From assembly GCF_029223285.1 (NCBI RefSeq), contig NZ_JARHUJ010000004.1, positions 744,001-808,000 on the forward strand: a DNA stretch of 64,000 bases, written 5' to 3'. This document shows, piece after piece, positions 1 through 64,000 of this stretch. The DNA is from Paraflavitalea sp. CAU 1676. Lineage in GTDB: Bacteria > Bacteroidota > Bacteroidia > Chitinophagales > Chitinophagaceae. The position numbers were made by a program, and so were the translations under genes. Numbering within the stretch: the first letter of the stretch is position 1; each line of letters opens with the position of its first letter. The notes under the pieces were generated by a model, which was not told where the DNA came from, did no database searches, and worked only from the letters and a program-made list of their open reading frames with translations.

Positions 1-1
1 T

Positions 2-382
2 AAGAACAACCGGCTGCAATGGGGCGCCATGACCGCGCTAAGCGCCATTACCCTCGAAAATCCCAAAGAAATATACGCAGCACTACCTGCCATACTCGAA
101 GCGGCCGATAAAAGATCGGTGATCACCAAAGACCATGCGGTGAACATCCTGATCAATCTATACAGCGTGAAGAAATACCAGGACGATGCATTTCCCCTGT
201 TGATAGAGCTATTGGTAAGTAGCCCTGTCAACCAACTCCCCATGTACGCCGAGAAAGCAATGCCTGTCATCCTGGACAAAAACAAAGCGCTGTTCATTAA
301 AACACTGCAGTCAAGACTCGATGATATTGACAAAGACACCAAACGCAAACGCGTGGAAAAGGTGATCAAAAAACTCAGTTAA
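2..382 (+). CDS. HEAT-repeat-like protein, C-terminal part (5' end outside window)
   Basis: The frame is open from the left edge, so this is the last ~126 residues of a longer protein; the internal ATG at 29 is not the start. The segment is helical and repetitive in feel, with paired amphipathic helices around KNNRLQWGAMTAL and KDHAVNILINLY, and ends in a basic tail (DTKRKRVEKVIKKLS). HEAT-type helical repeats are usually protein-binding scaffolds; no enzymatic motif is visible. Its stop overlaps the stop of the convergent bioA by a few bases, with no room for a separate terminator. The HEAT assignment is by appearance only. Confidence 0.6.
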   Translation, partial: KNNRLQWGAMTALSAITLENPKEIYAALPAILEAADKRSVITKDHAVNILINLYSVKKYQDDAFPLLIELLVSSPVNQLPMYAEKAMPVILDKNKALFIKTLQSRLDDIDKDTKRKRVEKVIKKLS

Positions 383-1664
383 CCGCATTCAGTTCACCCA
401 GTATTTCATTAATTGTTAAATACACCTTTTCCAGTTCCACTTCCGTAATGCAGTAGGGAGGCATCAGGTAAACGGTATTACCCAATGGACGTAAATAAAC
501 GCCACGGCTCAGCGCTTTTTGCGTGATCTCCCGGCCGATATTGTTCAGGTATTCATCTTTACCCAGCACCAGTTCAAAGGCAAACAGGGTACCGCAGCAG
601 CGGATGTTCTTAGTGATGGCTGGAAATTCAACAGCTACCCGGCTGGCAAATGACTGGTGTTGCTGGCCGATACGGTCGATGTTTTGCTGGCAGGTTTCTT
701 TTTCCAACAGGTCCAGACTGGCCAGCGCAGCGGCGCAGGCCAGCGGGTTGGCGGTAAAAGAGTGACCATGAAAAAAAGTCTTCAGTTTATCCTCTTCCAG
801 GAATGCTTCATAAATGCGGTGTGTGCAGGCCGTTACGCCCAACGCCATCGTGCCACCGGTAAGTCCCTTCGACAAGCAAACGATATCAGGCTGATGCTCC
901 AGGTAATGCGAGGCAAATAACTTACCGGTGCGGCCAAACCCTGTCATCACTTCGTCCGCAATACAGATCACCTCATGCGCCTGGCATTTTGCGATCAGGC
1001 CATCGAGCCGGGCTGCCTCATACATCAACATACCCCCTGCCCCCTGCACCAGCGGTTCATAAATCAGGCAGGCCACCTCCTCCCAGGGAATGCCTTGGTC
1101 ATCCAGTTGAGATATGTCAAAATTTGCCTGGTGAACATCGATAAAGATCACCTCGAACAACTTGTCCTGAAAAGCCAGGGTAAAAACGCTTCGTTCGCTC
1201 ACACTCATGGCGCCAAACGTGTCGCCATGGTACGAGTTATTGAAAGCCAATATCTTATTGCGATTCCGCTGGCCTTTGTTCCACCAGTACTGGATCGACA
1301 TCTTGAGGGCTACTTCGGTAGCTGTAGATCCATTATCAGAATAGAATATGCGTGAAATAGCGCCGGGAAGCTTCTCCAAAAGCCGTTCTGCCAGCCGAAC
1401 CGCGGGTTCGTGCGTAAAACCGGCAAAAATTACCTGCTCCAGGGTCTTTGCCTGCTCATATAGTTTTTCCGCAATATATGGATGAGCATGGCCGTGAATG
1501 GTGACCCACCAGCTGCTGATGGCGTCGATATAATCGTTACCGTCTGTATCTGTTAAATAACATCCGTCACCTTTAACTATGGGAATTGGATCCGGCATGT
1601 ATTTTTGTGGAGTGTATGGATGCCAGATCACTTGCTTATCCCTGAGTTTCAATGAATTTGACAT
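375..1664 (-). CDS. bioA: Adenosylmethionine-8-amino-7-oxononanoate aminotransferase
   Basis: Class III PLP-dependent aminotransferase of biotin synthesis, converting 7-keto-8-aminopelargonate to 7,8-diaminopelargonate with S-adenosylmethionine as amino donor; cytoplasmic. The 429-residue length is normal. Visible signatures: WHPYTP near residue 14, SSWWVTIHGHAHP at 50-62, the glycine/serine PLP-phosphate loop DNGSTATE at 110-117, the Asp of IADEVMTGFGRTG around 237, and the Schiff-base lysine K266 in CLSKGLTGG. The WW pair and HGH segment fit BioA rather than ornithine or GABA aminotransferases. No other biotin gene is in the window. A perfect TAnnTTTG box lies four bases before the start, so the transcript is probably leaderless. 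Confidence 0.93.
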   Translation of the reverse strand: MSNSLKLRDKQVIWHPYTPQKYMPDPIPIVKGDGCYLTDTDGNDYIDAISSWWVTIHGHAHPYIAEKLYEQAKTLEQVIFAGFTHEPAVRLAERLLEKLPGAISRIFYSDNGSTATEVALKMSIQYWWNKGQRNRNKILAFNNSYHGDTFGAMSVSERSVFTLAFQDKLFEVIFIDVHQANFDISQLDDQGIPWEEVACLIYEPLVQGAGGMLMYEAARLDGLIAKCQAHEVICIADEVMTGFGRTGKLFASHYLEHQPDIVCLSKGLTGGTMALGVTACTHRIYEAFLEEDKLKTFFHGHSFTANPLACAAALASLDLLEKETCQQNIDRIGQQHQSFASRVAVEFPAITKNIRCCGTLFAFELVLGKDEYLNNIGREITQKALSRGVYLRPLGNTVYLMPPYCITEVELEKVYLTINEILGELNAVN

Positions 1665-1668
1665 GGGT

Positions 1669-1676
1669 CAAAGGTA
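1669..1676 (-). promoter_or_regulatory. -7 promoter box of bioA (TACCTTTG)
   Basis: On the minus strand TACCTTTG matches the Bacteroidota -7 consensus TAnnTTTG exactly and is followed by ACCC and the bioA ATG. Transcription from it would begin at or next to the start codon. No clear -33 TTTG was found. Confidence 0.6.
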
Positions 1677-1799
1677 AGGTTCTTCCATTATCCCCAAAAT
1701 GGGCGCCGGTTGTTGCCGGGCAGGCCGGGGATACAGGTCAAAAAAACTTGCAAGGGAAGCAGAAAAGTAGAATCGGGTGCAACGTCTTGGAATTGTAAA

Positions 1800-2381
1800 A
1801 TGTCACGTGTAGTACAGAAAATGGATTATAACAGGCTGGTTAAAGATTGTATCAAGGGCCGACCGGACGCCCAGCGACAGCTCTACGAGCATTTTGCCGA
1901 GGGGATGCTGGGTATATGCTATAGGTACACTAAGTCGATGACCGATGCCGAAGATGTGTTGCAGGAAGGATTTATCAAAGTATTCAAACACCTGGATCAA
2001 TATAAGTTTGAAGGTGAATTGGGGGGATGGATCCGGAGGATCATGGTGAATACAGCCCTCAATTACCTCAAAAAGAACAGCCGCTACCAAACCGACCTGG
2101 CTTATTTCGACACGAGCCTGCACCCTGTGTCGTCTGATAACCCTGAAGTGAACCTTTTGGCCAAAGACCTTGCAGAGCTGATCCGACAATTACCAACCGG
2201 TTACCAAACTATTTTCAACCTCCACGCGGTGGAGGGTTATTCTCATGTAGAAATTGGGAAGATGCTCGGCATCAACGAAGGTACTTCCCGTTCACAATAT
2301 GCCCGTGCCCGTGCTTTGCTCATCACCTGGTTGAGAAAGCAAAATATGGAAACAAAAAATGAAACGTATGTCCGACCATGA
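1800..2381 (+). CDS. ECF-type RNA polymerase sigma factor (sigma-70 family), locus 1
   Basis: Alternative sigma factor of 193 residues. Region 2 spans roughly residues 15-90 (YEHFAEGMLGICYRY, AEDVLQEGFIKVFKHL, GWIRRIMVNTALNYLKK); region 4 spans about 125-180 (LPTGYQTIFNLHAVEGYSH, EIGKMLGINEGTSRSQYARAR, a helix-turn-helix for the -35 element). The frame stays open upstream to 1710, but those residues do not look like a sigma factor; ATG 1800 (MSRVVQK) or ATG 1821 (MDYNRL) fits the family better. The stop overlaps the next gene by 23 bp, so the two are translationally coupled. It probably drives its own operon when released by the downstream membrane protein; this is inferred from gene order. 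Confidence 0.9.
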   Translation: MSRVVQKMDYNRLVKDCIKGRPDAQRQLYEHFAEGMLGICYRYTKSMTDAEDVLQEGFIKVFKHLDQYKFEGELGGWIRRIMVNTALNYLKKNSRYQTDLAYFDTSLHPVSSDNPEVNLLAKDLAELIRQLPTGYQTIFNLHAVEGYSHVEIGKMLGINEGTSRSQYARARALLITWLRKQNMETKNETYVRP

Positions 2382-4026
2382 TTTTGAAAAACAGGTACAG
2401 CTGAAGCTGGAGCAACTGAAGTTGCGTCCATCTACAACTGTGTGGGCGGAGGTGGAAAGGAATATCCGCCTTCAAAAGCGCCGCCGCCGTATGCTGATAT
2501 GGCTGCCGGCCGCCTTATTGGTGCTCGTTGCGGGGGGCTACCTGACGCTGAAGCCCGGGGCGCACCACATCGATCAGCCGATCGTAAAGAAATCCTCATT
2601 ACCTGTATCACCAAACAATACGCCATCGAGCCAGAATTCTACTCCTGTTACTGCTACTGAAAACAATACACCTGCCAACACACCTGTAGAACATACTAAT
2701 GACCAGGCGGTTGCTGCTACGCAGCCTGCTGCTGATAATCAGTCAACCACCACGCTCCCGAACGACAATACGGCACCAGCTGTAAAGCCCGTAGAAAAAG
2801 CGCCGGTATCGGTAGCTGGTAAAGAAAGTTCAACGCCTGCTGTAAAACCTGTAATAAAACAACCATCAGCAGTAACTCCTGAAAAGACAATATTTAATAA
2901 AATAGTACCGGCCCCGGCTACGGTCAAAGCTACACGCAAACCCGATAGCGGCCGCAAGCAAACCGGCAATGGCCACAACCGGTCGGGTAAAAAAACTGAT
3001 CAGGATAATGGCCTCGCCACCAACAAGTCGGCGCCCGAAAATCCCTTGTCTGCTGCATCCAGAGCTGCTTTGAGCCCTGGCGCACCCGTTACCGCATTGC
3101 CCGTGGTGGTAGATTCTGCGGTCAACACGGTATCGGTAGGCGATTCCGCACTGGCACAGGTAACGCCTGTTGATAGTGCAGGTGTTGATACAGCGCAAGC
3201 CCTCGCTGTAACAGCGCCGGCCACTCAGATCCCCGCAGCCCAGGCACCCGATAAAAAGTCTGTTGCCAAAAACATACAATCCAGGAAATCAGGTACCAAA
3301 GAATCCAAATGGCAGTTCGGTGCACAAGCCGAAGCTGGTTCCTCCGGTATAACGCAGGATGGACTGTTTGGGCTTAACCAGGAAGCAGCTGTGGCCGATC
3401 TTGCCATGAACAGTTTTGCTCCTCAGTTCCCCCGGCCGGTCGTCACCAAGGCATCCAACCTTACGATGGGGCTGTCATTCTCTGTTGGCGGTTTTGCCCA
3501 GCGCAAGCTCAGCAATCGCCTCAGCCTGTCCGCAGGGGTGCAATATGCTTACCTCAGCGCCCGCCAGGTAGTAGGCACTAAGGTGGAGAATAACCGTACC
3601 GTAAACCGGGCGCCAGCATTTTCCCAAATGGTGAGCTCCTATTACGGTGGCAATAACACAGAACAGTACACTAATAAATATCATTTCCTCGAGATCCCCG
3701 TAACCCTGCATGCCCAGCTGAACAAGGGCGAGCGTTTGCCCATAGGCTGGGATGTTGGCTTCTCGGTATCAAAACTGCTTAATACGAATGCATTGCATTA
3801 CGACGGATTGGGCGGTGTATACTATAAGGACAATTCCCTCTTCAATAAAGTACAGTGGGCAGCCTCTACCGGTTTCTTCGTGAAACTGTTCCATAACGGC
3901 AACCATCCGCTGTCGGTAGGTCCTGTATTGCGTTATAACATGACGCCGCTCCTGCAAAAAGAGTTCTCAACCGGTCAGCACCTGTGGTCAGTGGCCCTGC
4001 GCGCCAGTGTGTTGTTGAAAAAATAG
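2359..4026 (+). CDS. Anti-sigma-like protein with one TM, long Thr/Pro/Ala linker and C-terminal beta-barrel, locus 1
   Basis: 555 residues with a striking layout. Residues 1-43 are charged and presumably cytoplasmic, with a PSTTVWAEVERNI segment then a basic RRRR stretch. Residues ~44-64 form one hydrophobic helix without a signal-peptidase site. Residues ~65-315 are a Thr/Pro/Ala/Lys linker of low complexity. Residues ~316-555 alternate polar and hydrophobic positions with aromatic caps, like an outer-membrane beta-barrel (LTMGLSFSVGGFAQRKL, LSLSAGVQYAYLS, HFLEIPVTLHAQL, LSVGPVLRYNM, final ALRASVLLKK). A chain of this shape could cross the inner membrane, the periplasm and reach the outer membrane. 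Placement directly after an ECF sigma gene suggests it restrains that sigma. No named anti-sigma domain is recognised. A paralogous arrangement occurs at 18133-19584. Confidence 0.75.
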   Translation: MKRMSDHDFEKQVQLKLEQLKLRPSTTVWAEVERNIRLQKRRRRMLIWLPAALLVLVAGGYLTLKPGAHHIDQPIVKKSSLPVSPNNTPSSQNSTPVTATENNTPANTPVEHTNDQAVAATQPAADNQSTTTLPNDNTAPAVKPVEKAPVSVAGKESSTPAVKPVIKQPSAVTPEKTIFNKIVPAPATVKATRKPDSGRKQTGNGHNRSGKKTDQDNGLATNKSAPENPLSAASRAALSPGAPVTALPVVVDSAVNTVSVGDSALAQVTPVDSAGVDTAQALAVTAPATQIPAAQAPDKKSVAKNIQSRKSGTKESKWQFGAQAEAGSSGITQDGLFGLNQEAAVADLAMNSFAPQFPRPVVTKASNLTMGLSFSVGGFAQRKLSNRLSLSAGVQYAYLSARQVVGTKVENNRTVNRAPAFSQMVSSYYGGNNTEQYTNKYHFLEIPVTLHAQLNKGERLPIGWDVGFSVSKLLNTNALHYDGLGGVYYKDNSLFNKVQWAASTGFFVKLFHNGNHPLSVGPVLRYNMTPLLQKEFSTGQHLWSVALRASVLLKK

Positions 4027-4079
4027 AGAACAGGCAACGGCCGGGGTTATTCTGCTGTCAAGGTTTAAAACCCTTCGTT

Positions 4080-5351
4080 ATGACATGGATTAACCAACGC
4101 TTACTGCTATGGGTGGTGTGTGCCATTTCAATAGTATCGATGAATGGCTGTCTGAAAGACAATTGTACACGCACCTATTCAATTTACCTGCCGGTGTACA
4201 AAACACTCACCGAAGTAAGAGCGGCCATGAAGAGCGGTACATCCCGAACGGTAAAAGAACCTGGTAAACTCTACATCTACGGCAACTATATATTCCTCAA
4301 CGAGCAGCAAAAAGGCATACACGTCATTGATAATTCCAATCCGGCTGCACCGCGCAACATTTCCTTTATAGATATAGCCGGCAACGTAGACCTTGCTGTG
4401 AAAGGAAATACCCTTTATGCCGACTCCTGGAGCGATCTGGTGACCCTCGATATCAGTGATCCGAAGGATGTTAAACTAAAGAATATCCTGAACAATGTAT
4501 TCCCGCACAGGAACCGGTATTACTACCAGTACAATCCGGCCAATGTTAATCCGGATTCATTGAAAGTGATAGTAGACTGGATTAAGAAGGATACCTCAGT
4601 CGATTGTGAATCGTACCGCATATTGTATGAGTCCTTTTATTCATTGGCCAGCGCCGACAGAGCCGGCAATTATGCTTCGCCCAATTTTGGCGGTATGGGT
4701 GGTTCCATGGCCCGCTTTACGCTCATGAACAACTACCTGTACACGGTTACCAATTCTACCCTCAACACATTCAGCATCTCCACTCCGCAGCAGCCTTCGT
4801 TGGTAGCAAAGAAAGAGCTGAACAATTGGAATATAGAAACCATCTATCCATTCAGGGATAAGCTGTTCATTGGCTCTTCATCGGGCATGTATATCTTCAA
4901 TGTCAACAATCCGTCCGCGCCGGAGCAACTGGGTACCTTCTCGCATGTACGCAGCTGCGACCCCGTAGTGGCCGATGAAGATTATGCCTATGTTACGTTG
5001 CGTTCGGGAACGGCTTGCCAGGGATTCACCAATCAGCTTGAGATCCTGAATGTGCAGCAGCCAACAAGTCCCTCTCTGGTAAAAACATATCCCATGACCA
5101 ACCCACACGGATTGTCGAAGGATAATAACCTGCTCTTCATTTGCGATGGCAAGGATGGTGTAAAAGTGTATGATGCCAGCAATGTTAATGACCTCAAACA
5201 GATCAATCATATCGGTGGATTCGAATCGTACGATGTGATCGCCTACAACAAGCACGCGATCGTAGTGGCCCAGGATGGATTGTACCAGTACAACTACGCC
5301 GACGTAAAGAATATTAAACTGCTCAGTAAGATCAAAATAGCTAAAGACTGA
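4080..5351 (+). CDS. LVIVD-repeat lipoprotein
   Basis: Predicted 423-residue lipoprotein. ATG 4080 is chosen because it opens a signal peptide (MTWINQRLLLWVVCAISIVS) ending in the lipobox SMNGC with C24 as the lipidated residue; the longer open frame back to 3984 lies inside the preceding gene. The mature part holds LVIVD-type repeats, beta-propeller-like blades such as IHVIDNSNPAAPRNISFID and LVTLDISDPKDVKL, repeated at roughly 40-60 residue intervals. LVIVD proteins are surface or periplasmic and of unknown biochemical role. It lies 53 bases behind the barrel protein and 4 bases ahead of the next gene, so it belongs to the sigma operon and is a candidate accessory or output component. Confidence 0.85.
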   Translation: MTWINQRLLLWVVCAISIVSMNGCLKDNCTRTYSIYLPVYKTLTEVRAAMKSGTSRTVKEPGKLYIYGNYIFLNEQQKGIHVIDNSNPAAPRNISFIDIAGNVDLAVKGNTLYADSWSDLVTLDISDPKDVKLKNILNNVFPHRNRYYYQYNPANVNPDSLKVIVDWIKKDTSVDCESYRILYESFYSLASADRAGNYASPNFGGMGGSMARFTLMNNYLYTVTNSTLNTFSISTPQQPSLVAKKELNNWNIETIYPFRDKLFIGSSSGMYIFNVNNPSAPEQLGTFSHVRSCDPVVADEDYAYVTLRSGTACQGFTNQLEILNVQQPTSPSLVKTYPMTNPHGLSKDNNLLFICDGKDGVKVYDASNVNDLKQINHIGGFESYDVIAYNKHAIVVAQDGLYQYNYADVKNIKLLSKIKIAKD

Positions 5352-5355
5352 TCGT

Positions 5356-5907
5356 ATGCGGAATCGTTCTTTATTGATCACCATAGTGCTCTGCTGCGCG
5401 GCTTATTGGTCTATGGGGCAGTCAAATTGCGTGGGGGAGAAGAGCAGGTCGCCCTGGCGGTTTAGTTCCATCAACAGCATCGGCGTGGCAGCGGGCGAAA
5501 ACTACAATAGCCTGTTGATACAAAGCGTCAATGGCTTTCGCTACAAGACCTGGTTCATAGGGGCGGGGCTGGGATTGGATGCCTACCGTGATATTAGTTT
5601 CCCCATATTCCTCGACCTGCGCAAGAGCCTGTTCGCGAAACCCAGCACGCCGTTCTTGTATGCCGACGGCGGTTTCCAGATCATGGCCGAGAAAAATGAT
5701 AAGAATAAGGAGCAATTCGATTGGAAGATCTTCCACCCTGGCGTGTATTACGATGTGGGCGCAGGCTATTACTTCGCATTGAAGAACAAGGATGCCTTAC
5801 TGATGAGCGTTGGATACAGCAGGAAGGAAGTGGAGATCGAGCAGGGAATGGGCCGGTTTGCGTACCGCTTCAACAGGTTCTCCTTTAAGATTGGCTACAA
5901 GCTGTAA
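5356..5907 (+). CDS. Small predicted outer-membrane beta-barrel protein
   Basis: 183 residues: Sec signal peptide (hydrophobic LLITIVLCCAAYWSMGQ), then a compact series of amphipathic strands (WFIGAGLGLDAYR, PFLYADGGFQIMAEK, GVYYDVGAGYYFAL, ALLMSVGYSRKEVEIE) ending in FSFKIGYKL. A terminal Phe/Leu on the last strand is typical of barrels inserted by the BAM machinery. No named family recognised. It starts 4 bases after the LVIVD lipoprotein and ends the sigma operon; the convergent gene stops 10 bases further on. It may be a partner of the larger barrel protein of the same operon. Confidence 0.7.
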   Translation: MRNRSLLITIVLCCAAYWSMGQSNCVGEKSRSPWRFSSINSIGVAAGENYNSLLIQSVNGFRYKTWFIGAGLGLDAYRDISFPIFLDLRKSLFAKPSTPFLYADGGFQIMAEKNDKNKEQFDWKIFHPGVYYDVGAGYYFALKNKDALLMSVGYSRKEVEIEQGMGRFAYRFNRFSFKIGYKL

Positions 5908-5917
5908 AAGATAGTTT

Positions 5918-6409
5918 TTATTCATCGCCGTTTTTCTGTCGCAATGTCAACCCCCGGGTTAATCGGTTAATGGCTTCGGCCATCCGGTCGATCCGGGTTT
6001 CTTCTTTTTTGGCTCCGTACATCCAGTCGATGTATTGTTTTTGTTCGCCGGGTGGCAAGGCGAAGAAGGCCTTGTGGGCAGCAGGTTCATCCCGCAGGCA
6101 ATCGAGCCATTCGCCCGGCATCTCTAAAGGATCTGTATGGGCATACAATACTACTTTTACCAGGTCGCCTTCCCCTTTTTTGATATGTTTCCTGATATCG
6201 GCTTTTACGGGCATGAACATGGAACCATTGGCCATCGGCATCAGGTTATAGGCCTTCAATTCATAATCGTCGATAAAGCCCCTTACCTGCACCATACCAT
6301 GTTTGCCGCGCTGCTCCCGGGTGATCTCCTTGATGACGATATAGGTCCAGCCTCCTTTGCCGGCTACCTTCTGCAACCGGTATCGTTTATTCACCAGCGG
6401 TTGTTCCAT
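5918..6409 (-). CDS. DUF1905 / YdeI-OmdA family protein
   Basis: 163 residues from ATG 6409 ([15 protein letters not shown]). Residues ~1-85 resemble DUF1905 ([51 protein letters not shown]). Residues ~95-160 resemble the bacteriocin-protection YdeI/OmpD-associated domain ([47 protein letters not shown]). The two-domain order is common in Bacteroidota; biochemical function is unknown. A start further upstream at 6502 is possible but adds an unlikely basic leader inside queG. The gene overlaps the queG 3' end by 23 bp on the same strand, so they are probably co-transcribed. Confidence 0.82.
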
Positions 6410-7343
6410 GATCGGTATTTTGTACAAACGACAAATTACGTTGTATGCCCTGATACTTCGACCTTTTAAGAGGCGAATGACGGAATATTTTCCGGAAGGC
6501 ATCTTCCGTCATCGATTGCCATTCGGCAGTGGAGAAGTTCAGCAGCTCGGGGATGGGGGAGAACTCCGTTTCGCGCGTGGGGGTAGAGAAGCGGTTCCAG
6601 GGGCATACATCCTGACAGGTGTCGCAACCGAAGAACCAGTTGTCGAACTTATCTTTCATATCCGAAGGGATCAGCTTCTCTTTCAGTTCGATGGTAAAAT
6701 AAGAGATACACTTGCTGCCATCGATCACCTTATTATCGAGGATGGCGTCGGTGGGACAGGCGTCTATACACTTACGGCAGGTGCCGCAGTAATCCTTTGC
6801 AAAAGGATCGTCGTATACCAGCGGCAGGTCGGTGATGAGGGTGGCGATGAAGAAGAAAGAACCCCCTTGTTTGGTAAGCAGGTTGCCGTTGCGGCCAATC
6901 CACCCGATACCGCTTTTTTGCGCCCAGGCCCGTTCCAGCACGGGGGCCGAATCGACAAAACCTCTTCCCTGCACTTCGCCGATCTGCAGTCTGATGTGGG
7001 CGAGGAAGCGGTTGAGCTTTTCGCGGATCACTTCATGATAGTCTTTGCCATAGGCATATTTGGAAACCTGCAGCGCGTCGGGATCCTGCTTTTCGGCCGG
7101 GTAATAATTGAGCAGCAGGGTGATCACCGATTGAGCACCCGGCACTAACCTGGTAGGGTCTATCCGCAGTTCGAAGTGATTTTCCATGTACCGCATGGAA
7201 CCATGCATGCCCTGTTGCAGCCAGTTTTCGAGGCGCCGGGCATCTTCGTCCAGGCGTTGCGCCCGGGCGATGCCGCAATAGTCGAAACCCAGCTCGCGGG
7301 CCAGTGATTTAATGAAGGCGGTATGTTGCTCTATGGGGCGCAT
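6387..7343 (-). CDS. queG: Epoxyqueuosine reductase QueG
   Basis: Cobalamin- and iron-sulfur-dependent enzyme catalysing the last step of queuosine synthesis in tRNA, epoxyqueuosine to queuosine; cytoplasmic. The 318 residues hold the N-terminal [11 protein letters not shown] segment, the DUF1730-type middle ([41 protein letters not shown]), and two 4Fe-4S clusters: [16 protein letters not shown] and [13 protein letters not shown]. It lacks the C-terminal HEAT extension seen in longer homologues, which is normal for the short form. It is divergent from xylB across 343 bases and overlaps the YdeI-like gene downstream. Confidence 0.95.
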
Positions 7344-7686
7344 GCGGCAGTGGCGGGCAAGAACGCTCCATTTGGGGCGCCCGCTGGCCGCAATTTAGCA
7401 AAGAAAACACGAAGGAGCATTCGGCACCTGTTCACGCCGCGATCCAGCGCCTGGGTTTGTCTCTACCATGTTGCCCACCACCACACCCAACATCTTCAGC
7501 CGGCCCGGCATTCGCCACCGTAACTTCAGGCGCCTCTCCCACACCGACCCTTGCCGGCAAAAAAGTATCAATTATTTGTGTTATTTCTACACCCGTCAAT
7601 TATGGCCCCAAATAATCGCCCCTCCATGAAATAATTGAGTAAATTGGCTACCCGATAAGCAAATTCAAACAAACTAAACAGCGATT
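7344..7686. other. Divergent intergenic region queG/xylB
   Basis: 343 bases between two divergent starts. It must carry both promoters, but I could not identify a convincing TTTG/TAnnTTTG pair on either strand. No RNA gene and no credible small ORF. The half next to queG is GC-rich; the half next to xylB is AT-rich from about 7560. Confidence 0.5.
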
Positions 7687-9171
7687 GTGAAATATTTACT
7701 TGGAGTCGATGTCGGCTCTTCCTCCGTCAAAACAGCCCTGATAGAAATAACCACCGGAAGGATTGCCGCCACTGCCTTTTCCCCCTCCGAAGAAATGCAG
7801 ATAGATGCTCCCCAATCCGGCTTTGCCGAACAGGACCCCGACAGGTGGTGGCAGGAAATGCAGCACGCACTAAATAAAGTACGCCAGCAGGTACCCTTCA
7901 AAAGCGATGAGGTAGCAGCCATCGGCATATCCTATCAAATGCACGGACTCGTATGTGTCGATAAAGCAGGCAAGCCATTGCGTCCATCCATCATTTGGTG
8001 CGACGGCAGGGCTGTTACCTATGGTAACAAAGCCTTTCACGACCTGGGCGAAGATTTCTGTTTGTCCAACTTCCTCAACTCACCGGGCAACTTCACCGCA
8101 TCAAAACTCAAATGGGTGCGCGAAAACCAACCCGATATCTATAAGCAGATCCACAAGATCATGTTGCCCGGCGATTACATCGCACTGCGCCTTACCGGCG
8201 ATGCCACCACTACTGTATCGGGTCTGTCTGAAGGCATTCTCTGGAACTTTAAACAGCGCAGCATTGCGAAAGACCTGCTCAACTACTATGGCATCGACGA
8301 AAGCCTGTTATCGGCCATCGTGCCCACCTTCGGCGAACAGGGCCGCTTAACCGCCGAAGCTGCCGCCACCCTGCAGCTGAAAGCGGGTATTCCCGTTAGC
8401 TACCGCGCCGGCGATCAGCCCAACAATGCTTATTCACTCAACGTACTGCAACCCGGCGAAGTGGCTGCCACCGCAGGCACCTCCGGCGTTGTATATGGAG
8501 TAACAGATAAAGTAGAATACGATCCAAAATCCCGCGTCAACACCTTTGTGCACGTAACGCATACCGAGCAACAGCCGCGTTATGGCATCCTGCTTTGTGT
8601 AAACGGAACAGGTATCCTCAACAGCTGGCTGCGCAAGAACTCCTTCGGCAATGCCTCCTATGCCGATATGAATGCAGAAGCGGCAGCGATCGCACCCGGT
8701 GCCGACGGACTCCAATTCTTCCCCTTCGGCAATGGCGCCGAAAGAGTGCTGGAAAACAAAGATCCCGGCGGGCAATTGCAGGGCCTGCAATTCAACCGGC
8801 ACCACCGGGGCCACGTAGCCCGCGCCGCGCAGGAAGGCATCGTATTCTCCCTGCAATACGGCATGGAGATCATGCAGCAGATGGGCATGCAAATGAAGAC
8901 CATCCGCGCCGGCCATGCCAATATGTTCCTCAGCGATGTATTTGGAGCTGTTTTTGCCAATACCACCGGCTGCACCGTAGAGTTGTACAATACCGATGGA
9001 GCTGCCGGCGCCGCCCGGGCCGCCGGAGTAGGGGCAGGCATCTACCCCGACTTCAAAAGCTGCTTTGCCGGCATGAATGTGATCAAAAGACTGGAACCCA
9101 CGGCTCAGTTGCAGGAACAATACAAGAACGTGTATGGTGAATGGAAAACCGCCCTACTGAAAAGCCTGTAA
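7687..9171 (+). CDS. xylB: Xylulokinase
   Basis: FGGY-family sugar kinase phosphorylating D-xylulose to xylulose 5-phosphate with ATP, feeding the pentose phosphate pathway; cytoplasmic. 494 residues, normal for XylB. Residues 4-16 carry the first phosphate loop (LLGVDVGSSSVKTALIE), SYQMHGLVCVD (~78-88) lines the sugar site, D243 in SYRAGDQPNNA is the likely catalytic base, and VAATAGTSGVVYGV around 260-273 is the second ATP motif. The start is GTG at 7687. No xylose isomerase, transporter or XylR is in the window, so the gene stands alone between divergent queG and convergent serine hydrolase. A strong hairpin follows the stop. Confidence 0.92.
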   Translation: MKYLLGVDVGSSSVKTALIEITTGRIAATAFSPSEEMQIDAPQSGFAEQDPDRWWQEMQHALNKVRQQVPFKSDEVAAIGISYQMHGLVCVDKAGKPLRPSIIWCDGRAVTYGNKAFHDLGEDFCLSNFLNSPGNFTASKLKWVRENQPDIYKQIHKIMLPGDYIALRLTGDATTTVSGLSEGILWNFKQRSIAKDLLNYYGIDESLLSAIVPTFGEQGRLTAEAAATLQLKAGIPVSYRAGDQPNNAYSLNVLQPGEVAATAGTSGVVYGVTDKVEYDPKSRVNTFVHVTHTEQQPRYGILLCVNGTGILNSWLRKNSFGNASYADMNAEAAAIAPGADGLQFFPFGNGAERVLENKDPGGQLQGLQFNRHHRGHVARAAQEGIVFSLQYGMEIMQQMGMQMKTIRAGHANMFLSDVFGAVFANTTGCTVELYNTDGAAGAARAAGVGAGIYPDFKSCFAGMNVIKRLEPTAQLQEQYKNVYGEWKTALLKSL

Positions 9172-9191
9172 AAAACAGAAAATTATACCCG

Positions 9192-9216
9192 GGGGCCGAC
9201 CATATTGGTCGGCCCC
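9192..9216. terminator. Terminator-like hairpin between convergent xylB and serine hydrolase
   Basis: GGGGCCGACCA and TGGTCGGCCCC form an 11-bp perfect stem around a TAT loop, midway between two convergent stop codons. The T-run is weak (TCGAATTT), so it may work in both directions or rely on another factor. Confidence 0.6.
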
Positions 9217-9222
9217 TCGAAT

Positions 9223-10278
9223 TTATGGCTTGCAGGCGCCCAACTGGTCGTCGACTGCCTCTTTGAATTGCAGGTAAACCTCCTTCTTCTGCTCGCCCAG
9301 CAATGTCTTCACGAAAATGATCGCTGCATAGTTGCGGCATTTGTCTACATAGGGCCAGGTACCGAATAGCCCGGGGCTGCTCACTACGGTAGCATTGCCA
9401 TTGGCATCCTTTTCCTGTATCCACTCGCCATAGCCATATTCATAGCCGGTTGCAACGGCCGGCGTGTATTTTACCGGTAATCCGGGGAAGTGATTTTTCT
9501 GCATTTCGGCCACCGCCTCTTCGCTTAAGATCCGCTTGCCTTCAAACGTCCCTTTATTAAGGATCATCACCAGGAAGTTCATATAATCCAGTGCGCTCGA
9601 CTGCGCCCCACCCGAAGGATTGGGCGCATTGCCATTGTCGTCATTAAATGTGGTGGCTTTCATCTTCAGCGGACGGGTGAGCCTTTCCTGCACCAGGCGG
9701 CCAAAATCTTTTTTGGTGACGATCTCGGCTACCCGCGCAGCCAGGTTGAGGCCGCTGCTGCCGTAGGCAAACTCCTTACCGGGATTGTTGGAGATCTCTT
9801 TGGCCGCAATGGCGTTGGCTTCGTCTTCCAGTGTCTGGAATTTCCGGCGCTCCAGGAACTTGGCAACGCCATTCTTCCCATTGTCGATACCTGTAGTATG
9901 GGATAAGCATTGGCGGATCGTAATATATCCTTTCATGTATTTGTCCAGCACCGGGATGTATTTGCTAACAGGATCATCGAGGTCGATCTTTCCCTGGTCT
10001 ACCAGCGTCATGATCGTAGCGGCTGTTAGCCATTTGCTGCAGCTGGCAATAGGTGCCTGGGTCTTGGCGGTGAAATCGGTGCCGATCTCTTTTTTATAGA
10101 TTACCTGCCCGTCTTTCCACACCAGCGCTACTAGGTTGTTTCCCAACAGCTTTTTGTTCCTTTCCAGCAATTGGTCTACCCTGCTGAAGTCGTATTGCCC
10201 ATGGGCTATCTGCAAGAATAACAGGCCAAACAACAATAAACTGAATTTTGGACAGGTTTTGGGGCTTTTTAATGACAT
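9223..10278 (-). CDS. Serine hydrolase, class C beta-lactamase / EstB type
   Basis: 351 residues from ATG 10278, chosen because it is followed by a basic, hydrophobic signal peptide ending near AHGQ. The frame is open to 10368 but that leader has no signal-peptide character. Catalytic Ser-x-x-Lys is S79-C-S-K82 in IASCSKWLTAA; the second motif is probably the Tyr of FAYGSSGLN; LSHTTGID is the usual family block after the first motif. The family covers penicillin-binding carboxypeptidases, esterases and beta-lactamases, and sequence alone does not settle the substrate. Predicted periplasmic. Convergent with xylB and divergent from clpB. Confidence 0.87.
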   Translation of the reverse strand: MSLKSPKTCPKFSLLLFGLLFLQIAHGQYDFSRVDQLLERNKKLLGNNLVALVWKDGQVIYKKEIGTDFTAKTQAPIASCSKWLTAATIMTLVDQGKIDLDDPVSKYIPVLDKYMKGYITIRQCLSHTTGIDNGKNGVAKFLERRKFQTLEDEANAIAAKEISNNPGKEFAYGSSGLNLAARVAEIVTKKDFGRLVQERLTRPLKMKATTFNDDNGNAPNPSGGAQSSALDYMNFLVMILNKGTFEGKRILSEEAVAEMQKNHFPGLPVKYTPAVATGYEYGYGEWIQEKDANGNATVVSSPGLFGTWPYVDKCRNYAAIIFVKTLLGEQKKEVYLQFKEAVDDQLGACKP

Positions 10279-10497
10279 AAATGCCGGAAATTTTTGGTTG
10301 GATTGCGATTTGTGATAAGGGGTTAAAGTTATTGGAAGATACGGCAACTGAACATTGAGGGTTGGCACAATGTTGTTATTAACGAATTATTTATCGCCCC
10401 CTCCCCATAGCCCACAGGCCCCCGGCCAAACACACCGCAAGGGCCCAGGCTATTGACCGCTTCAGTGACCATCGGCCAAAACCAAAAAGAAGAAACT

Positions 10498-13116
10498 ATG
10501 AATCTGAATAATTTTACAATCAAGGCACAGGAAGTGATCGCGCAAGCGCAACAGATCGCTTTTAACCAGGGCAATGTAAATATAGAAACGGAGCATTTGT
10601 TGAAGAGCCTGCTCGACCAGGAGGATTCGCCCATAGAATACCTGCTGAAGAAAAATAATGTGACGATCAACCTGCTCGAAACAAAGCTGGAGGAGGCCAT
10701 CGAAAAGCTGCCCAAAGTAAGCAGCGGTGCCCAGCCTGCCCAGCAGATCAGCCGGGATGCCAACAATGCCATATTGCGGGCCGGTACCATCCTCAAGCAA
10801 TTCGGCGACGAATTTGTAAGTGTGGAACACCTGCTCGTATCCATCATGCAGGGCAGCGACAATACAGCCCGTTTACTGAAAGATACCGGCCTCACCGAAA
10901 AGGGATTGGTGGCTGCCATCAAAGACCTTCGTAAAGGCGATACCATCAAGAGCCAAACACAGGAAACGCAGTTCAATGCACTGAACAAATATGCTAAGAA
11001 CTTGAACGAACTGGCCCGTCAGGGCAAACTCGATCCGGTCATCGGCCGCGATGAAGAGATTCGCCGTACCCTGCACATCTTATCGCGCCGCAGCAAGAAC
11101 AATCCTATACTCGTGGGAGAGCCCGGCGTAGGTAAAACAGCCATTGCCGAAGGGCTGGCCATGCGCATCGTGAATGGCGACGTACCGGAGAACCTCAAGA
11201 GCAAGATCATTTATGCACTCGATATGGGGCAGTTGATCGCAGGCGCCAAATACAAAGGTGAGTTTGAAGAAAGACTGAAAGGCGTTGTGAAGGAAGTAAG
11301 CACCAGCGATGGAGAGATCATTCTCTTCATCGATGAGATACATACCCTCGTAGGGGCAGGTGGAGGCGAAGGAGCCATGGATGCGGCCAATATCCTCAAG
11401 CCGGCCCTTGCACGGGGCGAGTTGAGAGCCATCGGCGCCACTACCCTCAATGAGTACCAGAAGTTTTTCGAGAAAGATAAAGCGCTGGAACGCCGCTTCC
11501 AGAAAGTGATGATCGAAGAACCATCGGTCGAAGATGCGATCTCGATCCTCCGCGGATTGAAAGACCGTTATGAAACGCACCACCATGTGCGCATCAAGGA
11601 CGAAGCGATCATCGCGGCGGTAGAATTGTCTCACCGCTATATCACCGATCGTTTCCTGCCCGATAAGGCCATCGACCTCATCGACGAAAGTGCCGCCAAG
11701 CTGCGCCTCGAAATGAACAGCATGCCCGAAGAACTGGACAAGCTCGAAAGGCAGATACGACAACTCGAGATCGAACGCGAAGCCATCAAACGCGAGAATG
11801 ATGAGCACAAGCTACGCGAACTTAATACCGACATAGCCAACCTGAGTGTAGAACGTGATACGTTCAAGGCAAAATGGAAGGCAGAAAAAGAGATTGTTGA
11901 CAAAGTACAAAATGCCAAAGCAGCGATCGAGCAACTGAAGCTCGAAGCTGAACAGGCAGAACGCAATGGCGAATACGGCAAAGTAGCTGAAATACGCTAC
12001 GGCAAGGTAAAAGAACAGGAGAAGATCATTCAGGACCTTTCTACACAGTTGGAGGTGATCAATGAGAAGCGATTGTTGAAAGAAGAAGTGGATGCGGAAG
12101 ACATTGCAGAAAATGTGGCGAAGGCAACCGGCATCCCGGTGACACGCATGTTGCAGAGTGAAAAGGAAAAACTGTTGAACCTGGAAGACCATCTTCACGA
12201 ACGTGTGGTAGGACAGGAGGAAGCAATCACCGCCGTAGCGGATGCTATCCGCCGTAGTCGCGCAGGCCTGCAGGATCCCAGGAAGCCTATCGGTTCCTTC
12301 ATCTTCCTCGGTACAACCGGAGTAGGTAAAACGGAACTGGCAAAAGCCCTGGCCGAATACCTCTTCGACGACGAAAGTATGATGACGCGTATCGACATGA
12401 GTGAGTACCAGGAAAAACATACGGTGTCGCGGCTGGTAGGCGCCCCTCCGGGATATGTAGGGTACGACGAAGGTGGTCAACTCACGGAATCCGTGCGTCG
12501 GAAGCCTTACAGCGTGGTATTGCTCGATGAGATCGAGAAAGCCCACCCCGATGTGTGGAACGTATTGTTGCAGGTACTCGATGACGGCCGCCTCACCGAC
12601 AACAAAGGGCGCGTGGTGAACTTTAAGAACACCATCATCATCATGACCAGCAATATCGGGAGCCACCTAATCCAGGAAGCATTCGAAGGTGTAACAGAAC
12701 GTAACCTCGACGAAGCGACCGATAAGGCGAAAGTGGAGGTAATGAACCTGCTGCGTCAAACCATCCGCCCCGAGTTCCTGAACCGGGTTGATGAGGTGAT
12801 CATGTTCCAGCCCCTGCTCAAAAAAGAGATCAAGGGGATCATCTATATACAGCTCAACAACCTGAAGAAGATGGTAGCCGCCAATGGCATCGATCTTCAG
12901 TTCAGCGAGTATGCAGTCGATTACCTCGCCGAAAATGGATTCGATCCGCAATTCGGCGCAAGGCCCCTCAAGCGGCTGATCCAAAAAGAGATCGTAAACC
13001 AGCTTTCCAGGCGGATACTGGCCGGCGATATCGATAGAACGCACCCGGTACTGGTCGATGTGTTTGATGGGGTAGTGGTGTTCCGGAACGATGTGCCCAA
13101 TCACGTGGCTTCCTAA
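10498..13116 (+). CDS. clpB: ATP-dependent chaperone ClpB
   Basis: AAA+ disaggregase working with DnaK to rescue aggregated proteins; cytoplasmic hexamer. 872 residues from ATG 10498 ([13 protein letters not shown]). The 15 codons upstream in frame are not ClpB-like. N domain about 1-150, first AAA+ with GEPGVGKT near 207 and [13 protein letters not shown], a middle coiled-coil around 400-530 ([21 protein letters not shown]), second AAA+ with GTTGVGKTE near 606 and [14 protein letters not shown]. The coiled-coil M domain separates it from ClpA/ClpC. The purine-rich AAAAAGAAGAAACT before the start can serve as ribosome site. A terminator follows. Confidence 0.97.
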
Positions 13117-13167
13117 GGTAAGCATGCCACCAATGAAGCGCTAAAATCGTCTATATAGCATATTACC

Positions 13168-13204
13168 AAAGCCATTCTGCCGCGAGCGGAGTGGCTTTTC
13201 TTTT
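13168..13204 (+). terminator. Rho-independent terminator of clpB
   Basis: AAAGCCA and TGGCTTT form the outer stem, with an inner CCG/CGG pairing around CGAG, followed by TTCTTTT. It lies about 50 bases after the clpB stop. Confidence 0.75.
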
Positions 13205-13238
13205 ACTGCACAGATAACCAGCCGGTTGCCTGTGCAGT
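13205..13238. repeat. Inverted repeat / stem-loop between clpB and the DsbA-like gene
   Basis: ACTGCACAG (13205-13213) and CTGTGCAGT (13230-13238) are perfect 9-bp inverted repeats. Inside them ACC-AGCC-GGT gives a second short stem. No T-run follows, so it does not look like a terminator. It could be a regulator site or a structured leader for the DsbA-like gene. Confidence 0.5.
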
Positions 13239-13314
13239 GCTGCATTCACCCGCGTGTGTTCAGGCATAGACACTCCGGGTACGGCAACCAGCCGCAATCA
13301 TCGTAAAAGGTAAA

Positions 13315-13320
13315 AAGGAG
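13315..13320 (+). promoter_or_regulatory. Canonical Shine-Dalgarno of the DsbA-like gene
   Basis: AAGGAG sits 7 bases before ATG 13328, an unusually classical ribosome site compared with the A-rich or leaderless starts elsewhere in this window. Confidence 0.6.
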
Positions 13321-13327
13321 ATCGAAT

Positions 13328-13900
13328 ATGGCAATAAACAACAGACCTAAGATCATCGACATCATTTCACCCAAGGAAATCTGGCAGGGACCTGCCGGCG
13401 CCCCGGTGAAACTGGTGGAGTTTGGCGATTATGAAAGTGAGGATTGCGCCAAAGCGCATGAGGTGGTCAAGAAGCTGCTCAATGCTTATGGCGATCAGTT
13501 GAAGTTTAATTTCCGGCATTTTCCGCTTACACAGATCCATCAGCGCGCGCACAAAGCAGCTGAAGCAGCGGTAGGCGCAGTACAGGCCGGGAAGTTCTGG
13601 GAAATGCACGATACCCTGTTCCGTAACCGAAAGCACCTGGGCCAGGTAAGCCTCAAGGAATACAGCCGTGAAGTTGGCATCAGTGATAAGCACTTCCTCA
13701 CGAGGCTCATCGATTCGTTCTATGGATGGACGGTTCGCGCCGATCTCATGGATGGCCTCGCCCTCGGCGTACGTGACGTGCCCTGTTTTTTCATCAACGA
13801 TCAGTTATATACCGGCCGGCCATCTTTCGATGGCCTCAGCAAAGCCATCGATGAGGCCTTGCAGACAAAGCGGAAAACGCCGGCCAAACAGAACGCCTAA
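13328..13900 (+). CDS. DsbA-like thioredoxin-fold protein lacking the first catalytic Cys
   Basis: 190 residues, no signal peptide, so probably cytoplasmic. The fold is that of DsbA/FrnE-type proteins: VKLVEFGDYESEDCAKAHEVVKKL at 27-50, FNFRHFPLTQIHQRAHKAAEAA around 60-81, GKFWEMHDTLF at 88-97, and the cis-proline loop VRDVPCFFIN with P152. Where relatives carry C-P-Y-C this protein has S37-E-D-C40, so the nucleophilic first Cys is gone while the second is kept; a new Cys (C153) follows the cis-proline. Dithiol oxidase activity is therefore unlikely. It might use one-thiol chemistry or act as a binding protein. Not in an obvious operon; a terminator lies 110 bases downstream. Confidence 0.82.
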   Translation: MAINNRPKIIDIISPKEIWQGPAGAPVKLVEFGDYESEDCAKAHEVVKKLLNAYGDQLKFNFRHFPLTQIHQRAHKAAEAAVGAVQAGKFWEMHDTLFRNRKHLGQVSLKEYSREVGISDKHFLTRLIDSFYGWTVRADLMDGLALGVRDVPCFFINDQLYTGRPSFDGLSKAIDEALQTKRKTPAKQNA

Positions 13901-14009
13901 AGTCGGGGGAGGTCTCACCACCGAAACCACACATTCCGGCTTACTGTTAAGGCGAACCGCAGCACCAGGTTCCTGACTTTTTTTATTCCCATAGTGTGCA
14001 TAGCCAATG

Positions 14010-14038
14010 CAGGCTGCCCCTGGGCAGCCTGTTTTTTT
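14010..14038 (+). terminator. Rho-independent terminator of the DsbA-like gene
   Basis: CAGGCTGCC and GGCAGCCTG form a 9-bp GC-rich stem with a four-base loop, followed by seven T. The orientation serves the plus-strand gene; the convergent transporter ends at 14062. Confidence 0.88.
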
Positions 14039-14061
14039 GCGTAACGTAGCCGGTTACAGGA

Positions 14062-15759
14062 TCACGTATGGAACAACAGCGCCACGATAACCGCCCCCGA
14101 GATGGTAAGGATGATATTGGCAACCGCATAGGTGACGGTATAACCCAAAGCTGGGATCTTACTTTGCACGGCATCCTGCACCGCCAATAGCGCCGCCGAT
14201 TCATCGTGAGCGCCGGCACAGGCGCCCAAGGCAATCGCCGGATGGAACCTGAACACGTAACGGGCCAGGTAAAGGGCCAGCAGCATCGGCAATAGGCTGA
14301 GGATAATACCGGCGATCAGGAGCTTTACGCCTTCCTGCCGCAGCCCCTGGATAAACCCGCTGCTCGATGAAATACCCACGATGGCAATGAACATATGCAA
14401 GCCCAGCTTTTGCAATAGCCACACCGAAGGGGCCGGTATATTGCCGAATACGGGCCGGCGTGTACGCAGCCAGCCGAAGAACAGGCCTGCCAGCAGAGAG
14501 CCACCACTGGTGCTGATGCTTAACGGGATGTCGCCTGCTTTTACCGTTAGCGCGCCGAGCAGTGAGCCCAGCACGATACCAATGCCCATATACACGATAT
14601 CGGTTTCAATGCCGCTCTTTTCTTTATAGCCCAGTTTTGATACTGCGTTTTCCAGGTCTTCTTTGGTGCCCACAATTTCCAGCATATCGCCTTTTTCGAG
14701 GGTTGTACGGGCTACAAGCGGCATTTCGATACCAGCCCGGGTAAGCCGTCGGATGCCGATCCCGTGCACCGAATCACGGCGCCGCAATGCATTCAACGAA
14801 TGCCCAAGGATAGCTTTCTTTGAGACAACCACATTCGCCACTTCAATGGGAAAGTTCAGCAGATCCGCGTCGATGATCTCGGCGCCGAGGTAGTCTTCCA
14901 CCCCCACAATCTGCACCCGCTGTCCGCTCACGGCAATAATATCTTCCAGCAGGATGGTAGTATCGGGAGCAACGGGCATCAGTTTGCCGGCCCGCTTGAT
15001 GCGCTGCACATAGATGGGCTTTTCCCTTTTAAGCATGTAGACCTCAAGGTCCCGCACCTTCATGCCATCCTTGAACAGGTCGTTCGTGATGGCATAAGCG
15101 CGGAAAGCCACCTGGTCATAGGCTGTCGTCAGAGAACCATCCTCATCGTCGGCATTGCCCATCTCCGCTTCCAGTTCTTTTGCTTTCTGGGGCAGGTTGC
15201 CACCCAGTAGTATGGGGCCAATGACCGAGAGGAACCAGGCGGTGCCGGCCGTCCCGAAAATATAGGTCACGGCATAGGCCACCGCTATTTGGTCGGTCCA
15301 GTATTCTTTTTGACTATCGGGAATATCCAGTTTGCTGATCGAATCACCTGCTACGCCAATGATGGCCGAGCAGGTATTGGAGCCCGACAGTAAGCCGGCC
15401 CCCGTACCCGGCGAAAAATGAAACAACAGCGAAAGCACATAAGCCAGGGCCAGACTGGTGAGGCAGATGGTAACAGAGAACAAAGCCTGCGAAAGGCCAT
15501 CCTTTTTGAGCCCCTGGAAGAACTGAGGGCCGATGCTGTACCCCATCGAGAATAGGAACAGGAGAAAATAGGTAGCCTTGCTGGAGGCGGAGATACGGAT
15601 ATCGAGCTGCCCCACTACGATACCCACCAGTAAAACAGCCGTAACCGTACCCAAGGTGAACTTGCCTACTTTTAACCGGCCGATAAAATACCCTGCAGCG
15701 AGTGTTAAAAAGACCGCGATCTCGGGATAATGCCTGAGCGATTCTTGTAGCCATTCCAT
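14062..15759 (-). CDS. AspT/YidE/YbjL-type transporter with two RCK_C domains
   Basis: 565-residue inner-membrane transporter of the aspartate:alanine exchanger family. Residues ~10-165 hold an N-terminal block of five or six membrane helices with the SGSNTCSAIIGVAG segment; ~205-290 and ~295-370 are two cytoplasmic TrkA-C (RCK_C) domains (RDLEVYMLKREKPIYVQRI and VVSKKAILGHSLNALRRRD); ~380-565 hold the second membrane block with the mirror motif GACAGAHDESAALLAVQDA. The duplicated halves and paired RCK_C domains are diagnostic for the family. Substrate cannot be read from sequence; known members exchange aspartate for alanine. No aspartate decarboxylase is nearby. Confidence 0.88.
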   Translation of the reverse strand: MEWLQESLRHYPEIAVFLTLAAGYFIGRLKVGKFTLGTVTAVLLVGIVVGQLDIRISASSKATYFLLFLFSMGYSIGPQFFQGLKKDGLSQALFSVTICLTSLALAYVLSLLFHFSPGTGAGLLSGSNTCSAIIGVAGDSISKLDIPDSQKEYWTDQIAVAYAVTYIFGTAGTAWFLSVIGPILLGGNLPQKAKELEAEMGNADDEDGSLTTAYDQVAFRAYAITNDLFKDGMKVRDLEVYMLKREKPIYVQRIKRAGKLMPVAPDTTILLEDIIAVSGQRVQIVGVEDYLGAEIIDADLLNFPIEVANVVVSKKAILGHSLNALRRRDSVHGIGIRRLTRAGIEMPLVARTTLEKGDMLEIVGTKEDLENAVSKLGYKEKSGIETDIVYMGIGIVLGSLLGALTVKAGDIPLSISTSGGSLLAGLFFGWLRTRRPVFGNIPAPSVWLLQKLGLHMFIAIVGISSSSGFIQGLRQEGVKLLIAGIILSLLPMLLALYLARYVFRFHPAIALGACAGAHDESAALLAVQDAVQSKIPALGYTVTYAVANIILTISGAVIVALLFHT

Positions 15760-15992
15760 GCGAACAAAATTTAAAGATTGCCACTACAGTTGATGTGGAA
15801 TAATAGGGCCCTGGAAGCCGGCAGGAGACAGGCGGGAAGTCGTAATACAAATTACGGGAATAAAGCATGTGATAGATCAAAATCTTAACGGCAACAATAT
15901 CAAAGGGCGCTTTTGGCTGCACACAGCCTGTGTAGCCCGCCAAATACCGTCAATGGTTACAGAGCTGGCTGTGCTAATCCGCAAACCGTAAT

Positions 15993-16000
15993 TATATTTA
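15993..16000 (+). promoter_or_regulatory. -7-like box directly before the DUF4403 gene (TATATTTA)
   Basis: TATATTTA fits TAnnTTTG with one mismatch and is followed by CGCC and the ATG, the same geometry seen before bioA, mgtE and the ABC-F gene. It implies a leaderless or nearly leaderless transcript. Confidence 0.5.
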
Positions 16001-16004
16001 CGCC

Positions 16005-17438
16005 ATGAAATTCCTGTCGCTTTCCCTGTTCGTCTGTTCCGTATCGCTCCTTGTTTCCTGTGGATCTTCTAAAAAGGCCGCCGCGCCGGCAGCCAGTGAA
16101 CCGGCAGCGCGCCTGTTACCCCCACTACCCGCCTCGCAGATCAACATACCCATCAAAGTGTACATGAAGCCCATGCTCGATATGATGGAGAATGTGGCGG
16201 CCAAAGAATTCACCAGCGATAAATGGCCCAATTACTTACAGAGCGGTTGCGATTTCCGGTACAAATACCGCTTCGTGCGTTCTCCCTTTAGCTTTTCCGT
16301 CGTGAACAACAAAGTGAACATCGGGTTCCGTGGTAATTACCAGATCGCCGGCAGCCGTTGCGTATGTGCCTTCGATAAGCAGGTATCGCCCTGGGTTAGC
16401 GGCAGCTGTGGTTTTGGAGATGAATCCCTTCGCCGGGTCGACCTTAACATCAGTTCTATGCTTAACCTGCTGCCCAACCACCAGGTAAGTACGGTAACCC
16501 GCCTCGAAAACCTCAAGCCGATCGATAAATGCCAGGTCACCCTGCTGCAGAATGATATGACCAAAGAGATCATGGACAGCATCAAAGCCTCTGTGGAATC
16601 ATACTGCACCACCTTCGATAATTTTGTGCAGGCCGTCAACAACAACGCATTCCTGCAACAGTGGCGCAGCGGCGGCAGCCGGGTAATGCCGGTAAGCAAA
16701 TACGGCTACCTCAACCTTAACCCCACGCACTTGAAGGTGAGTAAGTTCAATGTGAACCGCGATACCCTGTACTTTGCCATCGGGTTCCAGGGCTCACCCA
16801 AATTCTCGTCCGACAGCCTCCGGCTGGTAACCCGTGCTTCCTTACCACCCATCAGCGGAACCGACAACAGCGGCGCCATCAGTACTTACCTCGATGCGGT
16901 ATACGAGTATAAATTCTTCAATAAACTGCTCAATGATAGTTTGGCCAACAAACCCTTTGAAGTAGAGGGACGCACATTTGTGATCAAAGACGTAAATATT
17001 CGGGGCAGCAACGACGGGAAGATCGCGGTAGACGTATCCTTTACCGGCAACCGCAAAGGCGTACTGCACCTGAGCGGAACGCCCGTACTCGATACCGCCA
17101 GGCAATACCTTTCCATGCCCGATATCGATTTCGCACTCGACACGAAGGATATGCTGGTCAATATTGCCAAGGGCATGTTCCGCAAAAAGATCATCAAGGA
17201 ACTGCAGGGAAAATCAGTACTCGATATCGCTGCCCTGATCCAGAAGAATAAAGCCCTGATCGAGGCCCGCCTGAACCAGCAGGTCACCGAATGGATGAGT
17301 ACCACTGGCCGGCTCGAAAGCATCAAAATAGTGGGGTTATTGCCCCAGCGCGACTATATCCAGGTGCAGGCCTTCATAAAAGGGAATATCCAGCTGATTG
17401 GCCGACCGCCAGCTAACTTATTGAGTATGAAACATTAA
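16005..17438 (+). CDS. DUF4403 family lipoprotein
   Basis: 477 residues. The signal peptide (MKFLSLSLFVCSVSLL) ends in the lipobox LVSC with C19 as the lipid anchor, then a Ser/Lys/Ala linker. The rest matches DUF4403 in length and style: INIPIKVYMKPMLDMMENVAAKEF near the start of the mature region, YKYRFVRSPFSFSVVNNKVNIGF, the SLNLNPTHLKVSKFNVNRDTLYF-like middle, and a C-terminal helical/beta part ending LPQRDYIQVQAFIKGNIQLIG. The family is envelope-associated and may carry a lipid-binding fold, but has no established function. Free-standing; the next gene is a sigma factor 120 bases downstream. Confidence 0.85.
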   Translation: MKFLSLSLFVCSVSLLVSCGSSKKAAAPAASEPAARLLPPLPASQINIPIKVYMKPMLDMMENVAAKEFTSDKWPNYLQSGCDFRYKYRFVRSPFSFSVVNNKVNIGFRGNYQIAGSRCVCAFDKQVSPWVSGSCGFGDESLRRVDLNISSMLNLLPNHQVSTVTRLENLKPIDKCQVTLLQNDMTKEIMDSIKASVESYCTTFDNFVQAVNNNAFLQQWRSGGSRVMPVSKYGYLNLNPTHLKVSKFNVNRDTLYFAIGFQGSPKFSSDSLRLVTRASLPPISGTDNSGAISTYLDAVYEYKFFNKLLNDSLANKPFEVEGRTFVIKDVNIRGSNDGKIAVDVSFTGNRKGVLHLSGTPVLDTARQYLSMPDIDFALDTKDMLVNIAKGMFRKKIIKELQGKSVLDIAALIQKNKALIEARLNQQVTEWMSTTGRLESIKIVGLLPQRDYIQVQAFIKGNIQLIGRPPANLLSMKH

Positions 17439-17533
17439 AAGAAGGGGAGAAAATTGTGCGCCGAGGCAACCAACTGACTTTGTGCTGCGTATTATGGGAT
17501 GATTTCAGAAAAATTGTAACTTATATAAGAAGT

Positions 17534-17547
17534 TTTACAATTGTAAA
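17534..17547. promoter_or_regulatory. 14-bp perfect palindrome before the second ECF sigma gene
   Basis: TTTACAATTGTAAA is its own reverse complement and lies 12 bases before the TTG start at 17559. A homodimeric repressor or activator could bind here; it could also be chance in an AT-rich leader. Confidence 0.4.
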
Positions 17548-17558
17548 CCAACCATCCC

Positions 17559-18149
17559 TTGCTCGCAGATAACCCGAAAATTTCTGCCCTGTTGAAAGGC
17601 TGCCGTCAAAATGAGCGGAATAGCCAAAAGGAGTTATATTATTTACTCCGCGGGTTTGCTATGAAAATTTGTTACCGCTACACCAATGCCCAGGAAGAGT
17701 CTGAAGAGATCATGAACGAGGGATTCGTCAAGCTGTTCAAGAACATCCAGCAATTCGACGAACACCGGCAGGAAGACACCCTGTTATCGCTCAAAGGTTG
17801 GTTCAAACGCATCCTGGTCAACACCTGCATCGATCACTATCGCAAAAGCCACGCCTCCGTGAATGGGCACGTACTCAGCACCGAATCCGAGTCCATACCC
17901 GATCATGGAGAAACAGGCATCGATATATTATCCTATAAAGAGATCATAGAAGCTATCCGATTGCTGTCGCCGGGTTACCGGGCAGTCTTTAATCTGTTTG
18001 TGATTGAAGGTCTTAGCCATGAAGAGATCGCTAATGTGCTGGGAATATCGGTAGGGGCGTCAAAATCCAATTTGTCAAAGGCCCGTGACAACCTAAGAAA
18101 ACTATTGTTGAATAAAACACAGTACAACGTGTATGTATCCCCTCAATGA
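17559..18149 (+). CDS. ECF-type RNA polymerase sigma factor, locus 2
   Basis: 196 residues from a TTG start. Region 2 lies around residues 18-95 (QKELYYLLRGFAMKICYRYT, ESEEIMNEGFVKLFKNIQQF, LKGWFKRILVNTCIDHYRKS). Region 4 lies around 130-185 (LSPGYRAVFNLFVIEGLSHEEIANVLGI, GASKSNLSKARDNLRKLL). It is clearly a paralogue of the sigma at 1800-2381. The stop overlaps the following barrel gene by 17 bp, as in locus 1, supporting coupled translation of a sigma and its cognate membrane regulator. Confidence 0.9.
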   Translation: MLADNPKISALLKGCRQNERNSQKELYYLLRGFAMKICYRYTNAQEESEEIMNEGFVKLFKNIQQFDEHRQEDTLLSLKGWFKRILVNTCIDHYRKSHASVNGHVLSTESESIPDHGETGIDILSYKEIIEAIRLLSPGYRAVFNLFVIEGLSHEEIANVLGISVGASKSNLSKARDNLRKLLLNKTQYNVYVSPQ

Positions 18150-19584
18150 CAATGACCTGGACCGACTGAGCAGGGAGGCTGCTGAACAATACGATGTGGA
18201 ATCGTCCACCTCGGGTTGGGAAGCGCTCGAAACCCAGCTCAATAGGGAACTGCCTCTCAAAGAGGACAAGGAGCGCAGACGCTTCCTGTTCTGGCTGTTC
18301 CTGATCGTGCTGCTGGCAGGCGGTGGTGTCATGTACACGATGACCGGCAACAAGACCGATCGTACACTCCAGGTAACAGGACCAAATACTGTACCAACTG
18401 CGAAAGATCGCACTTCCGATAATAAAGGATCCATTCCAACAACGCAAAACACGATACCAACGCAGGAAGCTGAGGCTACAAGCAGTGCAGGTGAAATACC
18501 TTCAACGGCAACATCCACCGATCCCGTAACTGCCGGCAAAGCAGCCACTGATCCAACAGTATTGACGACAACAGATAAAACCCAGAAAAAAACACTCACC
18601 GGAACTCCACAGGCGGAAACTACAGACAATACCGCCTCAACAACAGTTGATCGGCCAAACACAGGCCATACAACCCCTGGCGATCGGGCGTTCCAAAAAA
18701 ACGGCCCCGGCAATCGCAAACATATTGTTGGCACTTCCGCTGCCGGCTTGCGTTCCAACACATCAACCGTGCAACCAGGTAATGAAAATCTGGTTGGTCA
18801 ATCGTCCCGTTCGCCGCTTGCACCAGGCATAACTTCATCTTCCATAGTTACAGAGAACGACCTACACGCCAGTCTGGTCAATCAACCCCGGTTTACGGCC
18901 GGTACCGTTGGCCCCATCAAAGCACCACCACTAACCCTGGCGGTGAATAGTCAGGAAAAAGAGCCTGCAAAAATTCAAAGAAAAAGGGAACCGCGTGGGT
19001 TTGAATTAGGACTGCTGGCCGGTCCGGATATGAGCAACGTGAAATTTACCAATACGGATAAGCTGGGTTATAACGTAGGCCTGCAGGTGGGCTATCGTTT
19101 CAACAACCGTTGGTCGGTCAACACCGGCTTTATGTATACCCGTAAGAATTATACCGTAGAGGGAGAAGATTTCACCAAACCCAACTATGGCTGGTGGCGG
19201 TGGATCGATCTTACGAAAGTGAAAGGCTACTGCGAAATGTTTGAGGTGCCACTCAATGTGCGGTACGATTTTTCTGTGAACCGAAAAACACGCTGGTATG
19301 CTACGGCGGGCGCCTCCTCTTATTTTATGACGGGAGAAGAATACACCTACGATTACCTGTATAACGGCGTACCCGGTACTGCGCCGAGATCCTACGATTC
19401 CAGCAGCAACTACATCTTCTCCATCCTCAACCTGGGGGTGGGCTTCGAACGTTCAGTTGGAGAACGATTGTCCATTCAGGCCGAGCCTTATTTCAAACTG
19501 CCAACCAAGGGGCTTGGCTACGGCAAGATCAACCTCAACAGCTACGGCATTTATTTTGGGGTGAAATACAAATTGCACAAGTAG
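18133..19584 (+). CDS. Anti-sigma-like protein with one TM, Thr-rich linker and C-terminal beta-barrel, locus 2
   Basis: 483 residues with the same layout as the protein at 2359-4026. Residues 1-48 are charged and contain STSGWEALETQL, then a basic RRR, matching the S/P-x-x-x-W-x-x-(I/L) module of locus 1. A single hydrophobic helix occupies ~49-68. Residues ~69-285 are a Thr/Ser/Pro linker of low complexity. Residues ~290-483 resemble a PorT-type outer-membrane barrel (GFELGLLAGPDMSN, YNVGLQVGYRFNNRWSVNTG, EVPLNVRYDF, ILNLGVGFERSVGERLSIQAEP, final YGIYFGVKYKLHK). A cytoplasmic sigma-binding end with an outer-membrane end is inferred. No further gene follows in this operon, unlike locus 1. 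Confidence 0.75.
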   Translation: MYPLNDNDLDRLSREAAEQYDVESSTSGWEALETQLNRELPLKEDKERRRFLFWLFLIVLLAGGGVMYTMTGNKTDRTLQVTGPNTVPTAKDRTSDNKGSIPTTQNTIPTQEAEATSSAGEIPSTATSTDPVTAGKAATDPTVLTTTDKTQKKTLTGTPQAETTDNTASTTVDRPNTGHTTPGDRAFQKNGPGNRKHIVGTSAAGLRSNTSTVQPGNENLVGQSSRSPLAPGITSSSIVTENDLHASLVNQPRFTAGTVGPIKAPPLTLAVNSQEKEPAKIQRKREPRGFELGLLAGPDMSNVKFTNTDKLGYNVGLQVGYRFNNRWSVNTGFMYTRKNYTVEGEDFTKPNYGWWRWIDLTKVKGYCEMFEVPLNVRYDFSVNRKTRWYATAGASSYFMTGEEYTYDYLYNGVPGTAPRSYDSSSNYIFSILNLGVGFERSVGERLSIQAEPYFKLPTKGLGYGKINLNSYGIYFGVKYKLHK

Positions 19585-19656
19585 GAAAAGTAATGGTATA
19601 GTCCGCCACCTGATTCATGGCTTACACCAGTATATTCAACAGGAATAGGCAGCCCG

Positions 19657-20040
19657 TTACTTCGCCTCGAACCAGAGCGGCTTGCTGTCGTTCCAGGTTC
19701 CATTGTAATTGATGAACAATTCTTCACCCGCTTTAACGAAACGCACCGTTTTGATCGTGATGGTATCCTCATTATAATCCATCTCGTATTCGCAATTCGA
19801 CTTGTAAGAATGGTTGTATACAGGCACATAGCCGAGCGCCATGCAGCACTGTTTTTGATCCTGGCCCCATTCAAAAATATAATCGTGCAGCAAGGTTTGG
19901 TCGATGAGCTTGCGGTCATTGCCATTCATAACGATCACGGGCGCTATTTCCACAATGGTATCTTCCTCCAGACTTTCTGAAGTAAACACCCCACGACCCA
20001 TTTCATCGGTGGGGCCTACAAATAAGCAAGGCAGTATCAT
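19657..20040 (-). CDS. Small SET-domain protein
   Basis: 127 residues from ATG 20040 (the frame is open further up to 20133 but without SET features). SET signatures: GRGVFTSESLEEDTIVE (R16-G17 of the N-terminal SET motif), YNHSYKSNCEYEMDY with N76-H77 of the cofactor-binding knot, and AGEELFINYNG with Y112. SET proteins transfer methyl groups to lysine from S-adenosylmethionine. Short stand-alone versions are widespread in bacteria and mostly uncharacterised, so the target is unknown. Convergent with the sigma/barrel locus 2 and divergent from mgtE. Confidence 0.83.
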   Translation of the reverse strand: MILPCLFVGPTDEMGRGVFTSESLEEDTIVEIAPVIVMNGNDRKLIDQTLLHDYIFEWGQDQKQCCMALGYVPVYNHSYKSNCEYEMDYNEDTITIKTVRFVKAGEELFINYNGTWNDSKPLWFEAK

Positions 20041-20186
20041 ACAGGAAAAGAAATGTATTGGGTAAATTCTATACGGCGCCAAAATAGCCAATTTTTTGAA
20101 CTGTCGCGGCACTGCCTGTACGCTCACCACCAATCACACCATCGGCCATGTCTTTTTCGCAAGCATTGCCCTTTGGCCTTTTCCCG

Positions 20187-20194
20187 TAATTTTG
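20187..20194 (+). promoter_or_regulatory. -7 promoter box of mgtE (TAATTTTG)
   Basis: Exact TAnnTTTG match followed by GCCA and the ATG at 20199. An ATTG 18 bases further up (20165-20168) could be the -33 element. Predicts a leaderless transcript. Confidence 0.55.
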
Positions 20195-20198
20195 GCCA

Positions 20199-21581
20199 AT
20201 GAGCACGGAAAACATCACCCTACAGGACCAGTTCGAAGAGCTGATGCGCAGTGGCAATGAGAACTCCATCCGGGAGTGGCTCAATGACCAGAACATCAGC
20301 GACGTGGCAGAGCTCATCGATGAATTGCCCGAATACGAAAGCCAGATCGTCCAGCATATGAATATGCACCGGGCTGCCAGCGTATTCAAGATCCTGGATC
20401 TCTCGACGCAGAAGGCGATCATACAGGAATTGCCGCCTTATAAAACAGCCGAACTGCTCAATGAACTGCCGGCGGATGACCGTACGGCCTTCCTCGAAGA
20501 GCTGCCCAGCGAAGTGGTGAAGGAACTGATACGCCTGCTCGATCCCGAAGAACGGCGCGTAACCCTCGCGCTGCTCGGCTATCCCGAAGGCAGCGTAGGC
20601 CGTATGATGACCCCGGATTACATATCCGTGCAGGTCGATTGGACGGTGGCGGAAGTATTGGAACATATCCGCGAAGTGGGGAAGGACAGTGAGACCATTG
20701 ACGTGATCTACGTGGTAACTGATAAAGGCGAGTTTGTCGATGACATCCGGATCAGGGAGATCCTGCTGGCTAGTCCTGAAAAGCAGGTGGGTGAACTCAT
20801 CGATAACCGTTTCATAGCCCTTCATGTCAACGACGACCAGGAACAGGCCAACCAGGTGTTCAAGATGAACAACCGCGTGGCGCTGCCCGTCATCGACGAC
20901 AAAAACCTCCTGCTGGGTATCGTAACCATCGATGATATCCTCTGGGTGGCCAACGAAGAGTTCAGTGAAGACATGCAAAAGATGGGTGGTACCGAGGCCC
21001 TCGATGAGCCCTACCTCGAAATGCCTATCATCAAGCTCTTTAAAAAAAGGGTCATCTGGCTAGTGGTGCTCTTCCTCGGAGAAATGCTGACGGCTACTGC
21101 CATGGGGTATTTCGAAGATGAGATACAGAAATTCGTGGTGCTCGCCCTCTTTGTACCCCTCATCATTTCCAGCGGTGGTAATAGTGGCTCGCAGGCATCC
21201 ACACTGATTATACAGGCCATGGCAGTAGGGGAGATCACCCTCATCGACTGGTGGCGCGTACTGAGGCGCGAGATCATTTCGGGCCTGCTGCTGGGTGGTA
21301 TGCTCGGGGTGATCGGTTTTTGCCGGGTCGTATTCTGGAACTCCATCTTCCATACCTATGGCGATCATTCCATGTTGGTAGCCTTTACCGTGGGCTTCTC
21401 GCTCATCGGCGTGGTGCTGTGGGGAACGGTGTCCGGTTCCATGCTCCCGATCATCCTCAAGAAGCTCGGCGCCGACCCCGCCACCTCCTCTGCTCCTTTC
21501 GTAGCGACGCTGGTGGATGTAACAGGCCTCATCATATATTTTTCCACCGCTTATATCTTTTTGGGAGGTATTTTGCTCTGA
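20199..21581 (+). CDS. mgtE: Magnesium transporter MgtE
   Basis: 460 residues, normal length. The superhelical MgtE N domain spans about 10-130 (repeated LPEYESQIVQHM / LPPYKTAELLNELPADDRTAFLEELP units). Two CBS domains span ~135-255 (MTPDYISVQVDWTVAEVLEHI and FIALHVNDDQEQANQVFKMN). Five membrane helices fill ~275-460, with the pore signature FVPLIISSGGNSGSQAS. The protein is a gated Mg2+ channel of the inner membrane whose N and CBS domains sense cytoplasmic Mg2+. The S9 peptidase gene starts 36 bases after its stop and might be co-transcribed. Confidence 0.95.
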   Translation: MSTENITLQDQFEELMRSGNENSIREWLNDQNISDVAELIDELPEYESQIVQHMNMHRAASVFKILDLSTQKAIIQELPPYKTAELLNELPADDRTAFLEELPSEVVKELIRLLDPEERRVTLALLGYPEGSVGRMMTPDYISVQVDWTVAEVLEHIREVGKDSETIDVIYVVTDKGEFVDDIRIREILLASPEKQVGELIDNRFIALHVNDDQEQANQVFKMNNRVALPVIDDKNLLLGIVTIDDILWVANEEFSEDMQKMGGTEALDEPYLEMPIIKLFKKRVIWLVVLFLGEMLTATAMGYFEDEIQKFVVLALFVPLIISSGGNSGSQASTLIIQAMAVGEITLIDWWRVLRREIISGLLLGGMLGVIGFCRVVFWNSIFHTYGDHSMLVAFTVGFSLIGVVLWGTVSGSMLPIILKKLGADPATSSAPFVATLVDVTGLIIYFSTAYIFLGGILL

Positions 21582-21617
21582 TAAGATAAGAACCCCCTTA
21601 TATCACAAATAAAATCA

Positions 21618-24074
21618 ATGAGAAAATCAACGTTAATCCCCCTGGCATTGCTGTGCGGCCTTGCAGCAAACAGCCAGACGAGCTCCCTTGCACCATTGAC
21701 CGTTGACAAGATCATGCGCGATCCCAAATGGATCGGCACCTCACCGTCCAACCCCGAATGGTCGCTGGATGGTAAATACCTGCTCTTCGACTGGAATCCC
21801 GAAAAAGCGGTATCCGATTCCGTTTACTTTATAACCCCCGCCGCACTCAATCCGCAAAAAACAACCTACGCCTTCCGCGAACAGGTACTGGATGAAAGCA
21901 GCGTCGTTTACAATACCAAAAGAACCCACTATGTATTCAGCCGCCAGGGAGATATTTACCTCGTTGAGGTAAAAACAGGGCAGCAACGTCCCGTAACCCG
22001 CACCACCGAATTTGAAAGCTCACCCCGGTTTTCTTTTAATGACGGTAAGATCGTCTACGTAAAAGGGCTCAATCTCTTTGCCTGGAGCATCGCCACCGGC
22101 GAAACCACCCAGCTCACCAACTTCCAGCAGGGAGGTGTATCTGCACCCTCCGTGCAGGCCTTCGCAGGCCCACAACGTGGAGGCGGTCAGGGAGGCCCCG
22201 GAGCATCCCGCGGCAACAGAACTGCCTCGGCGGGCAATACCCAGGAGAAATGGCTGGAGACCGAATCCATCGCCAATTCGCTCATACTGCAAAGTCGTAA
22301 GGAAAAAAGAGAGCTGGCCGATTCCATGCGGAAAGCCCTGCCCAAAGAGAAGGAGCTGCGCACCCTCAGTATAGAAGATAAATCGCTCTTCGGCACCACC
22401 ATCAGCACGGATGGCCGTTTTATCACCTATCGCTTAACCCGGTCGGCCAGCGGAGGAAAAAGCACCATTGTGCCCAACTACGTTACCGAAAGCGGCTTCA
22501 CCGAAGACATCCCCGGCCGCACCAAAGTAGGCGCGCCCATGAGTACGCAGGAGCTGTACCTGTACGATATGCAAAAAGATACCGTGTATGTCCTCAAAAC
22601 AGATTCCATACCCGGCATCAAGGACCTGCCCGACTATGTAAAGGATTATCCGGCCGTGTACGCCGAGAAAACCAAGAATCCTGCCCTGCGCGCCGTCTCT
22701 TATTCAAACACCACCTGGGCGCCCGGAGCTGCTTATGCAGTGGTAGACGTGCGCTCGCACGATAACAAGGACCGCTGGCTCTTATTGCTCGATGGCAATA
22801 CCGGTAAATACAGCCTGCTCGATCGTCAGCGCGATGAAGCCTGGATCGGTGGCCCCGGTACCAGTGGCTTTGGCAATGCCGCCACCGGTTGGGTAGACGC
22901 CAACACATTTTGGTACCAGTCAGAAGCTACCGGCTATTCCCACCTCTATGTGTACAACGTAGCTACCAAAGAGAAAAAAGCCCTTACCAGCGGACAGTAT
23001 GAAGTGCAGCGCACCATCCTCTCCAAAGACAAAAAATACTTCTACCTCACCACCAATGAAGTGCATCCCGGCGAGCAGCATTTTTACCGCCTGCCGGTAA
23101 CCGGTGGCAAGGCCGAGCGCATCACCACGATGAGTGGCGCCAACCAGGTAACGCTTTCGCCCGATGAAAAAAACATCGCTATCCTGTATTCCTATAGCAA
23201 CAAACCCTGGGAGCTTTACCTGCAGGAAAACAAACCTGGTGGCAAATTACAACAGGTTACCTCCGCAGCACAAACCGACGAGTTTAAATCATACCCCTGG
23301 AGAGATCCAGCCGTGATCACCTTCAAGGCAAAGGACGGCGCCGAGGTGCACGCCCGTCTCTATCGGCCCGCTAATCCGCATCCTGCCAAACCGGCCGTGA
23401 TCTTTGTACATGGAGCCGGCTACCTGCAGAATGCGCACAAATGGTGGAGCAGCTACTTCAGGGAATACATGTTCCACAACCTCCTGGCCGACCAGGGGTA
23501 CACAGTGCTCGACATTGACTACCGTGGCAGCGCCGGCTATGGACGCGATTGGCGCACCGGCATCTATCGCCATATGGGGGGTAAAGACCTCAGCGACCAG
23601 GTCGACGGAGCAAAATACCTGATCGAGAAAGAAGGAGTGAATCCACAGCATATCGGGCTCTACGGTGGGTCCTATGGTGGGTTCATTACACTAATGGCGA
23701 TGTTCAATGCCTCCGATGTATTTGCTGCCGGCGGCGCCTTACGCTCGGTGACGGATTGGGCGCATTATAATCATGGCTATACCTCGAACATCCTTAACGA
23801 GCCCATCAACGATAGCCTCGCCTACCAGCGCAGTTCGCCCATCAATTTCGCCGCAGGCCTCAAGGGGCACCTGCTAATGTGCCACGGCATGGTCGACGTG
23901 AATGTGCATTTCCAGGATATCGTACGCATCAGCCAAAAGCTGATCGAGCTCGGCAAAGACAATTGGGAACTCGCCGTGTATCCCGTAGAAGACCACGGCT
24001 TCGTGGAGCCCAGCAGCTGGGCAGACGAATACAAACGGATCTTCAAGCTCTTCGAAATGCATTTAAAGAAATAG
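21618..24074 (+). CDS. S9 family peptidase (DPP IV / prolyl oligopeptidase type)
   Basis: 818 residues: signal peptide (STLIPLALLCGLAANSQ), a beta-propeller of about residues 30-560, then an alpha/beta-hydrolase domain. The catalytic triad is S685 in YGGSYGGF, D760 in GMVDVNVHF and H793 in VEDHGFVEP. IDYRGSAGYGRDW is the usual S9 oxyanion-region block. The family cleaves dipeptides or short peptides; a periplasmic role in peptide nutrition is likely. A low-complexity Gly/Gln/Arg insert near residue 190 (GPQRGGGQGGPGASRG) is an unusual disordered loop in the propeller. Followed by a clear terminator. Confidence 0.93.
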   Translation: MRKSTLIPLALLCGLAANSQTSSLAPLTVDKIMRDPKWIGTSPSNPEWSLDGKYLLFDWNPEKAVSDSVYFITPAALNPQKTTYAFREQVLDESSVVYNTKRTHYVFSRQGDIYLVEVKTGQQRPVTRTTEFESSPRFSFNDGKIVYVKGLNLFAWSIATGETTQLTNFQQGGVSAPSVQAFAGPQRGGGQGGPGASRGNRTASAGNTQEKWLETESIANSLILQSRKEKRELADSMRKALPKEKELRTLSIEDKSLFGTTISTDGRFITYRLTRSASGGKSTIVPNYVTESGFTEDIPGRTKVGAPMSTQELYLYDMQKDTVYVLKTDSIPGIKDLPDYVKDYPAVYAEKTKNPALRAVSYSNTTWAPGAAYAVVDVRSHDNKDRWLLLLDGNTGKYSLLDRQRDEAWIGGPGTSGFGNAATGWVDANTFWYQSEATGYSHLYVYNVATKEKKALTSGQYEVQRTILSKDKKYFYLTTNEVHPGEQHFYRLPVTGGKAERITTMSGANQVTLSPDEKNIAILYSYSNKPWELYLQENKPGGKLQQVTSAAQTDEFKSYPWRDPAVITFKAKDGAEVHARLYRPANPHPAKPAVIFVHGAGYLQNAHKWWSSYFREYMFHNLLADQGYTVLDIDYRGSAGYGRDWRTGIYRHMGGKDLSDQVDGAKYLIEKEGVNPQHIGLYGGSYGGFITLMAMFNASDVFAAGGALRSVTDWAHYNHGYTSNILNEPINDSLAYQRSSPINFAAGLKGHLLMCHGMVDVNVHFQDIVRISQKLIELGKDNWELAVYPVEDHGFVEPSSWADEYKRIFKLFEMHLKK

Positions 24075-24097
24075 GGACATACCATATTCGAAACAGG

Positions 24098-24132
24098 AAG
24101 CGGGTTACCGGAAGGTGGCCCGCTTTATTTTT
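24098..24132 (+). terminator. Rho-independent terminator of the S9 peptidase gene
   Basis: AAGCGGG pairs with CCCGCTT, with an inner ACC/GGT pairing around GGAA, followed by TATTTTT. It lies 24 bases after the stop codon. Confidence 0.8.
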
Positions 24133-24271
24133 GGGGTACTACTGCAATAAATACAAGCGCTCCCGAACGCGCCCAGGGCAAAACGCTAAATAATTGCACA
24201 GTAGCACCGGACAAAGTGCACGCAGTAAAAGGTTTCCGAAGTAGCTGGCAATAAGAGCCAAATGTTTTCGT

Positions 24272-24302
24272 TTTGGGGAGGTCTTTTTGGTGCGAATATT
24301 TG
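24272..24302 (+). promoter_or_regulatory. Promoter candidate for glmS (TTTG-N19-AATATTTG)
   Basis: TTTG at 24272-24275 and AATATTTG at 24295-24302 are separated by exactly 19 bases, matching the Bacteroidota -33/-7 pair with one mismatch in the -7 box. It implies a glmS leader of about 190 bases. Confidence 0.5.
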
Positions 24303-24500
24303 CTTGCTATAACGGGTTACCAATTATAAGTCTGGGGTGCGGAATGCAGAAACTTGCACAATCCTCATAATTTTCAATAAATTGCGCAAACGATTGTTCA
24401 TGCCGTTTCGCCAATGGAGGCGAAAGCCCTAATCACCAAACTGACGAAAAGAACCGGTACACAACGATCATTTAAACCAGTAACTCGAAACCAATTACGT

Positions 24501-26336
24501 ATGTGTGGAATAGTAGCTTATATCGGCCCCAAAGAGGCCTACCCCGTTATTCTGAAAGGATTGAAACGTCTCGAATACCGTGGATATGACAGTTCAGGTG
24601 TTGCGTTGCTCAACGCTGGTCTGAAAGTATATAAGAAAAAAGGCAAGGTAGCCGAGCTGGAAGAAAGCCTCGTAGGCAAAGACCTTCATGCCAATGCAGG
24701 CATCGGGCATACCCGTTGGGCCACTCATGGTGAACCCAGCGACCGTAACGCCCACCCGCACATGTCGGCCAATGGTAAACTGGCCATGATACACAATGGC
24801 ATCATCGAAAACTATACCCAGCTCAAGGGTGAATTGCAAAAAAAAGGCTACACATTCAGCAGCGATACCGATACCGAAGTACTGCTGAAGTTTATTGAAG
24901 ATATACAGCTCAACAACGATTGTGGATTGGAAGAAGCCGTACGCATCGCCTTGAAGCGTGTTACCGGCGCCTACGTGATCGTGCTCATCGACCAGGATAA
25001 TCCCGATACACTGATCGCGGCCCGCAAAGGAAGTCCGCTGGTGATCGGAATCGGCAAGGGCGAACATTTCCTCGCCTCCGATGCATCGCCCATCATCGAA
25101 TACACGAAAGAGGTGGTGTACATCAACGACTATGAACTGGCCATCGTGCGGCCCGACGAATTGATCCTGAAAAACCTCGGCAACGAGAAGATCACGCCTT
25201 TTGTTACCAAGCTCGATATGGAACTGGCCGCTATCGAAAAAGGCGGTTACGAACATTTCATGCTCAAAGAGATCTTCGAACAGCCGCATACCATATTCGA
25301 TTGTTTACGTGGTCGTCTCGATGCAGCTGCCGGCACCATCACCATGGCCGGCGTGCAGAACAATATTGAGCAATTGAAGAATGCTAACCGTATCATGATC
25401 GTGGCCTGCGGCACCAGCTGGCACGCCGGCCTTGTAGCCGAATACGTGATCGAAGAGCTTTGTCGCATCCCCGTAGAGGTTGAATACGCTTCGGAATTCA
25501 GGTACCGCAATCCTGTCATCCATAAAGGCGATGTGATCATCGCGGTATCGCAAAGCGGGGAAACCGCCGATACCCTCGTGGCCATCGAAAAAGCGAAGGA
25601 ACAGGGCGCCATCATCTTTGGTGTCGTGAATGTGGTGGGTTCTTCCATCGCCCGTATCTCCAATGCGGGTGCTTATACCCACGCAGGTCCCGAAATTGGC
25701 GTGGCCAGTACCAAAGCATTCACAGCCCAGCTGGCGGTGCTCACCATGATCGCCCTGAAGATCGCTTACGAAAAAGGCACCATCGATAACAAACGCTTCA
25801 TGCACCTGGTCAACGAGCTGCAGGAGATTCCCGATAAAGTGCCCGCGGCCCTGCAAACAGCCGATGCCGTGCAGAAGCTGGCTGCCAAATACAAAGACGC
25901 CAAAGATTTCCTCTACCTCGGCCGCGGCTACAATTTCCCGGTAGCCCTGGAAGGAGCCCTTAAGCTGAAAGAAATATCCTACATACATGCCGAAGGTTAT
26001 CCGGCCGCAGAAATGAAACACGGCCCCATCGCGCTGGTAGACGAATCACTGCCTGTGGTGTTTGTGGCTACCAAAGACTCCTACCACGAAAAGATCGTGA
26101 GCAATATCCAGGAGATCAAAGCCCGCAAAGGAAAAGTGATCGCCGTGATCTCCGAAGGCGATGATGTCATCAGCAAAATGGCAGATGATGTGATTGTGGT
26201 GCCTGCCGCCGATGAGCTGGTAGCTCCCATGCTTAGTGTGATCCCCCTGCAATTGCTGGCTTATTACATTGGCGTGGCCAAGGGCTTGGATGTCGATAAG
26301 CCCCGCAACCTGGCCAAGAGTGTAACGGTAGAATAA
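24501..26336 (+). CDS. glmS: Glutamine--fructose-6-phosphate aminotransferase (isomerizing)
   Basis: First enzyme of UDP-GlcNAc synthesis: fructose 6-phosphate plus glutamine to glucosamine 6-phosphate. ATG 24501 is required because the mature enzyme must expose the nucleophile Cys right after Met (M-C-GIVAYIG); the frame upstream to 24414 is spurious. 611 residues, the standard length. Class II glutamine amidotransferase domain about 1-225 (HTRWATHGEPSDRNAHPH, DTDTEVLLKFIE), then two SIS sugar-isomerase domains (ACGTSWHAGLVAEY, SQSGETADTLVAI; GRGYNFPVALEGALKLKEISYIHAEGY), ending KSVTVE. Cytoplasmic. The DUF4954 gene begins 54 bases downstream, probably in one operon. Confidence 0.97.
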   Translation: MCGIVAYIGPKEAYPVILKGLKRLEYRGYDSSGVALLNAGLKVYKKKGKVAELEESLVGKDLHANAGIGHTRWATHGEPSDRNAHPHMSANGKLAMIHNGIIENYTQLKGELQKKGYTFSSDTDTEVLLKFIEDIQLNNDCGLEEAVRIALKRVTGAYVIVLIDQDNPDTLIAARKGSPLVIGIGKGEHFLASDASPIIEYTKEVVYINDYELAIVRPDELILKNLGNEKITPFVTKLDMELAAIEKGGYEHFMLKEIFEQPHTIFDCLRGRLDAAAGTITMAGVQNNIEQLKNANRIMIVACGTSWHAGLVAEYVIEELCRIPVEVEYASEFRYRNPVIHKGDVIIAVSQSGETADTLVAIEKAKEQGAIIFGVVNVVGSSIARISNAGAYTHAGPEIGVASTKAFTAQLAVLTMIALKIAYEKGTIDNKRFMHLVNELQEIPDKVPAALQTADAVQKLAAKYKDAKDFLYLGRGYNFPVALEGALKLKEISYIHAEGYPAAEMKHGPIALVDESLPVVFVATKDSYHEKIVSNIQEIKARKGKVIAVISEGDDVISKMADDVIVVPAADELVAPMLSVIPLQLLAYYIGVAKGLDVDKPRNLAKSVTVE

Positions 26337-26390
26337 ACGTTCACGGGTCACCGCCCGCGGAACACAAAGTAACCTGTAACACGATCAGCT

Positions 26391-28625
26391 ATGAACATTA
26401 TTAAGAAAAGCCCCTTGAACACACTGGGTTACCACTTTATTCCTGCAGAGTATCTGCCCAAGGGAAAGGATGAATATTACCTGCGTAATCAGCAAAACAT
26501 CAATGGCATCCGGTACCGGCAACTCTCGGCCTACGAGATCGAGGTGCTGGTGCGCAACCGCAATACGTCCGACAACTGGAACCATATCCTCGTGTCCGAT
26601 GCCTTCAATCCCGAACTGGTGCAGAACTGTAAGTTCTTCGGCCTCGTACGCATCGGCAAACTCGAGCCCTATTATCTCGAGTTCCACAACCTGCGCCGGC
26701 CTGTGGGCTTGTACAACAGCACGATCATCAGTTGCGATTTTGGCGACAATGTAGTGGTCGACAATGTAAATTTCATCTCACACTACATTACTGGCAGCGA
26801 AGTGATACTCGTTAACATCAATGAGATCGATGCTACCGACCACTCCAAATTTGGCAACGGTATACTCAAAGAAGGGGAGGCCGAAAACATCCGCATCTGG
26901 CTCGAAGTGTGTAATGAAAATGCAGGCCGCAGCATCATTCCCTTCGATGGCATGTTGCCCGGCGATGCCTGGCTCTGGACACAGCATCGCGACGACGAAA
27001 TTTTGCAGGATAAACTCAAGCTCTTCACCCAACAGCGTTTCGATACCCGGCGAGGCTATTATGGTACCATCGGTGATCGTACGGTGATCAAGAACTGCCG
27101 CATCGTAAAAGATGTAAAGGTGGGCACCGATGCGTATATCAAAGGCGCCAACAAGATCAAGAATGTCACCATCAATTCATCCGCTGAAGCGCCTACACAG
27201 GTTGGAGAAGGGTGCGAACTGGTGAATGGGATCGTAGATTACGGTTGTCGCCTGTTCTACGGCGTGAAGGCCGTACGTTTTTTCCTCGCCTCCCATTCGC
27301 AACTGAAATACGGCGCCCGCCTGATCAACTCTTATCTCGGCGATAATTCAACGATATCGTGCTGCGAGGTGCTCAATTCGCTGATCTTCCCCGCCCACGA
27401 ACAACACCACAACAACTCTTTCCTCTGTGCCGCGCTGGTACAGGGACAAAGCAATATGGCTGCCGGCGCCACCATTGGCTCCAACCACAACAGCCGTAGT
27501 CCGGATGGAGAACTCGTTGCCGGCCGTGGCTTCTGGCCGGGCCTGTGTGTAAGTATTAAGCACAACTCCCGCTTCGCCACCTTTACCATCCTGGCCAAGG
27601 GCGATTTTCCGGTCGAACTCGATATACCCATACCATTCAGCCTGGTGAGCAATGATGTTACCAATAACAGGTTGGTTGTAATGCCGGCCTATTGGTTCCT
27701 CTACAACATGTATGCACTGGCACGCAACTCGTGGAAGTATGTAGACCGCGACAAGCGCATCAACAAAACCCAGCACATAGAATTCAGCTTCCTGGCGCCC
27801 GATTCGGTCAACGAGATCGTCAAGTCGCTGGAGTTATTGCAGCTATACACCGGTAAGGCCTGGTTGCGTCGGGAAGGCAATCACAAGAAACTGACGCAGG
27901 AAGACGTCATCGCCATCGGCAAAAAACTGCTCGACAACAACGATCCGATATTGAAGGAGCTCGAGATACTGGCAGAAGGTTTTGAGAACAGTAGCCGACC
28001 CGTTGTATTGGTAAAAGTACCGGCGGCTTACCGCATCTTCAAGGAACTGGTTAACTACTACGCCGTACAACAAATACTCGAATACAGCAAGCAGCAAGGA
28101 TTGAAGACCTGGGAGCAGGTACAGGAAGCGTTGCCCGCTAAGGCGGTTATTACACCCTGGATCAATGCGGGCGGACAGCTCATACAGCGGGCATCGCTCG
28201 ACAAACTCATCAAACAGGTGCATGGCGGCCGCGTAAGGAGCTGGAATGACATCCATGCGTTCTATACAGAACAGTCTGACAACTATCTGGAGGAAAAACT
28301 ACACCATGCAGCCGCGGCTGTGAAAGCTGTGCTGGGCATCAACCTGAAAAAAGCCACGCCAGCAACGATCAGGCAAATGCTGCAGCAAAGCGTGCAAACC
28401 AAAGAATGGATGGTAGAAGGAATCTATGAATCGAGGGCCAAAGATTACCGCAACCCGTTCCGCCAGATGGTCTATGAAACCAAAGAAGCGATGAACAAGG
28501 TGATCGGTAAACTGGAAGACAATTCCTTCATAAAACAGGAAAAGGCCGCACTGGAAACTTATAAGAAAACGATACAGCAGTTAGCCCGCAAATGGCAACT
28601 GACCAAAGAAAAAGAACCGGCATAA
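26391..28625 (+). CDS. DUF4954 family protein with left-handed beta-helix-like repeats
   Basis: 744 residues, no signal peptide, probably cytoplasmic. Residues ~100-400 show hexapeptide-like left-handed beta-helix character (VGLYNSTIISCDFGDNVVV, VIKNCRIVKDVKVGTDAYIKG, GEGCELVNGIVDYGCRLFYG, ARLINSYLGDNSTISCCEV, GATIGSNHNSRSPDGEL), the fold of many acyl- and nucleotidyl-transferases. The C-terminal third is helical. The family is common in Bacteroidota and has no established function. Its position 54 bases after glmS suggests a job connected with hexosamine or UDP-GlcNAc metabolism; this is inference from context only. Confidence 0.82.
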   Translation: MNIIKKSPLNTLGYHFIPAEYLPKGKDEYYLRNQQNINGIRYRQLSAYEIEVLVRNRNTSDNWNHILVSDAFNPELVQNCKFFGLVRIGKLEPYYLEFHNLRRPVGLYNSTIISCDFGDNVVVDNVNFISHYITGSEVILVNINEIDATDHSKFGNGILKEGEAENIRIWLEVCNENAGRSIIPFDGMLPGDAWLWTQHRDDEILQDKLKLFTQQRFDTRRGYYGTIGDRTVIKNCRIVKDVKVGTDAYIKGANKIKNVTINSSAEAPTQVGEGCELVNGIVDYGCRLFYGVKAVRFFLASHSQLKYGARLINSYLGDNSTISCCEVLNSLIFPAHEQHHNNSFLCAALVQGQSNMAAGATIGSNHNSRSPDGELVAGRGFWPGLCVSIKHNSRFATFTILAKGDFPVELDIPIPFSLVSNDVTNNRLVVMPAYWFLYNMYALARNSWKYVDRDKRINKTQHIEFSFLAPDSVNEIVKSLELLQLYTGKAWLRREGNHKKLTQEDVIAIGKKLLDNNDPILKELEILAEGFENSSRPVVLVKVPAAYRIFKELVNYYAVQQILEYSKQQGLKTWEQVQEALPAKAVITPWINAGGQLIQRASLDKLIKQVHGGRVRSWNDIHAFYTEQSDNYLEEKLHHAAAAVKAVLGINLKKATPATIRQMLQQSVQTKEWMVEGIYESRAKDYRNPFRQMVYETKEAMNKVIGKLEDNSFIKQEKAALETYKKTIQQLARKWQLTKEKEPA

Positions 28626-28644
28626 AGCCGGAAGTCACCAGCGG

Positions 28645-29871
28645 TTATTCAAATGAGGCCGCCAGTTCGTCTATCTTCTCTTCTACACCATAAAAGCTCG
28701 CTAGTTTGCGGATCACGCCTTCCACCAGGGCATCGGGGCATGAAGCGCCGCTCGTGATCAATACGCGCAAAGGAGATTGGTCTGGTAAAAAGGACGAAGT
28801 CAGCACTTCCTGCTTTGAGTGATAGTTGTAATGCAGCACATCTGTACGCGAAAGCAGCTTCTCTTCTGAGTTGATAAAGTACGTAGGCAATTTTTCTTCG
28901 CACAGCTCCACCAGGTGCGTCGTATTCGAAGAATTGTAGCCGCCCACAACAATAGCCAGGTCGGCTGGCGTTTGCAGCATATGGGTGATGGCCGTTTGAT
29001 TGTCGTTGGTGGCGTAACACAACGTGTCGCGCGTATCGGCAAAGCGTTCGCCGATCGTAGCATCCGTGAGGGCATAATGCTGCCGCATGGTTTGTTTGAG
29101 GTAATCGGCAATGGCTTGCGTATCGGTAGCTAGCTGCGTCGTTTGGTTCACCACCCCGATCCTTTGCAGGTGTTTGGTAACATCAAATCCTTCGGAATAA
29201 CGGCCGGCAAAGCTCGAGTAGAAGCTATCGGGATCCTGTTCACCGGTAATGTATTGAGCCAGCAGTTCCGTGTCATTCATATCATTCACGATCACAGAGG
29301 GAGCGTTTTCCGCGGCATGTGAAAACGTGGCGCGCGTTTCTTCGTGTTTGGGCTTACCATGGATCACAATGGTATAGCCTTTCTTCGCGATCTGCTCACT
29401 CCGGTTCCATACTTTCTCCACAAAGGGGCAGGTGGTATTGTATTTTTCGGTAGGGATGCCAAAACCCTTCAGTTTGGCTTCGATCTCCAGCGTGGTGCCG
29501 AAAGCCGGGATGATGACCACATCCTCGGGCGTCAGCGATTCAAAAGGGATCAGCTGCTGGCCGTAGGTATCCTGTAAAAACTGTACACCTCTTTGTTGCA
29601 GGTCGGCATTGACCTGTGGGTTGTGGATCATCTCACTCAGCAAAAAGATGCGCTTGCCGGGATTCTCTTCTATCGTGCGAAAGGAAATTTCAATAGCGTT
29701 CTCTACGCCGTAGCAAAAACCAAAATGGCGGGCCAGGTAGATCTGTAAGGGGCCGAGGTTGAGCAGGGTAGGGGTGAAGTCCTTTTTCATCTTGTCGGCC
29801 GCTTTCCGGGAGGCCTTGACGGCGTTGATCAGCGGACTGCGATATATGATGGGAACATTAAACGATTTCAT
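28645..29871 (-). CDS. ispH: 4-hydroxy-3-methylbut-2-enyl diphosphate reductase
   Basis: Last enzyme of the MEP isoprenoid pathway, reducing HMBPP to IPP and DMAPP with a 4Fe-4S cluster held by three cysteines: C53 in FGFCYGVENAI, the Cys of NTTCPFVEKVWNR and the Cys of SGASCPDALVE. The HGKPKHEE segment supplies the diphosphate-binding His. At 408 residues it is the long form, with an N-terminal extension and an insert around the central domain, rather than the ~315-residue Escherichia coli form. Cytoplasmic. Convergent with the DUF4954 gene (19-base gap) and divergent from the GH13 gene. Confidence 0.94.
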   Translation of the reverse strand: MKSFNVPIIYRSPLINAVKASRKAADKMKKDFTPTLLNLGPLQIYLARHFGFCYGVENAIEISFRTIEENPGKRIFLLSEMIHNPQVNADLQQRGVQFLQDTYGQQLIPFESLTPEDVVIIPAFGTTLEIEAKLKGFGIPTEKYNTTCPFVEKVWNRSEQIAKKGYTIVIHGKPKHEETRATFSHAAENAPSVIVNDMNDTELLAQYITGEQDPDSFYSSFAGRYSEGFDVTKHLQRIGVVNQTTQLATDTQAIADYLKQTMRQHYALTDATIGERFADTRDTLCYATNDNQTAITHMLQTPADLAIVVGGYNSSNTTHLVELCEEKLPTYFINSEEKLLSRTDVLHYNYHSKQEVLTSSFLPDQSPLRVLITSGASCPDALVEGVIRKLASFYGVEEKIDELAASFE

Positions 29872-29876
29872 CGTGA

Positions 29877-29884
29877 CAAAGGTA
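29877..29884 (-). promoter_or_regulatory. -7 promoter box of ispH (TACCTTTG)
   Basis: Exact TAnnTTTG match on the minus strand, five bases before the ispH ATG. Same leaderless geometry as bioA. No -33 element identified. Confidence 0.55.
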
Positions 29885-29957
29885 CAAACTTGCCGGTGAA
29901 TGCCCCATATACGGTCAGATGGGCTATATTCGTATCGTTTCCAATCCTTAATGAACT

Positions 29958-31232
29958 ATGTTGAGACGTTTTACACCGGTAGCCTGGAGCACAGATTCGA
30001 ATATCTATGAAGTCAATATCCGCCAATATACCCCCGAAGGCACCTTTCATGCCTTTGCACAACACCTGCCCCGACTGGCCGATATGGGCGTAGAGATCCT
30101 CTGGTTCATGCCCATCACTCCCATCAGCCTGGAAGGCCGTAAAGGCACCATGGGCAGCTATTATGCCTGCTCCGATTACACAACAACCAATCCCGAGTTT
30201 GGCACCGTAGCTGATTTCAAAAACCTCGTGCAAAAAGCCCATGAGGCCGGCATGAAGGTCATCATCGATTGGGTGGCCAACCATACCGGGCTCGACCATG
30301 TGTGGGCTACCAGCAATCCCGGCTTTTATAAAAAGAACATCGACGGAAAATTCTACGATACCCACGGGTGGGACGATGTGATCGATCTCAACTATTACGA
30401 TCAACCCATGCGGCAGGCGATGATCGATGCCATGGCCTTTTGGGTGCGCGAATGCAATATCGATGGATTCCGTTGCGATATGGCCCACCTGGTGCCGCTC
30501 GATTTCTGGCGGCAGGCCCGGGTGGCGCTGGAGCCCATCAAATCATTGTTCTGGTTGGGCGAAACGGAAGACCTTCCATACCTCGATGTATTCGATATCT
30601 GCTACGCCTGGCGCTGGATGCACCATACGGAAAAGTTTGCGAAGGCGCAGCTTACGCTGGGAAGCCTCGTTGATCTGTTGCAACTGTACCGGCAGGAGTA
30701 TCCGTCCGGCACTTGCCCGCTGTTCTTTACTTCCAACCATGATGAGAACAGTTGGAATGGGACGGAGTATGAAAAGTATGATGGGGCTGCGCGGCCGCTG
30801 GCGGTATTCAACGCCACCTGGTTTGGCATACCGCTTATCTATAGCGGGCAGGAACTGCCCAATCTCAAACGGCTGAAATTCTTCGATAAGGATCCGATCG
30901 AGTGGACAGGCAGGAATCAGCTGCATGAGTTTTACAAAGCCCTTCACGGGCTGCGTAAGCAGCATCCTGCCATCGATACGGCACGTGATACGCAGCCCGA
31001 AAGGATTGCCACCAATGCCGACGACCGGGCGCTGGTATACATCAGGCGGTACGAGCAACGCCAGTTGCTGGTGATACTGAACCTGTCGGCCCAGCCGGTC
31101 TCCTTACAACTCACCGATACGCAGATAAAAGGCGTATTCATCAACATATTCGATCACAAGACTTACTCCATTGCTCCAAGGCAGACCCTCGAACTCAAAG
31201 CCTGGGAATACCTCGTATTGACCGATCAATAA
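29958..31232 (+). CDS. GH13 alpha-amylase family glycoside hydrolase
   Basis: 424 residues, no signal peptide, so it acts in the cytoplasm, probably on maltodextrin or stored glycogen. All four GH13 blocks are present: DWVANH (region I), GFRCDMAH with nucleophile D174 (II), WLGETED with acid/base E202 (III), and TSNHDENS with D262 (IV). A short C-terminal beta domain (ALVYIRRYEQRQLLVILNLS) follows the barrel. The protein is shorter than secreted amylases and lacks starch-binding modules. Precise subfamily and linkage specificity cannot be fixed by eye. Confidence 0.92.
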   Translation: MLRRFTPVAWSTDSNIYEVNIRQYTPEGTFHAFAQHLPRLADMGVEILWFMPITPISLEGRKGTMGSYYACSDYTTTNPEFGTVADFKNLVQKAHEAGMKVIIDWVANHTGLDHVWATSNPGFYKKNIDGKFYDTHGWDDVIDLNYYDQPMRQAMIDAMAFWVRECNIDGFRCDMAHLVPLDFWRQARVALEPIKSLFWLGETEDLPYLDVFDICYAWRWMHHTEKFAKAQLTLGSLVDLLQLYRQEYPSGTCPLFFTSNHDENSWNGTEYEKYDGAARPLAVFNATWFGIPLIYSGQELPNLKRLKFFDKDPIEWTGRNQLHEFYKALHGLRKQHPAIDTARDTQPERIATNADDRALVYIRRYEQRQLLVILNLSAQPVSLQLTDTQIKGVFINIFDHKTYSIAPRQTLELKAWEYLVLTDQ

Positions 31233-31302
31233 CAACAATATCTACCAGCAGTACACCGGACCACAACGGCACCAGTTATGACGGCGTTTGCGTACCGCGC
31301 AT

Positions 31303-31334
31303 AAAAAAGCGGAACTCCTGTGGGGAGTTCCGCT
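31303..31334 (-). terminator. Rho-independent terminator of the DegP-family gene
   Basis: AGCGGAACTCC pairs with GGAGTTCCGCT around a GTGG loop. On the minus strand the stem is followed by six T (plus-strand AAAAAA at 31303-31308). A weaker TTTT on the other side may also stop the convergent GH13 transcript. Confidence 0.88.
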
Positions 31335-31357
31335 GAGCACTTTTATGAAAAGAGAAA

Positions 31358-32857
31358 TTAGTTACCGCTGTTCATGGGGATCACGATGGGGTAAATGCCT
31401 TCGTAACCCTGATACATACCTTCTACTTTCACGTTACCGGTAGCGTTTTCAAGGATCTTCCTGAAATCGTCTACATTTTTCACTTCTTTGCCATCGGCCT
31501 TCAGGATCACATAACCTTCCTGAACGCGTACTTTGGCGAGTGCGCCACGGCCGGTGATAGATTTGATCACCACACCGCCATTCACACCCAGTTCCTTGGC
31601 GTCTTCCTTACTGAGGGTTTCAAATTCGGCGCCCAGCTTGCTGAGCACAGAAGTGCGCACGATATCGGTAGAACCTGTTTCATTACGCAACGTAACGGGC
31701 GTAGTAAATTCTTTACCCTCGCGTTTGTAGGTGATGGATACTTTATCGCCAGGGCGGTAAGTAGCGATCTGGCCCACCATATCGGCGCCGCTTACAACAG
31801 GAACGCCATTGATCTTGGTGATGATATCGCCTTTCTTGATGCCGGCAGCGGCAGCGGCACCTTCCGTGCGGGCATTCAGTACATATACACCTTCGCCTTC
31901 TTTAATACCGTTTTGTTCCTTCACGTCTTCGCTCAGGTTTTCACGGGGATACTCGATACCGAGGTAAGCTCTTTGTACGGTGCCGTGTTTCATGAGGTCG
32001 GCAACGATCTTCTTAACGATGTTGACCGGAATGGTGAAAGAGTAGCCGGCATAAGCACCGGTTGGTGATGCGATGGCCGAGTTGATGCCGATCAGTTTAC
32101 CATCGGTGTTGATGAGCGGACCACCACTGTTGCCGGGATTCACGGCAGCGTCGGTCTGGATGAAAGACTCAACCGGCGTGCGGCTCTGGCGGCTGTTGAT
32201 GTCGAGTGTGCGGCCTTTGGCACTAACGATACCGGCGGTAACGGTAGTTTCCAAAGTGAGTGGATAACCCACAGCCAGTACCCACTGACCAACCTTTACA
32301 TCGTCGGAGTTACCATAGATGAGGAAGGGCAAGCCTTTCGCGTCTACTTTGATCACGGCGAGGTCACTGCTGGGATCGGCAGCTACCAGTTTAGCTTTGA
32401 AAGATCTTTTATTGTTCAGGGTAACGTTGATCTCGTCGGCCCCGTCAATTACGTGGTTGTTGGTCACGATATAACCATCTTCGCTGATGATGGCGCCGGT
32501 ACCGGAAGCCATTTGCGGAATGGAGCGGGAGCGGTCGCCGAAGAAATCATCGAGGTCCATATCGAACAGGTCACCGAACGGACTCCTGCGTGGCAGGTTG
32601 TTGCTGGCAACGCGTGTTGCTTTGGTCTTGATGTGCACGGTGGCGGGGATGGCTGCATTGGCGGCCGGCACAAAATCGGCCGGTGCGTTCGTCAGCCCTT
32701 TAAAGTCGGCGTAATTGGCCGGGATCTTACCGCTGTCGTTGTTGTCATTCTGATAAACGTAGGTGTCGGACTTGCTGTACCGTTGGTAGCCCCACATGGT
32801 ACCAACCGAGGTTGCAGCGCTGAGGATCACTATGCCTGCTATTTGTTTAAAGTTCAT
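31358..32857 (-). CDS. degP: Do/DegP-family periplasmic serine endoprotease
   Basis: 499 residues. An N-terminal hydrophobic segment (IAGIVILSAATSVGTMWGY) acts as signal or anchor. Trypsin-like domain with triad H135 (TNNHVIDGAD), D165 (SSDLAVIKV) and S244 (NPGNSGGPLIN), then two PDZ domains at about 285-375 and 400-490 (YLGIEYPRENL, AGIKKGDIITKINGVPV; GVVIKSITGRGALAKVRVQEGYVIL). HtrA-family proteins degrade or refold damaged periplasmic proteins during envelope stress. The symbol is family-level; degQ would be equally defensible. A -7 box lies about 64 bases upstream. Confidence 0.92.
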   Translation of the reverse strand: MNFKQIAGIVILSAATSVGTMWGYQRYSKSDTYVYQNDNNDSGKIPANYADFKGLTNAPADFVPAANAAIPATVHIKTKATRVASNNLPRRSPFGDLFDMDLDDFFGDRSRSIPQMASGTGAIISEDGYIVTNNHVIDGADEINVTLNNKRSFKAKLVAADPSSDLAVIKVDAKGLPFLIYGNSDDVKVGQWVLAVGYPLTLETTVTAGIVSAKGRTLDINSRQSRTPVESFIQTDAAVNPGNSGGPLINTDGKLIGINSAIASPTGAYAGYSFTIPVNIVKKIVADLMKHGTVQRAYLGIEYPRENLSEDVKEQNGIKEGEGVYVLNARTEGAAAAAGIKKGDIITKINGVPVVSGADMVGQIATYRPGDKVSITYKREGKEFTTPVTLRNETGSTDIVRTSVLSKLGAEFETLSKEDAKELGVNGGVVIKSITGRGALAKVRVQEGYVILKADGKEVKNVDDFRKILENATGNVKVEGMYQGYEGIYPIVIPMNSGN

Positions 32858-32920
32858 ATTCGTTGAAGTTTTTAATTGCTTTTGGTAAAATACGATTTCA
32901 AATTGTGTGCCTGCTCACAA

Positions 32921-32928
32921 CAAAAATA
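32921..32928 (-). promoter_or_regulatory. -7 promoter box candidate of the DegP-family gene (TATTTTTG)
   Basis: Exact TAnnTTTG match on the minus strand, giving a 5' leader of about 55-60 bases before the ATG at 32857. No properly spaced -33 box seen. Confidence 0.4.
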
Positions 32929-33143
32929 ACAGCACGGAATCAATATGGGTCACGACATGGTGGTGGTTTAACAATTAATTTACTAAAGTCTTCGTACTTC
33001 GTCTAACAAATATAACATAAAAACCCGGGAACTCAGACAGTTAGCTTCGTCTATCGGCCCGGAAATCGAAAGATAATCAGGCAGTTTGGAAGGACTGAAA
33101 TGAGTTGCCGGGTGGTAACACACAGGTGATCTGCGGTACCAGA

Positions 33144-34142
33144 CTACAGGCTTACCAGGAATTGCATGGTGTCGATGCCGTCGGCATAGTCGGTTAAGCC
33201 GGGTTGTTGAGCTTTGCCGAAGGGCAGCCATTTTTTTCCAACGATGCACTGGATGTCATTATTTCCCGTCAAAGCGTCGGTGACTGCCAATTCATCCTTG
33301 TAAAATGTGTAATGCAATTGGCTGATGGGGGAGAAGGGCGAAGCAGCTTCGTGCAGGATGATGCTGCCATTGGTCATGTAGTATTGCTTGTTGATGATGA
33401 GGATGGCCAGTTGATAGTCGTAGTTGTTTTTGTATTTGTGGTGGTCGGCCAGGTGTTCGTATTTTTTGAAGGTCTCGAGCAGGGGCACGAAATCGTACTC
33501 CTCCGGAACGTAGAGTTGTGTAACGTTGCGGCAGCCTAGGCCGAAGAACTGGTATACGTCGTCGGCGAGCAGGGCCAGTTGTTCTACGGTTTCATTGCCG
33601 TCGAGAATGGCTACGGAAGTGCGATTGCGGCGAATGATATGGGGGTATTTGGCGAAGTAATAGTCGAAGTAGCGGGCCGAGTTGTTGCTGCCGGTGGCGA
33701 TGTAGGCGTCGCAACCTTTGAGCATGGGTTGCAGGGCGATGAGGTCGCGGGTAGCGGGCTCCCAGGCATGAAGTTGCTCCACGAGGTGCTTGATCAGGGT
33801 TTCATCTTTCGAGGAGGGTTTGATGGTTTGGCGGTGGCCGCTGATGAAAACGGAAAGCAGGTCGTGAAACCCAACGAGGGGGATATTGCCGGCCATCACG
33901 ATACCCACGTTTTTGGGTTGCGGGGTGGATTCCGGAATGCTGTATTGATGGGCCCAGGCGGTTAAGGCGGCTGGGTTGAGATAGGCTTGACCTATGCTGT
34001 TAGCCGAGAGGTCAATAAATTCGGGGGTGAACCATCCATTTTCACGGGAAGTGCGCTCTTTAACTGCTGTCCATTGATTGTCAGAAGATAAAATATATTC
34101 TCCCAGGCGCTTCGCTAAATCTATCCGTTGTTGTAAATTCAT
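33144..34142 (-). CDS. Acyl-CoA reductase (LuxC-like)
   Basis: 332 residues, without signal peptide. The sequence matches the acyl-CoA reductase/LuxC family of the aldehyde dehydrogenase superfamily: VGIVMAGNIPLVGFHDLLSV (nucleotide-binding region), IKPSSKDETL, AYIATGSNNSARYFDYYF, and FFGLGCRNVTQLYVPE carrying the presumed thioester-forming Cys. LuxC reduces activated fatty acids to aldehydes with NADPH; Bacteroidota members are shorter and their substrate is not established. Divergent from a 2x4Fe-4S ferredoxin gene across only 60 bases. Confidence 0.85.
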   Translation of the reverse strand: MNLQQRIDLAKRLGEYILSSDNQWTAVKERTSRENGWFTPEFIDLSANSIGQAYLNPAALTAWAHQYSIPESTPQPKNVGIVMAGNIPLVGFHDLLSVFISGHRQTIKPSSKDETLIKHLVEQLHAWEPATRDLIALQPMLKGCDAYIATGSNNSARYFDYYFAKYPHIIRRNRTSVAILDGNETVEQLALLADDVYQFFGLGCRNVTQLYVPEEYDFVPLLETFKKYEHLADHHKYKNNYDYQLAILIINKQYYMTNGSIILHEAASPFSPISQLHYTFYKDELAVTDALTGNNDIQCIVGKKWLPFGKAQQPGLTDYADGIDTMQFLVSL

Positions 34143-34149
34143 TACAGCG

Positions 34150-34157
34150 TATATTTG
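34150..34157 (+). promoter_or_regulatory. -7 promoter box candidate of the ferredoxin gene (TATATTTG)
   Basis: Exact TAnnTTTG match 45 bases before the ferredoxin ATG, lying within the 60-base divergent region shared with the acyl-CoA reductase gene. Confidence 0.45.
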
Positions 34158-34202
34158 TCGTGCAAAATAACTGTATTCGATCCATTAAAATTCAAGGAAT
34201 AT

Positions 34203-34550
34203 ATGTCTATTAAGATCACGGAAGAGTGTATCAATTGTGGGGCTTGTGAGCCGGAATGTCCCAATAATGCCATCTATGAAGGTGGGGTTGAGTGGGCGAT
34301 CTCCGACGGCACCAATGTAAAAGGCCCTTTCACGCTGATGGATGGCTCGGTGGTGGATGCAGATGAGCGGCTGGCGCCCATTAGTGTTGATATCTATTAT
34401 ATTACGCCCAACAAATGTACGGAGTGCCAGGGCTTTCACGAAGAGCCTCAGTGTGCGGCGGTTTGTCCGGTGGATTGCTGTGTGCCCGATGAAATGTACC
34501 AGGAGACGGTAGAGGAGCTGATGGCGAAGAAAGCGAAGATGCATATTTAA
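34203..34550 (+). CDS. 4Fe-4S dicluster ferredoxin
   Basis: 115 residues from ATG 34203 (MSIKITEECINCGACEPECP). The first cluster motif is C9-x2-C12-x2-C15-x3-C19; the second is built from CTECQGFHEEPQCAAVCPVDCC, where an insert of several residues separates the second and third Cys. That insert and the intervening 40-residue loop are typical of the bacterial type with two clusters. It carries single electrons between redox enzymes in the cytoplasm. Divergent neighbour is the acyl-CoA reductase, a possible electron or functional partner. Upstream in-frame codons from 34155 are not ferredoxin-like. Confidence 0.93.
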   Translation: MSIKITEECINCGACEPECPNNAIYEGGVEWAISDGTNVKGPFTLMDGSVVDADERLAPISVDIYYITPNKCTECQGFHEEPQCAAVCPVDCCVPDEMYQETVEELMAKKAKMHI

Positions 34551-34999
34551 CACAAGTGTGCAAAAGTAGAGCGTCCAAAATTTGGAGCGCATTGCAGGGA
34601 AATCGTAACTTAACAGTATTCAAATAGTGAATGTAGTCTAAGTACTACTTAAAGCAGGCGGGTGATATTTCCCGTTGTAGAATGGTGAAGCGGCAATCGT
34701 CCTTCACCTTTCTGATTTTTAGGGGGTGATCAACTCAAGGTCGCTTGGCAATCTTTTCCTTCCTACACATCTTCATTGATACATCGTTTTCACGGTTACC
34801 ACTTTTTTCAGCACGAAGCCTTCTCACTTATTCGCCAAAACTGCACAGTTATGCCTCAAAACTGCACACTTATGGGTTTGTCCTTGTCCGTTTGAAAGTT
34901 TTAGTCGTACTTCGATTTGAAAGCAACATTGAGCTGCTCCCCTGGCTAAGTGATTGCTACATTACCTTACCTGTTTAACCGACCTAACCTTAACTAACC
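34551..34999. other. Intergenic region at the left edge of the AT-rich accessory segment
   Basis: 449 bases, AT-rich, with no supportable gene. It holds a 21-bp imperfect direct repeat (34836-34877). The 77-codon frame at 34745-34978 has no family-like sequence and a random-looking composition. Confidence 0.5.
34836..34877. repeat. Two tandem copies of a 21-bp repeat
   Basis: Each unit starts CAAAACTGCACA; the copies at 34836-34856 and 34857-34877 match at 18 of 21 positions. The 21-bp spacing equals two DNA turns. It could be an operator pair or a decayed short tandem repeat. Confidence 0.6.
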
Positions 35000-36463
35000 A
35001 TGCGAAACCCATGGCTCCTTGTCCTATTAATGATCTTTATCCTGCTGCATTCCGCTACAGCCCAGGATAATCCAACATTTGCAGACAAAATCCTCGGCCT
35101 TCCCGCTAAATTTAACGACCGCATTCAAAAGAAAGCTGACAAACTCGAAGAGCAACTCACCCGTCAAACTGAAAAATACCTGCAACGGCTGGCCCGCAAA
35201 GAAGAAAAGTTGCGCCGCAAGCTGATGAAGACCGACTCGACGGCCGCCAAACAACTTTTTGATGGATCAGCCGAACAATACGCGAAGCTCTCCGAGAAGT
35301 TGAAAAATCCCACAGCCATCACCGGCAGGGCAGGCGGGCAATACCTACCTTACGTTGACTCCCTCAAGACATCTCTTTCATTCCTCGAAAAGAATAAGGA
35401 CCTGCTCAATTCCGAGGAAGCAAAAAAGATCACCGGTTCCTTACAACAAGTGCAGCAGATCCAGGGTAAACTGCAACAGACCGAAGAAATAAAAGCTTTT
35501 ATCCGTCAGCGTAAAGAACAGATCAAGGCTACGCTCAGCCGCTATACGAACCTGCCGGCTGGCCTCACCAAAGGGTATCAGGATTTTCAAAAGGAAATGT
35601 ATTACTACACTCAACAGGTGCAGGAATACAAGGACTTGTTGAATGATCCTGACAAACTACTCAATAAAACACTTTCGCTTCTTAATAAACTGCCCGCCTT
35701 CCAGGACTTCATGAAGCAGCATTCCGAACTGGCCGGATTATTTTCTGTGCCGGCAGGATATGCGAGCGGTCAAAGTCTGGCCGGTTTGCAAACCCGCAGT
35801 CAGGTGCAACAGCTGATGCAAAACCAATTGGGAGCGGGTCCCAATGTGCAGCAGATGATGCAGCAGAATCTGTCTGCAGCCCAGGCGCAGTTGAATGAGC
35901 TGAAAGATAAGATCAGCAAACTGGGTGGCGGTGGCGCCGACCTGGATATGCCCAATTTCAAACCCAACAACCAAAAAACAAAATCCTTCTGGAAGCGATT
36001 GGAGTATGGCTCCAATCTGCAAACGCAGAAGTCCAATGTTTTCTTTCCCACCACTTCCGATCTCGGTTTATCTGTCGGTTACAAGCTGAGTGATAAAAGT
36101 ATCATCGGTATCGGTGGCAGCTACAAAGTAGGGTGGGGGAAGAATATCCGTAACATCTCCATCAGCAGCCAGGGGGCGGGATTGCGCTCATTCCTTGACG
36201 TAAAACTCAAAGGCAGTTTCTTCGCCTCCGGCGGATTCGAATACAACTACCAGCCATTATCGTACACCGAAACACTCACTCCCCAGGATCAGCATCGGGT
36301 AGAAGAATGGCAACAAAGCGGACTCGTAGGCGTCAGCAAGATCATCTCTCTCAAAAGCACAACCTTCAAAAAAACAAAACTGCAGTTGCTGTGGGATTTT
36401 CTCAGCTACCAGCAGGTACCCAAAGCCCAGGCGTTGAAGTTTAGGGTGGGGTATAGTTTTTAG
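35000..36463 (+). CDS. Exported protein with coiled coil and C-terminal barrel-like domain, next to RHS genes
   Basis: 487 residues. Signal peptide (WLLVLLMIFILLHSATAQ), then a charged helical region with coiled-coil heptads (RIQKKADKLEEQLTRQTEKY, RLARKEEKLRRKLMK), more helices up to ~310 rich in Gln and Leu, a Gly-rich hinge (KLGGGGADLDMPNF), and a C-terminal ~150 residues with barrel-type strands (DLGLSVGYKLSDKSIIGIGGSYKVGW, FLDVKLKGSFFASGGFEYNYQ, final KFRVGYSF). No named family recognised. It sits 265 bases upstream of the RHS-like genes on the same strand and could supply an outer-membrane export or anchoring function for them; this is inference. Confidence 0.72.
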   Translation: MRNPWLLVLLMIFILLHSATAQDNPTFADKILGLPAKFNDRIQKKADKLEEQLTRQTEKYLQRLARKEEKLRRKLMKTDSTAAKQLFDGSAEQYAKLSEKLKNPTAITGRAGGQYLPYVDSLKTSLSFLEKNKDLLNSEEAKKITGSLQQVQQIQGKLQQTEEIKAFIRQRKEQIKATLSRYTNLPAGLTKGYQDFQKEMYYYTQQVQEYKDLLNDPDKLLNKTLSLLNKLPAFQDFMKQHSELAGLFSVPAGYASGQSLAGLQTRSQVQQLMQNQLGAGPNVQQMMQQNLSAAQAQLNELKDKISKLGGGGADLDMPNFKPNNQKTKSFWKRLEYGSNLQTQKSNVFFPTTSDLGLSVGYKLSDKSIIGIGGSYKVGWGKNIRNISISSQGAGLRSFLDVKLKGSFFASGGFEYNYQPLSYTETLTPQDQHRVEEWQQSGLVGVSKIISLKSTTFKKTKLQLLWDFLSYQQVPKAQALKFRVGYSF

Positions 36464-36728
36464 AGAACGTCTATAAACTAAGAGCACGAAATCAAATTAC
36501 CTGATAAACCTAAACTAAATCTTAACAATCATGAGAAGAATGTCACATCTTACCGACTCAAACCAAGCCCCCTTCGTTTATTGTAAGCGAACCAGATTTC
36601 TACTCTAAAGAGATCGCACAGCGAATTTTCATTTTTTTCTGAATTCTTAATTGCTTTTTGGCAATGGACAGTTTGCAAAAATTGCCCAAACGGCCAACCT
36701 ATTTCTATTCAAGAAACACACAATTTAC

Positions 36729-39700
36729 ATGAAGAAAGTTCTTAGTTCAACGTATCCGTTGATACTGTTGATGTTGCTATGTATTTCGTCAATGGCACAA
36801 ACCAATAATTATGCGGTAACGTTGCCCGAAGTGTTACCGGCTTCCCCCGAGCCCTGGGCTTTTGTAAAAGCCGGATTGGGAAACACCAATATGTCAACTG
36901 GGGCCGTGTCGGCAAAAATTCCCTTGTATGACATTAAGCTCAGAGATTTTACATTCCCGATATTCTTATCCTATTCCACCCAAGGGTTAAAAGCCGATGA
37001 AGCCTCTTCCAGGGTGGGTTACGGTTGGGTGCTAAATGCCAACGCAATGATCACTCGCTCGGTAAGAGGTAAACCCGACGAAATGACGCTTCGTCGACCG
37101 ATGTTGACAGATTGGTATGCCAATGTCGACTCTGTCTACAATTATTACATGGATATGTCAAACCCCAACTCGATGTATGATAGTCAGCCCGACGAGTTTT
37201 CATTCAGTTGTAATGGGTATTCGGGGAAGTTTGTATTAGACAATAATTTTATTCCCCGCATGACCTCTACCAGTAATGTAAAGATCGAAGTGGGAGGAGG
37301 CTTTGTTCCAAGTACTTCAAGTTCCATCGGTCCGTTCTATATTACGACTCCCGACGGGGTGCGTTTCAAATTCGGGGAGACCTACGAAAGAACAACCAGC
37401 AATAATCTGATGTTTAATAGTGCTTTCAAGCTGGTGACCCGCACTGCCTTCTTCCTGAACTCCATCACATTGCCCAGCGGAGATTTTATCAATTTTCAAT
37501 ACTCACCGATCGCCCTGAATGTGCGAACAGGTGTTACGCAAACCTTGCAGGTTGCAAAACAAGGCGGAAGGCAGGAATGTGGGGATTGTGAGTCGCGCAA
37601 TAGTTATACTACGCAAATTAATAGCGTGAATTACCAGTCTCATTATCTTACGGGCATCACCACTTCAAGTGGGCAATGGCTGTCGTTCGACTATGAAAAT
37701 CAAACAGACCTTACGGGGGATGTGAGACTTAAAGGATTTATAGTTTCGGGATTAAAAGAATTCAGGTTTAATTATTATGACGTTCCTGGCACGGGAGTGG
37801 GAAAGCCGCTCGGACGATTCTTCCTGACAAGAGTTCGCCAGATCAATTATGATGCTACAGAATCGGGTACGGACACTTCCTTTGATTATTCTTTAACGTA
37901 TAATCAGCTTGATAAAGTGCCGCTGCCGATCACTTTCGCACAGGATTATCTGGGTTTTTACAATGGTCAAACAGGCAACAATTACCTGATACCACCTTCG
38001 GTAAATTCCAGCAATACGATCGATATCAGTCATAGATCTTTCAATACGACGGAAACGATGAAAGGTGCCCTGGTTGAAATCAAGTACCCGACGGGTGGCA
38101 GGGAAGAGTTTGTATATGAGGCCAATACTTCGGGCAGGTATCAGGTAAACAAAAGGGCTTTTTACGTTGATCTCTATAGAGCCGGCATCGGTTATGCGAC
38201 CTATACGTACGACAATATAGAGGTACATAAGGATCAGGTTGGAACACTTATGGCAACAGCCGTAGATGCGGATCCCAACGACGGTTACCTGGAGGATCCT
38301 GGGCACAATACCGTTGTTTTGAAACTTTTTGATGAGAGTACAAGTACATTGATTACAACAGTTACCCTGATGGGACTAACTACCAATAATGTTAACGTGA
38401 ATTTATTGGCAGGCCATAACTATAAGCTTGAGCTTACAGTGAAGGGAAGCATAAACTGGGGCAACGGAACACTGCATTATGATAATAGCTGGACTGATAT
38501 TTATGACACCGTTTATGTGGAAACTTCGTTACCCGGAATACGTGTAAAGCAAATCAACTATTCGTCGCCGGGAACATTTGGCAACTATTCCAAATACTTC
38601 AAGTACGCCAGTTTAACTGATCTGCAAATGTCAACGGGGTTAGAGTACCTGAATTCCATCTTTCATAGCACTTCTGTTTCGAAGAATTTTTGCGGAGACT
38701 TTGGGGCTTATGAAACGCACTGCCTTCTCGATATCTATTCCTCAAACACGGCGAGTGATGTATATGGATCGGTAGGAAGCGGAAGCCTTATTTACTATAC
38801 ATCGGTGATTGAAAGCGATGATCCAAACTTTGCCAATGGAGGCACACAGTATAACTTTTTCCCGAATGAAATGGGAGGAAACCAGGTTTCTCTACATGGT
38901 GGCGATATCCCCTATCTTCCGCAAGGGCAGGCTCCAACTTTATCTGGTGAGGTATCCTCTAAATGGATATTTAACAAGGATAAGCAAATTGTAGAAAAGG
39001 AGGAAAATGAATACGAAACGCTATATTATTCCGACCCAACCGTCTATTCAGTGTTTGTAAGGAAAAACTGGGAACCGTTTCCTGATCGCCCCGACATCCT
39101 TGAACCATTCGATGCAACAAGAACGCATTACGCTAATTGGTGGATCAGGCGGAAAAGTAAAACAAATACAAATTATGCGGGAGGGGGCACATCAATTAGT
39201 AAAACAGATTACCAGTATGGGCTTCCTGTAAATATTCAACCCACCTTTTTGGTTACAACCAATAGTAAGGGTGAGCAGGTAAAGACTGAGACCAGGTATC
39301 CTACGGATTTTCCTTCAAATCCTGTAATGGCAAAACTGGTTCGTAAGAACATTGTAGCACCCGTTATCGAACAATCTTTATACAAGAGCGGAACGGTAAT
39401 GCAAAAGAAACAAGTTACTTATCGGGATTGGTTTGGCGACAGTACAATCGTGTTGCCCGATACAATCAAAACTAAGTTAACACCAGCGGCCTCACTGGAG
39501 ACTGATCTTGTATTTGCCAAATACGATACCCGGGGAAATATAAAGGAGTTGAAAAAGGAGTCGAATATACCTGTTGCTTACTTGTGGGATACCATTCGGG
39601 CAGTACCGGTTTGTGAGGTGAAAAATGCTACGGTTCAGCAGTTTGCTTACGCCGGCTTTGAAGACGGTACTGGCTTGGGAGGCTGGCAATTGAACTCAGG

Positions 39701-40655
39701 TAGCGCCAGTGAGGGAACAGCATTTACGGGAATGTATGATTTCACGGGTTCGATATCCTGGACGGTAGCAGTAGCCGGCACCTATACTGTACAACTCTGG
39801 GCCAAAGGAAGCGTAACCGTAAATGGCGCAACTGGAAAGAACCTCCGTTCAGCACGCGGTTGGACGCTTTATGAATGGTCGCTTACCAATCCTTCATCGG
39901 TAGCTGTCTCCGGTACGCATATAGATGATGTGAGGCTGTATCCTCAGAATGCCATGATGAAAACATTCACCTATAAGCCATTTGTGGGTGTTACTTCCCA
40001 AACCAATGAATTGGGAATAGCCTCCTATTTCGAATATGACAACATGCTTAGGTTGTTGATGGTAAGGGATATCGATAGCAATATCATCAAAAGGTATAAA
40101 TATGAATTTGTGCCGCAGGAATCTGCTACTGCCACCTGGCAGCCCACGGGAGCAACGAGGTGTAAACCTTGTGCATCTAATCCGTTGTATAGTTCTACTA
40201 TCCAGGAAAGGGAAGAGAAGGACATCAATCAAACAAGTAGTACTTATAACCAGCTCCGTTGGGTCGAGACAGGCGCTTCCGGAAGTTGCTCGGCAAATGC
40301 GGTTTGGCAAAATACCACCACCACGCCTCGGTGTGTAAAGGACGGACAGAATAATAATACCGGGGGACGGGAGCAAGAGCAAAAGGATGTAAATCCATGC
40401 AGCCTTACCTATAATCAGACCCGCTGGATTACGATTTCTTCTGATGAAAATGCGTGCCCCTTGCCATGTCCCGGTTGCAACACGATTGATAAGAAGTGTA
40501 TAAATGGCGTTTGTGAAACAGGCATTTTGGACTTTGTAAGTTCAGTGCAGGTCAATGGTTACACCTGGCATTGTACCTGGAGGTACAAATTTTCTGACCT
40601 AACCTATTCTGCCAATTTCGTGATTGTAAGTTCAGGCCATTGTGAAGTGGATTAA
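36729..40655 (+). CDS. Large exported RHS-shell-like protein with Cys-containing C-terminal repeats
   Basis: 1308 residues from ATG 36729, chosen for its signal peptide (VLSSTYPLILLMLLCISSMAQ). The N-terminal part has the SpvB/RHS-style opening seen in Bacteroidota: STGAVSAKIPLYDIK, then FPIFLSYSTQGLKADEASS and VGYGWVLNANAMITRSVRG. RHS/YD-like beta segments continue through the protein (FEYDNMLRLLMVRDIDSNIIKRYKYEF near residue 1105). The C-terminus has two copies of a ~31-residue module containing KD(I/V)N, TYNQ and RW, then a Cys-rich end (CPLPCPGCNTIDKKC). No toxin domain or RHS core motif is seen. The stop is 36 bases before the RHS gene, so the two likely form one operon and perhaps one shell. 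Confidence 0.75.
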   Translation: MKKVLSSTYPLILLMLLCISSMAQTNNYAVTLPEVLPASPEPWAFVKAGLGNTNMSTGAVSAKIPLYDIKLRDFTFPIFLSYSTQGLKADEASSRVGYGWVLNANAMITRSVRGKPDEMTLRRPMLTDWYANVDSVYNYYMDMSNPNSMYDSQPDEFSFSCNGYSGKFVLDNNFIPRMTSTSNVKIEVGGGFVPSTSSSIGPFYITTPDGVRFKFGETYERTTSNNLMFNSAFKLVTRTAFFLNSITLPSGDFINFQYSPIALNVRTGVTQTLQVAKQGGRQECGDCESRNSYTTQINSVNYQSHYLTGITTSSGQWLSFDYENQTDLTGDVRLKGFIVSGLKEFRFNYYDVPGTGVGKPLGRFFLTRVRQINYDATESGTDTSFDYSLTYNQLDKVPLPITFAQDYLGFYNGQTGNNYLIPPSVNSSNTIDISHRSFNTTETMKGALVEIKYPTGGREEFVYEANTSGRYQVNKRAFYVDLYRAGIGYATYTYDNIEVHKDQVGTLMATAVDADPNDGYLEDPGHNTVVLKLFDESTSTLITTVTLMGLTTNNVNVNLLAGHNYKLELTVKGSINWGNGTLHYDNSWTDIYDTVYVETSLPGIRVKQINYSSPGTFGNYSKYFKYASLTDLQMSTGLEYLNSIFHSTSVSKNFCGDFGAYETHCLLDIYSSNTASDVYGSVGSGSLIYYTSVIESDDPNFANGGTQYNFFPNEMGGNQVSLHGGDIPYLPQGQAPTLSGEVSSKWIFNKDKQIVEKEENEYETLYYSDPTVYSVFVRKNWEPFPDRPDILEPFDATRTHYANWWIRRKSKTNTNYAGGGTSISKTDYQYGLPVNIQPTFLVTTNSKGEQVKTETRYPTDFPSNPVMAKLVRKNIVAPVIEQSLYKSGTVMQKKQVTYRDWFGDSTIVLPDTIKTKLTPAASLETDLVFAKYDTRGNIKELKKESNIPVAYLWDTIRAVPVCEVKNATVQQFAYAGFEDGTGLGGWQLNSGSASEGTAFTGMYDFTGSISWTVAVAGTYTVQLWAKGSVTVNGATGKNLRSARGWTLYEWSLTNPSSVAVSGTHIDDVRLYPQNAMMKTFTYKPFVGVTSQTNELGIASYFEYDNMLRLLMVRDIDSNIIKRYKYEFVPQESATATWQPTGATRCKPCASNPLYSSTIQEREEKDINQTSSTYNQLRWVETGASGSCSANAVWQNTTTTPRCVKDGQNNNTGGREQEQKDVNPCSLTYNQTRWITISSDENACPLPCPGCNTIDKKCINGVCETGILDFVSSVQVNGYTWHCTWRYKFSDLTYSANFVIVSSGHCEVD

Positions 40656-40691
40656 GGCAGCTACAAGCATAGATGAACTAATACCTAACTA

Positions 40692-43600
40692 ATGAAAAAG
40701 ATTTCGATGCATACAATATTTAAGAAGAATAAATATTTCATTGTTTCGCTGCTACTGGGGGTAAGTGCGGATGGAATAGCCCAAACACCGGTAACTCCCC
40801 AGATCCCTTATGAAGGAAACGCAAAGGTGAATTATATCCGCACCTGGGAGGCTTCGGCGCCCGAACAGAATGCGGCAACGTTAACAGGCCGGCCATTGAA
40901 GGATGTAAAACAGGGAACGACCTACGTTGATGGGTTGGGACGCCCGATTCAGACTGTAGTGAAGCAGGGTTCATTGGCTACGGGTGCTTCCGGCGGCCCA
41001 ACTGACCTGGTAATAGCGGTCGTTTATGATGGGTTTAGCCGGGAGAAGTTTAAATATCTTCCGTTTGCCGCCAATAATAAGGACGGTAATACTTCAATTA
41101 ATGATGGCTTATTCAAGCTTAACCCGTTCCAGCAACAAGTACAGTTTTACAATAACCAATTGACGGGTCAACCCCTGGAGACCAATGTAGGCACCGGTAG
41201 CCTCAATTGGGCCTATGGACAAACCACTTTCGAAACTTCACCGCTCAACAGGACGCTGGAGAGTTTTGCACCAGGCTCCAGCTGGGTGGGCACTGCGGGA
41301 GATGCCACGGAAGCCAATCGCCATTCGGTGAAAGCAAAGTACTACTTCAATACGGCAACAGATGACGTAAAGATCTGGAAGGTGATCGATAGCGTTAATA
41401 AATGGGGCTCCTATTCGATGACAGGTGTTTATGGTGCCGGGGAACTCTCTAAAACAATCACCGTAAATGAGCACAACAAGCAGGTGATTGAGTTTAAGGA
41501 TAAGGAGGGGCAGATCATATTGAAAAAAGTCCAGGTCAATGGGGCAGGTGATGATGGCTCTGGTATCAGCTACCCTAATTGGCTGTGCACGTATTATGTG
41601 TATGACGATCTTAACAGGCTTCGGCTGGTGATCCCTCCGGTTGCCGTAAATCATTTATTTGCATCTACCTGGAGCAACGCCACGTTGCTAAATATGCTGC
41701 CGAATTTGTGTTTCCGGTATGAATACGATTCCCGTGGACGTATGATACGCAAGAAAGTAGCCGATGGTGGCGAAACCTGGATGGTATATGATGCGCGGGA
41801 TAGGCTGGTATTATCACAGGATCGTCAGATGCGTACGGGCTACAAAGGGTGGATGTATACAAAATATGATGACCTGAATCGTCCTGTTTCCACTGGCTTT
41901 ATACCTGATATAACCTATTGTGCAGACCTTGCTTACCATGTTAATGCAGCCTGGAGCAGTACCAATTATCCTGACCTGAATAACTATGTGGAAGAGGTTT
42001 ATACAGAGACATTTTACGACAACTATAGTTGGTTGAATAGCTTCTCCTCCTCACTAGATTCGAATTACATCAATACATTCGATTCTTATTTGTATGCACC
42101 TTCTGCAAGCTATCCTTATCCACAGGCAACCACTCCCTCCACGAATAAAAAGGGGCTGATCACGGGCACACGGGTAAGGGTGGTTGGGCCAGTTGTTTCC
42201 TACTTTTTTACGCTGAATATTTATGATGATAAAAGTAGAATAGTACAAACGAAAGCAACCAATATTACCGCCGGAACAGATATTACCACGACCCAATATG
42301 CCTGGAACGGTCAGCCCTTGGTAGTTGTTCAAAAGCAACAAAAAGGAGGTGCCAATCCACAATCACACATCATTGTTACTAAATTGTCTTACGATGATCT
42401 TGGGCGATTGTTGACCGTTAAAAAAGCAGTCAACAGTACCATTGGCAGCCAATCATTGTCAAAGACTGAGCAAACCATCGTACGCAATGAGTACGATGCG
42501 CTGGGGCAGTTGAAGAAGAAATTCCTGGCGCCGGGTGCAAGCGGCGGGTCATTAGACTCACTCACCTATGACTACAACGTGCGGGGCTGGATGCTGGGTG
42601 CAAACCGGGAATACGCAACGGATACCATTAGCGCCGCCAATAGGTTTGGATTTGAGTTGTCCTATGATAAAACCAGTCTTACCGTCAATGGCGTGGGTGC
42701 TAATTACACGTCCAATCGACGCTACAACGGCGATATTGCCGGCATGCTCTGGAAGAGTGGGGGAGACAGCAGGTTGAGGCGCTATGACTTTAGTTACGAT
42801 GTGGCGAATCGGCTGATTGATGCCGACTTTAAACAATTTACCGGTAATGGTTTTAACCGGAACGCCGGTATCGACTTCACGGCAACTGGAGTTACCTATG
42901 ATGCCAATGGCAACATCCTCACGATGAACCAGCGTGGACTGAAGCAGGGTAGTAGTGTTACTATCGATAGCTTGTTGTATAATTATTATACTTATAGCAA
43001 CAAGTTGATGAATGTGATTGACAGGGCCAATGACACGGCGACGACCCTGGGCGATTTTAGGGCATCGGGAAAATATATGCAAAGCCTGACCGGGGGTAAA
43101 ACGAACTCAACGGTTGACTATACCTATGAAGCCAACGGGAATCTGAATACAGATCGAAATAAGGACATAGAAGGCGGTATAGCGTACAATCAACTGGCAT
43201 TGGTTCGGTATGTGGAAGTTAAGACTCCGGCTGGAACCGTTAAAGGTGGTATTACCTATTATTACGATGCGATGGGTAACAAATTGAAAAAGGTGGTTGA
43301 TGAAACAGGTAAACCGTCTAAAACTACGCTCTATCTCGGTGCTTCGGTATACGAGAACGACACACTGCAATTCATAGGGCATGAGGAAGGCAGGTTAAGA
43401 TTAGCGAAGCGGACATTTACAACAGGCAGTACGGCCAACCAGTTCCAGTATGACTACTTCTTAAAGGATCACCTGGGTAATGTGCGTATGGTATTGACAG
43501 AGCAAACGGATACCGCCAATTACCTGGCCTCTATGGAAGCAGCTTACAGGGCAACGGAAGATAAACTGTTCTACAATATCCCCAAGACCAGCTATTCGAA

Positions 43601-45191
43601 AGCCCTTGTTCCAGGTGGATATCCTGTAGATGCAACAACGAATCCCAACGACTCCCTGGCGCGTACAAACGGCAGTGGCAATAAAGTTGGACCGGCGATC
43701 GTGTTGAAAGTAATGAGTGGTGATAAGGTTGATATTGCGGTGAAATCCTTCTACAAGAGTGGTGGAACAACCAATTCCGGTGGAGATCCGATTGCGGACA
43801 TGTTAAGCTCTCTGGCTTCTGGCATTATTGGAGTTGCCGGCGAAAGCAAAGGAGCATTGGCGGCATTGAGCAACACCTCAACAAGTCCATTATTGGGAGC
43901 TGTGAATAGCTTCAGAAGCAACAAAAATCCCAATCAAACCGGCAAACCAAAAGCATATCTCAACTGGATTTTGCTCGATGAACAACTTAATTATGTTGCA
44001 GGCAGCAGCGGTGCCACACCAGTGCAAAATGCTGATGCTATTTATGCCCTGACGAGTAATGGCCCTGTATCAATTTCAAAAAACGGTTTTTTGTATATTT
44101 ATGTTAGCAACGAAACCCAGAACTGGGACGTGTTCTTTGATAACCTGGCAGTACAGCATATCACTGGGCCAATTACCGAAGAAACTCACTATTATCCATT
44201 TGGCTTGACCATGGCGGGCATCAGTTCAAAAGCTGTTGGTAAACTGGACAATAAGTATGAATACAATGGTAAGGAAAAGCAAGAGAAAGAGTTCAGTGAT
44301 GGCAGCGGTCTGGATTGGTACGACTACGGAGCGAGAATGTACGATGCGCAGATTGGCAGGTGGCATGCGATAGATCCGCTGGCGGAAGTTAGTAGGCGTT
44401 GGTCGCCATTTGTTTACGGACTTGACAATCCAATAAGGTTTATTGATCCCGATGGAATGTCTACGGAAGATGTTACAGAACAGGATCCTAGAAAACCCAG
44501 GAGGTTACCTGATCACTCAGAAGTGCAAAATATGAATAGTGACGAGATAGTTAATGATGTATTGTATGTTGCTTCCGGTCTCGGAAATCAGCCTGAGGAA
44601 GACTTCCGTGCGGAAGGAGAGGAAAGTGTATCAGCGTCGAAAAATGCCCTTAAGATGTATGTCCAGGATCGATTTAAAGGCACCGCGGGTGTGATGGATT
44701 TTGGTGCTATTTTTAAAGATGGCGTTCGCATACCCATAGTTGGCGTAGACTTTCATGATCAAGTAGGTATTAATGTCACACCAATGGTGCAAAGTTTTGA
44801 TGAGTATCTGGGAACCACTGGCGGATCGTCAGGCGCAGATGCGGGCTCAAAGAATGGAGCATCAACGGAAAATGGATATGAAGGAAAGGCGGGGAAGGAT
44901 GGTAATGGAGGAAGCGCAAGTACGAAACATCAACAATCAAGGGAGCAATCGGCTGGCCAGTCTACTTCAAATAATTCTACAAACCACAAATACAACGCGA
45001 CAATGCTTGTTCAGGTGACTATTAATTATGAAGTTGTTGGTGCGGCTGGTGGCAGGAAAAGTCAAAGCCTCACTTATTTTGTAGGTCAAAAGATAAAATT
45101 CAACGCGGATGGTACGGCTTATGGAGCAGGTGAACCTGCTAAATTTAAAGCAGCCGTGATTACCCAGGCGAAACAAAAAATAGATAAATGA
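40692..45191 (+). CDS. RHS repeat-associated core protein (DUF6443 type) with unique C-terminal tail
   Basis: 1499 residues. A signal peptide ([19 protein letters not shown]) is followed by the DUF6443-like region ([30 protein letters not shown]). YD repeats run through the body ([62 protein letters not shown]). The RHS core signature [20 protein letters not shown] starts at residue 1210 and ends with DPDGM at 1252-1256. After it comes a 243-residue tail not shared with RHS shells: an acidic part, a Gly/Ser/Asn linker and a final ~70-residue beta-rich domain ([16 protein letters not shown]). In RHS toxins this position holds the effector. No known toxin motif is recognised. A small two-TM gene overlaps the stop. 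Confidence 0.85.
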
Positions 45192-45391
45192 AAATAGCGC
45201 TTATTAGTTTGTTGGTTTTTCAAGGCGTTTTGGCAATCTACTTTCTAGATAAATGCCTTCAATACACCAATTCTTATAATAACAAAAATATTGAGGGCGT
45301 AGCAGTTTACGGAGTATTGTTTTCATTTCTACTTGTAAATAGTACTTGGATAGTATTAACACTATACAAGAAGAAAATCACTGAAAAGTAG
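45188..45391 (+). CDS. 67-residue two-TM protein, candidate immunity protein for the RHS tail
   Basis: Starts inside the RHS stop (ATGA overlap), so it is translationally coupled. Two predicted membrane helices, roughly residues 3-20 ([18 protein letters not shown]) and 38-59 ([20 protein letters not shown]), joined by a polar Asn/Tyr loop, with a basic C-terminus (LYKKKITEK). No family recognised. A small gene directly behind the variable end of an RHS protein is where immunity proteins are found; a membrane location would suit protection from a membrane-active or periplasm-entering effector. A terminator lies 120 bases downstream. Real coding is supported by the overlap and TM pattern but not by homology. 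Confidence 0.6.
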
Positions 45392-45511
45392 AAATAAGGG
45401 ATATTAATTATTTGGTTGAATTGAATAATTCAGCCTTTAAATTAAGAAGTCAAACCGGGCTGCTTAGGGTAGTATCGCCTGCTAAATTATCCCATACTTA
45501 TTTTTCTAGTC

Positions 45512-45543
45512 AAAATCGGGGTCCGAATGGACTCCGATTTTTT
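45512..45543 (+). terminator. Rho-independent terminator of the RHS operon
   Basis: AAAATCGG and CCGATTTT form the outer stem, GTCC and GGAC the inner one around GAAT, with a run of T through 45543. It lies 120 bases after the 67-residue gene and on the same strand. Confidence 0.85.
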
Positions 45544-45789
45544 AAGTTTATGTGGTTGCCTAGGTTTCACCAAAACCAATTATACATAGCAGTATAAAAA
45601 GATTGTGAGGAAGACTGTAAATCTCGATTTAGGTGATAATTCGCAATCAACCATGAAAAATCACCTGAAACACCACCAGTTCCAATTAAAGAGCTCAAGC
45701 TAGCCCCCTCTCTTTACCCGCTCTCAGATCTCCCCCCGGTCACGCACTAGGTACTCCCCGAGTAACTCCTGAATAATCCCCCATTAGGT

Positions 45790-45844
45790 TAAAGGGAAGT
45801 CTAATGGAACTCTAAGGGAACTCCAAGGCAACAGTAAGGCAACA
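45790..45844. repeat. Degenerate 11-bp tandem repeat array, five units
   Basis: Five consecutive 11-mers: TAAAGGGAAGT, CTAATGGAACT, CTAAGGGAACT, CCAAGGCAACA, GTAAGGCAACA. The sequence just before (about 45750-45785) may hold further, more degenerate 11-mers with a TCC-rich core. Confidence 0.75.
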
Positions 45845-46304
45845 GGCATCAAATGTAGGCTGGACGGGCTTTTTTGCTCAGTTAGATTGGCGGATGCAGT
45901 TCTATGGCGGGTTTGCTCGAAATGAGCAATTCAAATAGCATAGCCGCGAAGCCCGGATGAAGCAGATCTGTCTAATTTACAATATCTACCATCCCATATC
46001 CAAATTTATCGCTTCACCTAAGTAGAAAATGCAGCCTATACCCACCATCATTAGCTCAAATCCCTTTCGTACTTGCTAGCCGTCGGAAACACCCTTCAAC
46101 GCAAAAGCATCCTCCCCGGCTCAAAACCCTTCCTGCTTCTCAGTCGCCCGAAACGCAGCTTATCCCCCAAGTGCCCCCTCAACCCCTTTTCCTGCGCGTC
46201 AGCACCGAAACGCACCTCTATACACAACTTCTGTCTCAAACATCCTTTCCGGCGAGTCGGCTCTCCATTACCCGCCAATAAACGATCTTTCCCAACCCGG
46301 GAAG

Positions 46305-46348
46305 GGCGAACACTGAGCGAACACAGAGCGAACCTACACCGAACACGA
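46305..46348. repeat. Second degenerate 11-bp tandem repeat array, four units
   Basis: Four consecutive 11-mers: GGCGAACACTG, AGCGAACACAG, AGCGAACCTAC, ACCGAACACGA. The period is the same as in the array at 45790 but the unit sequence differs. Confidence 0.75.
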
Positions 46349-46672
46349 AAGGGGACCGTTCCCCAAATGGGAGAGACTTTCGATCGGTCACTCGAGCCTC
46401 CAAACCTTTACCCTACCAAGTACGAACTTGTCCGCCTCCAGCAGCGCTAAAAAGCGCGATACGGACCCATCTCCGACGCGAAAGTTTAAATGGAGGAAAA
46501 TAGAATGGCCCCGTATGACAAAGGAAATGCAGCCAATGCAAGGCATTATCACGGAGAGCCGATCCCGCTTCTCGAATTTTATGCATTCAGGTAGCAGTAA
46601 ACGATCAGGTACTCTTCTTCTTCAAGGCTCAGGAATAACACCATTTTTGTCTGCAATACTGCAATCCTCATC

Positions 46673-47227
46673 TTATATGGGATGTTTAGGTGTAAACAAC
46701 CCATGATGCTGACTATCCACCTCTCTGTTTTTTCTCCGAAACTCCCTATCCCGCTTTTGCCACAAACGCAATTCAACAGGCGGCAATTCAGCAAGGTCCT
46801 TCTTTCCAAACCCGACCACTTCTTCACACAATGACGCACATTGTGCACGATAACTGATACGCAGATTCGTGCAGGGATATTCCTTCATTACGCCCCGCCG
46901 GCCAGCATATTGTTTACTGAGGTAGTCGAAGATGTCTTCCCGCTCCCAGCCATATTTTAACCAGATCCTGGCCTCGCTGACGAGTATACGGAATTGATTC
47001 TTCTTCCTGCGGTGCTCGGGTATCAGTGCATACACGGAAGCAGCAAGGGGCGATGCCAGGGCCATCTGTCCAGACGACGCCCTGAACTTTCGGAACGCCG
47101 GATCTTTCTTAATCCTTTTGCCGGTAATCGAACTGCGCGTGCGCAAATAATACCTGTCATACATCAGGTATACCGTGATCGGACCCACAGTACCAACGAA
47201 CGGAGGAATGGAGGTAAGTCGAGCCAT
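46673..47227 (-). CDS. Hypothetical protein, orphan in gene-poor region
   Basis: 184 residues from ATG 47227 (MARLTSIPPFVGTVGPITVY); the frame continues up to 47287 but with no supporting features. The sequence is basic, with LRTRSSITGKRIKKDPAFRKFR, a long middle helix region (ASPLAASVYALIP) and a charged C-terminus (RLWQKRDREFRRKNREVD). No signal peptide or TM helix. The composition and even helix pattern look like a real protein, and the Gly-x-x-Gly-Pro-Ile-x-Val-Tyr opening resembles small hypothetical proteins I associate with Bacteroidota, but I cannot name a family or function. It is the only minus-strand gene between 34.2 and 50 kb and has a decamer repeat array about 50 bases upstream. 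Confidence 0.6.
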   Translation of the reverse strand: MARLTSIPPFVGTVGPITVYLMYDRYYLRTRSSITGKRIKKDPAFRKFRASSGQMALASPLAASVYALIPEHRRKKNQFRILVSEARIWLKYGWEREDIFDYLSKQYAGRRGVMKEYPCTNLRISYRAQCASLCEEVVGFGKKDLAELPPVELRLWQKRDREFRRKNREVDSQHHGLFTPKHPI

Positions 47228-47900
47228 AAGATGGATTTTACTTGAAGTTACACAAGCGACGTTTATCCAAGAACAGACCCGTGGCATTCCGTGGCTTTCC
47301 GTGACATATAGTTACTTTCCGTGGCATTTTAACATTTCCTACGGCCTCACGATTGTCAATCATATAACCCATTTAGCCATCAACAGAAAACTGTATAGTC
47401 AGTGCAGCCTTATCCGCTTCTGATTATTACCTCAAGCGCATTTCCATCGCCCCAGCGATACACCTCGTTCGGTCCTTGTTCGTACCTCATCCGGAGTTAC
47501 CGCGCAATTCCTGGCTGTCGGGGCTCCTTCACGTTTGGCCTTCTACTCGCCATTGTTTGCACATTCTTATGATATCCATTAGGTTAGGTTCGGCGTGGCC
47601 CAAAACAAAGAACGAATGAAGTACGTGTCAGGCAAGAATCTAATGCACCCAAACACTGCAGCTCCCAGCCCCATTAACCCGCCTCCTCGCCAACCTTACT
47701 GTCCAACCCGCCGCCGCACGCCGCACAAGATCACCCCACAACCCCCACACAATCAAACCGATAACCCAGCCCACCTGCAAAATCACCACACATCACACCC
47801 CCAAATCCCCTCCACCCGACCTAAAGCCCCCTGATTCCGAAACATTTATACCATCCCCAACGCTTTTTTCGTTTATTTGCTGAAAATTCCAAATAGATCA
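47228..47900. other. Intergenic region before ddl
   Basis: 673 bases. It holds the decamer repeat (47279-47328) near the start of the 184-residue gene, and from about 47640 to 47835 a plus strand extremely poor in G and rich in C and A. A short minus-strand frame there reads VGWVIGLIVWGLWGDLVRRA, which could be a membrane peptide, but no family match is recognised and I do not call it. No promoter for ddl was found. Confidence 0.5.
47279..47328. repeat. 10-bp-phased direct repeats upstream of the orphan 184-residue gene
   Basis: Five consecutive decamers: CCGTGGCATT, CCGTGGCTTT, CCGTGACATA, TAGTTACTTT, CCGTGGCATT. Four share CCGTG(G/A)C. The exact 10-bp phase places every copy on one face of the helix, as for iterons or cooperative operators. 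They end about 50 bases before the minus-strand start at 47227. Confidence 0.7.
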
Positions 47901-48896
47901 ATGAAGCCTGTTATTGCCTTTGTCACCGGTGGATACTCAACCGAATCCGTCATTTCCTATAAAAGTGCGGTTACTATTGAAAACAACATCGATACCAGCA
48001 AATACGAAGTCTTTAAAATAGATATCACCCCCGAAGGCTGGTGGTACGAAACCACTACCGGCCGCAAAATAGCCGTCGACCGCAGCGATTTCTCCATTTC
48101 TGCCGATGGTCGCAAGGTCACTTTCGATGCCGTCCTCATCGGCATTCACGGCACCCCCGGCGAAGACGGTAAACTGCAGGGCTACTTCGACCTCCTCAAC
48201 CTGCCCTATACCTCCTGCGATGCCGCTACCTCCGCCATCACCTTCAACAAGCGCTATACCGTGGCCGTCGCCGCCTTCGCAGGTATTCATGTGGCCAAAT
48301 CTTTGCATATATTTAAGCATACGCCACTCACTCCGGCCGAGATTTTGAAACAGGTGAGCCTGCCGGTGTTCGTAAAACCCAACAACGGCGGATCCAGCAT
48401 CGGTATGAGCAAAGTGCACAAAGCAGACGAACTCGCAGCAGCCCTCGAAAAAGCCTTTAAGGAAGACGATCAGCTGCTCATCGAAGAATATATCTCCGGC
48501 CGTGAATTCACAGTAGGTGTTTTCAAAACAACCGAAGGCATCATCGTATTGCCCATCACCGAAGTTGCTACCGATAAGGACTTCTTCGATTACGAAGCCA
48601 AATACCAGGGCAAAAGCACCGAAACAACGCCCGCCCAGGTCGATGAAAGCATCGCCGATACCATCCGTAAAACGGCCCGCAAAGTGTACGAGATCTTTAA
48701 CTGCCGCGGTGTGGTACGCATCGATTTCATTTACAACGAAGCTAAAAATGCACCCTATATCCTGGAGATCAATACCGTGCCCGGCCAAAGCGAGGCCAGC
48801 ATCGTACCCCAACAGGTAAAGGTGATGGGATGGACCCTCAAAGATTTCTACTCGTCGCTCATCGAAGACGCATTAGACAGGGGTAAAAGCAAATAA
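47901..48896 (+). CDS. ddl: D-alanine--D-alanine ligase
   Basis: ATP-grasp ligase joining two D-alanines for peptidoglycan precursors; cytoplasmic. 331 residues from ATG 47901 (MKPVIAFVTGGYSTESVIS). Residues 1-100 form the N-terminal domain with GIHGTPGEDGKLQGYFDLLNLPYTS, ATP-binding residues include VFVKPNNGGSSIGMSKV and LIEEYISGREFTVGV, and the metal/ligand site is VVRIDFIYN plus YILEINTVPGQSEASIVPQQ near the end. The upstream in-frame codons from 47877 are not Ddl-like. A PASTA protein follows after 29 bases, consistent with a cell-wall operon. Confidence 0.96.
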   Translation: MKPVIAFVTGGYSTESVISYKSAVTIENNIDTSKYEVFKIDITPEGWWYETTTGRKIAVDRSDFSISADGRKVTFDAVLIGIHGTPGEDGKLQGYFDLLNLPYTSCDAATSAITFNKRYTVAVAAFAGIHVAKSLHIFKHTPLTPAEILKQVSLPVFVKPNNGGSSIGMSKVHKADELAAALEKAFKEDDQLLIEEYISGREFTVGVFKTTEGIIVLPITEVATDKDFFDYEAKYQGKSTETTPAQVDESIADTIRKTARKVYEIFNCRGVVRIDFIYNEAKNAPYILEINTVPGQSEASIVPQQVKVMGWTLKDFYSSLIEDALDRGKSK

Positions 48897-48925
48897 CCAA
48901 CAATCTTAAATCGAAATCCAACAAC

Positions 48926-49744
48926 GTGTTCAAATTCATCACCAGTCGACCTCTATGGCAGAACATCCTGTTTGCGCTGATATTGGTGTTCCTGTTGCTG
49001 TTCCTTTTCCTGCAATCACTCAACCTCATCACCCGTCACGGAACTACAGTAGTAATACCCTCCGTAACCGGTAAATCCTATGAGGATGCAAAGAAGATCC
49101 TCGAAGCACAAGGCTTCGATGTACAGATACAGGACTCTATCTACAACGATACCGCAAAACCGCTTTCCGTATTACGCCAGTTTCCCGATGGGGAAGAAGT
49201 GGTAAAGGTGAACCGTACCGTGTACCTAACCATCAACAGGGCAGTAGCCCCCGATATCGAAATGCCCAACCTCGAAGGACTCACCTTCCGCAGCGCAGAG
49301 ATCGCGCTCAAGCAATACAACCTGCGCCTCGAGGATACCACCTATGTGCCCAACTTCGCCAAAAACTCCGTATTGGAGCAACACTATAAAGGCAAACGCA
49401 TCAGGCCCGGTACCCGCCTTCCCATGGGAAGCGGCATCACGCTGGTGCTGGCGAGCGGACTGGGTAATGAAGAGCTGCCGGTACCCGATCTCTTTGGCAA
49501 AACCTACACCGAAGCCAGGGTGCTGCTGGAATCTTATGGACTCACCCTCGGCGCCACCGCCTTCGAACAGGGAGTGGCCGACAGTACCAACGCGTACATC
49601 TACACCCAACAACCCGAATCCATATTGCCCGATGGCCGCATCAACATGATCCGCCAGGGACAATCGATCAACGTACGCCTCCAGGCACAGCGCCCGGTAC
49701 GCGATTCCACCGCCATACCAGCGCAGCCGGAACAACCAGAGTAA
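48926..49744 (+). CDS. PASTA-domain membrane protein
   Basis: 272 residues from a GTG start. A short cytoplasmic end, one membrane helix (~11-32, ILFALILVFLLLFLFL), then three PASTA domains of about 65-70 residues at ~45-110 (VVIPSVTGKSYEDAKKILEAQGF), ~112-185 (IEMPNLEGLTFRSAEIALKQYNL) and ~190-260 (LPVPDLFGKTYTEARVLLESYGL). PASTA domains bind peptidoglycan-type ligands; here there is no kinase or transpeptidase attached. Location behind ddl points to a wall-associated periplasmic role. The rhodanese gene starts 18 bases later. Confidence 0.92.
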   Translation: MFKFITSRPLWQNILFALILVFLLLFLFLQSLNLITRHGTTVVIPSVTGKSYEDAKKILEAQGFDVQIQDSIYNDTAKPLSVLRQFPDGEEVVKVNRTVYLTINRAVAPDIEMPNLEGLTFRSAEIALKQYNLRLEDTTYVPNFAKNSVLEQHYKGKRIRPGTRLPMGSGITLVLASGLGNEELPVPDLFGKTYTEARVLLESYGLTLGATAFEQGVADSTNAYIYTQQPESILPDGRINMIRQGQSINVRLQAQRPVRDSTAIPAQPEQPE

Positions 49745-49762
49745 ACCATCAATAACTATTAT

Positions 49763-50071
49763 ATGCAGAACATAACAGCTGAAGAAGTAAAAGCACGACT
49801 CGATGCGGGAGAAAAACTGAACCTGGTAGATGTGCGCGAGCCGCATGAACATGCTGACTTCAACATCGGTGGTAAATTATTTCCGCTCGGAAAAATACAG
49901 ACCATGCAGGTCGATGAACTCGAAAGCCTGCAGGAAGAGGAAGTGATCGTCTACTGCCGCAGCGGCAACCGGAGCGGACAAGCCGCCATGATCCTCGAAA
50001 CCCTCGGCTTCAAGAATACCAAGAACCTCGTAGGCGGTATGATGAACTGGGAGTCTGTGTACGGCAGATAA
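49763..50071 (+). CDS. Single-domain rhodanese-like protein
   Basis: 102 residues, no signal peptide. One rhodanese domain with LVDVREPHEHADFNIGG and the active loop CRSGNRSGQ (C65), which forms a persulfide in sulfur-transfer enzymes. Stand-alone rhodaneses deliver sulfane sulfur or detoxify cyanide or reactive sulfur. It is third in the ddl-PASTA cluster with an 18-base gap, a position where I would have expected an RluD-type pseudouridine synthase from other Bacteroidota; that expectation is from memory. Followed by a hairpin. Confidence 0.92.
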   Translation: MQNITAEEVKARLDAGEKLNLVDVREPHEHADFNIGGKLFPLGKIQTMQVDELESLQEEEVIVYCRSGNRSGQAAMILETLGFKNTKNLVGGMMNWESVYGR

Positions 50072-50094
50072 TACCGCAACAGCGTAAAATAAAT

Positions 50095-50133
50095 AAGGGC
50101 TGTTCTTTGCTGCAAAGTAGAGAGCAGCCTTTT
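50095..50133 (+). terminator. Terminator candidate after the rhodanese gene
   Basis: AAGGGCTG can pair with CAGCCTTTT with one bulge, and CTTTG/CAAAG forms an inner stem around CTG; the stem is followed by TTTGCTTT. It lies 24 bases after the stop. Confidence 0.5.
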
Positions 50134-50136
50134 GCT

Positions 50137-50724
50137 TTACCATTTAAACGGCATCAGCATCGGCACCTTTTGCTGATACGCCCGGTACGCTTCGCCAAAC
50201 TCGGCACGCAGCTTCCGCTCTTCCCACACCGTGCCAATAAAAGTATACAGCGTAATCATACAACAGGAAATGAGATACCCAAGCTCCGGCCAGATCAACC
50301 AGCACGACCACACGGTCAGCAACGTACCCGCATACAACGGATGCCGCACATAACGGTTCAGTCCGTCCGTCGTCAGGCCCATAGACTCTTCTCGCCTCGG
50401 AAACAATACATCGATGCCGCTGAGGTAGAAGAAGTATCGCCAAATGCAAATGAGCATGATCGCAAGGCCACCAAGCGCAGCCACACCTGCTATCAATTGC
50501 CACACGATCCCCGGCCGCCACAACCAGACGGTTGGCAGCTGCCACTCGTACCAGACAATAACCAATAAAATAAAGAAGGAAAACAAAGAGTAGGAGAGAC
50601 GATAAAAAGGAAAGAAACGACCGCTTATCTGTTGCACCCTGCGCTTCCACCAGCCGGCGGCAAACAGGCTGTGCGTACTGCCAAACAACAACCAAAGAGC
50701 GATAAGATAAATGTAGGCTAACAT
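50137..50724 (-). CDS. Isoprenylcysteine methyltransferase-like membrane protein (ICMT/PEMT superfamily)
   Basis: 195 residues with about five hydrophobic helices and no cleavable signal. The C-terminal signature YVRHPLYAGTLLTVWSCWLIWPELGY followed by EERKLRAEFGEAYRAYQQKVPML is the S-adenosylmethionine-binding pattern of integral-membrane methyltransferases such as isoprenylcysteine or phospholipid methyltransferases and NnrU relatives. The substrate is unknown; bacteria lack prenylated proteins of the eukaryotic kind. Convergent with the rhodanese gene. Start ATG 50724 is well supported by the first helix. Confidence 0.85.
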   Translation of the reverse strand: MLAYIYLIALWLLFGSTHSLFAAGWWKRRVQQISGRFFPFYRLSYSLFSFFILLVIVWYEWQLPTVWLWRPGIVWQLIAGVAALGGLAIMLICIWRYFFYLSGIDVLFPRREESMGLTTDGLNRYVRHPLYAGTLLTVWSCWLIWPELGYLISCCMITLYTFIGTVWEERKLRAEFGEAYRAYQQKVPMLMPFKW

Positions 50725-50822
50725 GCAGTGTTATTCTCTCTTAAAGATACCTACATTTCCGCCATCAAAACCTACATCCGCCGCGGAAACCCGCCCCGTA
50801 GTCAAAACGCTGCATCCGATCC

Positions 50823-52082
50823 CTACACCTTCACCTTCAGCGTACAGCCCTCACCAGGTGCCGAAATGATCTCCATATCGCCATTGAACACCTCGATCCG
50901 GTTGCGGATATTGTTGAGGCCCATACCCGGCCTCACTTCCGAAACATCAAATCCTACACCGTCATCACGAATGGTCAGCAAAGTATGTCCGTCACTGGGC
51001 TTCAGGTCGATGATTACGCCCGCCGCATTTGAATGCTTTAATACGTTGTTCAGTTGCTCCTGGATGATACGGTACAGCACCAGCCGCCGGTTCTCGGGCA
51101 CCTGGCTTTCATCAAAACCCGCATGGCGCACATGAAATTCGATCTCGCGGGCATGGCTGATATCCTCGATCAGTTGATACAAGCTCTCCAGTAAACTCTG
51201 TTCATTCAAAGCTGGCGGTAGCAGCGAACGCGACAAACTCCTGATCTCTTCGATGGTTTGGGTGATATAACTCGCGCACTTATGCAAAAGCTCTTCCCGC
51301 ACAGCCGGGTTCACCAAAGCATGTTGTATATAAAGCTTTACGACGCCCAGTAGTTGATTGATATTGTCGTGCAGTTCCTCACCCAGTTTCTTGCGCTCCG
51401 CTTCCTCCGCCTGCAATACACTACGCGCCAGTTCGTCTTTATGCCTGGTTTGCGCTTCGATTAATGTGTCCTGCAACAGCCTTTGCTCGGTTACATCCTG
51501 CATAGCGCCGATCAACCGGTAAGGTTGCCCCGCAGCGTTACGCATGATAAACCCCCGGTCGAAGATGGTTTTGAAATCGCCGTTCTTGCAACGGAAGCGG
51601 TATTCATCCTGCCATACGGTACCGCCGGTATCCAGCTTGGCATCGATGGTATCGAGTACCCTTTCCTTGTCTTCCGGATGCAGGTTGTTGGTCCACCAGT
51701 GGTAATTATCCTGCAACTCATCTTCCGTATATCCGAACATCTCCTGCAAAGCCCGGTTGGTATAGCATTGTTTGGTCTGAATGTTATAATCCCACACCGC
51801 ATCATTCGTAGCCATGCCCAGGAGTTGATACCGCTCCAGTATCTCCTGCTCCTGTTTACGCGCTTTTTGCACCTTGGCGTAATACCGGTGGCTGATATAA
51901 TAGATCAGCCCGGCGCCCAGTACCATAAAGGCAATACCCTTATAGCGCTGTATGTTATTGTATACAACGGGATCATGGTCGCTGATGGACCAGGCTATTG
52001 AATCGGAAAACAATATCCAGGCAGTGCCGAATACAAGGAAGGCCAGTGAGAGTTTTACAGAGGAGGGCATAGGATTTTTCAT
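50823..52082 (-). CDS. Orphan PAS sensor histidine kinase, NarX/DesK-type
   Basis: 419 residues. Two membrane helices (~9-27 and ~47-64), then a PAS_3-type domain (~85-200; AVWDYNIQTKQCYTNRALQEMFGYTEDEL, WQDEYRFRCKNGDFKTIFDRG) with a PAC end. The HisKA_3-type dimerisation helix carries the phosphorylated H238 in LGEELHDNINQLLG. The ATPase domain follows, with N box IIQEQLNNVLKHSN, DDGVGFD and GMGLNNIRNRIE. Such kinases usually pair with LuxR/NarL response regulators, but none is adjacent. The sensory input is probably cytoplasmic through PAS, because the extracellular loop is only about 20 residues. Confidence 0.92.
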   Translation of the reverse strand: MKNPMPSSVKLSLAFLVFGTAWILFSDSIAWSISDHDPVVYNNIQRYKGIAFMVLGAGLIYYISHRYYAKVQKARKQEQEILERYQLLGMATNDAVWDYNIQTKQCYTNRALQEMFGYTEDELQDNYHWWTNNLHPEDKERVLDTIDAKLDTGGTVWQDEYRFRCKNGDFKTIFDRGFIMRNAAGQPYRLIGAMQDVTEQRLLQDTLIEAQTRHKDELARSVLQAEEAERKKLGEELHDNINQLLGVVKLYIQHALVNPAVREELLHKCASYITQTIEEIRSLSRSLLPPALNEQSLLESLYQLIEDISHAREIEFHVRHAGFDESQVPENRRLVLYRIIQEQLNNVLKHSNAAGVIIDLKPSDGHTLLTIRDDGVGFDVSEVRPGMGLNNIRNRIEVFNGDMEIISAPGEGCTLKVKV

Positions 52083-52254
52083 GCTAACAGGCTATGAAAT
52101 ACAATATTGCGAAAAATTTACTTCTATTCCATACCGATCATCGATTTCACAGTAAAAAATCATTCTATGGGGTAACACCGGTTTGTCCACGTCAACCTGA
52201 CACCGATGTTATTTTGCTCCCCAACCGCCCCACTTCCTTGCCCCCGCATTCCCT

Positions 52255-52262
52255 TATCTTTG
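52255..52262 (+). promoter_or_regulatory. -7 promoter box of the ABC-F gene (TATCTTTG)
   Basis: Exact TAnnTTTG followed by CGCC and ATG 52267; leaderless geometry. No well-spaced -33 box. Confidence 0.6.
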
Positions 52263-52266
52263 CGCC

Positions 52267-54156
52267 ATGCATTACGTTTCTGTAGAGGGACTTTCCAAGT
52301 CGTACGGGGTAAAACCACTTTTCGAGAACATCTCATTCCATGTAGAAGAAGGCGATAAAATAGCGCTGGTAGCCAGGAACGGCTCTGGTAAATCGACCCT
52401 GCTTAAGATCCTCGCCGGTACCGAAACCGCCGAAGACGGTAAAGTTTGGGTCAACAAAGAGGTTACCGTAGCCCTTTTCGATCAGGAACCTACCTTCCAG
52501 GAACACCTTTCTGTGCTCGACAATATCTTCCACCACAACCACCCGGTAATTAACGCAATTAAAGCTTATGAAGCCGTGAATGAGGATGGAACGCCCGAAC
52601 AGGTGAGTGATGCGATCGTAAAGATGGATGAACTGGGTGCCTGGGATTTCGATGCCAAGGTGAAGCAGATCCTCGGCAAGCTCAATATCCACCACCTCAA
52701 CCAGCCCACCGGCACGCTTTCGGGCGGCCAGCGCAAACGCGTGGCCCTCGCCAAAACCCTCATCGATATCGGGTTCGAGCACAAGCACGTATTGCTCATC
52801 ATGGATGAGCCCACCAACCACCTCGATGTAGAGATGGTAGAGTGGCTCGAATACTACCTCAACCAGCAACACGTAACCCTGCTGCTCGTTACCCACGACC
52901 GCTACTTCCTCGACAATGTATGCGAAGAGATCTGGGAAATGGACCGCAGCAGCCTCGTCGTGTACAAAGGCGATTACGAGAATTACCTCGAGAAAAAGGC
53001 CGCCCGCATGGAAAGCGAAGCAGCTACCATCGATAAAGCCCGCAATACCTACCGCCGCGAACTGGAATGGATGCGCAAGCAACCCAAAGCGCGTACCACC
53101 AAATCCAAGAGCCGGCAGGATGCTTTTTATGTAGTGGAGTCCAAAGCCAAACAACGCATCGAAGACCAGAAACTCCAGCTCGATGTAAAAATGAGCCGCC
53201 TCGGCGGTAAGATCATCGAGTTGAAGAAAGTGTACAAGAGTTTTGGAGAGAAGACCATCATGAAGGGCTTCGACTACACCTTCAAAAAAGGCGAAAGGGT
53301 AGGGGTTGTAGGAAAGAATGGCGTAGGGAAATCCACCTTTATTAATATACTCCAGGGCATCGACCAGCCGGATAGTGGCAAGATCAACATTGGCGACACC
53401 GTCATCTTCGGCAACTATTCGCAGCAGGGCCTACACATCAAAGAAGATGTCCGGGTCATTGAATACGTCAAGAATATTGCAGAAAGTTTCCCCCTCGCCA
53501 GCGGCGGATCGCTCAGTGCGGCCCAGTTCCTCGAACTGTTCCTGTTCCCGGCCGAGCAGCAATACACGTATATATCAAAGTTGAGCGGGGGCGAAAAACG
53601 CCGCCTGCACTTGTTGTCGATATTGTTCCGCAACCCCAACTTCCTGGTGCTCGATGAGCCTACCAACGACCTCGACCTGCAAACGCTGGCGGTGTTGGAG
53701 AACTTCCTCAACGATTTCCAGGGATGTCTGCTCATCGTATCGCACGACCGCTATTTCATGGATCGCCTCGTCGACCACCTCTTCGTGTTTGAAGGCGATG
53801 GCGTTATCAGCGATTTCCCCGGCAACTATTCGCAATACCGCATAGCCGAAAAGGAAAAGGAAGAAAAGACACAATCAGCCAGGCAGGAAGCTAAAAGCCC
53901 GGCCGCAGCAGAGCAGGCTTCCAGCAAGCCCGTGGAAAAAAAGAAGTTCTCCTTCAAGGAAAAACGTGAGTTTGAAACGCTGCAACAGGAGATCGCCAGC
54001 CTCGAAAAGGAAAAGGTGGAGGTGAACGAGAAGCTCAACAGCGGCAGTCTACCCTTCGAAGAACTGCAAAAACTCGCCAACCGCATCGGTGAGATCACCG
54101 CCCTGCTCGATGAAAAAGAGCTGCGTTGGCTTGAACTCAGTGAGATAGAGGGCTAA
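52267..54156 (+). CDS. ABC-F family ATPase (Uup/EttA-like)
   Basis: 629 residues, two ABC modules in one chain and no membrane helices. Module 1: Walker A VARNGSGKSTLLKILAG, signature LSGGQRKRVALAKTL, Walker B LLIMDEPTNHLDVEM. A linker of ~80 residues (P-site tRNA interaction motif region, RRELEWMRKQPKARTTK) follows. Module 2: GKNGVGKSTFINIL, LSGGEKRRLHLLSIL, FLVLDEPTNDLD. The C-terminal ~100 residues are charged and coiled-coil (FETLQQEIASLEKEKVEVNEKL), as in Uup. ABC-F proteins bind the ribosomal E site and relieve stalled translation; some protect from antibiotics. No antibiotic-resistance context is seen here. Confidence 0.94.
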   Translation: MHYVSVEGLSKSYGVKPLFENISFHVEEGDKIALVARNGSGKSTLLKILAGTETAEDGKVWVNKEVTVALFDQEPTFQEHLSVLDNIFHHNHPVINAIKAYEAVNEDGTPEQVSDAIVKMDELGAWDFDAKVKQILGKLNIHHLNQPTGTLSGGQRKRVALAKTLIDIGFEHKHVLLIMDEPTNHLDVEMVEWLEYYLNQQHVTLLLVTHDRYFLDNVCEEIWEMDRSSLVVYKGDYENYLEKKAARMESEAATIDKARNTYRRELEWMRKQPKARTTKSKSRQDAFYVVESKAKQRIEDQKLQLDVKMSRLGGKIIELKKVYKSFGEKTIMKGFDYTFKKGERVGVVGKNGVGKSTFINILQGIDQPDSGKINIGDTVIFGNYSQQGLHIKEDVRVIEYVKNIAESFPLASGGSLSAAQFLELFLFPAEQQYTYISKLSGGEKRRLHLLSILFRNPNFLVLDEPTNDLDLQTLAVLENFLNDFQGCLLIVSHDRYFMDRLVDHLFVFEGDGVISDFPGNYSQYRIAEKEKEEKTQSARQEAKSPAAAEQASSKPVEKKKFSFKEKREFETLQQEIASLEKEKVEVNEKLNSGSLPFEELQKLANRIGEITALLDEKELRWLELSEIEG

Positions 54157-54171
54157 AGTCCTCCCGCCTAT

Positions 54172-54210
54172 AAAAAGAACGCACGCCGGCCACCGGCGTG
54201 CGTTCTTTTT
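54172..54210. terminator. Strong bidirectional terminator after the ABC-F gene
   Basis: AAAAAGAACGCACGCCGG pairs with CCGGCGTGCGTTCTTTTT around a CCA loop: an 18-bp perfect inverted repeat with T-runs on both strands. Confidence 0.93.
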
Positions 54211-54244
54211 CCACCAATGGCAAATAAATCCATGTCGCTTGCCT

Positions 54245-54252
54245 TACATTTG
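54245..54252 (+). promoter_or_regulatory. -7 promoter box of the M28 peptidase gene (TACATTTG)
   Basis: Exact TAnnTTTG match 30 bases before ATG 54282. The short leader is A-rich (AAAACAAAAAACAT), suitable for Bacteroidota translation initiation. Confidence 0.55.
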
Positions 54253-54281
54253 ACCTCCTAAAACAAAAAACATACATTTTA

Positions 54282-55811
54282 ATGAGAAAACTATGCCTGG
54301 CAATGGCTTTGGCGGCACCACTGGGAATGATGGCCCAGAAGATCGCCAACCCTGTTCCCTACGCCAACAGCATCTCGGCTGAGGAGCTGAAAAAGCACCT
54401 GTACATTGTTGCAGGGCCCGAAATGGAAGGCCGCGAAACCGCTACCGAAGGTCAGCGCAAAGCTGCCGCTTACATTGAGAACTATTTTAAACAACTTGGC
54501 CTCGCACCCGGCTACAACGGCGCCTGGCAGCAGCCCTATCCCGTTTACCAGGATTCATTGGTAAGCGCATCCATCGAGATCAACGGAAAGAAATTCCAGC
54601 CCTTTACTGATTTCTATGCCAACCTCTCCAGCTCCAACAGCTCTTCCTTCATGACAAGTGAAGTAGTGTTTGTAGGATATGGCATAAGCGATTCTACCCG
54701 CAACGATTACAAAGGCATCGATGCAAGAGGTAAAGTTGTATTGGTGCTCGCCGGCACACCACCCTCAACACAAGCCGCCGGCGCGCCCCGCCGTGGTTTC
54801 GGTATGTCGCCCATCATGGAGGCCGCTTCAAAGAATGGCGCCATCGCAGTATTGCAGGTACAGGTAGGCTTCCCCCGCCGCAATGCCTCCAACCGTGGTA
54901 GCCAGTACATCAGCGGATTCCGCAAAACCATCTATCCCAACCTGTATGGCATCTCCGACCAGGTGGCCGAAGCCATCATGGGCGCCGACTACGCCACTGC
55001 GAAAGACGCCATGAAAGCCGGTAACCCACAGGCGAAGACTTATGCAGCCAACATAGCTGTTGAATTCAATAAAGCAGTAACCAAACTCGAAAGCTCTAAT
55101 GTGATCGGGTTCCTCGAAGGCTCTGATAAGAAAGATGAGTACGTGTTCCTTACTGCCCACTACGACCACATCGGCAAAACAGCCGCTGGCGTCATCAACT
55201 TTGGAGCCGATGATGATGGATCCGGCACTGTGAGCATCCTCGAACTGGCTGAAGCATTTGTAAAAGCAAAAGCAGCCGGAAAAGGTCCCCGCCGTTCGAT
55301 TGTATTCATGACCGTATCTGGTGAAGAAAAAGGACTCTGGGGATCTGAATATTATTCAGATCATCCGGTGTACCCGCTCGATAAAACCACTGTCGATCTC
55401 AACATCGACATGATCGGCCGCATCGATCCCAAGCGCAAGATCGGCGACTCTACCAACTACATATTCGTAGTAGGCGATGATAAGCTCAGCTCCGATCTGC
55501 GCCCCATCAGCGAAGCGATGAACAAGAAATACACGAAGATGGAACTGGATTACAAGTTCAACGAACCCAACGATCCTGAGCGCATTTACTACCGCAGCGA
55601 CCACTTCAATTTCGCACGCAAAGGTGTACCCATCATTTTCTATTTCAACGGAACCCATGCCGATTACCACCGCCCCACCGATACGCCCGATAAGATCAAT
55701 TATGATCTGATGGCGAAACGTGCCAAGCTGGTGTTCTTCACTGCCTGGGAAATGGCCAACCGCAACGACATGTTGAAGAGAGATATTCCTTTAACCATGC
55801 CCGGCCGATAA
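54282..55811 (+). CDS. M28 family zinc aminopeptidase with inserted PA domain
   Basis: 509 residues. Signal peptide (LCLAMALAAPLGMMAQ). The M28 metal site is made of H and D in LTAHYDHIG and GADDDGSGT, E-E in VSGEEKGLWGSEYYS, D in NIDMIGRID and H in FNGTHADYHRPTDT. Between residues ~95 and ~250 lies a protease-associated (PA) insert (VFVGYGISDSTRNDYKGID, GKVVLVLAGTPP). Predicted exported aminopeptidase that removes N-terminal residues from peptides; likely works with the other periplasmic peptidases of the organism. All metal-ligand positions are intact. Confidence 0.94.
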   Translation: MRKLCLAMALAAPLGMMAQKIANPVPYANSISAEELKKHLYIVAGPEMEGRETATEGQRKAAAYIENYFKQLGLAPGYNGAWQQPYPVYQDSLVSASIEINGKKFQPFTDFYANLSSSNSSSFMTSEVVFVGYGISDSTRNDYKGIDARGKVVLVLAGTPPSTQAAGAPRRGFGMSPIMEAASKNGAIAVLQVQVGFPRRNASNRGSQYISGFRKTIYPNLYGISDQVAEAIMGADYATAKDAMKAGNPQAKTYAANIAVEFNKAVTKLESSNVIGFLEGSDKKDEYVFLTAHYDHIGKTAAGVINFGADDDGSGTVSILELAEAFVKAKAAGKGPRRSIVFMTVSGEEKGLWGSEYYSDHPVYPLDKTTVDLNIDMIGRIDPKRKIGDSTNYIFVVGDDKLSSDLRPISEAMNKKYTKMELDYKFNEPNDPERIYYRSDHFNFARKGVPIIFYFNGTHADYHRPTDTPDKINYDLMAKRAKLVFFTAWEMANRNDMLKRDIPLTMPGR

Positions 55812-55844
55812 GACAGCTCAACAAGGCAATTGCCTTACAATAGA

Positions 55845-55874
55845 ACGAGGGTGTATCGACCGATACACCCTCGT
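55845..55874. terminator. Terminator-like hairpin between convergent M28 and RlmK-like genes
   Basis: ACGAGGGTGTATC and GATACACCCTCGT form a 13-bp perfect stem; CATTTTCC follows on the plus strand. It lies between two convergent stop codons. Confidence 0.65.
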
Positions 55875-55881
55875 CATTTTC

Positions 55882-56832
55882 CTACCCCTTCACAATCTTA
55901 AAACACTGCCGGTGCAGCTTGCCCTGGAAGTCGAAGGGCGTAGTAGCCTTGGTAATATCCTTAATGGAAGTTGATTGTATTTGCTCCGCGTCCAATATAA
56001 ACTTCCGGTAATTGGTGCTGAAGTACAACACCCCGCCTTCACTCATAGCGCGCAAGGTTTTATTGATCAGTTCCACATGGTCGCGCTGGATATCGAGAAA
56101 GTCAAGCATTCGCTTGCTATTGCTGAACGTAGGCGGATCCATGATCACCAGGTCGAAAGCCCCTGGCTTCAAAGTATCGAGGTATTGCTTCACATCTGCA
56201 TGCACATAATAATGCTTCTGCGGATCGTACAGCTTGTTGAGCTCCATATTGTCCTCGCCCCATTTCAAATAGGTTTTGGAGAGGTCTACCGAAGTAACGG
56301 AAGTTGCACCACCCGCCGCAGCATATACCGAAAAGGAAGCCGTATAACAGAAGAGGTTGAGCACCCGTTTGCCGGCACATCCCTCACGCACCATCCCGCG
56401 CGTAATGCGGTGGTCGAGGAACAGGCCCGTATCGAGGTAGTCAGACAAATTCACTTTGAAAGTGAGTCCCGCTTCCTTCGCTTCGAAGAAAGCTTCTTCC
56501 GTCGCTACCCGCTGGTACTGGCCCAGGCGGCCCGCTTTGCGCTGGCGTTGTTTGATGTAAACATTATCCGAGGGAAGCTCCAATATCTCACTGATCACCT
56601 GGATACAGTCTTCCAGCCACTGTTCATGTTCTTCTTCCGTCAACGAATGACGGCGTTTGTATTCGGCGAGGTAAATATTCTCTTCGTAGATCTCGATGCA
56701 GAAAGGAAACTCCGGCAGGTCATGGTCATACACCCGGTAACAGGTAATACCCTGGCGCCTGGCCTGCTTGCCAACATGCTTGTACACCTTGGTAAGCCGG
56801 TTCCTGAACATCTCAAATTTATCAGCTGACAT
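55882..56832 (-). CDS. Class I SAM-dependent rRNA methyltransferase, RlmK-like
   Basis: 316 residues from ATG 56832 (MSADKFEMFRNRLTKVYKH). N-terminal part (GITCYRVYDHDLPEFPFCIEIYEENIYLAEY) is the PUA-like/RlmI-type region; the catalytic half has VNLSDYLDTGLFLDHRITR, motif I RVLNLFCYTASFSVYAAAGGA, TSVDLSKTYLKWGEDNMELN, and the methyltransferase motif IV VIMDPPTFSNSKRM. This corresponds to the C-terminal half of Escherichia coli RlmKL, which makes m7G2069 in 23S rRNA. Its start overlaps the end of the MFS gene by 11 bp, so it is coupled to that upstream gene. An exact target base is inferred from the family. Confidence 0.87.
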   Translation of the reverse strand: MSADKFEMFRNRLTKVYKHVGKQARRQGITCYRVYDHDLPEFPFCIEIYEENIYLAEYKRRHSLTEEEHEQWLEDCIQVISEILELPSDNVYIKQRQRKAGRLGQYQRVATEEAFFEAKEAGLTFKVNLSDYLDTGLFLDHRITRGMVREGCAGKRVLNLFCYTASFSVYAAAGGATSVTSVDLSKTYLKWGEDNMELNKLYDPQKHYYVHADVKQYLDTLKPGAFDLVIMDPPTFSNSKRMLDFLDIQRDHVELINKTLRAMSEGGVLYFSTNYRKFILDAEQIQSTSIKDITKATTPFDFQGKLHRQCFKIVKG

Positions 56833-58048
56833 GCGCCAAAGATACTTCTCTCCGGTACATGATGCCAAAACCCACACAACTTAGCAGGCATACGCCACCC
56901 ACCAGCCACCACAACATAGGCCATCCCGCATGGTCGGCCACCTGCGAACCGAGAAAAGGCCCCAGCGTTTGCGCCACCGACCAGGCAATGGTATAGAGAC
57001 CTGCATACTGACCACGGTTGTGGTTGGCCGTGCGCGCAATCCAAAAGGAGTTCATGAACGGCATGGCCAGTATCTCGCCAAAAGTGATCAATACGATCAT
57101 GCCGATAGCGAGCAGTGCATTCATGTGAAACACATTCAGCATCAGGTACGACAGGCCGCAGAGTAACACACCGATCGTGATATAATACATCTTACTGCGT
57201 TTGCCTTCCAACTTGTAGACAAGCACCATCTCGATCACGGTAATGATCAATCCGTTCAGGGCATTCAGCAACCCGATATATTGTTCCGAAAAGTGAAGTA
57301 CATTTTTGTAGTAAGCCGTAAGGTTATTGAAGATCTGGAAAAAGCAGGCCGCAAAGAGAATAGTAAGCACGATGAACCAGAGAAAAACCTTGTCCTTATA
57401 CGCAGAATGGGCAGGGTCGGGCACCTCGCGGGTCGCGGGTGAATGCTTCTGCTGCACTTTCGAAGGCGGCAGCAAATACCACATCAGGAGAGCAGCCGCA
57501 ATATTCGTACAACCATCCACCCAAAACAGCAGTTCATAGTCGTGGGCCGCAATGATGCCGCCAACGGCACTGCCCACAGCCCAACCCAGGTTAATGGCCA
57601 GGCGGTTGAGGGAGAAAGAACGCGTGCGGTTCTCCGCATTACTATAATAAGCGATCGCCGTGGAGTTTGCGGGCCTGAAAGATTCGTTCACCAAACTCAG
57701 CAAAAAGCTCAGGATACAAATACCGCTGAAGGAATGCATCTGCCCAAGTACGATAAACAATAAGCCACCGCCAATCAAGGCCACCATCTGCACCCGGAAG
57801 AAACCGATCTTATCCGTAAGCCAACCGCCCAGGTAACCGCCAACCACCGCACCCAATCCAAATAACCCCATCACGATGCCCGCATCGCCGATGCTATAGC
57901 CCACTTCCGGACTGATGAGGTAAATGGTCATAAAGGGGAGCACCATAGTGCCGCTTCGGTTGATCAGCATGATCAACGAAAGCCACCAGGTATGGGCCGA
58001 GAGGCCACTATAGGCATTCTTATAGAGAGACAAGGTTCCGGCAAACAT
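56822..58048 (-). CDS. MFS transporter
   Basis: 408 residues with twelve hydrophobic helices. The loop 2-3 signature of the major facilitator superfamily is visible as GGYLGGWLTDKIGFFRVQM (D of the G-x-x-x-D-x-x-G-R/K pattern). It belongs to the drug-efflux-like type with MdtH-style features (SLVNESFRPANSTAIAYY), but the substrate cannot be read. A -7 box TATTTTTG lies 22 bases before the start. It overlaps the RlmK-like gene downstream by 11 bp. Confidence 0.92.
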   Translation of the reverse strand: MFAGTLSLYKNAYSGLSAHTWWLSLIMLINRSGTMVLPFMTIYLISPEVGYSIGDAGIVMGLFGLGAVVGGYLGGWLTDKIGFFRVQMVALIGGGLLFIVLGQMHSFSGICILSFLLSLVNESFRPANSTAIAYYSNAENRTRSFSLNRLAINLGWAVGSAVGGIIAAHDYELLFWVDGCTNIAAALLMWYLLPPSKVQQKHSPATREVPDPAHSAYKDKVFLWFIVLTILFAACFFQIFNNLTAYYKNVLHFSEQYIGLLNALNGLIITVIEMVLVYKLEGKRSKMYYITIGVLLCGLSYLMLNVFHMNALLAIGMIVLITFGEILAMPFMNSFWIARTANHNRGQYAGLYTIAWSVAQTLGPFLGSQVADHAGWPMLWWLVGGVCLLSCVGFGIMYRREVSLAHVS

Positions 58049-58070
58049 GGCTATATCAGTGAGTAAGCAA

Positions 58071-58078
58071 CAAAAATA
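58071..58078 (-). promoter_or_regulatory. -7 promoter box candidate of the MFS gene (TATTTTTG)
   Basis: Exact TAnnTTTG match on the minus strand, 22 bases before ATG 58048. A properly spaced -33 element was not found. Confidence 0.45.
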
Positions 58079-58094
58079 AGGATACCGGCCGGCT

Positions 58095-58125
58095 AAAAAA
58101 GAAACATCCCCTTGGAAGGGGATGT
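58095..58125 (-). terminator. Rho-independent terminator of the DUF4197 gene
   Basis: ACATCCCC pairs with GGGGATGT around TTGGAA. On the minus strand it is followed by TTTC and six T. It lies 66 bases after the DUF4197 stop. Confidence 0.83.
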
Positions 58126-58190
58126 CATAAAGTGATTATCGTGCGTATTTGTGCTTGAGGTAAGCAAAGGCCGGCAGCTATTGATGCCTA

Positions 58191-58919
58191 TTACGAACCG
58201 AAAACCTTCTTCAACGTTTCAGTTACGCGGGCCGCGGGATCCTTACGGATCTTCTGCTCTTCCTGGGCAACCTGGAAGAACATACCACCAAGGGCCTTTT
58301 CGGTCACATAACCCGATAGGTCGGGGTTTACCTTATTGAAAGAAGTAGGCAGTTTATTGTAGGTCTCAAACACCGTTTTCCAATGGCGGGTAGCGCCTGT
58401 CTTTTCCAGTGCTCCTTCGATCACCGGGCGGAAGGCCGCCGTTAGTGCAGGTACCGTTTTACCGCGCAGGTAACCGGTAGCTGCCGTGTCACTGCCTTTC
58501 AAAATACCCAGCGCATCCTGGAAACTCATGGTCTTAACCGCATCGAGGAAGATGGGAGCGGCCGATTTGGAAGCATCTTCAGCAGCCCGGTTCATCGACA
58601 AAATGGCGTCATCCACCAGTTTGCCCATACCGGCCGCACGCAATGTTTTTTCCACTTTCTGGGCTTCGGGAGGCAACAACACCTTAATGGCAGCATTGGC
58701 AAAGAAGCCGTCCACCGCCGAGAGCTTATTGGCGCCATTGGTAGCACCTACGGACAGCGCTTCCTTCAGGCCGGCCACGATATCGTCGTTGCTGAGCGAA
58801 CCGCCTTTGGCCTTATTCAATAAACCGCTGGCTTTCTTGAACAAACCACCACCACCGGTATCCTGGGCAAAGCCCGCTACCGAACTCAATAAAAACAAGG
58901 GGAGTATTACTTTTTTCAT
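58191..58919 (-). CDS. DUF4197 family exported protein
   Basis: 242 residues. Signal peptide (VILPLFLLSSVAGFAQ) then a Gly-rich start (DTGGGGLFKKASGLL). The body matches DUF4197: DIVAGLKEALSVGATNGANKL, AIKVLLPPEAQKVEKTLRAAGMG, MSFQDALGILKGSDTAATGYL, and a C-terminal YVTEKALGGMFFQVAQEEQKIRKDP. The family is periplasmic, all-helical and of unknown function. A TACTTTTA box occurs 16 bases before the start (58936-58943, minus strand). Single gene with its own terminator. Confidence 0.9.
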   Translation of the reverse strand: MKKVILPLFLLSSVAGFAQDTGGGGLFKKASGLLNKAKGGSLSNDDIVAGLKEALSVGATNGANKLSAVDGFFANAAIKVLLPPEAQKVEKTLRAAGMGKLVDDAILSMNRAAEDASKSAAPIFLDAVKTMSFQDALGILKGSDTAATGYLRGKTVPALTAAFRPVIEGALEKTGATRHWKTVFETYNKLPTSFNKVNPDLSGYVTEKALGGMFFQVAQEEQKIRKDPAARVTETLKKVFGS

Positions 58920-58997
58920 AGCGACATTATTTCGCTAAAAGTAACGTCGGTTTCTATAAAAAGTTGTTAAGCACAGCCAGCAAAAAGCCATTAAATT

Positions 58998-59435
58998 CTA
59001 TTTAATCCACTCGAAGTCTTCGGCGCGCGGCATGTTGTTAAAAACATGTAAAATCTGCTCTGGCGGGGCTGCCAGTTTACGCAACTGTGTATCGATCCAG
59101 GCGCCATCCACCGTGATCACGGCAGCGAGGATATCGCCTTTTTTGTAGATATGATGGCGGATGCTCCAGCGCGATTGATCTTCCCGGGCTTTCGTCAGGT
59201 GCAGGTCGATCGTCACTTCATCACCCAGCCTGATCTCTTTCTTGAACACACATTCCTCGCGAAACAGGATCGGGCCAAAATGAAACTGGGCCATCGAAGC
59301 TGCCGTAAGCCCATGCGCCTCCAGAAAAGCAATGCGGCAATAAGCCCCATAATCATAATACACCGAATGACGCAAATGGAAATTAGGATCGAGATCGGCC
59401 CAGCGCACCTCTACTGGTTTTACATAACTGCTCAT
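58998..59435 (-). CDS. Acyl-CoA thioesterase, 4HBT hotdog fold
   Basis: 145 residues, no signal peptide. Hotdog-fold signature VRWADLDPNFHLRHSVYYDYGA with the catalytic Asp in the position used by 4-hydroxybenzoyl-CoA thioesterases and YbgC; GLTAASMAQFHFGPILFREECVFKKEI and DEVTIDLHLTKAREDQSRWSI complete the sheet. It hydrolyses acyl-CoA thioesters in the cytoplasm; chain length is unknown. Divergent from the small Cys/His protein gene across 83 bases carrying a shared inverted repeat. Confidence 0.88.
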   Translation of the reverse strand: MSSYVKPVEVRWADLDPNFHLRHSVYYDYGAYCRIAFLEAHGLTAASMAQFHFGPILFREECVFKKEIRLGDEVTIDLHLTKAREDQSRWSIRHHIYKKGDILAAVITVDGAWIDTQLRKLAAPPEQILHVFNNMPRAEDFEWIK

Positions 59436-59459
59436 ATACGATAATTAAAAAGCTATGAC

Positions 59460-59496
59460 TAAAATTAGCCTTTACCGCAATTATTAGCTAATTTTC
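59460..59496. promoter_or_regulatory. Divergent -7 boxes in an inverted repeat
   Basis: AAAATTAGC (59461-59469) and GCTAATTTT (59487-59495) are inverted copies 17 bases apart. TAATTTTA on the minus strand (59460-59467) and TAATTTTC on the plus strand (59489-59496) each resemble TAnnTTTG with one mismatch, facing the thioesterase and the small gene respectively. Confidence 0.45.
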
Positions 59497-59518
59497 GGAT
59501 AGAATATACCGCATCTGC

Positions 59519-59842
59519 ATGCGAAAATTCATCGCCACGATATGCCTTATCACTTTTATCACCCTTCAATACGGGAAGGTGATCAGCTATTGGCATTGTC
59601 GCATCGTGGCTGCTACCGCCCATTGCGATTGCGAACAAAAGATGGTGAGCCACGCAGAAGAAGACCATCCCGGCGCTCCGCTCGTGATTGCCAAAGAGAA
59701 GGCGGAAGAGGTTTATTTCTCCTGCACCTTTCACGCCCAGCAACCCATAACGGTCAATACCGACAATACCGCGCAAAGTCTCTATCAACCCATGATCTCC
59801 TCCGATCATACCATCCCGGTATTCCAGCCTCCCCAGTCCTGA
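59519..59842 (+). CDS. Small exported protein with conserved-looking Cys and His residues
   Basis: 107 residues. A hydrophobic N-terminus (FIATICLITFITLQYG) is a signal peptide or anchor. It is followed by WHCRIVAATAHCDCEQKM, with C27, C36 and C38, then HAEEDH and a fourth Cys in YFSCTFHAQ. Clustered Cys and His suggest metal or redox binding. I cannot name a family; small proteins of this style occur near copper and other metal-handling genes in Bacteroidota, but no such gene is adjacent. The next gene is a thioredoxin-like lipoprotein 117 bases downstream. Confidence 0.65.
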   Translation: MRKFIATICLITFITLQYGKVISYWHCRIVAATAHCDCEQKMVSHAEEDHPGAPLVIAKEKAEEVYFSCTFHAQQPITVNTDNTAQSLYQPMISSDHTIPVFQPPQS

Positions 59843-59959
59843 TCCTTTACACCACCAGCAATTACTATTAACTGAAGAACGCTCGTCAAGATGCATCCGC
59901 ATGCGCTTGTGCGCAGGTGCATGCGGCATGGCAGGGCGTATACACATAAACTTACAATC

Positions 59960-60904
59960 ATGAAACTTTCTATCATGGCGGTTATTGCAATCGCCTTCAT
60001 TACCTATACAACAGCTTGTCAGCGCAAAGCTGCGGCGCAAACTACCGGCAACGCAACCAGCAATACGTCACCAACACTGGCCAACCTCGAATACAAAGAT
60101 GCCAATGGGAACCTTAATTTGCTAGGCGCTACCAGCCGTGATAGGTTGGCGCAGGCGCCTTTCGATACCTGGTTCAATAAAACCTACGCCGATTATACCA
60201 TCGACAGTGCCACAGCCAACAAATTGAAACCACTGCTGAAGAACAAACAGTTCGTCATATTCATGGGTACCTGGTGTGGCGATAGCCGCCGCGAAGTACC
60301 CCGCATGTACAAACTGCTCGACTATTGTGGCGTAAAACCCGCACAGATCAAACTGGTCAATGTCAATAACCACGACTCGGCCTATAAACAAAGTCCGGCC
60401 CATGAAGAACGCGGCCTCTATATCTTCCGCGTGCCCGATCTCCTGGTCTTCGATCGCGACAAAGAAGTAGGCCGCATTGTGGAGGCACCCTTGACTACTC
60501 TCGAAAAAGACCTGCTCGCTATCACAGAAGGGAAAAATTATTCACCGAAATATCCCGGTACCGCCTACCTGATCAACCAGTTTCAAACGCCCGGCTGGAT
60601 GTCGACGCCCGCTGCGCATGAACAGGTGGCCGAGCAGTTACGGCCCCTGATCGGCCAGTGGGGTGAGCTCGCTTCCTTTGGCCGTGTCATGCTCATCGCC
60701 GGCGAAACCGACCGTGCCATCGATGCCATGCGCATCAACACGATACTGTACCCCGCAGAAGCTGGCGCCTGGCAATACCTGGCCACCGCTTATGTGAAAA
60801 AAGCGAATAAGCCGGCCGCAAAAGACTGCTGTCAGAAGGTATTGCAGCTGCAGCCCGGTAACCAGCAGGCCATAGCCCTGCTCGACCAGCTCAACCGGGA
60901 ATAA
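59960..60904 (+). CDS. Thioredoxin-like lipoprotein with C-terminal TPR-type helices
   Basis: 314 residues from ATG 59960; the upstream in-frame codons are Arg/His-rich and not signal-like. The signal peptide ends in TTAC with lipidated C20. A thioredoxin fold carries W105-C106-G-D-S109 in FMGTWCGDSRREVPRMY, so only the first Cys of the usual C-x-x-C is present, and a cis-Pro in FRVPDLLVFDRD. The last ~90 residues are helical repeats (AIDAMRINTILYPAEAGAWQYLATAYVKKANKPAAKDCCQKVLQL), TPR-like. With a single active Cys it may act as a reductase needing an outside thiol or as a binding protein in the periplasm. Confidence 0.82.
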   Translation: MKLSIMAVIAIAFITYTTACQRKAAAQTTGNATSNTSPTLANLEYKDANGNLNLLGATSRDRLAQAPFDTWFNKTYADYTIDSATANKLKPLLKNKQFVIFMGTWCGDSRREVPRMYKLLDYCGVKPAQIKLVNVNNHDSAYKQSPAHEERGLYIFRVPDLLVFDRDKEVGRIVEAPLTTLEKDLLAITEGKNYSPKYPGTAYLINQFQTPGWMSTPAAHEQVAEQLRPLIGQWGELASFGRVMLIAGETDRAIDAMRINTILYPAEAGAWQYLATAYVKKANKPAAKDCCQKVLQLQPGNQQAIALLDQLNRE

Positions 60905-60999
60905 GTGTTAAAATTAGCCGTATGATACCGGATAGATAGAGGCGTGCCTGAAAGGGAACGCCGTAGAGCAACTTGCCCAATCGGTTGGTATTGATCGTT

Positions 61000-61026
61000 A
61001 AATGGTGGTCGCACGACCACCATTTT
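61000..61026 (+). terminator. Rho-independent terminator after the thioredoxin-like lipoprotein gene
   Basis: AAATGGTGGTC pairs with GACCACCATTT around GCAC, then TCATT. The hairpin ends just before the promoter of the next gene. Confidence 0.75.
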
Positions 61027-61027
61027 C

Positions 61028-61060
61028 ATTGGAATATTCTGGCAGGTTTTACTACATTTG
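61028..61060 (+). promoter_or_regulatory. Promoter candidate of the FKBP gene (ATTG-N21-TACATTTG)
   Basis: TACATTTG at 61053-61060 matches TAnnTTTG exactly, with ATTG 21 bases upstream as a -33 candidate. The start codon is 19 bases downstream. Confidence 0.55.
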
Positions 61061-61079
61061 AGCCCTTAAAAACATCTGA

Positions 61080-61865
61080 ATGAAAAGAACAAGTTTGTTG
61101 ATACTGGGCTGTGTGGCTACTGCTGCGTCGATTGCTCAGACCACTAAGCCCGCTGCCGGTAAACCTGCCCCTAAAACAGGTGCAAAGCCCGGAACCGTAA
61201 AGGCGGTTGCTGCTGCCGTACCGATGAAGAATTCTGTAGACTCCTTCAGCTATGCCATTGGCCTCAGCATTGCCAATTTCTATAAGCAACAGGGCGTCAA
61301 CAACATCAACAACCAGTTGGTGCTCAAAGCGCTCACCGATTCCAAGAATGGAAAGGCCGCCCTCAATGAAGAACAGGCCAATGCATGCATCATGACCCAT
61401 ATGCAGGCAGCCCGCAGCCAAAAGTCATCCGGCGCCAAAAAGGCCGGCCAGGCCTACCTCGAGCAAAACAAGGCGAAGCAAGGCGTGGTAACCCTGCCCA
61501 GCGGCTTGCAATACCAGGTGATCACTACCGGCACAGGTCCCAAGCCAACGATCAACGACCAGGTAAAATGCCACTATGCAGGTTCCTTTACCGATGGCAA
61601 TGAGTTTGAAAGCTCCTATAAGAACGGTCAGCCCGTTACCTTCCCCGTAGGTGGCGTGATCCGTGGCTGGACAGAAGCCCTCCAACTGATGCCCGTAGGC
61701 AGCAAGTGGAAACTCTTCATTCCTTCCGAACTCGGTTATGGCGATATGGACAACGGTCCTATCCCCGGCGGTTCAACCCTGATCTTCGAAGTAGAGATCC
61801 TCGAGATCGTGAAGGCCGACCAGCCAGCACAACAGCCAGCACAACAACCCGCTGGTCAGCAATAA
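61080..61865 (+). CDS. FKBP-type peptidyl-prolyl cis-trans isomerase
   Basis: 261 residues. Signal peptide (SLLILGCVATAASIAQ) and a Pro/Ala/Lys linker. An N-terminal FKBP dimerisation domain (~45-130; DSFSYAIGLSIANFYKQQGVNNIN, ALNEEQANACIMTHMQ) is followed by the FKBP_C catalytic domain (~150-245; SGLQYQVITTGTGPKPTINDQVKCHYAGSF, GGVIRGWTEALQLMPVGSKWKLFIPSELGYGD, GGSTLIFEVEIL). The layout equals FkpA/MIP: a periplasmic dimer that speeds proline isomerisation in folding proteins. The tail is a low-complexity QPAQQPAQQPAGQQ repeat, unusual for the family. Confidence 0.95.
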   Translation: MKRTSLLILGCVATAASIAQTTKPAAGKPAPKTGAKPGTVKAVAAAVPMKNSVDSFSYAIGLSIANFYKQQGVNNINNQLVLKALTDSKNGKAALNEEQANACIMTHMQAARSQKSSGAKKAGQAYLEQNKAKQGVVTLPSGLQYQVITTGTGPKPTINDQVKCHYAGSFTDGNEFESSYKNGQPVTFPVGGVIRGWTEALQLMPVGSKWKLFIPSELGYGDMDNGPIPGGSTLIFEVEILEIVKADQPAQQPAQQPAGQQ

Positions 61866-61891
61866 GAGATCATACGATCATCATACAGCAA

Positions 61892-61919
61892 GAAGCCGAA
61901 TGGAATCCCATTCGGCTTC
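61892..61919. terminator. Bidirectional terminator-like hairpin between convergent FKBP and T9SS protein genes
   Basis: GAAGCCGAATGG and CCATTCGGCTTC form a 12-bp perfect stem around a four-base loop. T-runs are weak on both sides. Confidence 0.6.
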
Positions 61920-61942
61920 GTTGTTGAAAAGCGCGACAGTTG

Positions 61943-64000
61943 CTATTGTTTCATGAATTTATATTGATACAAACGCTTCCCTTGTGCATCGGTCACCAGT
62001 ACCATATACACGCCACCGGCAAATCCTTTCACATCCAGTAACGTATTTCCTTCCTGTACCGGTTTAGTGATCAGCAGCTTTCCATTTACATCCAGCACTT
62101 TGATCACCGATCGTTCCGTTACGCCGGCAATTTTCACCTGCAGCGTATTGATCACGGGGTTGGGGAAAACCTGGAACTTAGGGGTACCGGTTATCAACCG
62201 GTCATCGCCACGGGTAGCCGTACCGGTCGCTACACGCAGGGTATAACAACTGCTGGCATTGTTGGCATTGCTGTACCCATATACACGCAGGTAGTAAGTT
62301 CCGGCAGCGGCAGTGTAGTTAATCGTTTCGCTGCTGGTGCCACCTGCCTGCGAAATACCCACCTGTGTTTGGGCACTGTTGAATAGGCGGATATCGTAGT
62401 CGGCCGGCAAGGTGCCCAGCGTAACGGTAATGGTACCGCCTGCGGTGATCGTAAACTTGTAATAGTCGTTATCTGCGCTCGGACTGATCAAACCCGTCAC
62501 ATTTGTATTGAGCGGGATCTGTACCGCAGTGGCAAAGGTATTATTGCTGCCAGCATCGTAAGAGCTCGAACAGCCGGTAACAGGCGTAGCATTGATCTGC
62601 AGGGCATAACACATCGATGGGTTAAAGGCCCCATTGTAGCCAAACACCTGCAGATAATAGGTGCCTGCGGCAGCAGCAGTGCGTGTAATGGTTTCGCTGG
62701 TTGTGCCGCCATTTTCAGAACGCGCGAGCTCGGTACCTGCCGAATTGTAAAGAATGATATCATAATCACCGCGCAGGCTGCCGAGTGTGATGCTCAGGTT
62801 ATTGGTGCCACCGATGATGAAAGAATACCAGTCTTTATCCGTTGCAGTAGCGATAGCAGCAGATAGGGCTGTATTGGTCGGTACCGGTGCTGCCGCCGCC
62901 TGATTCTCGTTCGCTTCATACGCATTGGCGCAGGTTATAGTACCGGTGGTGGTAAACTGTGCTGTGCTGTAAGTGCTGCTACCCGAAGTGCAGTTGGCGC
63001 GTACCCGCCAATCGTAAGTAGTAGAAGCAGTAAGGCTGCTCAGGTTTACTGATGTACCTGTGGAGCCAGTGGCTGCATTTGTCCAGGTAGAAGCGGCAGC
63101 AGTTTTATAATCCACATCATAACTGTTGGCGCCGCTCACGGCCGTCCAGCTTACCGTAGCTGTAGTGGTAGTAACGCCCGTAGCAGTTAAACCGGCAGGA
63201 GCCGTACAAGGGGGTGGCGTGCCGCTGATGGTGAAATTGGTATTGGAAATATCGTAGAAGATATTGGCGACCGCTTCGATCTTTACCCGGGCCGTGGTGG
63301 TCAGATTATTCGGAACTGTAATGGATTCACTGCCATCATTGGGCGTACTGGCCAATAATACAATAGGGAAGGTAGTACCGCCATCGGTAGAGAGCGAGAC
63401 CTTCACGTTGGCGCAACTCACCGGCGCCGCATTGGAGCCGTTCACACTCCAGGTGATCGTTTGAGCAGAACCCGGAGCCCAGGTGAGGGCGGTATTCGGC
63501 GCCGTCACCGCAAACGGACCCACGGCGGCGGAGATGATCACCTGCATATCATCGCTATTGTTATTCCCGCCGCCGCTGTGGTTATCCCTCACGGTAAACC
63601 GGAAGTTGAGCGTACGGGCCACAGAAGGCAATACCTCCCATTTATTAGTATTGGTTCCACCCAATACTGAAGCCAGCGCCGGAAAGCTGCGCGATGGGGT
63701 GGTAGCGTAGGTAACGCTCCTGAACTGCGGACCCGATGTAGCCGTAGCCGAAGGCACAGTAGAAGAGCCCGAACCATAATTGTCGTATTGTTCCCAGGTA
63801 TAAGTAAGCACATCGCCGGCATCCGCATCGGACCCAGTACCACTCAGCACAAACGGTGTTGATTTGGGAATGGTGTAGTTGGCGCCGGCATTGGCGGCTG
63901 GTGTGGTGTTCCCGGTAATGGTTACCACCGCACAACCACCGCCGGTGGTGCCTTTGACATAATCGGTTACCTGCTCCACACTCTTGGCATGGAAATAATC
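61943..64000 (-). CDS. T9SS-exported protein, C-terminal part, probably a zinc metalloprotease (5' end outside window)
   Basis: The frame is open to the right edge, so about 685 residues are seen. The leading DYFHAKSVEQVTDYVKG resembles the end of the catalytic domain of reprolysin-like metalloproteases in Bacteroidota, but the zinc motif lies outside the window. Then come a PKD/cadherin-like beta domain (ANAGANYTIPKSTPFVLSGTGSDAD), another beta domain (TWSVNGSNAAPVSCANVKVSLS), a fibronectin type III domain (APAGLTATGVTTTTATVSW), two tandem PPC domains (DKDWYSFIIG..., DNDYYKFTIT...), and a type A T9SS sorting domain (FQVFPNPVINTLQVKI, GGVYMVLVTDAQGKRLYQYKFMKQ). It is secreted or surface-anchored. 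GTG 63979 is an in-frame codon and not the start. Confidence 0.85.
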   Translation of the reverse strand, partial: DYFHAKSVEQVTDYVKGTTGGGCAVVTITGNTTPAANAGANYTIPKSTPFVLSGTGSDADAGDVLTYTWEQYDNYGSGSSTVPSATATSGPQFRSVTYATTPSRSFPALASVLGGTNTNKWEVLPSVARTLNFRFTVRDNHSGGGNNNSDDMQVIISAAVGPFAVTAPNTALTWAPGSAQTITWSVNGSNAAPVSCANVKVSLSTDGGTTFPIVLLASTPNDGSESITVPNNLTTTARVKIEAVANIFYDISNTNFTISGTPPPCTAPAGLTATGVTTTTATVSWTAVSGANSYDVDYKTAAASTWTNAATGSTGTSVNLSSLTASTTYDWRVRANCTSGSSTYSTAQFTTTGTITCANAYEANENQAAAAPVPTNTALSAAIATATDKDWYSFIIGGTNNLSITLGSLRGDYDIILYNSAGTELARSENGGTTSETITRTAAAAGTYYLQVFGYNGAFNPSMCYALQINATPVTGCSSSYDAGSNNTFATAVQIPLNTNVTGLISPSADNDYYKFTITAGGTITVTLGTLPADYDIRLFNSAQTQVGISQAGGTSSETINYTAAAGTYYLRVYGYSNANNASSCYTLRVATGTATRGDDRLITGTPKFQVFPNPVINTLQVKIAGVTERSVIKVLDVNGKLLITKPVQEGNTLLDVKGFAGGVYMVLVTDAQGKRLYQYKFMKQ

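Follow-up and report, generated by a model that had tools for sequence, protein, structure and literature searches.

The locus and its shell proteins

The locus lies in a 64,000-nucleotide stretch of the Paraflavitalea sp. CAU 1676 genome (the window). Reading of the ORFs gives three on the + strand, encoding proteins of 1308, 1499 (40692-45191) and 67 residues, with a gap of 36 bases between the first and the second. The length of 1308 residues is counted from an ATG start; a longer TTG start is also present at 36651. The features are as follows.

35000-36463, + strand: 487-residue protein with a signal-like N-terminus by eye; optional third operon gene
36729-40655, + strand: 1308-residue shell-like partner protein with a signal-like N-terminus by eye
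40692-44459, + strand: RHS shell with a signal-like N-terminus (by eye), DUF6443, a YD repeat and a core ending in DPDGM
44460-45188, + strand: predicted C-terminal effector tail of 243 residues, member of a new C-terminal (CT) family
44808-44987, + strand: stretch rich in Gly, Ser, Asn and Lys, tail residues ~117-176, flanked by predicted strands, as read from the sequence
44988-45104, + strand: predicted beta hairpin (tail residues ~177-215), the best-aligned family part, aligned in seven members
45188-45391, + strand: candidate immunity protein of 67 residues with two TM segments; GC 0.309, -4 overlap with the RHS stop

The RHS protein contains DUF6443 at residues 50-205 (Pfam, E 5e-36), a YD repeat (E 1.4e-6) and the TIGR03696 RHS-associated core at residues 1167-1256 (E 3.9e-15). 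This bears out the complete core signature that a preliminary description of the locus had seen ending in DPDGM at residues 1252-1256, and places the tail at residues 1257-1499. In the last DP motif of 206 core ends, the Asp is kept in 203 and the Gly in 205. A phmmer search of the PDB with the RHS protein returned nothing at 0.01.

The shell-like partner, whose earlier placement 36 bases upstream of the RHS gene agrees with the ORF coordinates, recurs in other loci. Of 105 full-length RHS loci (window included) for which 2.5 kb or more of preceding sequence is available, 91 encode a homologue of it upstream in the same orientation, and the median gap between the two frames is 43 nt. A Pfam search up to E 1 returns no family for it, and its phmmer matches in the PDB are weak (best E 0.016).

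Both large proteins had been credited with Sec signal peptides; their N-termini are signal-like, as read by eye rather than by a predictor. The difference from T6SS-loaded RHS toxins pointed out earlier is also seen here. The T6SS marker VipB/TssC (PF05943) was not found in the window genome, which fits export without a T6SS, and the Pfam matches of the RHS protein at E up to 1 include no PAAR family. The T9SS machinery gene sprA is present in the genome. We read the locus as a probable RHS polymorphic-toxin operon with two shell-type proteins bearing Sec-like signals. Of 147 genomes sampled from the window's family, 73 carry RHS cores of this type.

An exchangeable toxin slot at the core end

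The window protein shares its core, but not its tail, with four paralogues in its own genome and with many relatives. Between three of these paralogues and the window protein, identity is 55-79% over the final 56 residues of the core and 12-23% beyond them. On cores 39-82% identical to the window core, 121 tails fall into 82 clusters, 59 of them singletons. Pfam families recognised on sister tails are Peptidase_M91 (eight tails), DUF4329 (three), Tox-REase-7 and NucA/NucB (two each) and, once each, Cytotoxic (colicin E3), the EC869-like CDI toxin, WHH, Colicin-DNase, Tox-MPTase3, VanY, NlpC/P60, Ntox33, Ntox44 and Ntox24. Since the tails are this diverse and include several known toxins, the position at the core end is a polymorphic toxin slot. 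The proposal that the effector sits here is thus upheld: the tail is replaced on sister cores, and its conservation along with the core in all homologues, named beforehand as the pattern that would speak against an effector, is found neither in the paralogues nor in the relatives.

The surroundings of the slot show the same organisation. An ATG-initiated ORF of at least 50 residues follows 185 of 193 other tails, compared with 38 of 201 random antisense stops. Mean GC goes from 0.456 in the core to 0.403 in the tail and 0.332 in the next 400 nt (n=119); at the window locus it is 0.463 in the core and 0.440 in the tail.

The tail and its family

The acidic segment, Gly/Ser/Asn linker and beta-rich end first described for the tail are a fair reading of the sequence, which the AlphaFold models are too poor to refine. 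Mean AlphaFold2 pLDDT is 42.7 for the tail alone and 41.9 with a three-row alignment, both unusable. The hairpin region forms two strands in both models at low confidence, and the Gly/Ser/Asn/Lys-rich stretch has no regular structure in either, so that the models point, with low confidence, to a beta-rich fold. A beta-moment test, which soluble beta proteins would also pass, gave a weak signal: the combined p is 0.0008, one of the seven family members falls below 0.05 alone, and the best windows do not always lie in the hairpin. We found no hydrophobic helix in the tail, with no 19-residue window reaching a mean hydropathy of at least 1.6.

The best Pfam match of the window tail has an E of 0.43. 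Up to E 1, neither NCBIfam, which includes the C-terminal sorting domains of T9SS substrates, nor PADLOC matches it. The seven family members have nothing in Pfam below E 0.065, and the two of them run against NCBIfam have no match; separate profile searches with the window and L127 tails found none either. The family profile finds nothing in the PDB below E 1, only DcuS at E 1.1. The absence of a known toxin motif had led to the suggestion of a new effector, which holds at the level of the family; these searches indicate that the tail family is new and that the kind of system is already known.

Relatives were found by profile searches controlled with 1000 local shuffles each. The family comprises the window tail and six others, including tails from Foetidibacter, Niastella and Limnovirga and one orphan cassette. 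The window tail alone finds L213 (23.8 bits; 0/1000 shuffles as high), and the profile of these two finds L196 (25.1 bits) and L281 (26.0 bits), again with 0/1000 shuffles each. In the reverse direction, profiles built without the window tail recover it at 17.0 bits (L213 and L196) and 32.1 bits (L213, L196 and L281), with 0/1000 shuffles in both cases. The window tail by itself is not significantly related to L196, L281 or L282 (the score is reached by 16/1000, 106/1000 and 29/1000 shuffles), and the link to these three depends on L213 and on profiles. A whole-genome search added matches in G368 (E 2.2e-8) and G360 (E 0.001), both at the tail position of RHS proteins. L127, first noticed by eye, is counted as a member: with three rows 107/1000 shuffles are as good, with four it scores 5.5 bits (1/1000), and with five and six rows 18.1 and 24.0 bits (0/1000). 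The orphan fragment fails with three rows (4/1000) and passes with four and five (0/1000). Of the 200 further tails that sit on related cores, just three (L213, L196 and L127) are counted as relatives of the window tail.

Members are 14-23% identical to the window tail and composition-biased, so that, except for the last ~100 residues, their alignment is uncertain. Of the columns of the seven-row alignment with six or more residues, those with at least five identical hold D, P, A, Y, G, T and T, and none holds His, Cys, Glu, Arg or Trp.

Several candidates were set aside. The main tail of L165, noticed by eye, was equalled by 523, 537 and 114 of 1000 shuffles at three, four and five rows; at six rows it reaches 9.2 bits with 0/1000, and it is still not counted. 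L268 (8.8 bits against the window tail) has a zincin-like HELLH motif by eye and is taken as chance. Profile A1, built from tails picked by eye, returned its own three members and eight weak places (E 0.0098-0.088), of which L183 and L184 proved unrelated on reading and one in G360 (0.088) was later identified as the L282 tail. Later searches gave six (E 0.038-0.092) and three (0.028-0.087) further weak places, which are not counted. Run against 99, 394 and 395 genomes (overlapping samples), the single tail matched, besides the window, only a 3-hydroxyacyl-CoA dehydrogenase in G073 (E 9e-4), a TonB-like protein in G132 (E 0.005) and a Gly-rich frame in G370 (E 0.008), all identified by eye and judged chance. 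An E near 0.001 alone therefore means little at this composition. A scan of genome contigs with the tail gave 24 pattern matches and no confirmed relative.

The membrane neighbour and possible modes of action

A Kyte-Doolittle scan of the 67-residue protein, correctly described before as a two-TM protein overlapping the RHS stop, shows two hydrophobic windows; the ATG of its gene lies within the overlap. Neither Pfam nor NCBIfam yields a family for the protein at E up to 1, and against 19 relatives its best E, besides itself, is 0.037. Two-TM immunity proteins, Imm17 and Imm-CdiI, are known, Imm17 having two TM helices, a WxW motif and an Arg between the helices (PMC3482391); the 67-residue protein lacks WxW and, as noted, matches no Pfam family.

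A small polytopic membrane protein is encoded next in six of the seven family members, compared with 23 of 193 other tails (p=3.6e-5). Leaving out the window and L127, which both drew attention first, the count is four of five (p=0.0013); these Fisher tests ignore relatedness among the background tails, and the family is small (n=7). The exception is L196 (Niastella caeni), whose tail has no adjacent small membrane gene and is followed 88 nt on by a gene for a 908-residue protein. Homology among seven candidate immunity proteins (those of the six members and of L165) is not demonstrable, with 4/500 shuffles as high for the best pair. Divergent antidotes are normal among CDI ionophores, where CdiI proteins of one group are only ~30% identical (PMC11630599).

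Since the tail lacks a hydrophobic helix and the family keeps no catalytic-type residue, the tail most likely works without enzymatic activity. Together with its tiny membrane-protein neighbour, the family suggests an anti-membrane weapon plus antidote. On balance we favour a non-enzymatic, probably beta-structured toxin with the cytoplasmic membrane as its site of action and the 67-residue protein as its antidote. The two shell proteins would be made together, and the 243-residue module presumably freed by cleavage at DPDGM and delivered, by an export route that we likewise infer, into a neighbouring bacterium. There it would act on the cytoplasmic membrane, where it may insert or oligomerise via its beta-rich end or act on a membrane protein, while the two-TM protein in the producer's own membrane would block it. 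A narrower version, in which an amphipathic beta hairpin with a long Ser/Thr/Gly/Asn-rich arm enters the inner membrane of the target, with a Sec-exported shell pair in place of a T6SS and a two-to-four-TM antidote, is a tentative conjecture. If a beta-type membrane toxin with a Sec-exported RHS pair is correct, RHS pore-formers would be separated from both T6SS and alpha-helical pores. The locus also extends a large arsenal by a putative C-terminal toxin family that has no name so far and comes with a candidate antidote.

Among the closest known systems, Tse5/Tsi5 of Pseudomonas aeruginosa shares an RHS shell, a CT without predicted enzymatic activity and an immunity protein with two predicted TM regions (PMC9637101, PMC10684867). 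However, Tse5 is a pore-former delivered by the T6SS, with a PAAR-like N-terminus and predicted membrane-inserting helices in its CT (PMC9637101, PMC10684867), whereas the window protein has a Sec-like N-terminus in a genome where VipB/TssC was not found. Of the Tse5-type traits, the membrane-spanning candidate immunity protein is present and the hydrophobic CT helices are absent. CDI ionophores (CdiA-CT/CdiI) are also polymorphic C-terminal toxins, which dissipate membrane potential, but they form five-helix bundles with entry domains on CdiA, in contrast to an RHS shell with a probably beta-rich tail (PMC11630599). RHS toxins of the Sec route, including those of Bacteroidetes, share the signal peptide, RHS repeats, exchangeable CT and immunity gene (Zhang et al. 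2012, PMC3482391); the window CT family is not met in the available part of that survey, nor by Pfam models. TANFOR/BaCT toxins are Bacteroidetes proteins, most with a signal peptide, with polymorphic C-terminal toxins and hypothesised T9SS export, but have an N-terminal TANFOR domain and a DNase as BaCT, and are not RHS proteins with DUF6443 (PMC7073777).

A toxin acting in the periplasm or on a membrane protein (a receptor, or a secretion or envelope machine), with the two-TM protein shielding the target or blocking entry, is unlikely, although nothing specific speaks against it and sequence cannot separate it from direct action on the bilayer. It is consistent with a tail lacking TM helices, with the proposal that two-TM immunity proteins (Imm-CdiI, Imm17) may stop uptake at the membrane (Zhang et al. 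2012, PMC3482391) and with the reliance of CDI ionophores on integral membrane proteins of the target (PMC11630599). We regard as distinctly improbable an enzyme whose fold escapes detection, with the membrane neighbour incidental or an entry blocker. Most recognised sister tails do carry enzyme names, and the seven-member alignment is loose enough for a catalytic residue to be misaligned; yet no catalytic-type column is kept, the profile matches nothing and the polytopic neighbour recurs. Least probable is a structural or adhesive tail, such as a sorting or surface-attachment domain, for which the beta-rich ends of T9SS sorting domains (PMC7073777), SprA in the genome and the member without an antidote gene can be cited, but which is at odds with the missing sorting-domain match, the swapping of tails on sister cores and the low-GC small gene that follows this tail as it does toxin tails.

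Returning to the membrane-directed reading, the wider set of loci offers a comparison. Of the 121 tails, 114 could be assigned a class, and among these neighbour type tracks tail type: tails with recognised nuclease matches have cytosolic-class neighbours only, and the peptidase tails (M91, MPTase3, VanY and NlpC/P60) have mostly export-class ones. Neighbour location (cytosol, envelope or membrane) may therefore report the site of action for uncharacterised tails of this arsenal.

The gene at 35000-36463, absent from the preliminary description, belongs to some operons of this type. The N-terminal part of its 487-residue product is coiled-coil-like; the C-terminal ~170 residues are beta-rich, end in -YSF and look outer-membrane-barrel-like by eye, the sole Pfam match being DUF481 at E 0.043, below the DUF481 cut-off. 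Of 43 full-length RHS loci (window included) with 4.8 kb or more of sequence ahead of them, 16 carry a relative of this C-terminal part there, a count in which many upstream stretches are too short to reach the gene; of 20 other loci with ~10 kb upstream, 5 carry one.

The RHS operon and its exchangeable tail slot

The window (G000:C18:744001-808000) belongs to an 8.84 Mb genome, and the RHS protein is encoded there in an operon with three other genes:

35000-36463, 487-aa gene, upstream of the shell pair
36729-40655, 1308-aa gene
40692-45191, 1499-aa RHS gene
45188-45391, 67-aa gene

DUF6443 and a complete RHS-associated core ending at residue 1256 (Pfam, NCBIfam) bear out the preliminary description of a complete core followed by a 243-residue tail. 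The HMM search proposed there for residues 1257-1499 found no known family; the best Pfam match has E 0.43, and no NCBIfam model scored at E up to 1. A homologue of the 1308-aa partner is near-constant (91/105 loci, and 17/20 in a further set), so a shell built of two proteins is plausible. A barrel-like third gene is optional, being present in 5/20 loci for which about 10 kb upstream was fetched. In the window, this third gene is the one for the 487-aa protein, 5' of the shell pair; the protein is coiled-coil-like with a barrel-like C-terminus, and is possibly an export or anchoring partner.

Paralogues of the full RHS protein are encoded in the same genome on C1, C21 (two genes) and C19, with a partial match on C12, and their alignments to the window protein end at residues 1257-1277. 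Three of them are 55-79% identical to it over the last 56 core residues and 12-23% in the tail; the tail is thus not conserved with the core, whereas conservation in all homologues would have suggested a structural role. The last 277 core residues, searched in the genus and in 147 family genomes, matched 5/5 genus genomes (E below 1e-10) and 73/147 family genomes (E below 1e-20). One hundred stretches, fetched chiefly around the top-scoring core places, gave 126 core ends, window included; leaving out five with tails of 60 aa or less, the 121 tails on this kind of core fall into 82 clusters (blastp 1e-5), 59 of them single. Many are toxins by Pfam, and a named-genome scan (80 loci of 532 relatives) added at least 110 core ends and at least 80 further tails. 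Judged by these comparisons, the window's tail occupies an exchangeable slot.

Truncated core-plus-tail pieces also occur in tandem, with five in L107, three each in L119 and L157, and six frames in L248; the rows in L119 and L157 include a full-length RHS gene. These rows are likely orphan toxin cassettes. Among the own-genome paralogues, the one on C1 (L080:10147-10734) ends in a ribonuclease domain of colicin E3 type (PF09000, E 8.4e-15) and has a cytosolic-type neighbour, and one on C21 (L083:2786-3352) has a HELFGH zincin-like motif in its tail and a neighbour classed export-like.

Genes following the tails

We collected 201 tails, three of which run off their stretch; the background comprises 193 tails outside the window's family, leaving out the window, L213, L196, L127 and the doubtful main tail of L165. 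In 185/193 an ORF with an ATG start and a length of 50 aa or more begins between -45 and +110 nt relative to the tail's stop codon, against 38/201 random antisense stops under a similar rule. Mean GC drops from 0.456 in the core to 0.403 in the tail and 0.332 in the next 400 nt (n=119), the tail lying below the core in 103/119 and the next 400 nt in 117/119. The small ORF and the stepwise GC fall are the anatomy of toxin/immunity modules.

Simple rules sorted the first 121 neighbours into 18 polytopic (including those of the window, L127 and L165), 52 export-like and 44 cytosolic-like, with 7 unclassed; the rules are crude, 49/183 control ORFs also being called export-like. Pfam was run on 15, 52 and 44 tails of these classes, respectively. 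Nuclease matches occur in the cytosolic class (NucA/NucB 2; Tox-REase-7, Cytotoxic, WHH and Colicin-DNase 1 each) and in none of the export-class (52) or polytopic-class (15) tails; a second REase-7 tail and an EC869-type tail stand outside the classes. Export-class tails match M91 (5), DUF4329 (3), Tox-MPTase3, VanY, NlpC/P60, Ntox44 and further metallopeptidases, and one polytopic-class tail only has Pfam matches, Reprolysin-type. The cytosolic class also holds Peptidase_M6, Ntox33, Ntox24 and two M91 tails (L081, L134), whose neighbours are lipoprotein-like by eye, so the sorting rule probably missed both. The cytosolic:export counts, 6:0 for nucleases and 3:8 for M91, MPTase3, VanY, NlpC and M6, associate tail type with neighbour class (p=0.009), a value that is indicative only, since one tail may match several families and other metallopeptidase matches are left out.

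Exported-looking neighbours (L080-L270) number 92/190, 32 with a strict lipobox, and 71/193 by a looser pattern (control ORFs 49/183). About half of the neighbours thus look exported, whereas Zhang et al. 2012 (PMC3482391) describe Imm65 as the only lipoprotein immunity protein of their collection.

A divergent tail family with a polytopic neighbour

The window's tail matches that of L213 (Foetidibacter luteolus) at 22-24 bits among the 201 tails, with 0/1000 shuffles as high in four tests. A profile of these two rows finds L196 (Niastella caeni) at 25.1 bits and L281 at 26.0 bits (0/1000 shuffles each), and L282 with 2/1000 shuffles as high; the window alone against L196, L281 or L282 is not significant by the shuffle test. 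E-values of such small-set searches are relative to about 204 tails. In 394 family genomes a three-row profile recovered the window, G293 (the carrier of the L196 protein), G368 (E 2.2e-8), G360 (E 0.001) and, with weak scores, six other places; the G368 and G360 matches are RHS proteins with the tail at the right place (L281, L282). Larger profiles reach L127/L243 of Limnovirga soli (24.0 bits) and an orphan fragment (L165:9721-10029; 21 bits) that lies downstream of a different RHS gene, each with 0/1000 shuffles. Conversely, profiles built without the window find it, at 17.0 bits (L213+L196) and 32.1 bits (L213+L196+L281), again with 0/1000 shuffles each. A phylum sample of 147 genomes gave strong matches only to the window and to the Limnovirga protein (G113), plus three weak places. 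With members 14-23% identical to the window tail, the family looks real and divergent and, as far as sampled, appears confined to RHS loci of Chitinophagaceae.

Neighbours of the family tails
Window: 67 aa, 2 TM windows
L213: 133 aa, 4 TM windows
L281: 114 aa, 3 TM windows
L282: 119 aa, 2 TM windows
Orphan fragment (L165:9721-10401, fragment and neighbour; downstream of a different RHS gene and of that gene's own neighbour): 117 aa, 3 TM windows
L127: 112 aa, 3 TM windows
L196: no small membrane neighbour; the next gene begins 88 nt downstream and encodes 908 aa

A small polytopic neighbour follows 6/7 family tails versus 23/193 others (p=3.6e-5), and 4/5 (p=0.0013) without the window and L127, which first drew attention. 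These proteins show no significant mutual similarity; CDI ionophore immunity proteins are likewise divergent, with only ~30% identity inside a group (PMC11630599).

Mode of action and known systems

The window's tail contains no hydrophobic helix. Among columns of the seven-row alignment with 6 or more residues, those with at least 5 identical ones are D, P, A, Y, G, T and T, not a usual catalytic set. Taken with the membrane neighbour, these features point to a toxin that would act at the inner membrane without enzymatic activity. We lean modestly towards membrane action; a beta-type pore is the bolder and less likely version of it. The family aligns best where a beta hairpin is predicted, just after a stretch rich in Ser/Thr/Gly/Asn. 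Only the members taken together hint at amphipathic strands, and AlphaFold gave no confident fold for the tail.

Both large proteins (1308 and 1499 aa) start with Sec-like signals by eye and a search of the genome for VipB found none, in agreement with the earlier distinction from T6SS-loaded RHS toxins. SprA of the T9SS is present; by the NCBIfam models, none of which matches at E up to 1, the tail is not a T9SS sorting domain.

In function, Tse5/Tsi5 comes nearest: a pore-forming RHS toxin paired with an immunity protein that has two TM regions (PMC9637101; PMC10684867). Both loci have a two-TM partner; Tse5, however, is T6SS-delivered with a C-terminal toxin module (CT) predicted to be helical, in contrast to the Sec-like signals, undetected VipB and tail without a hydrophobic helix here. 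Sec-route RHS toxins, Bacteroidetes included, and two-TM immunity proteins are already listed by Zhang et al. 2012 (PMC3482391); the novelty therefore lies in the CT family, within a type of system already known. In a largely open-access literature, a search for DUF6443 returned no paper, and those for RHS or polymorphic toxins of Chitinophagaceae or the phylum and for pore-forming Rhs effectors yielded no description of the family. The effector anticipated as new is accordingly a CT family without a Pfam or NCBIfam match or a description in the literature searched.

An N-terminal ..RSF.. motif marks a further kind of tail, seen at L155:2820-3485 and in the tails of the frames L256:10155-11193, L256:5090-9515 and L266:8849-10646. 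It is maybe a second membrane-acting family; 2-to-4-TM neighbours follow three of the four tails (L155, L256:10155-11193 and L266).
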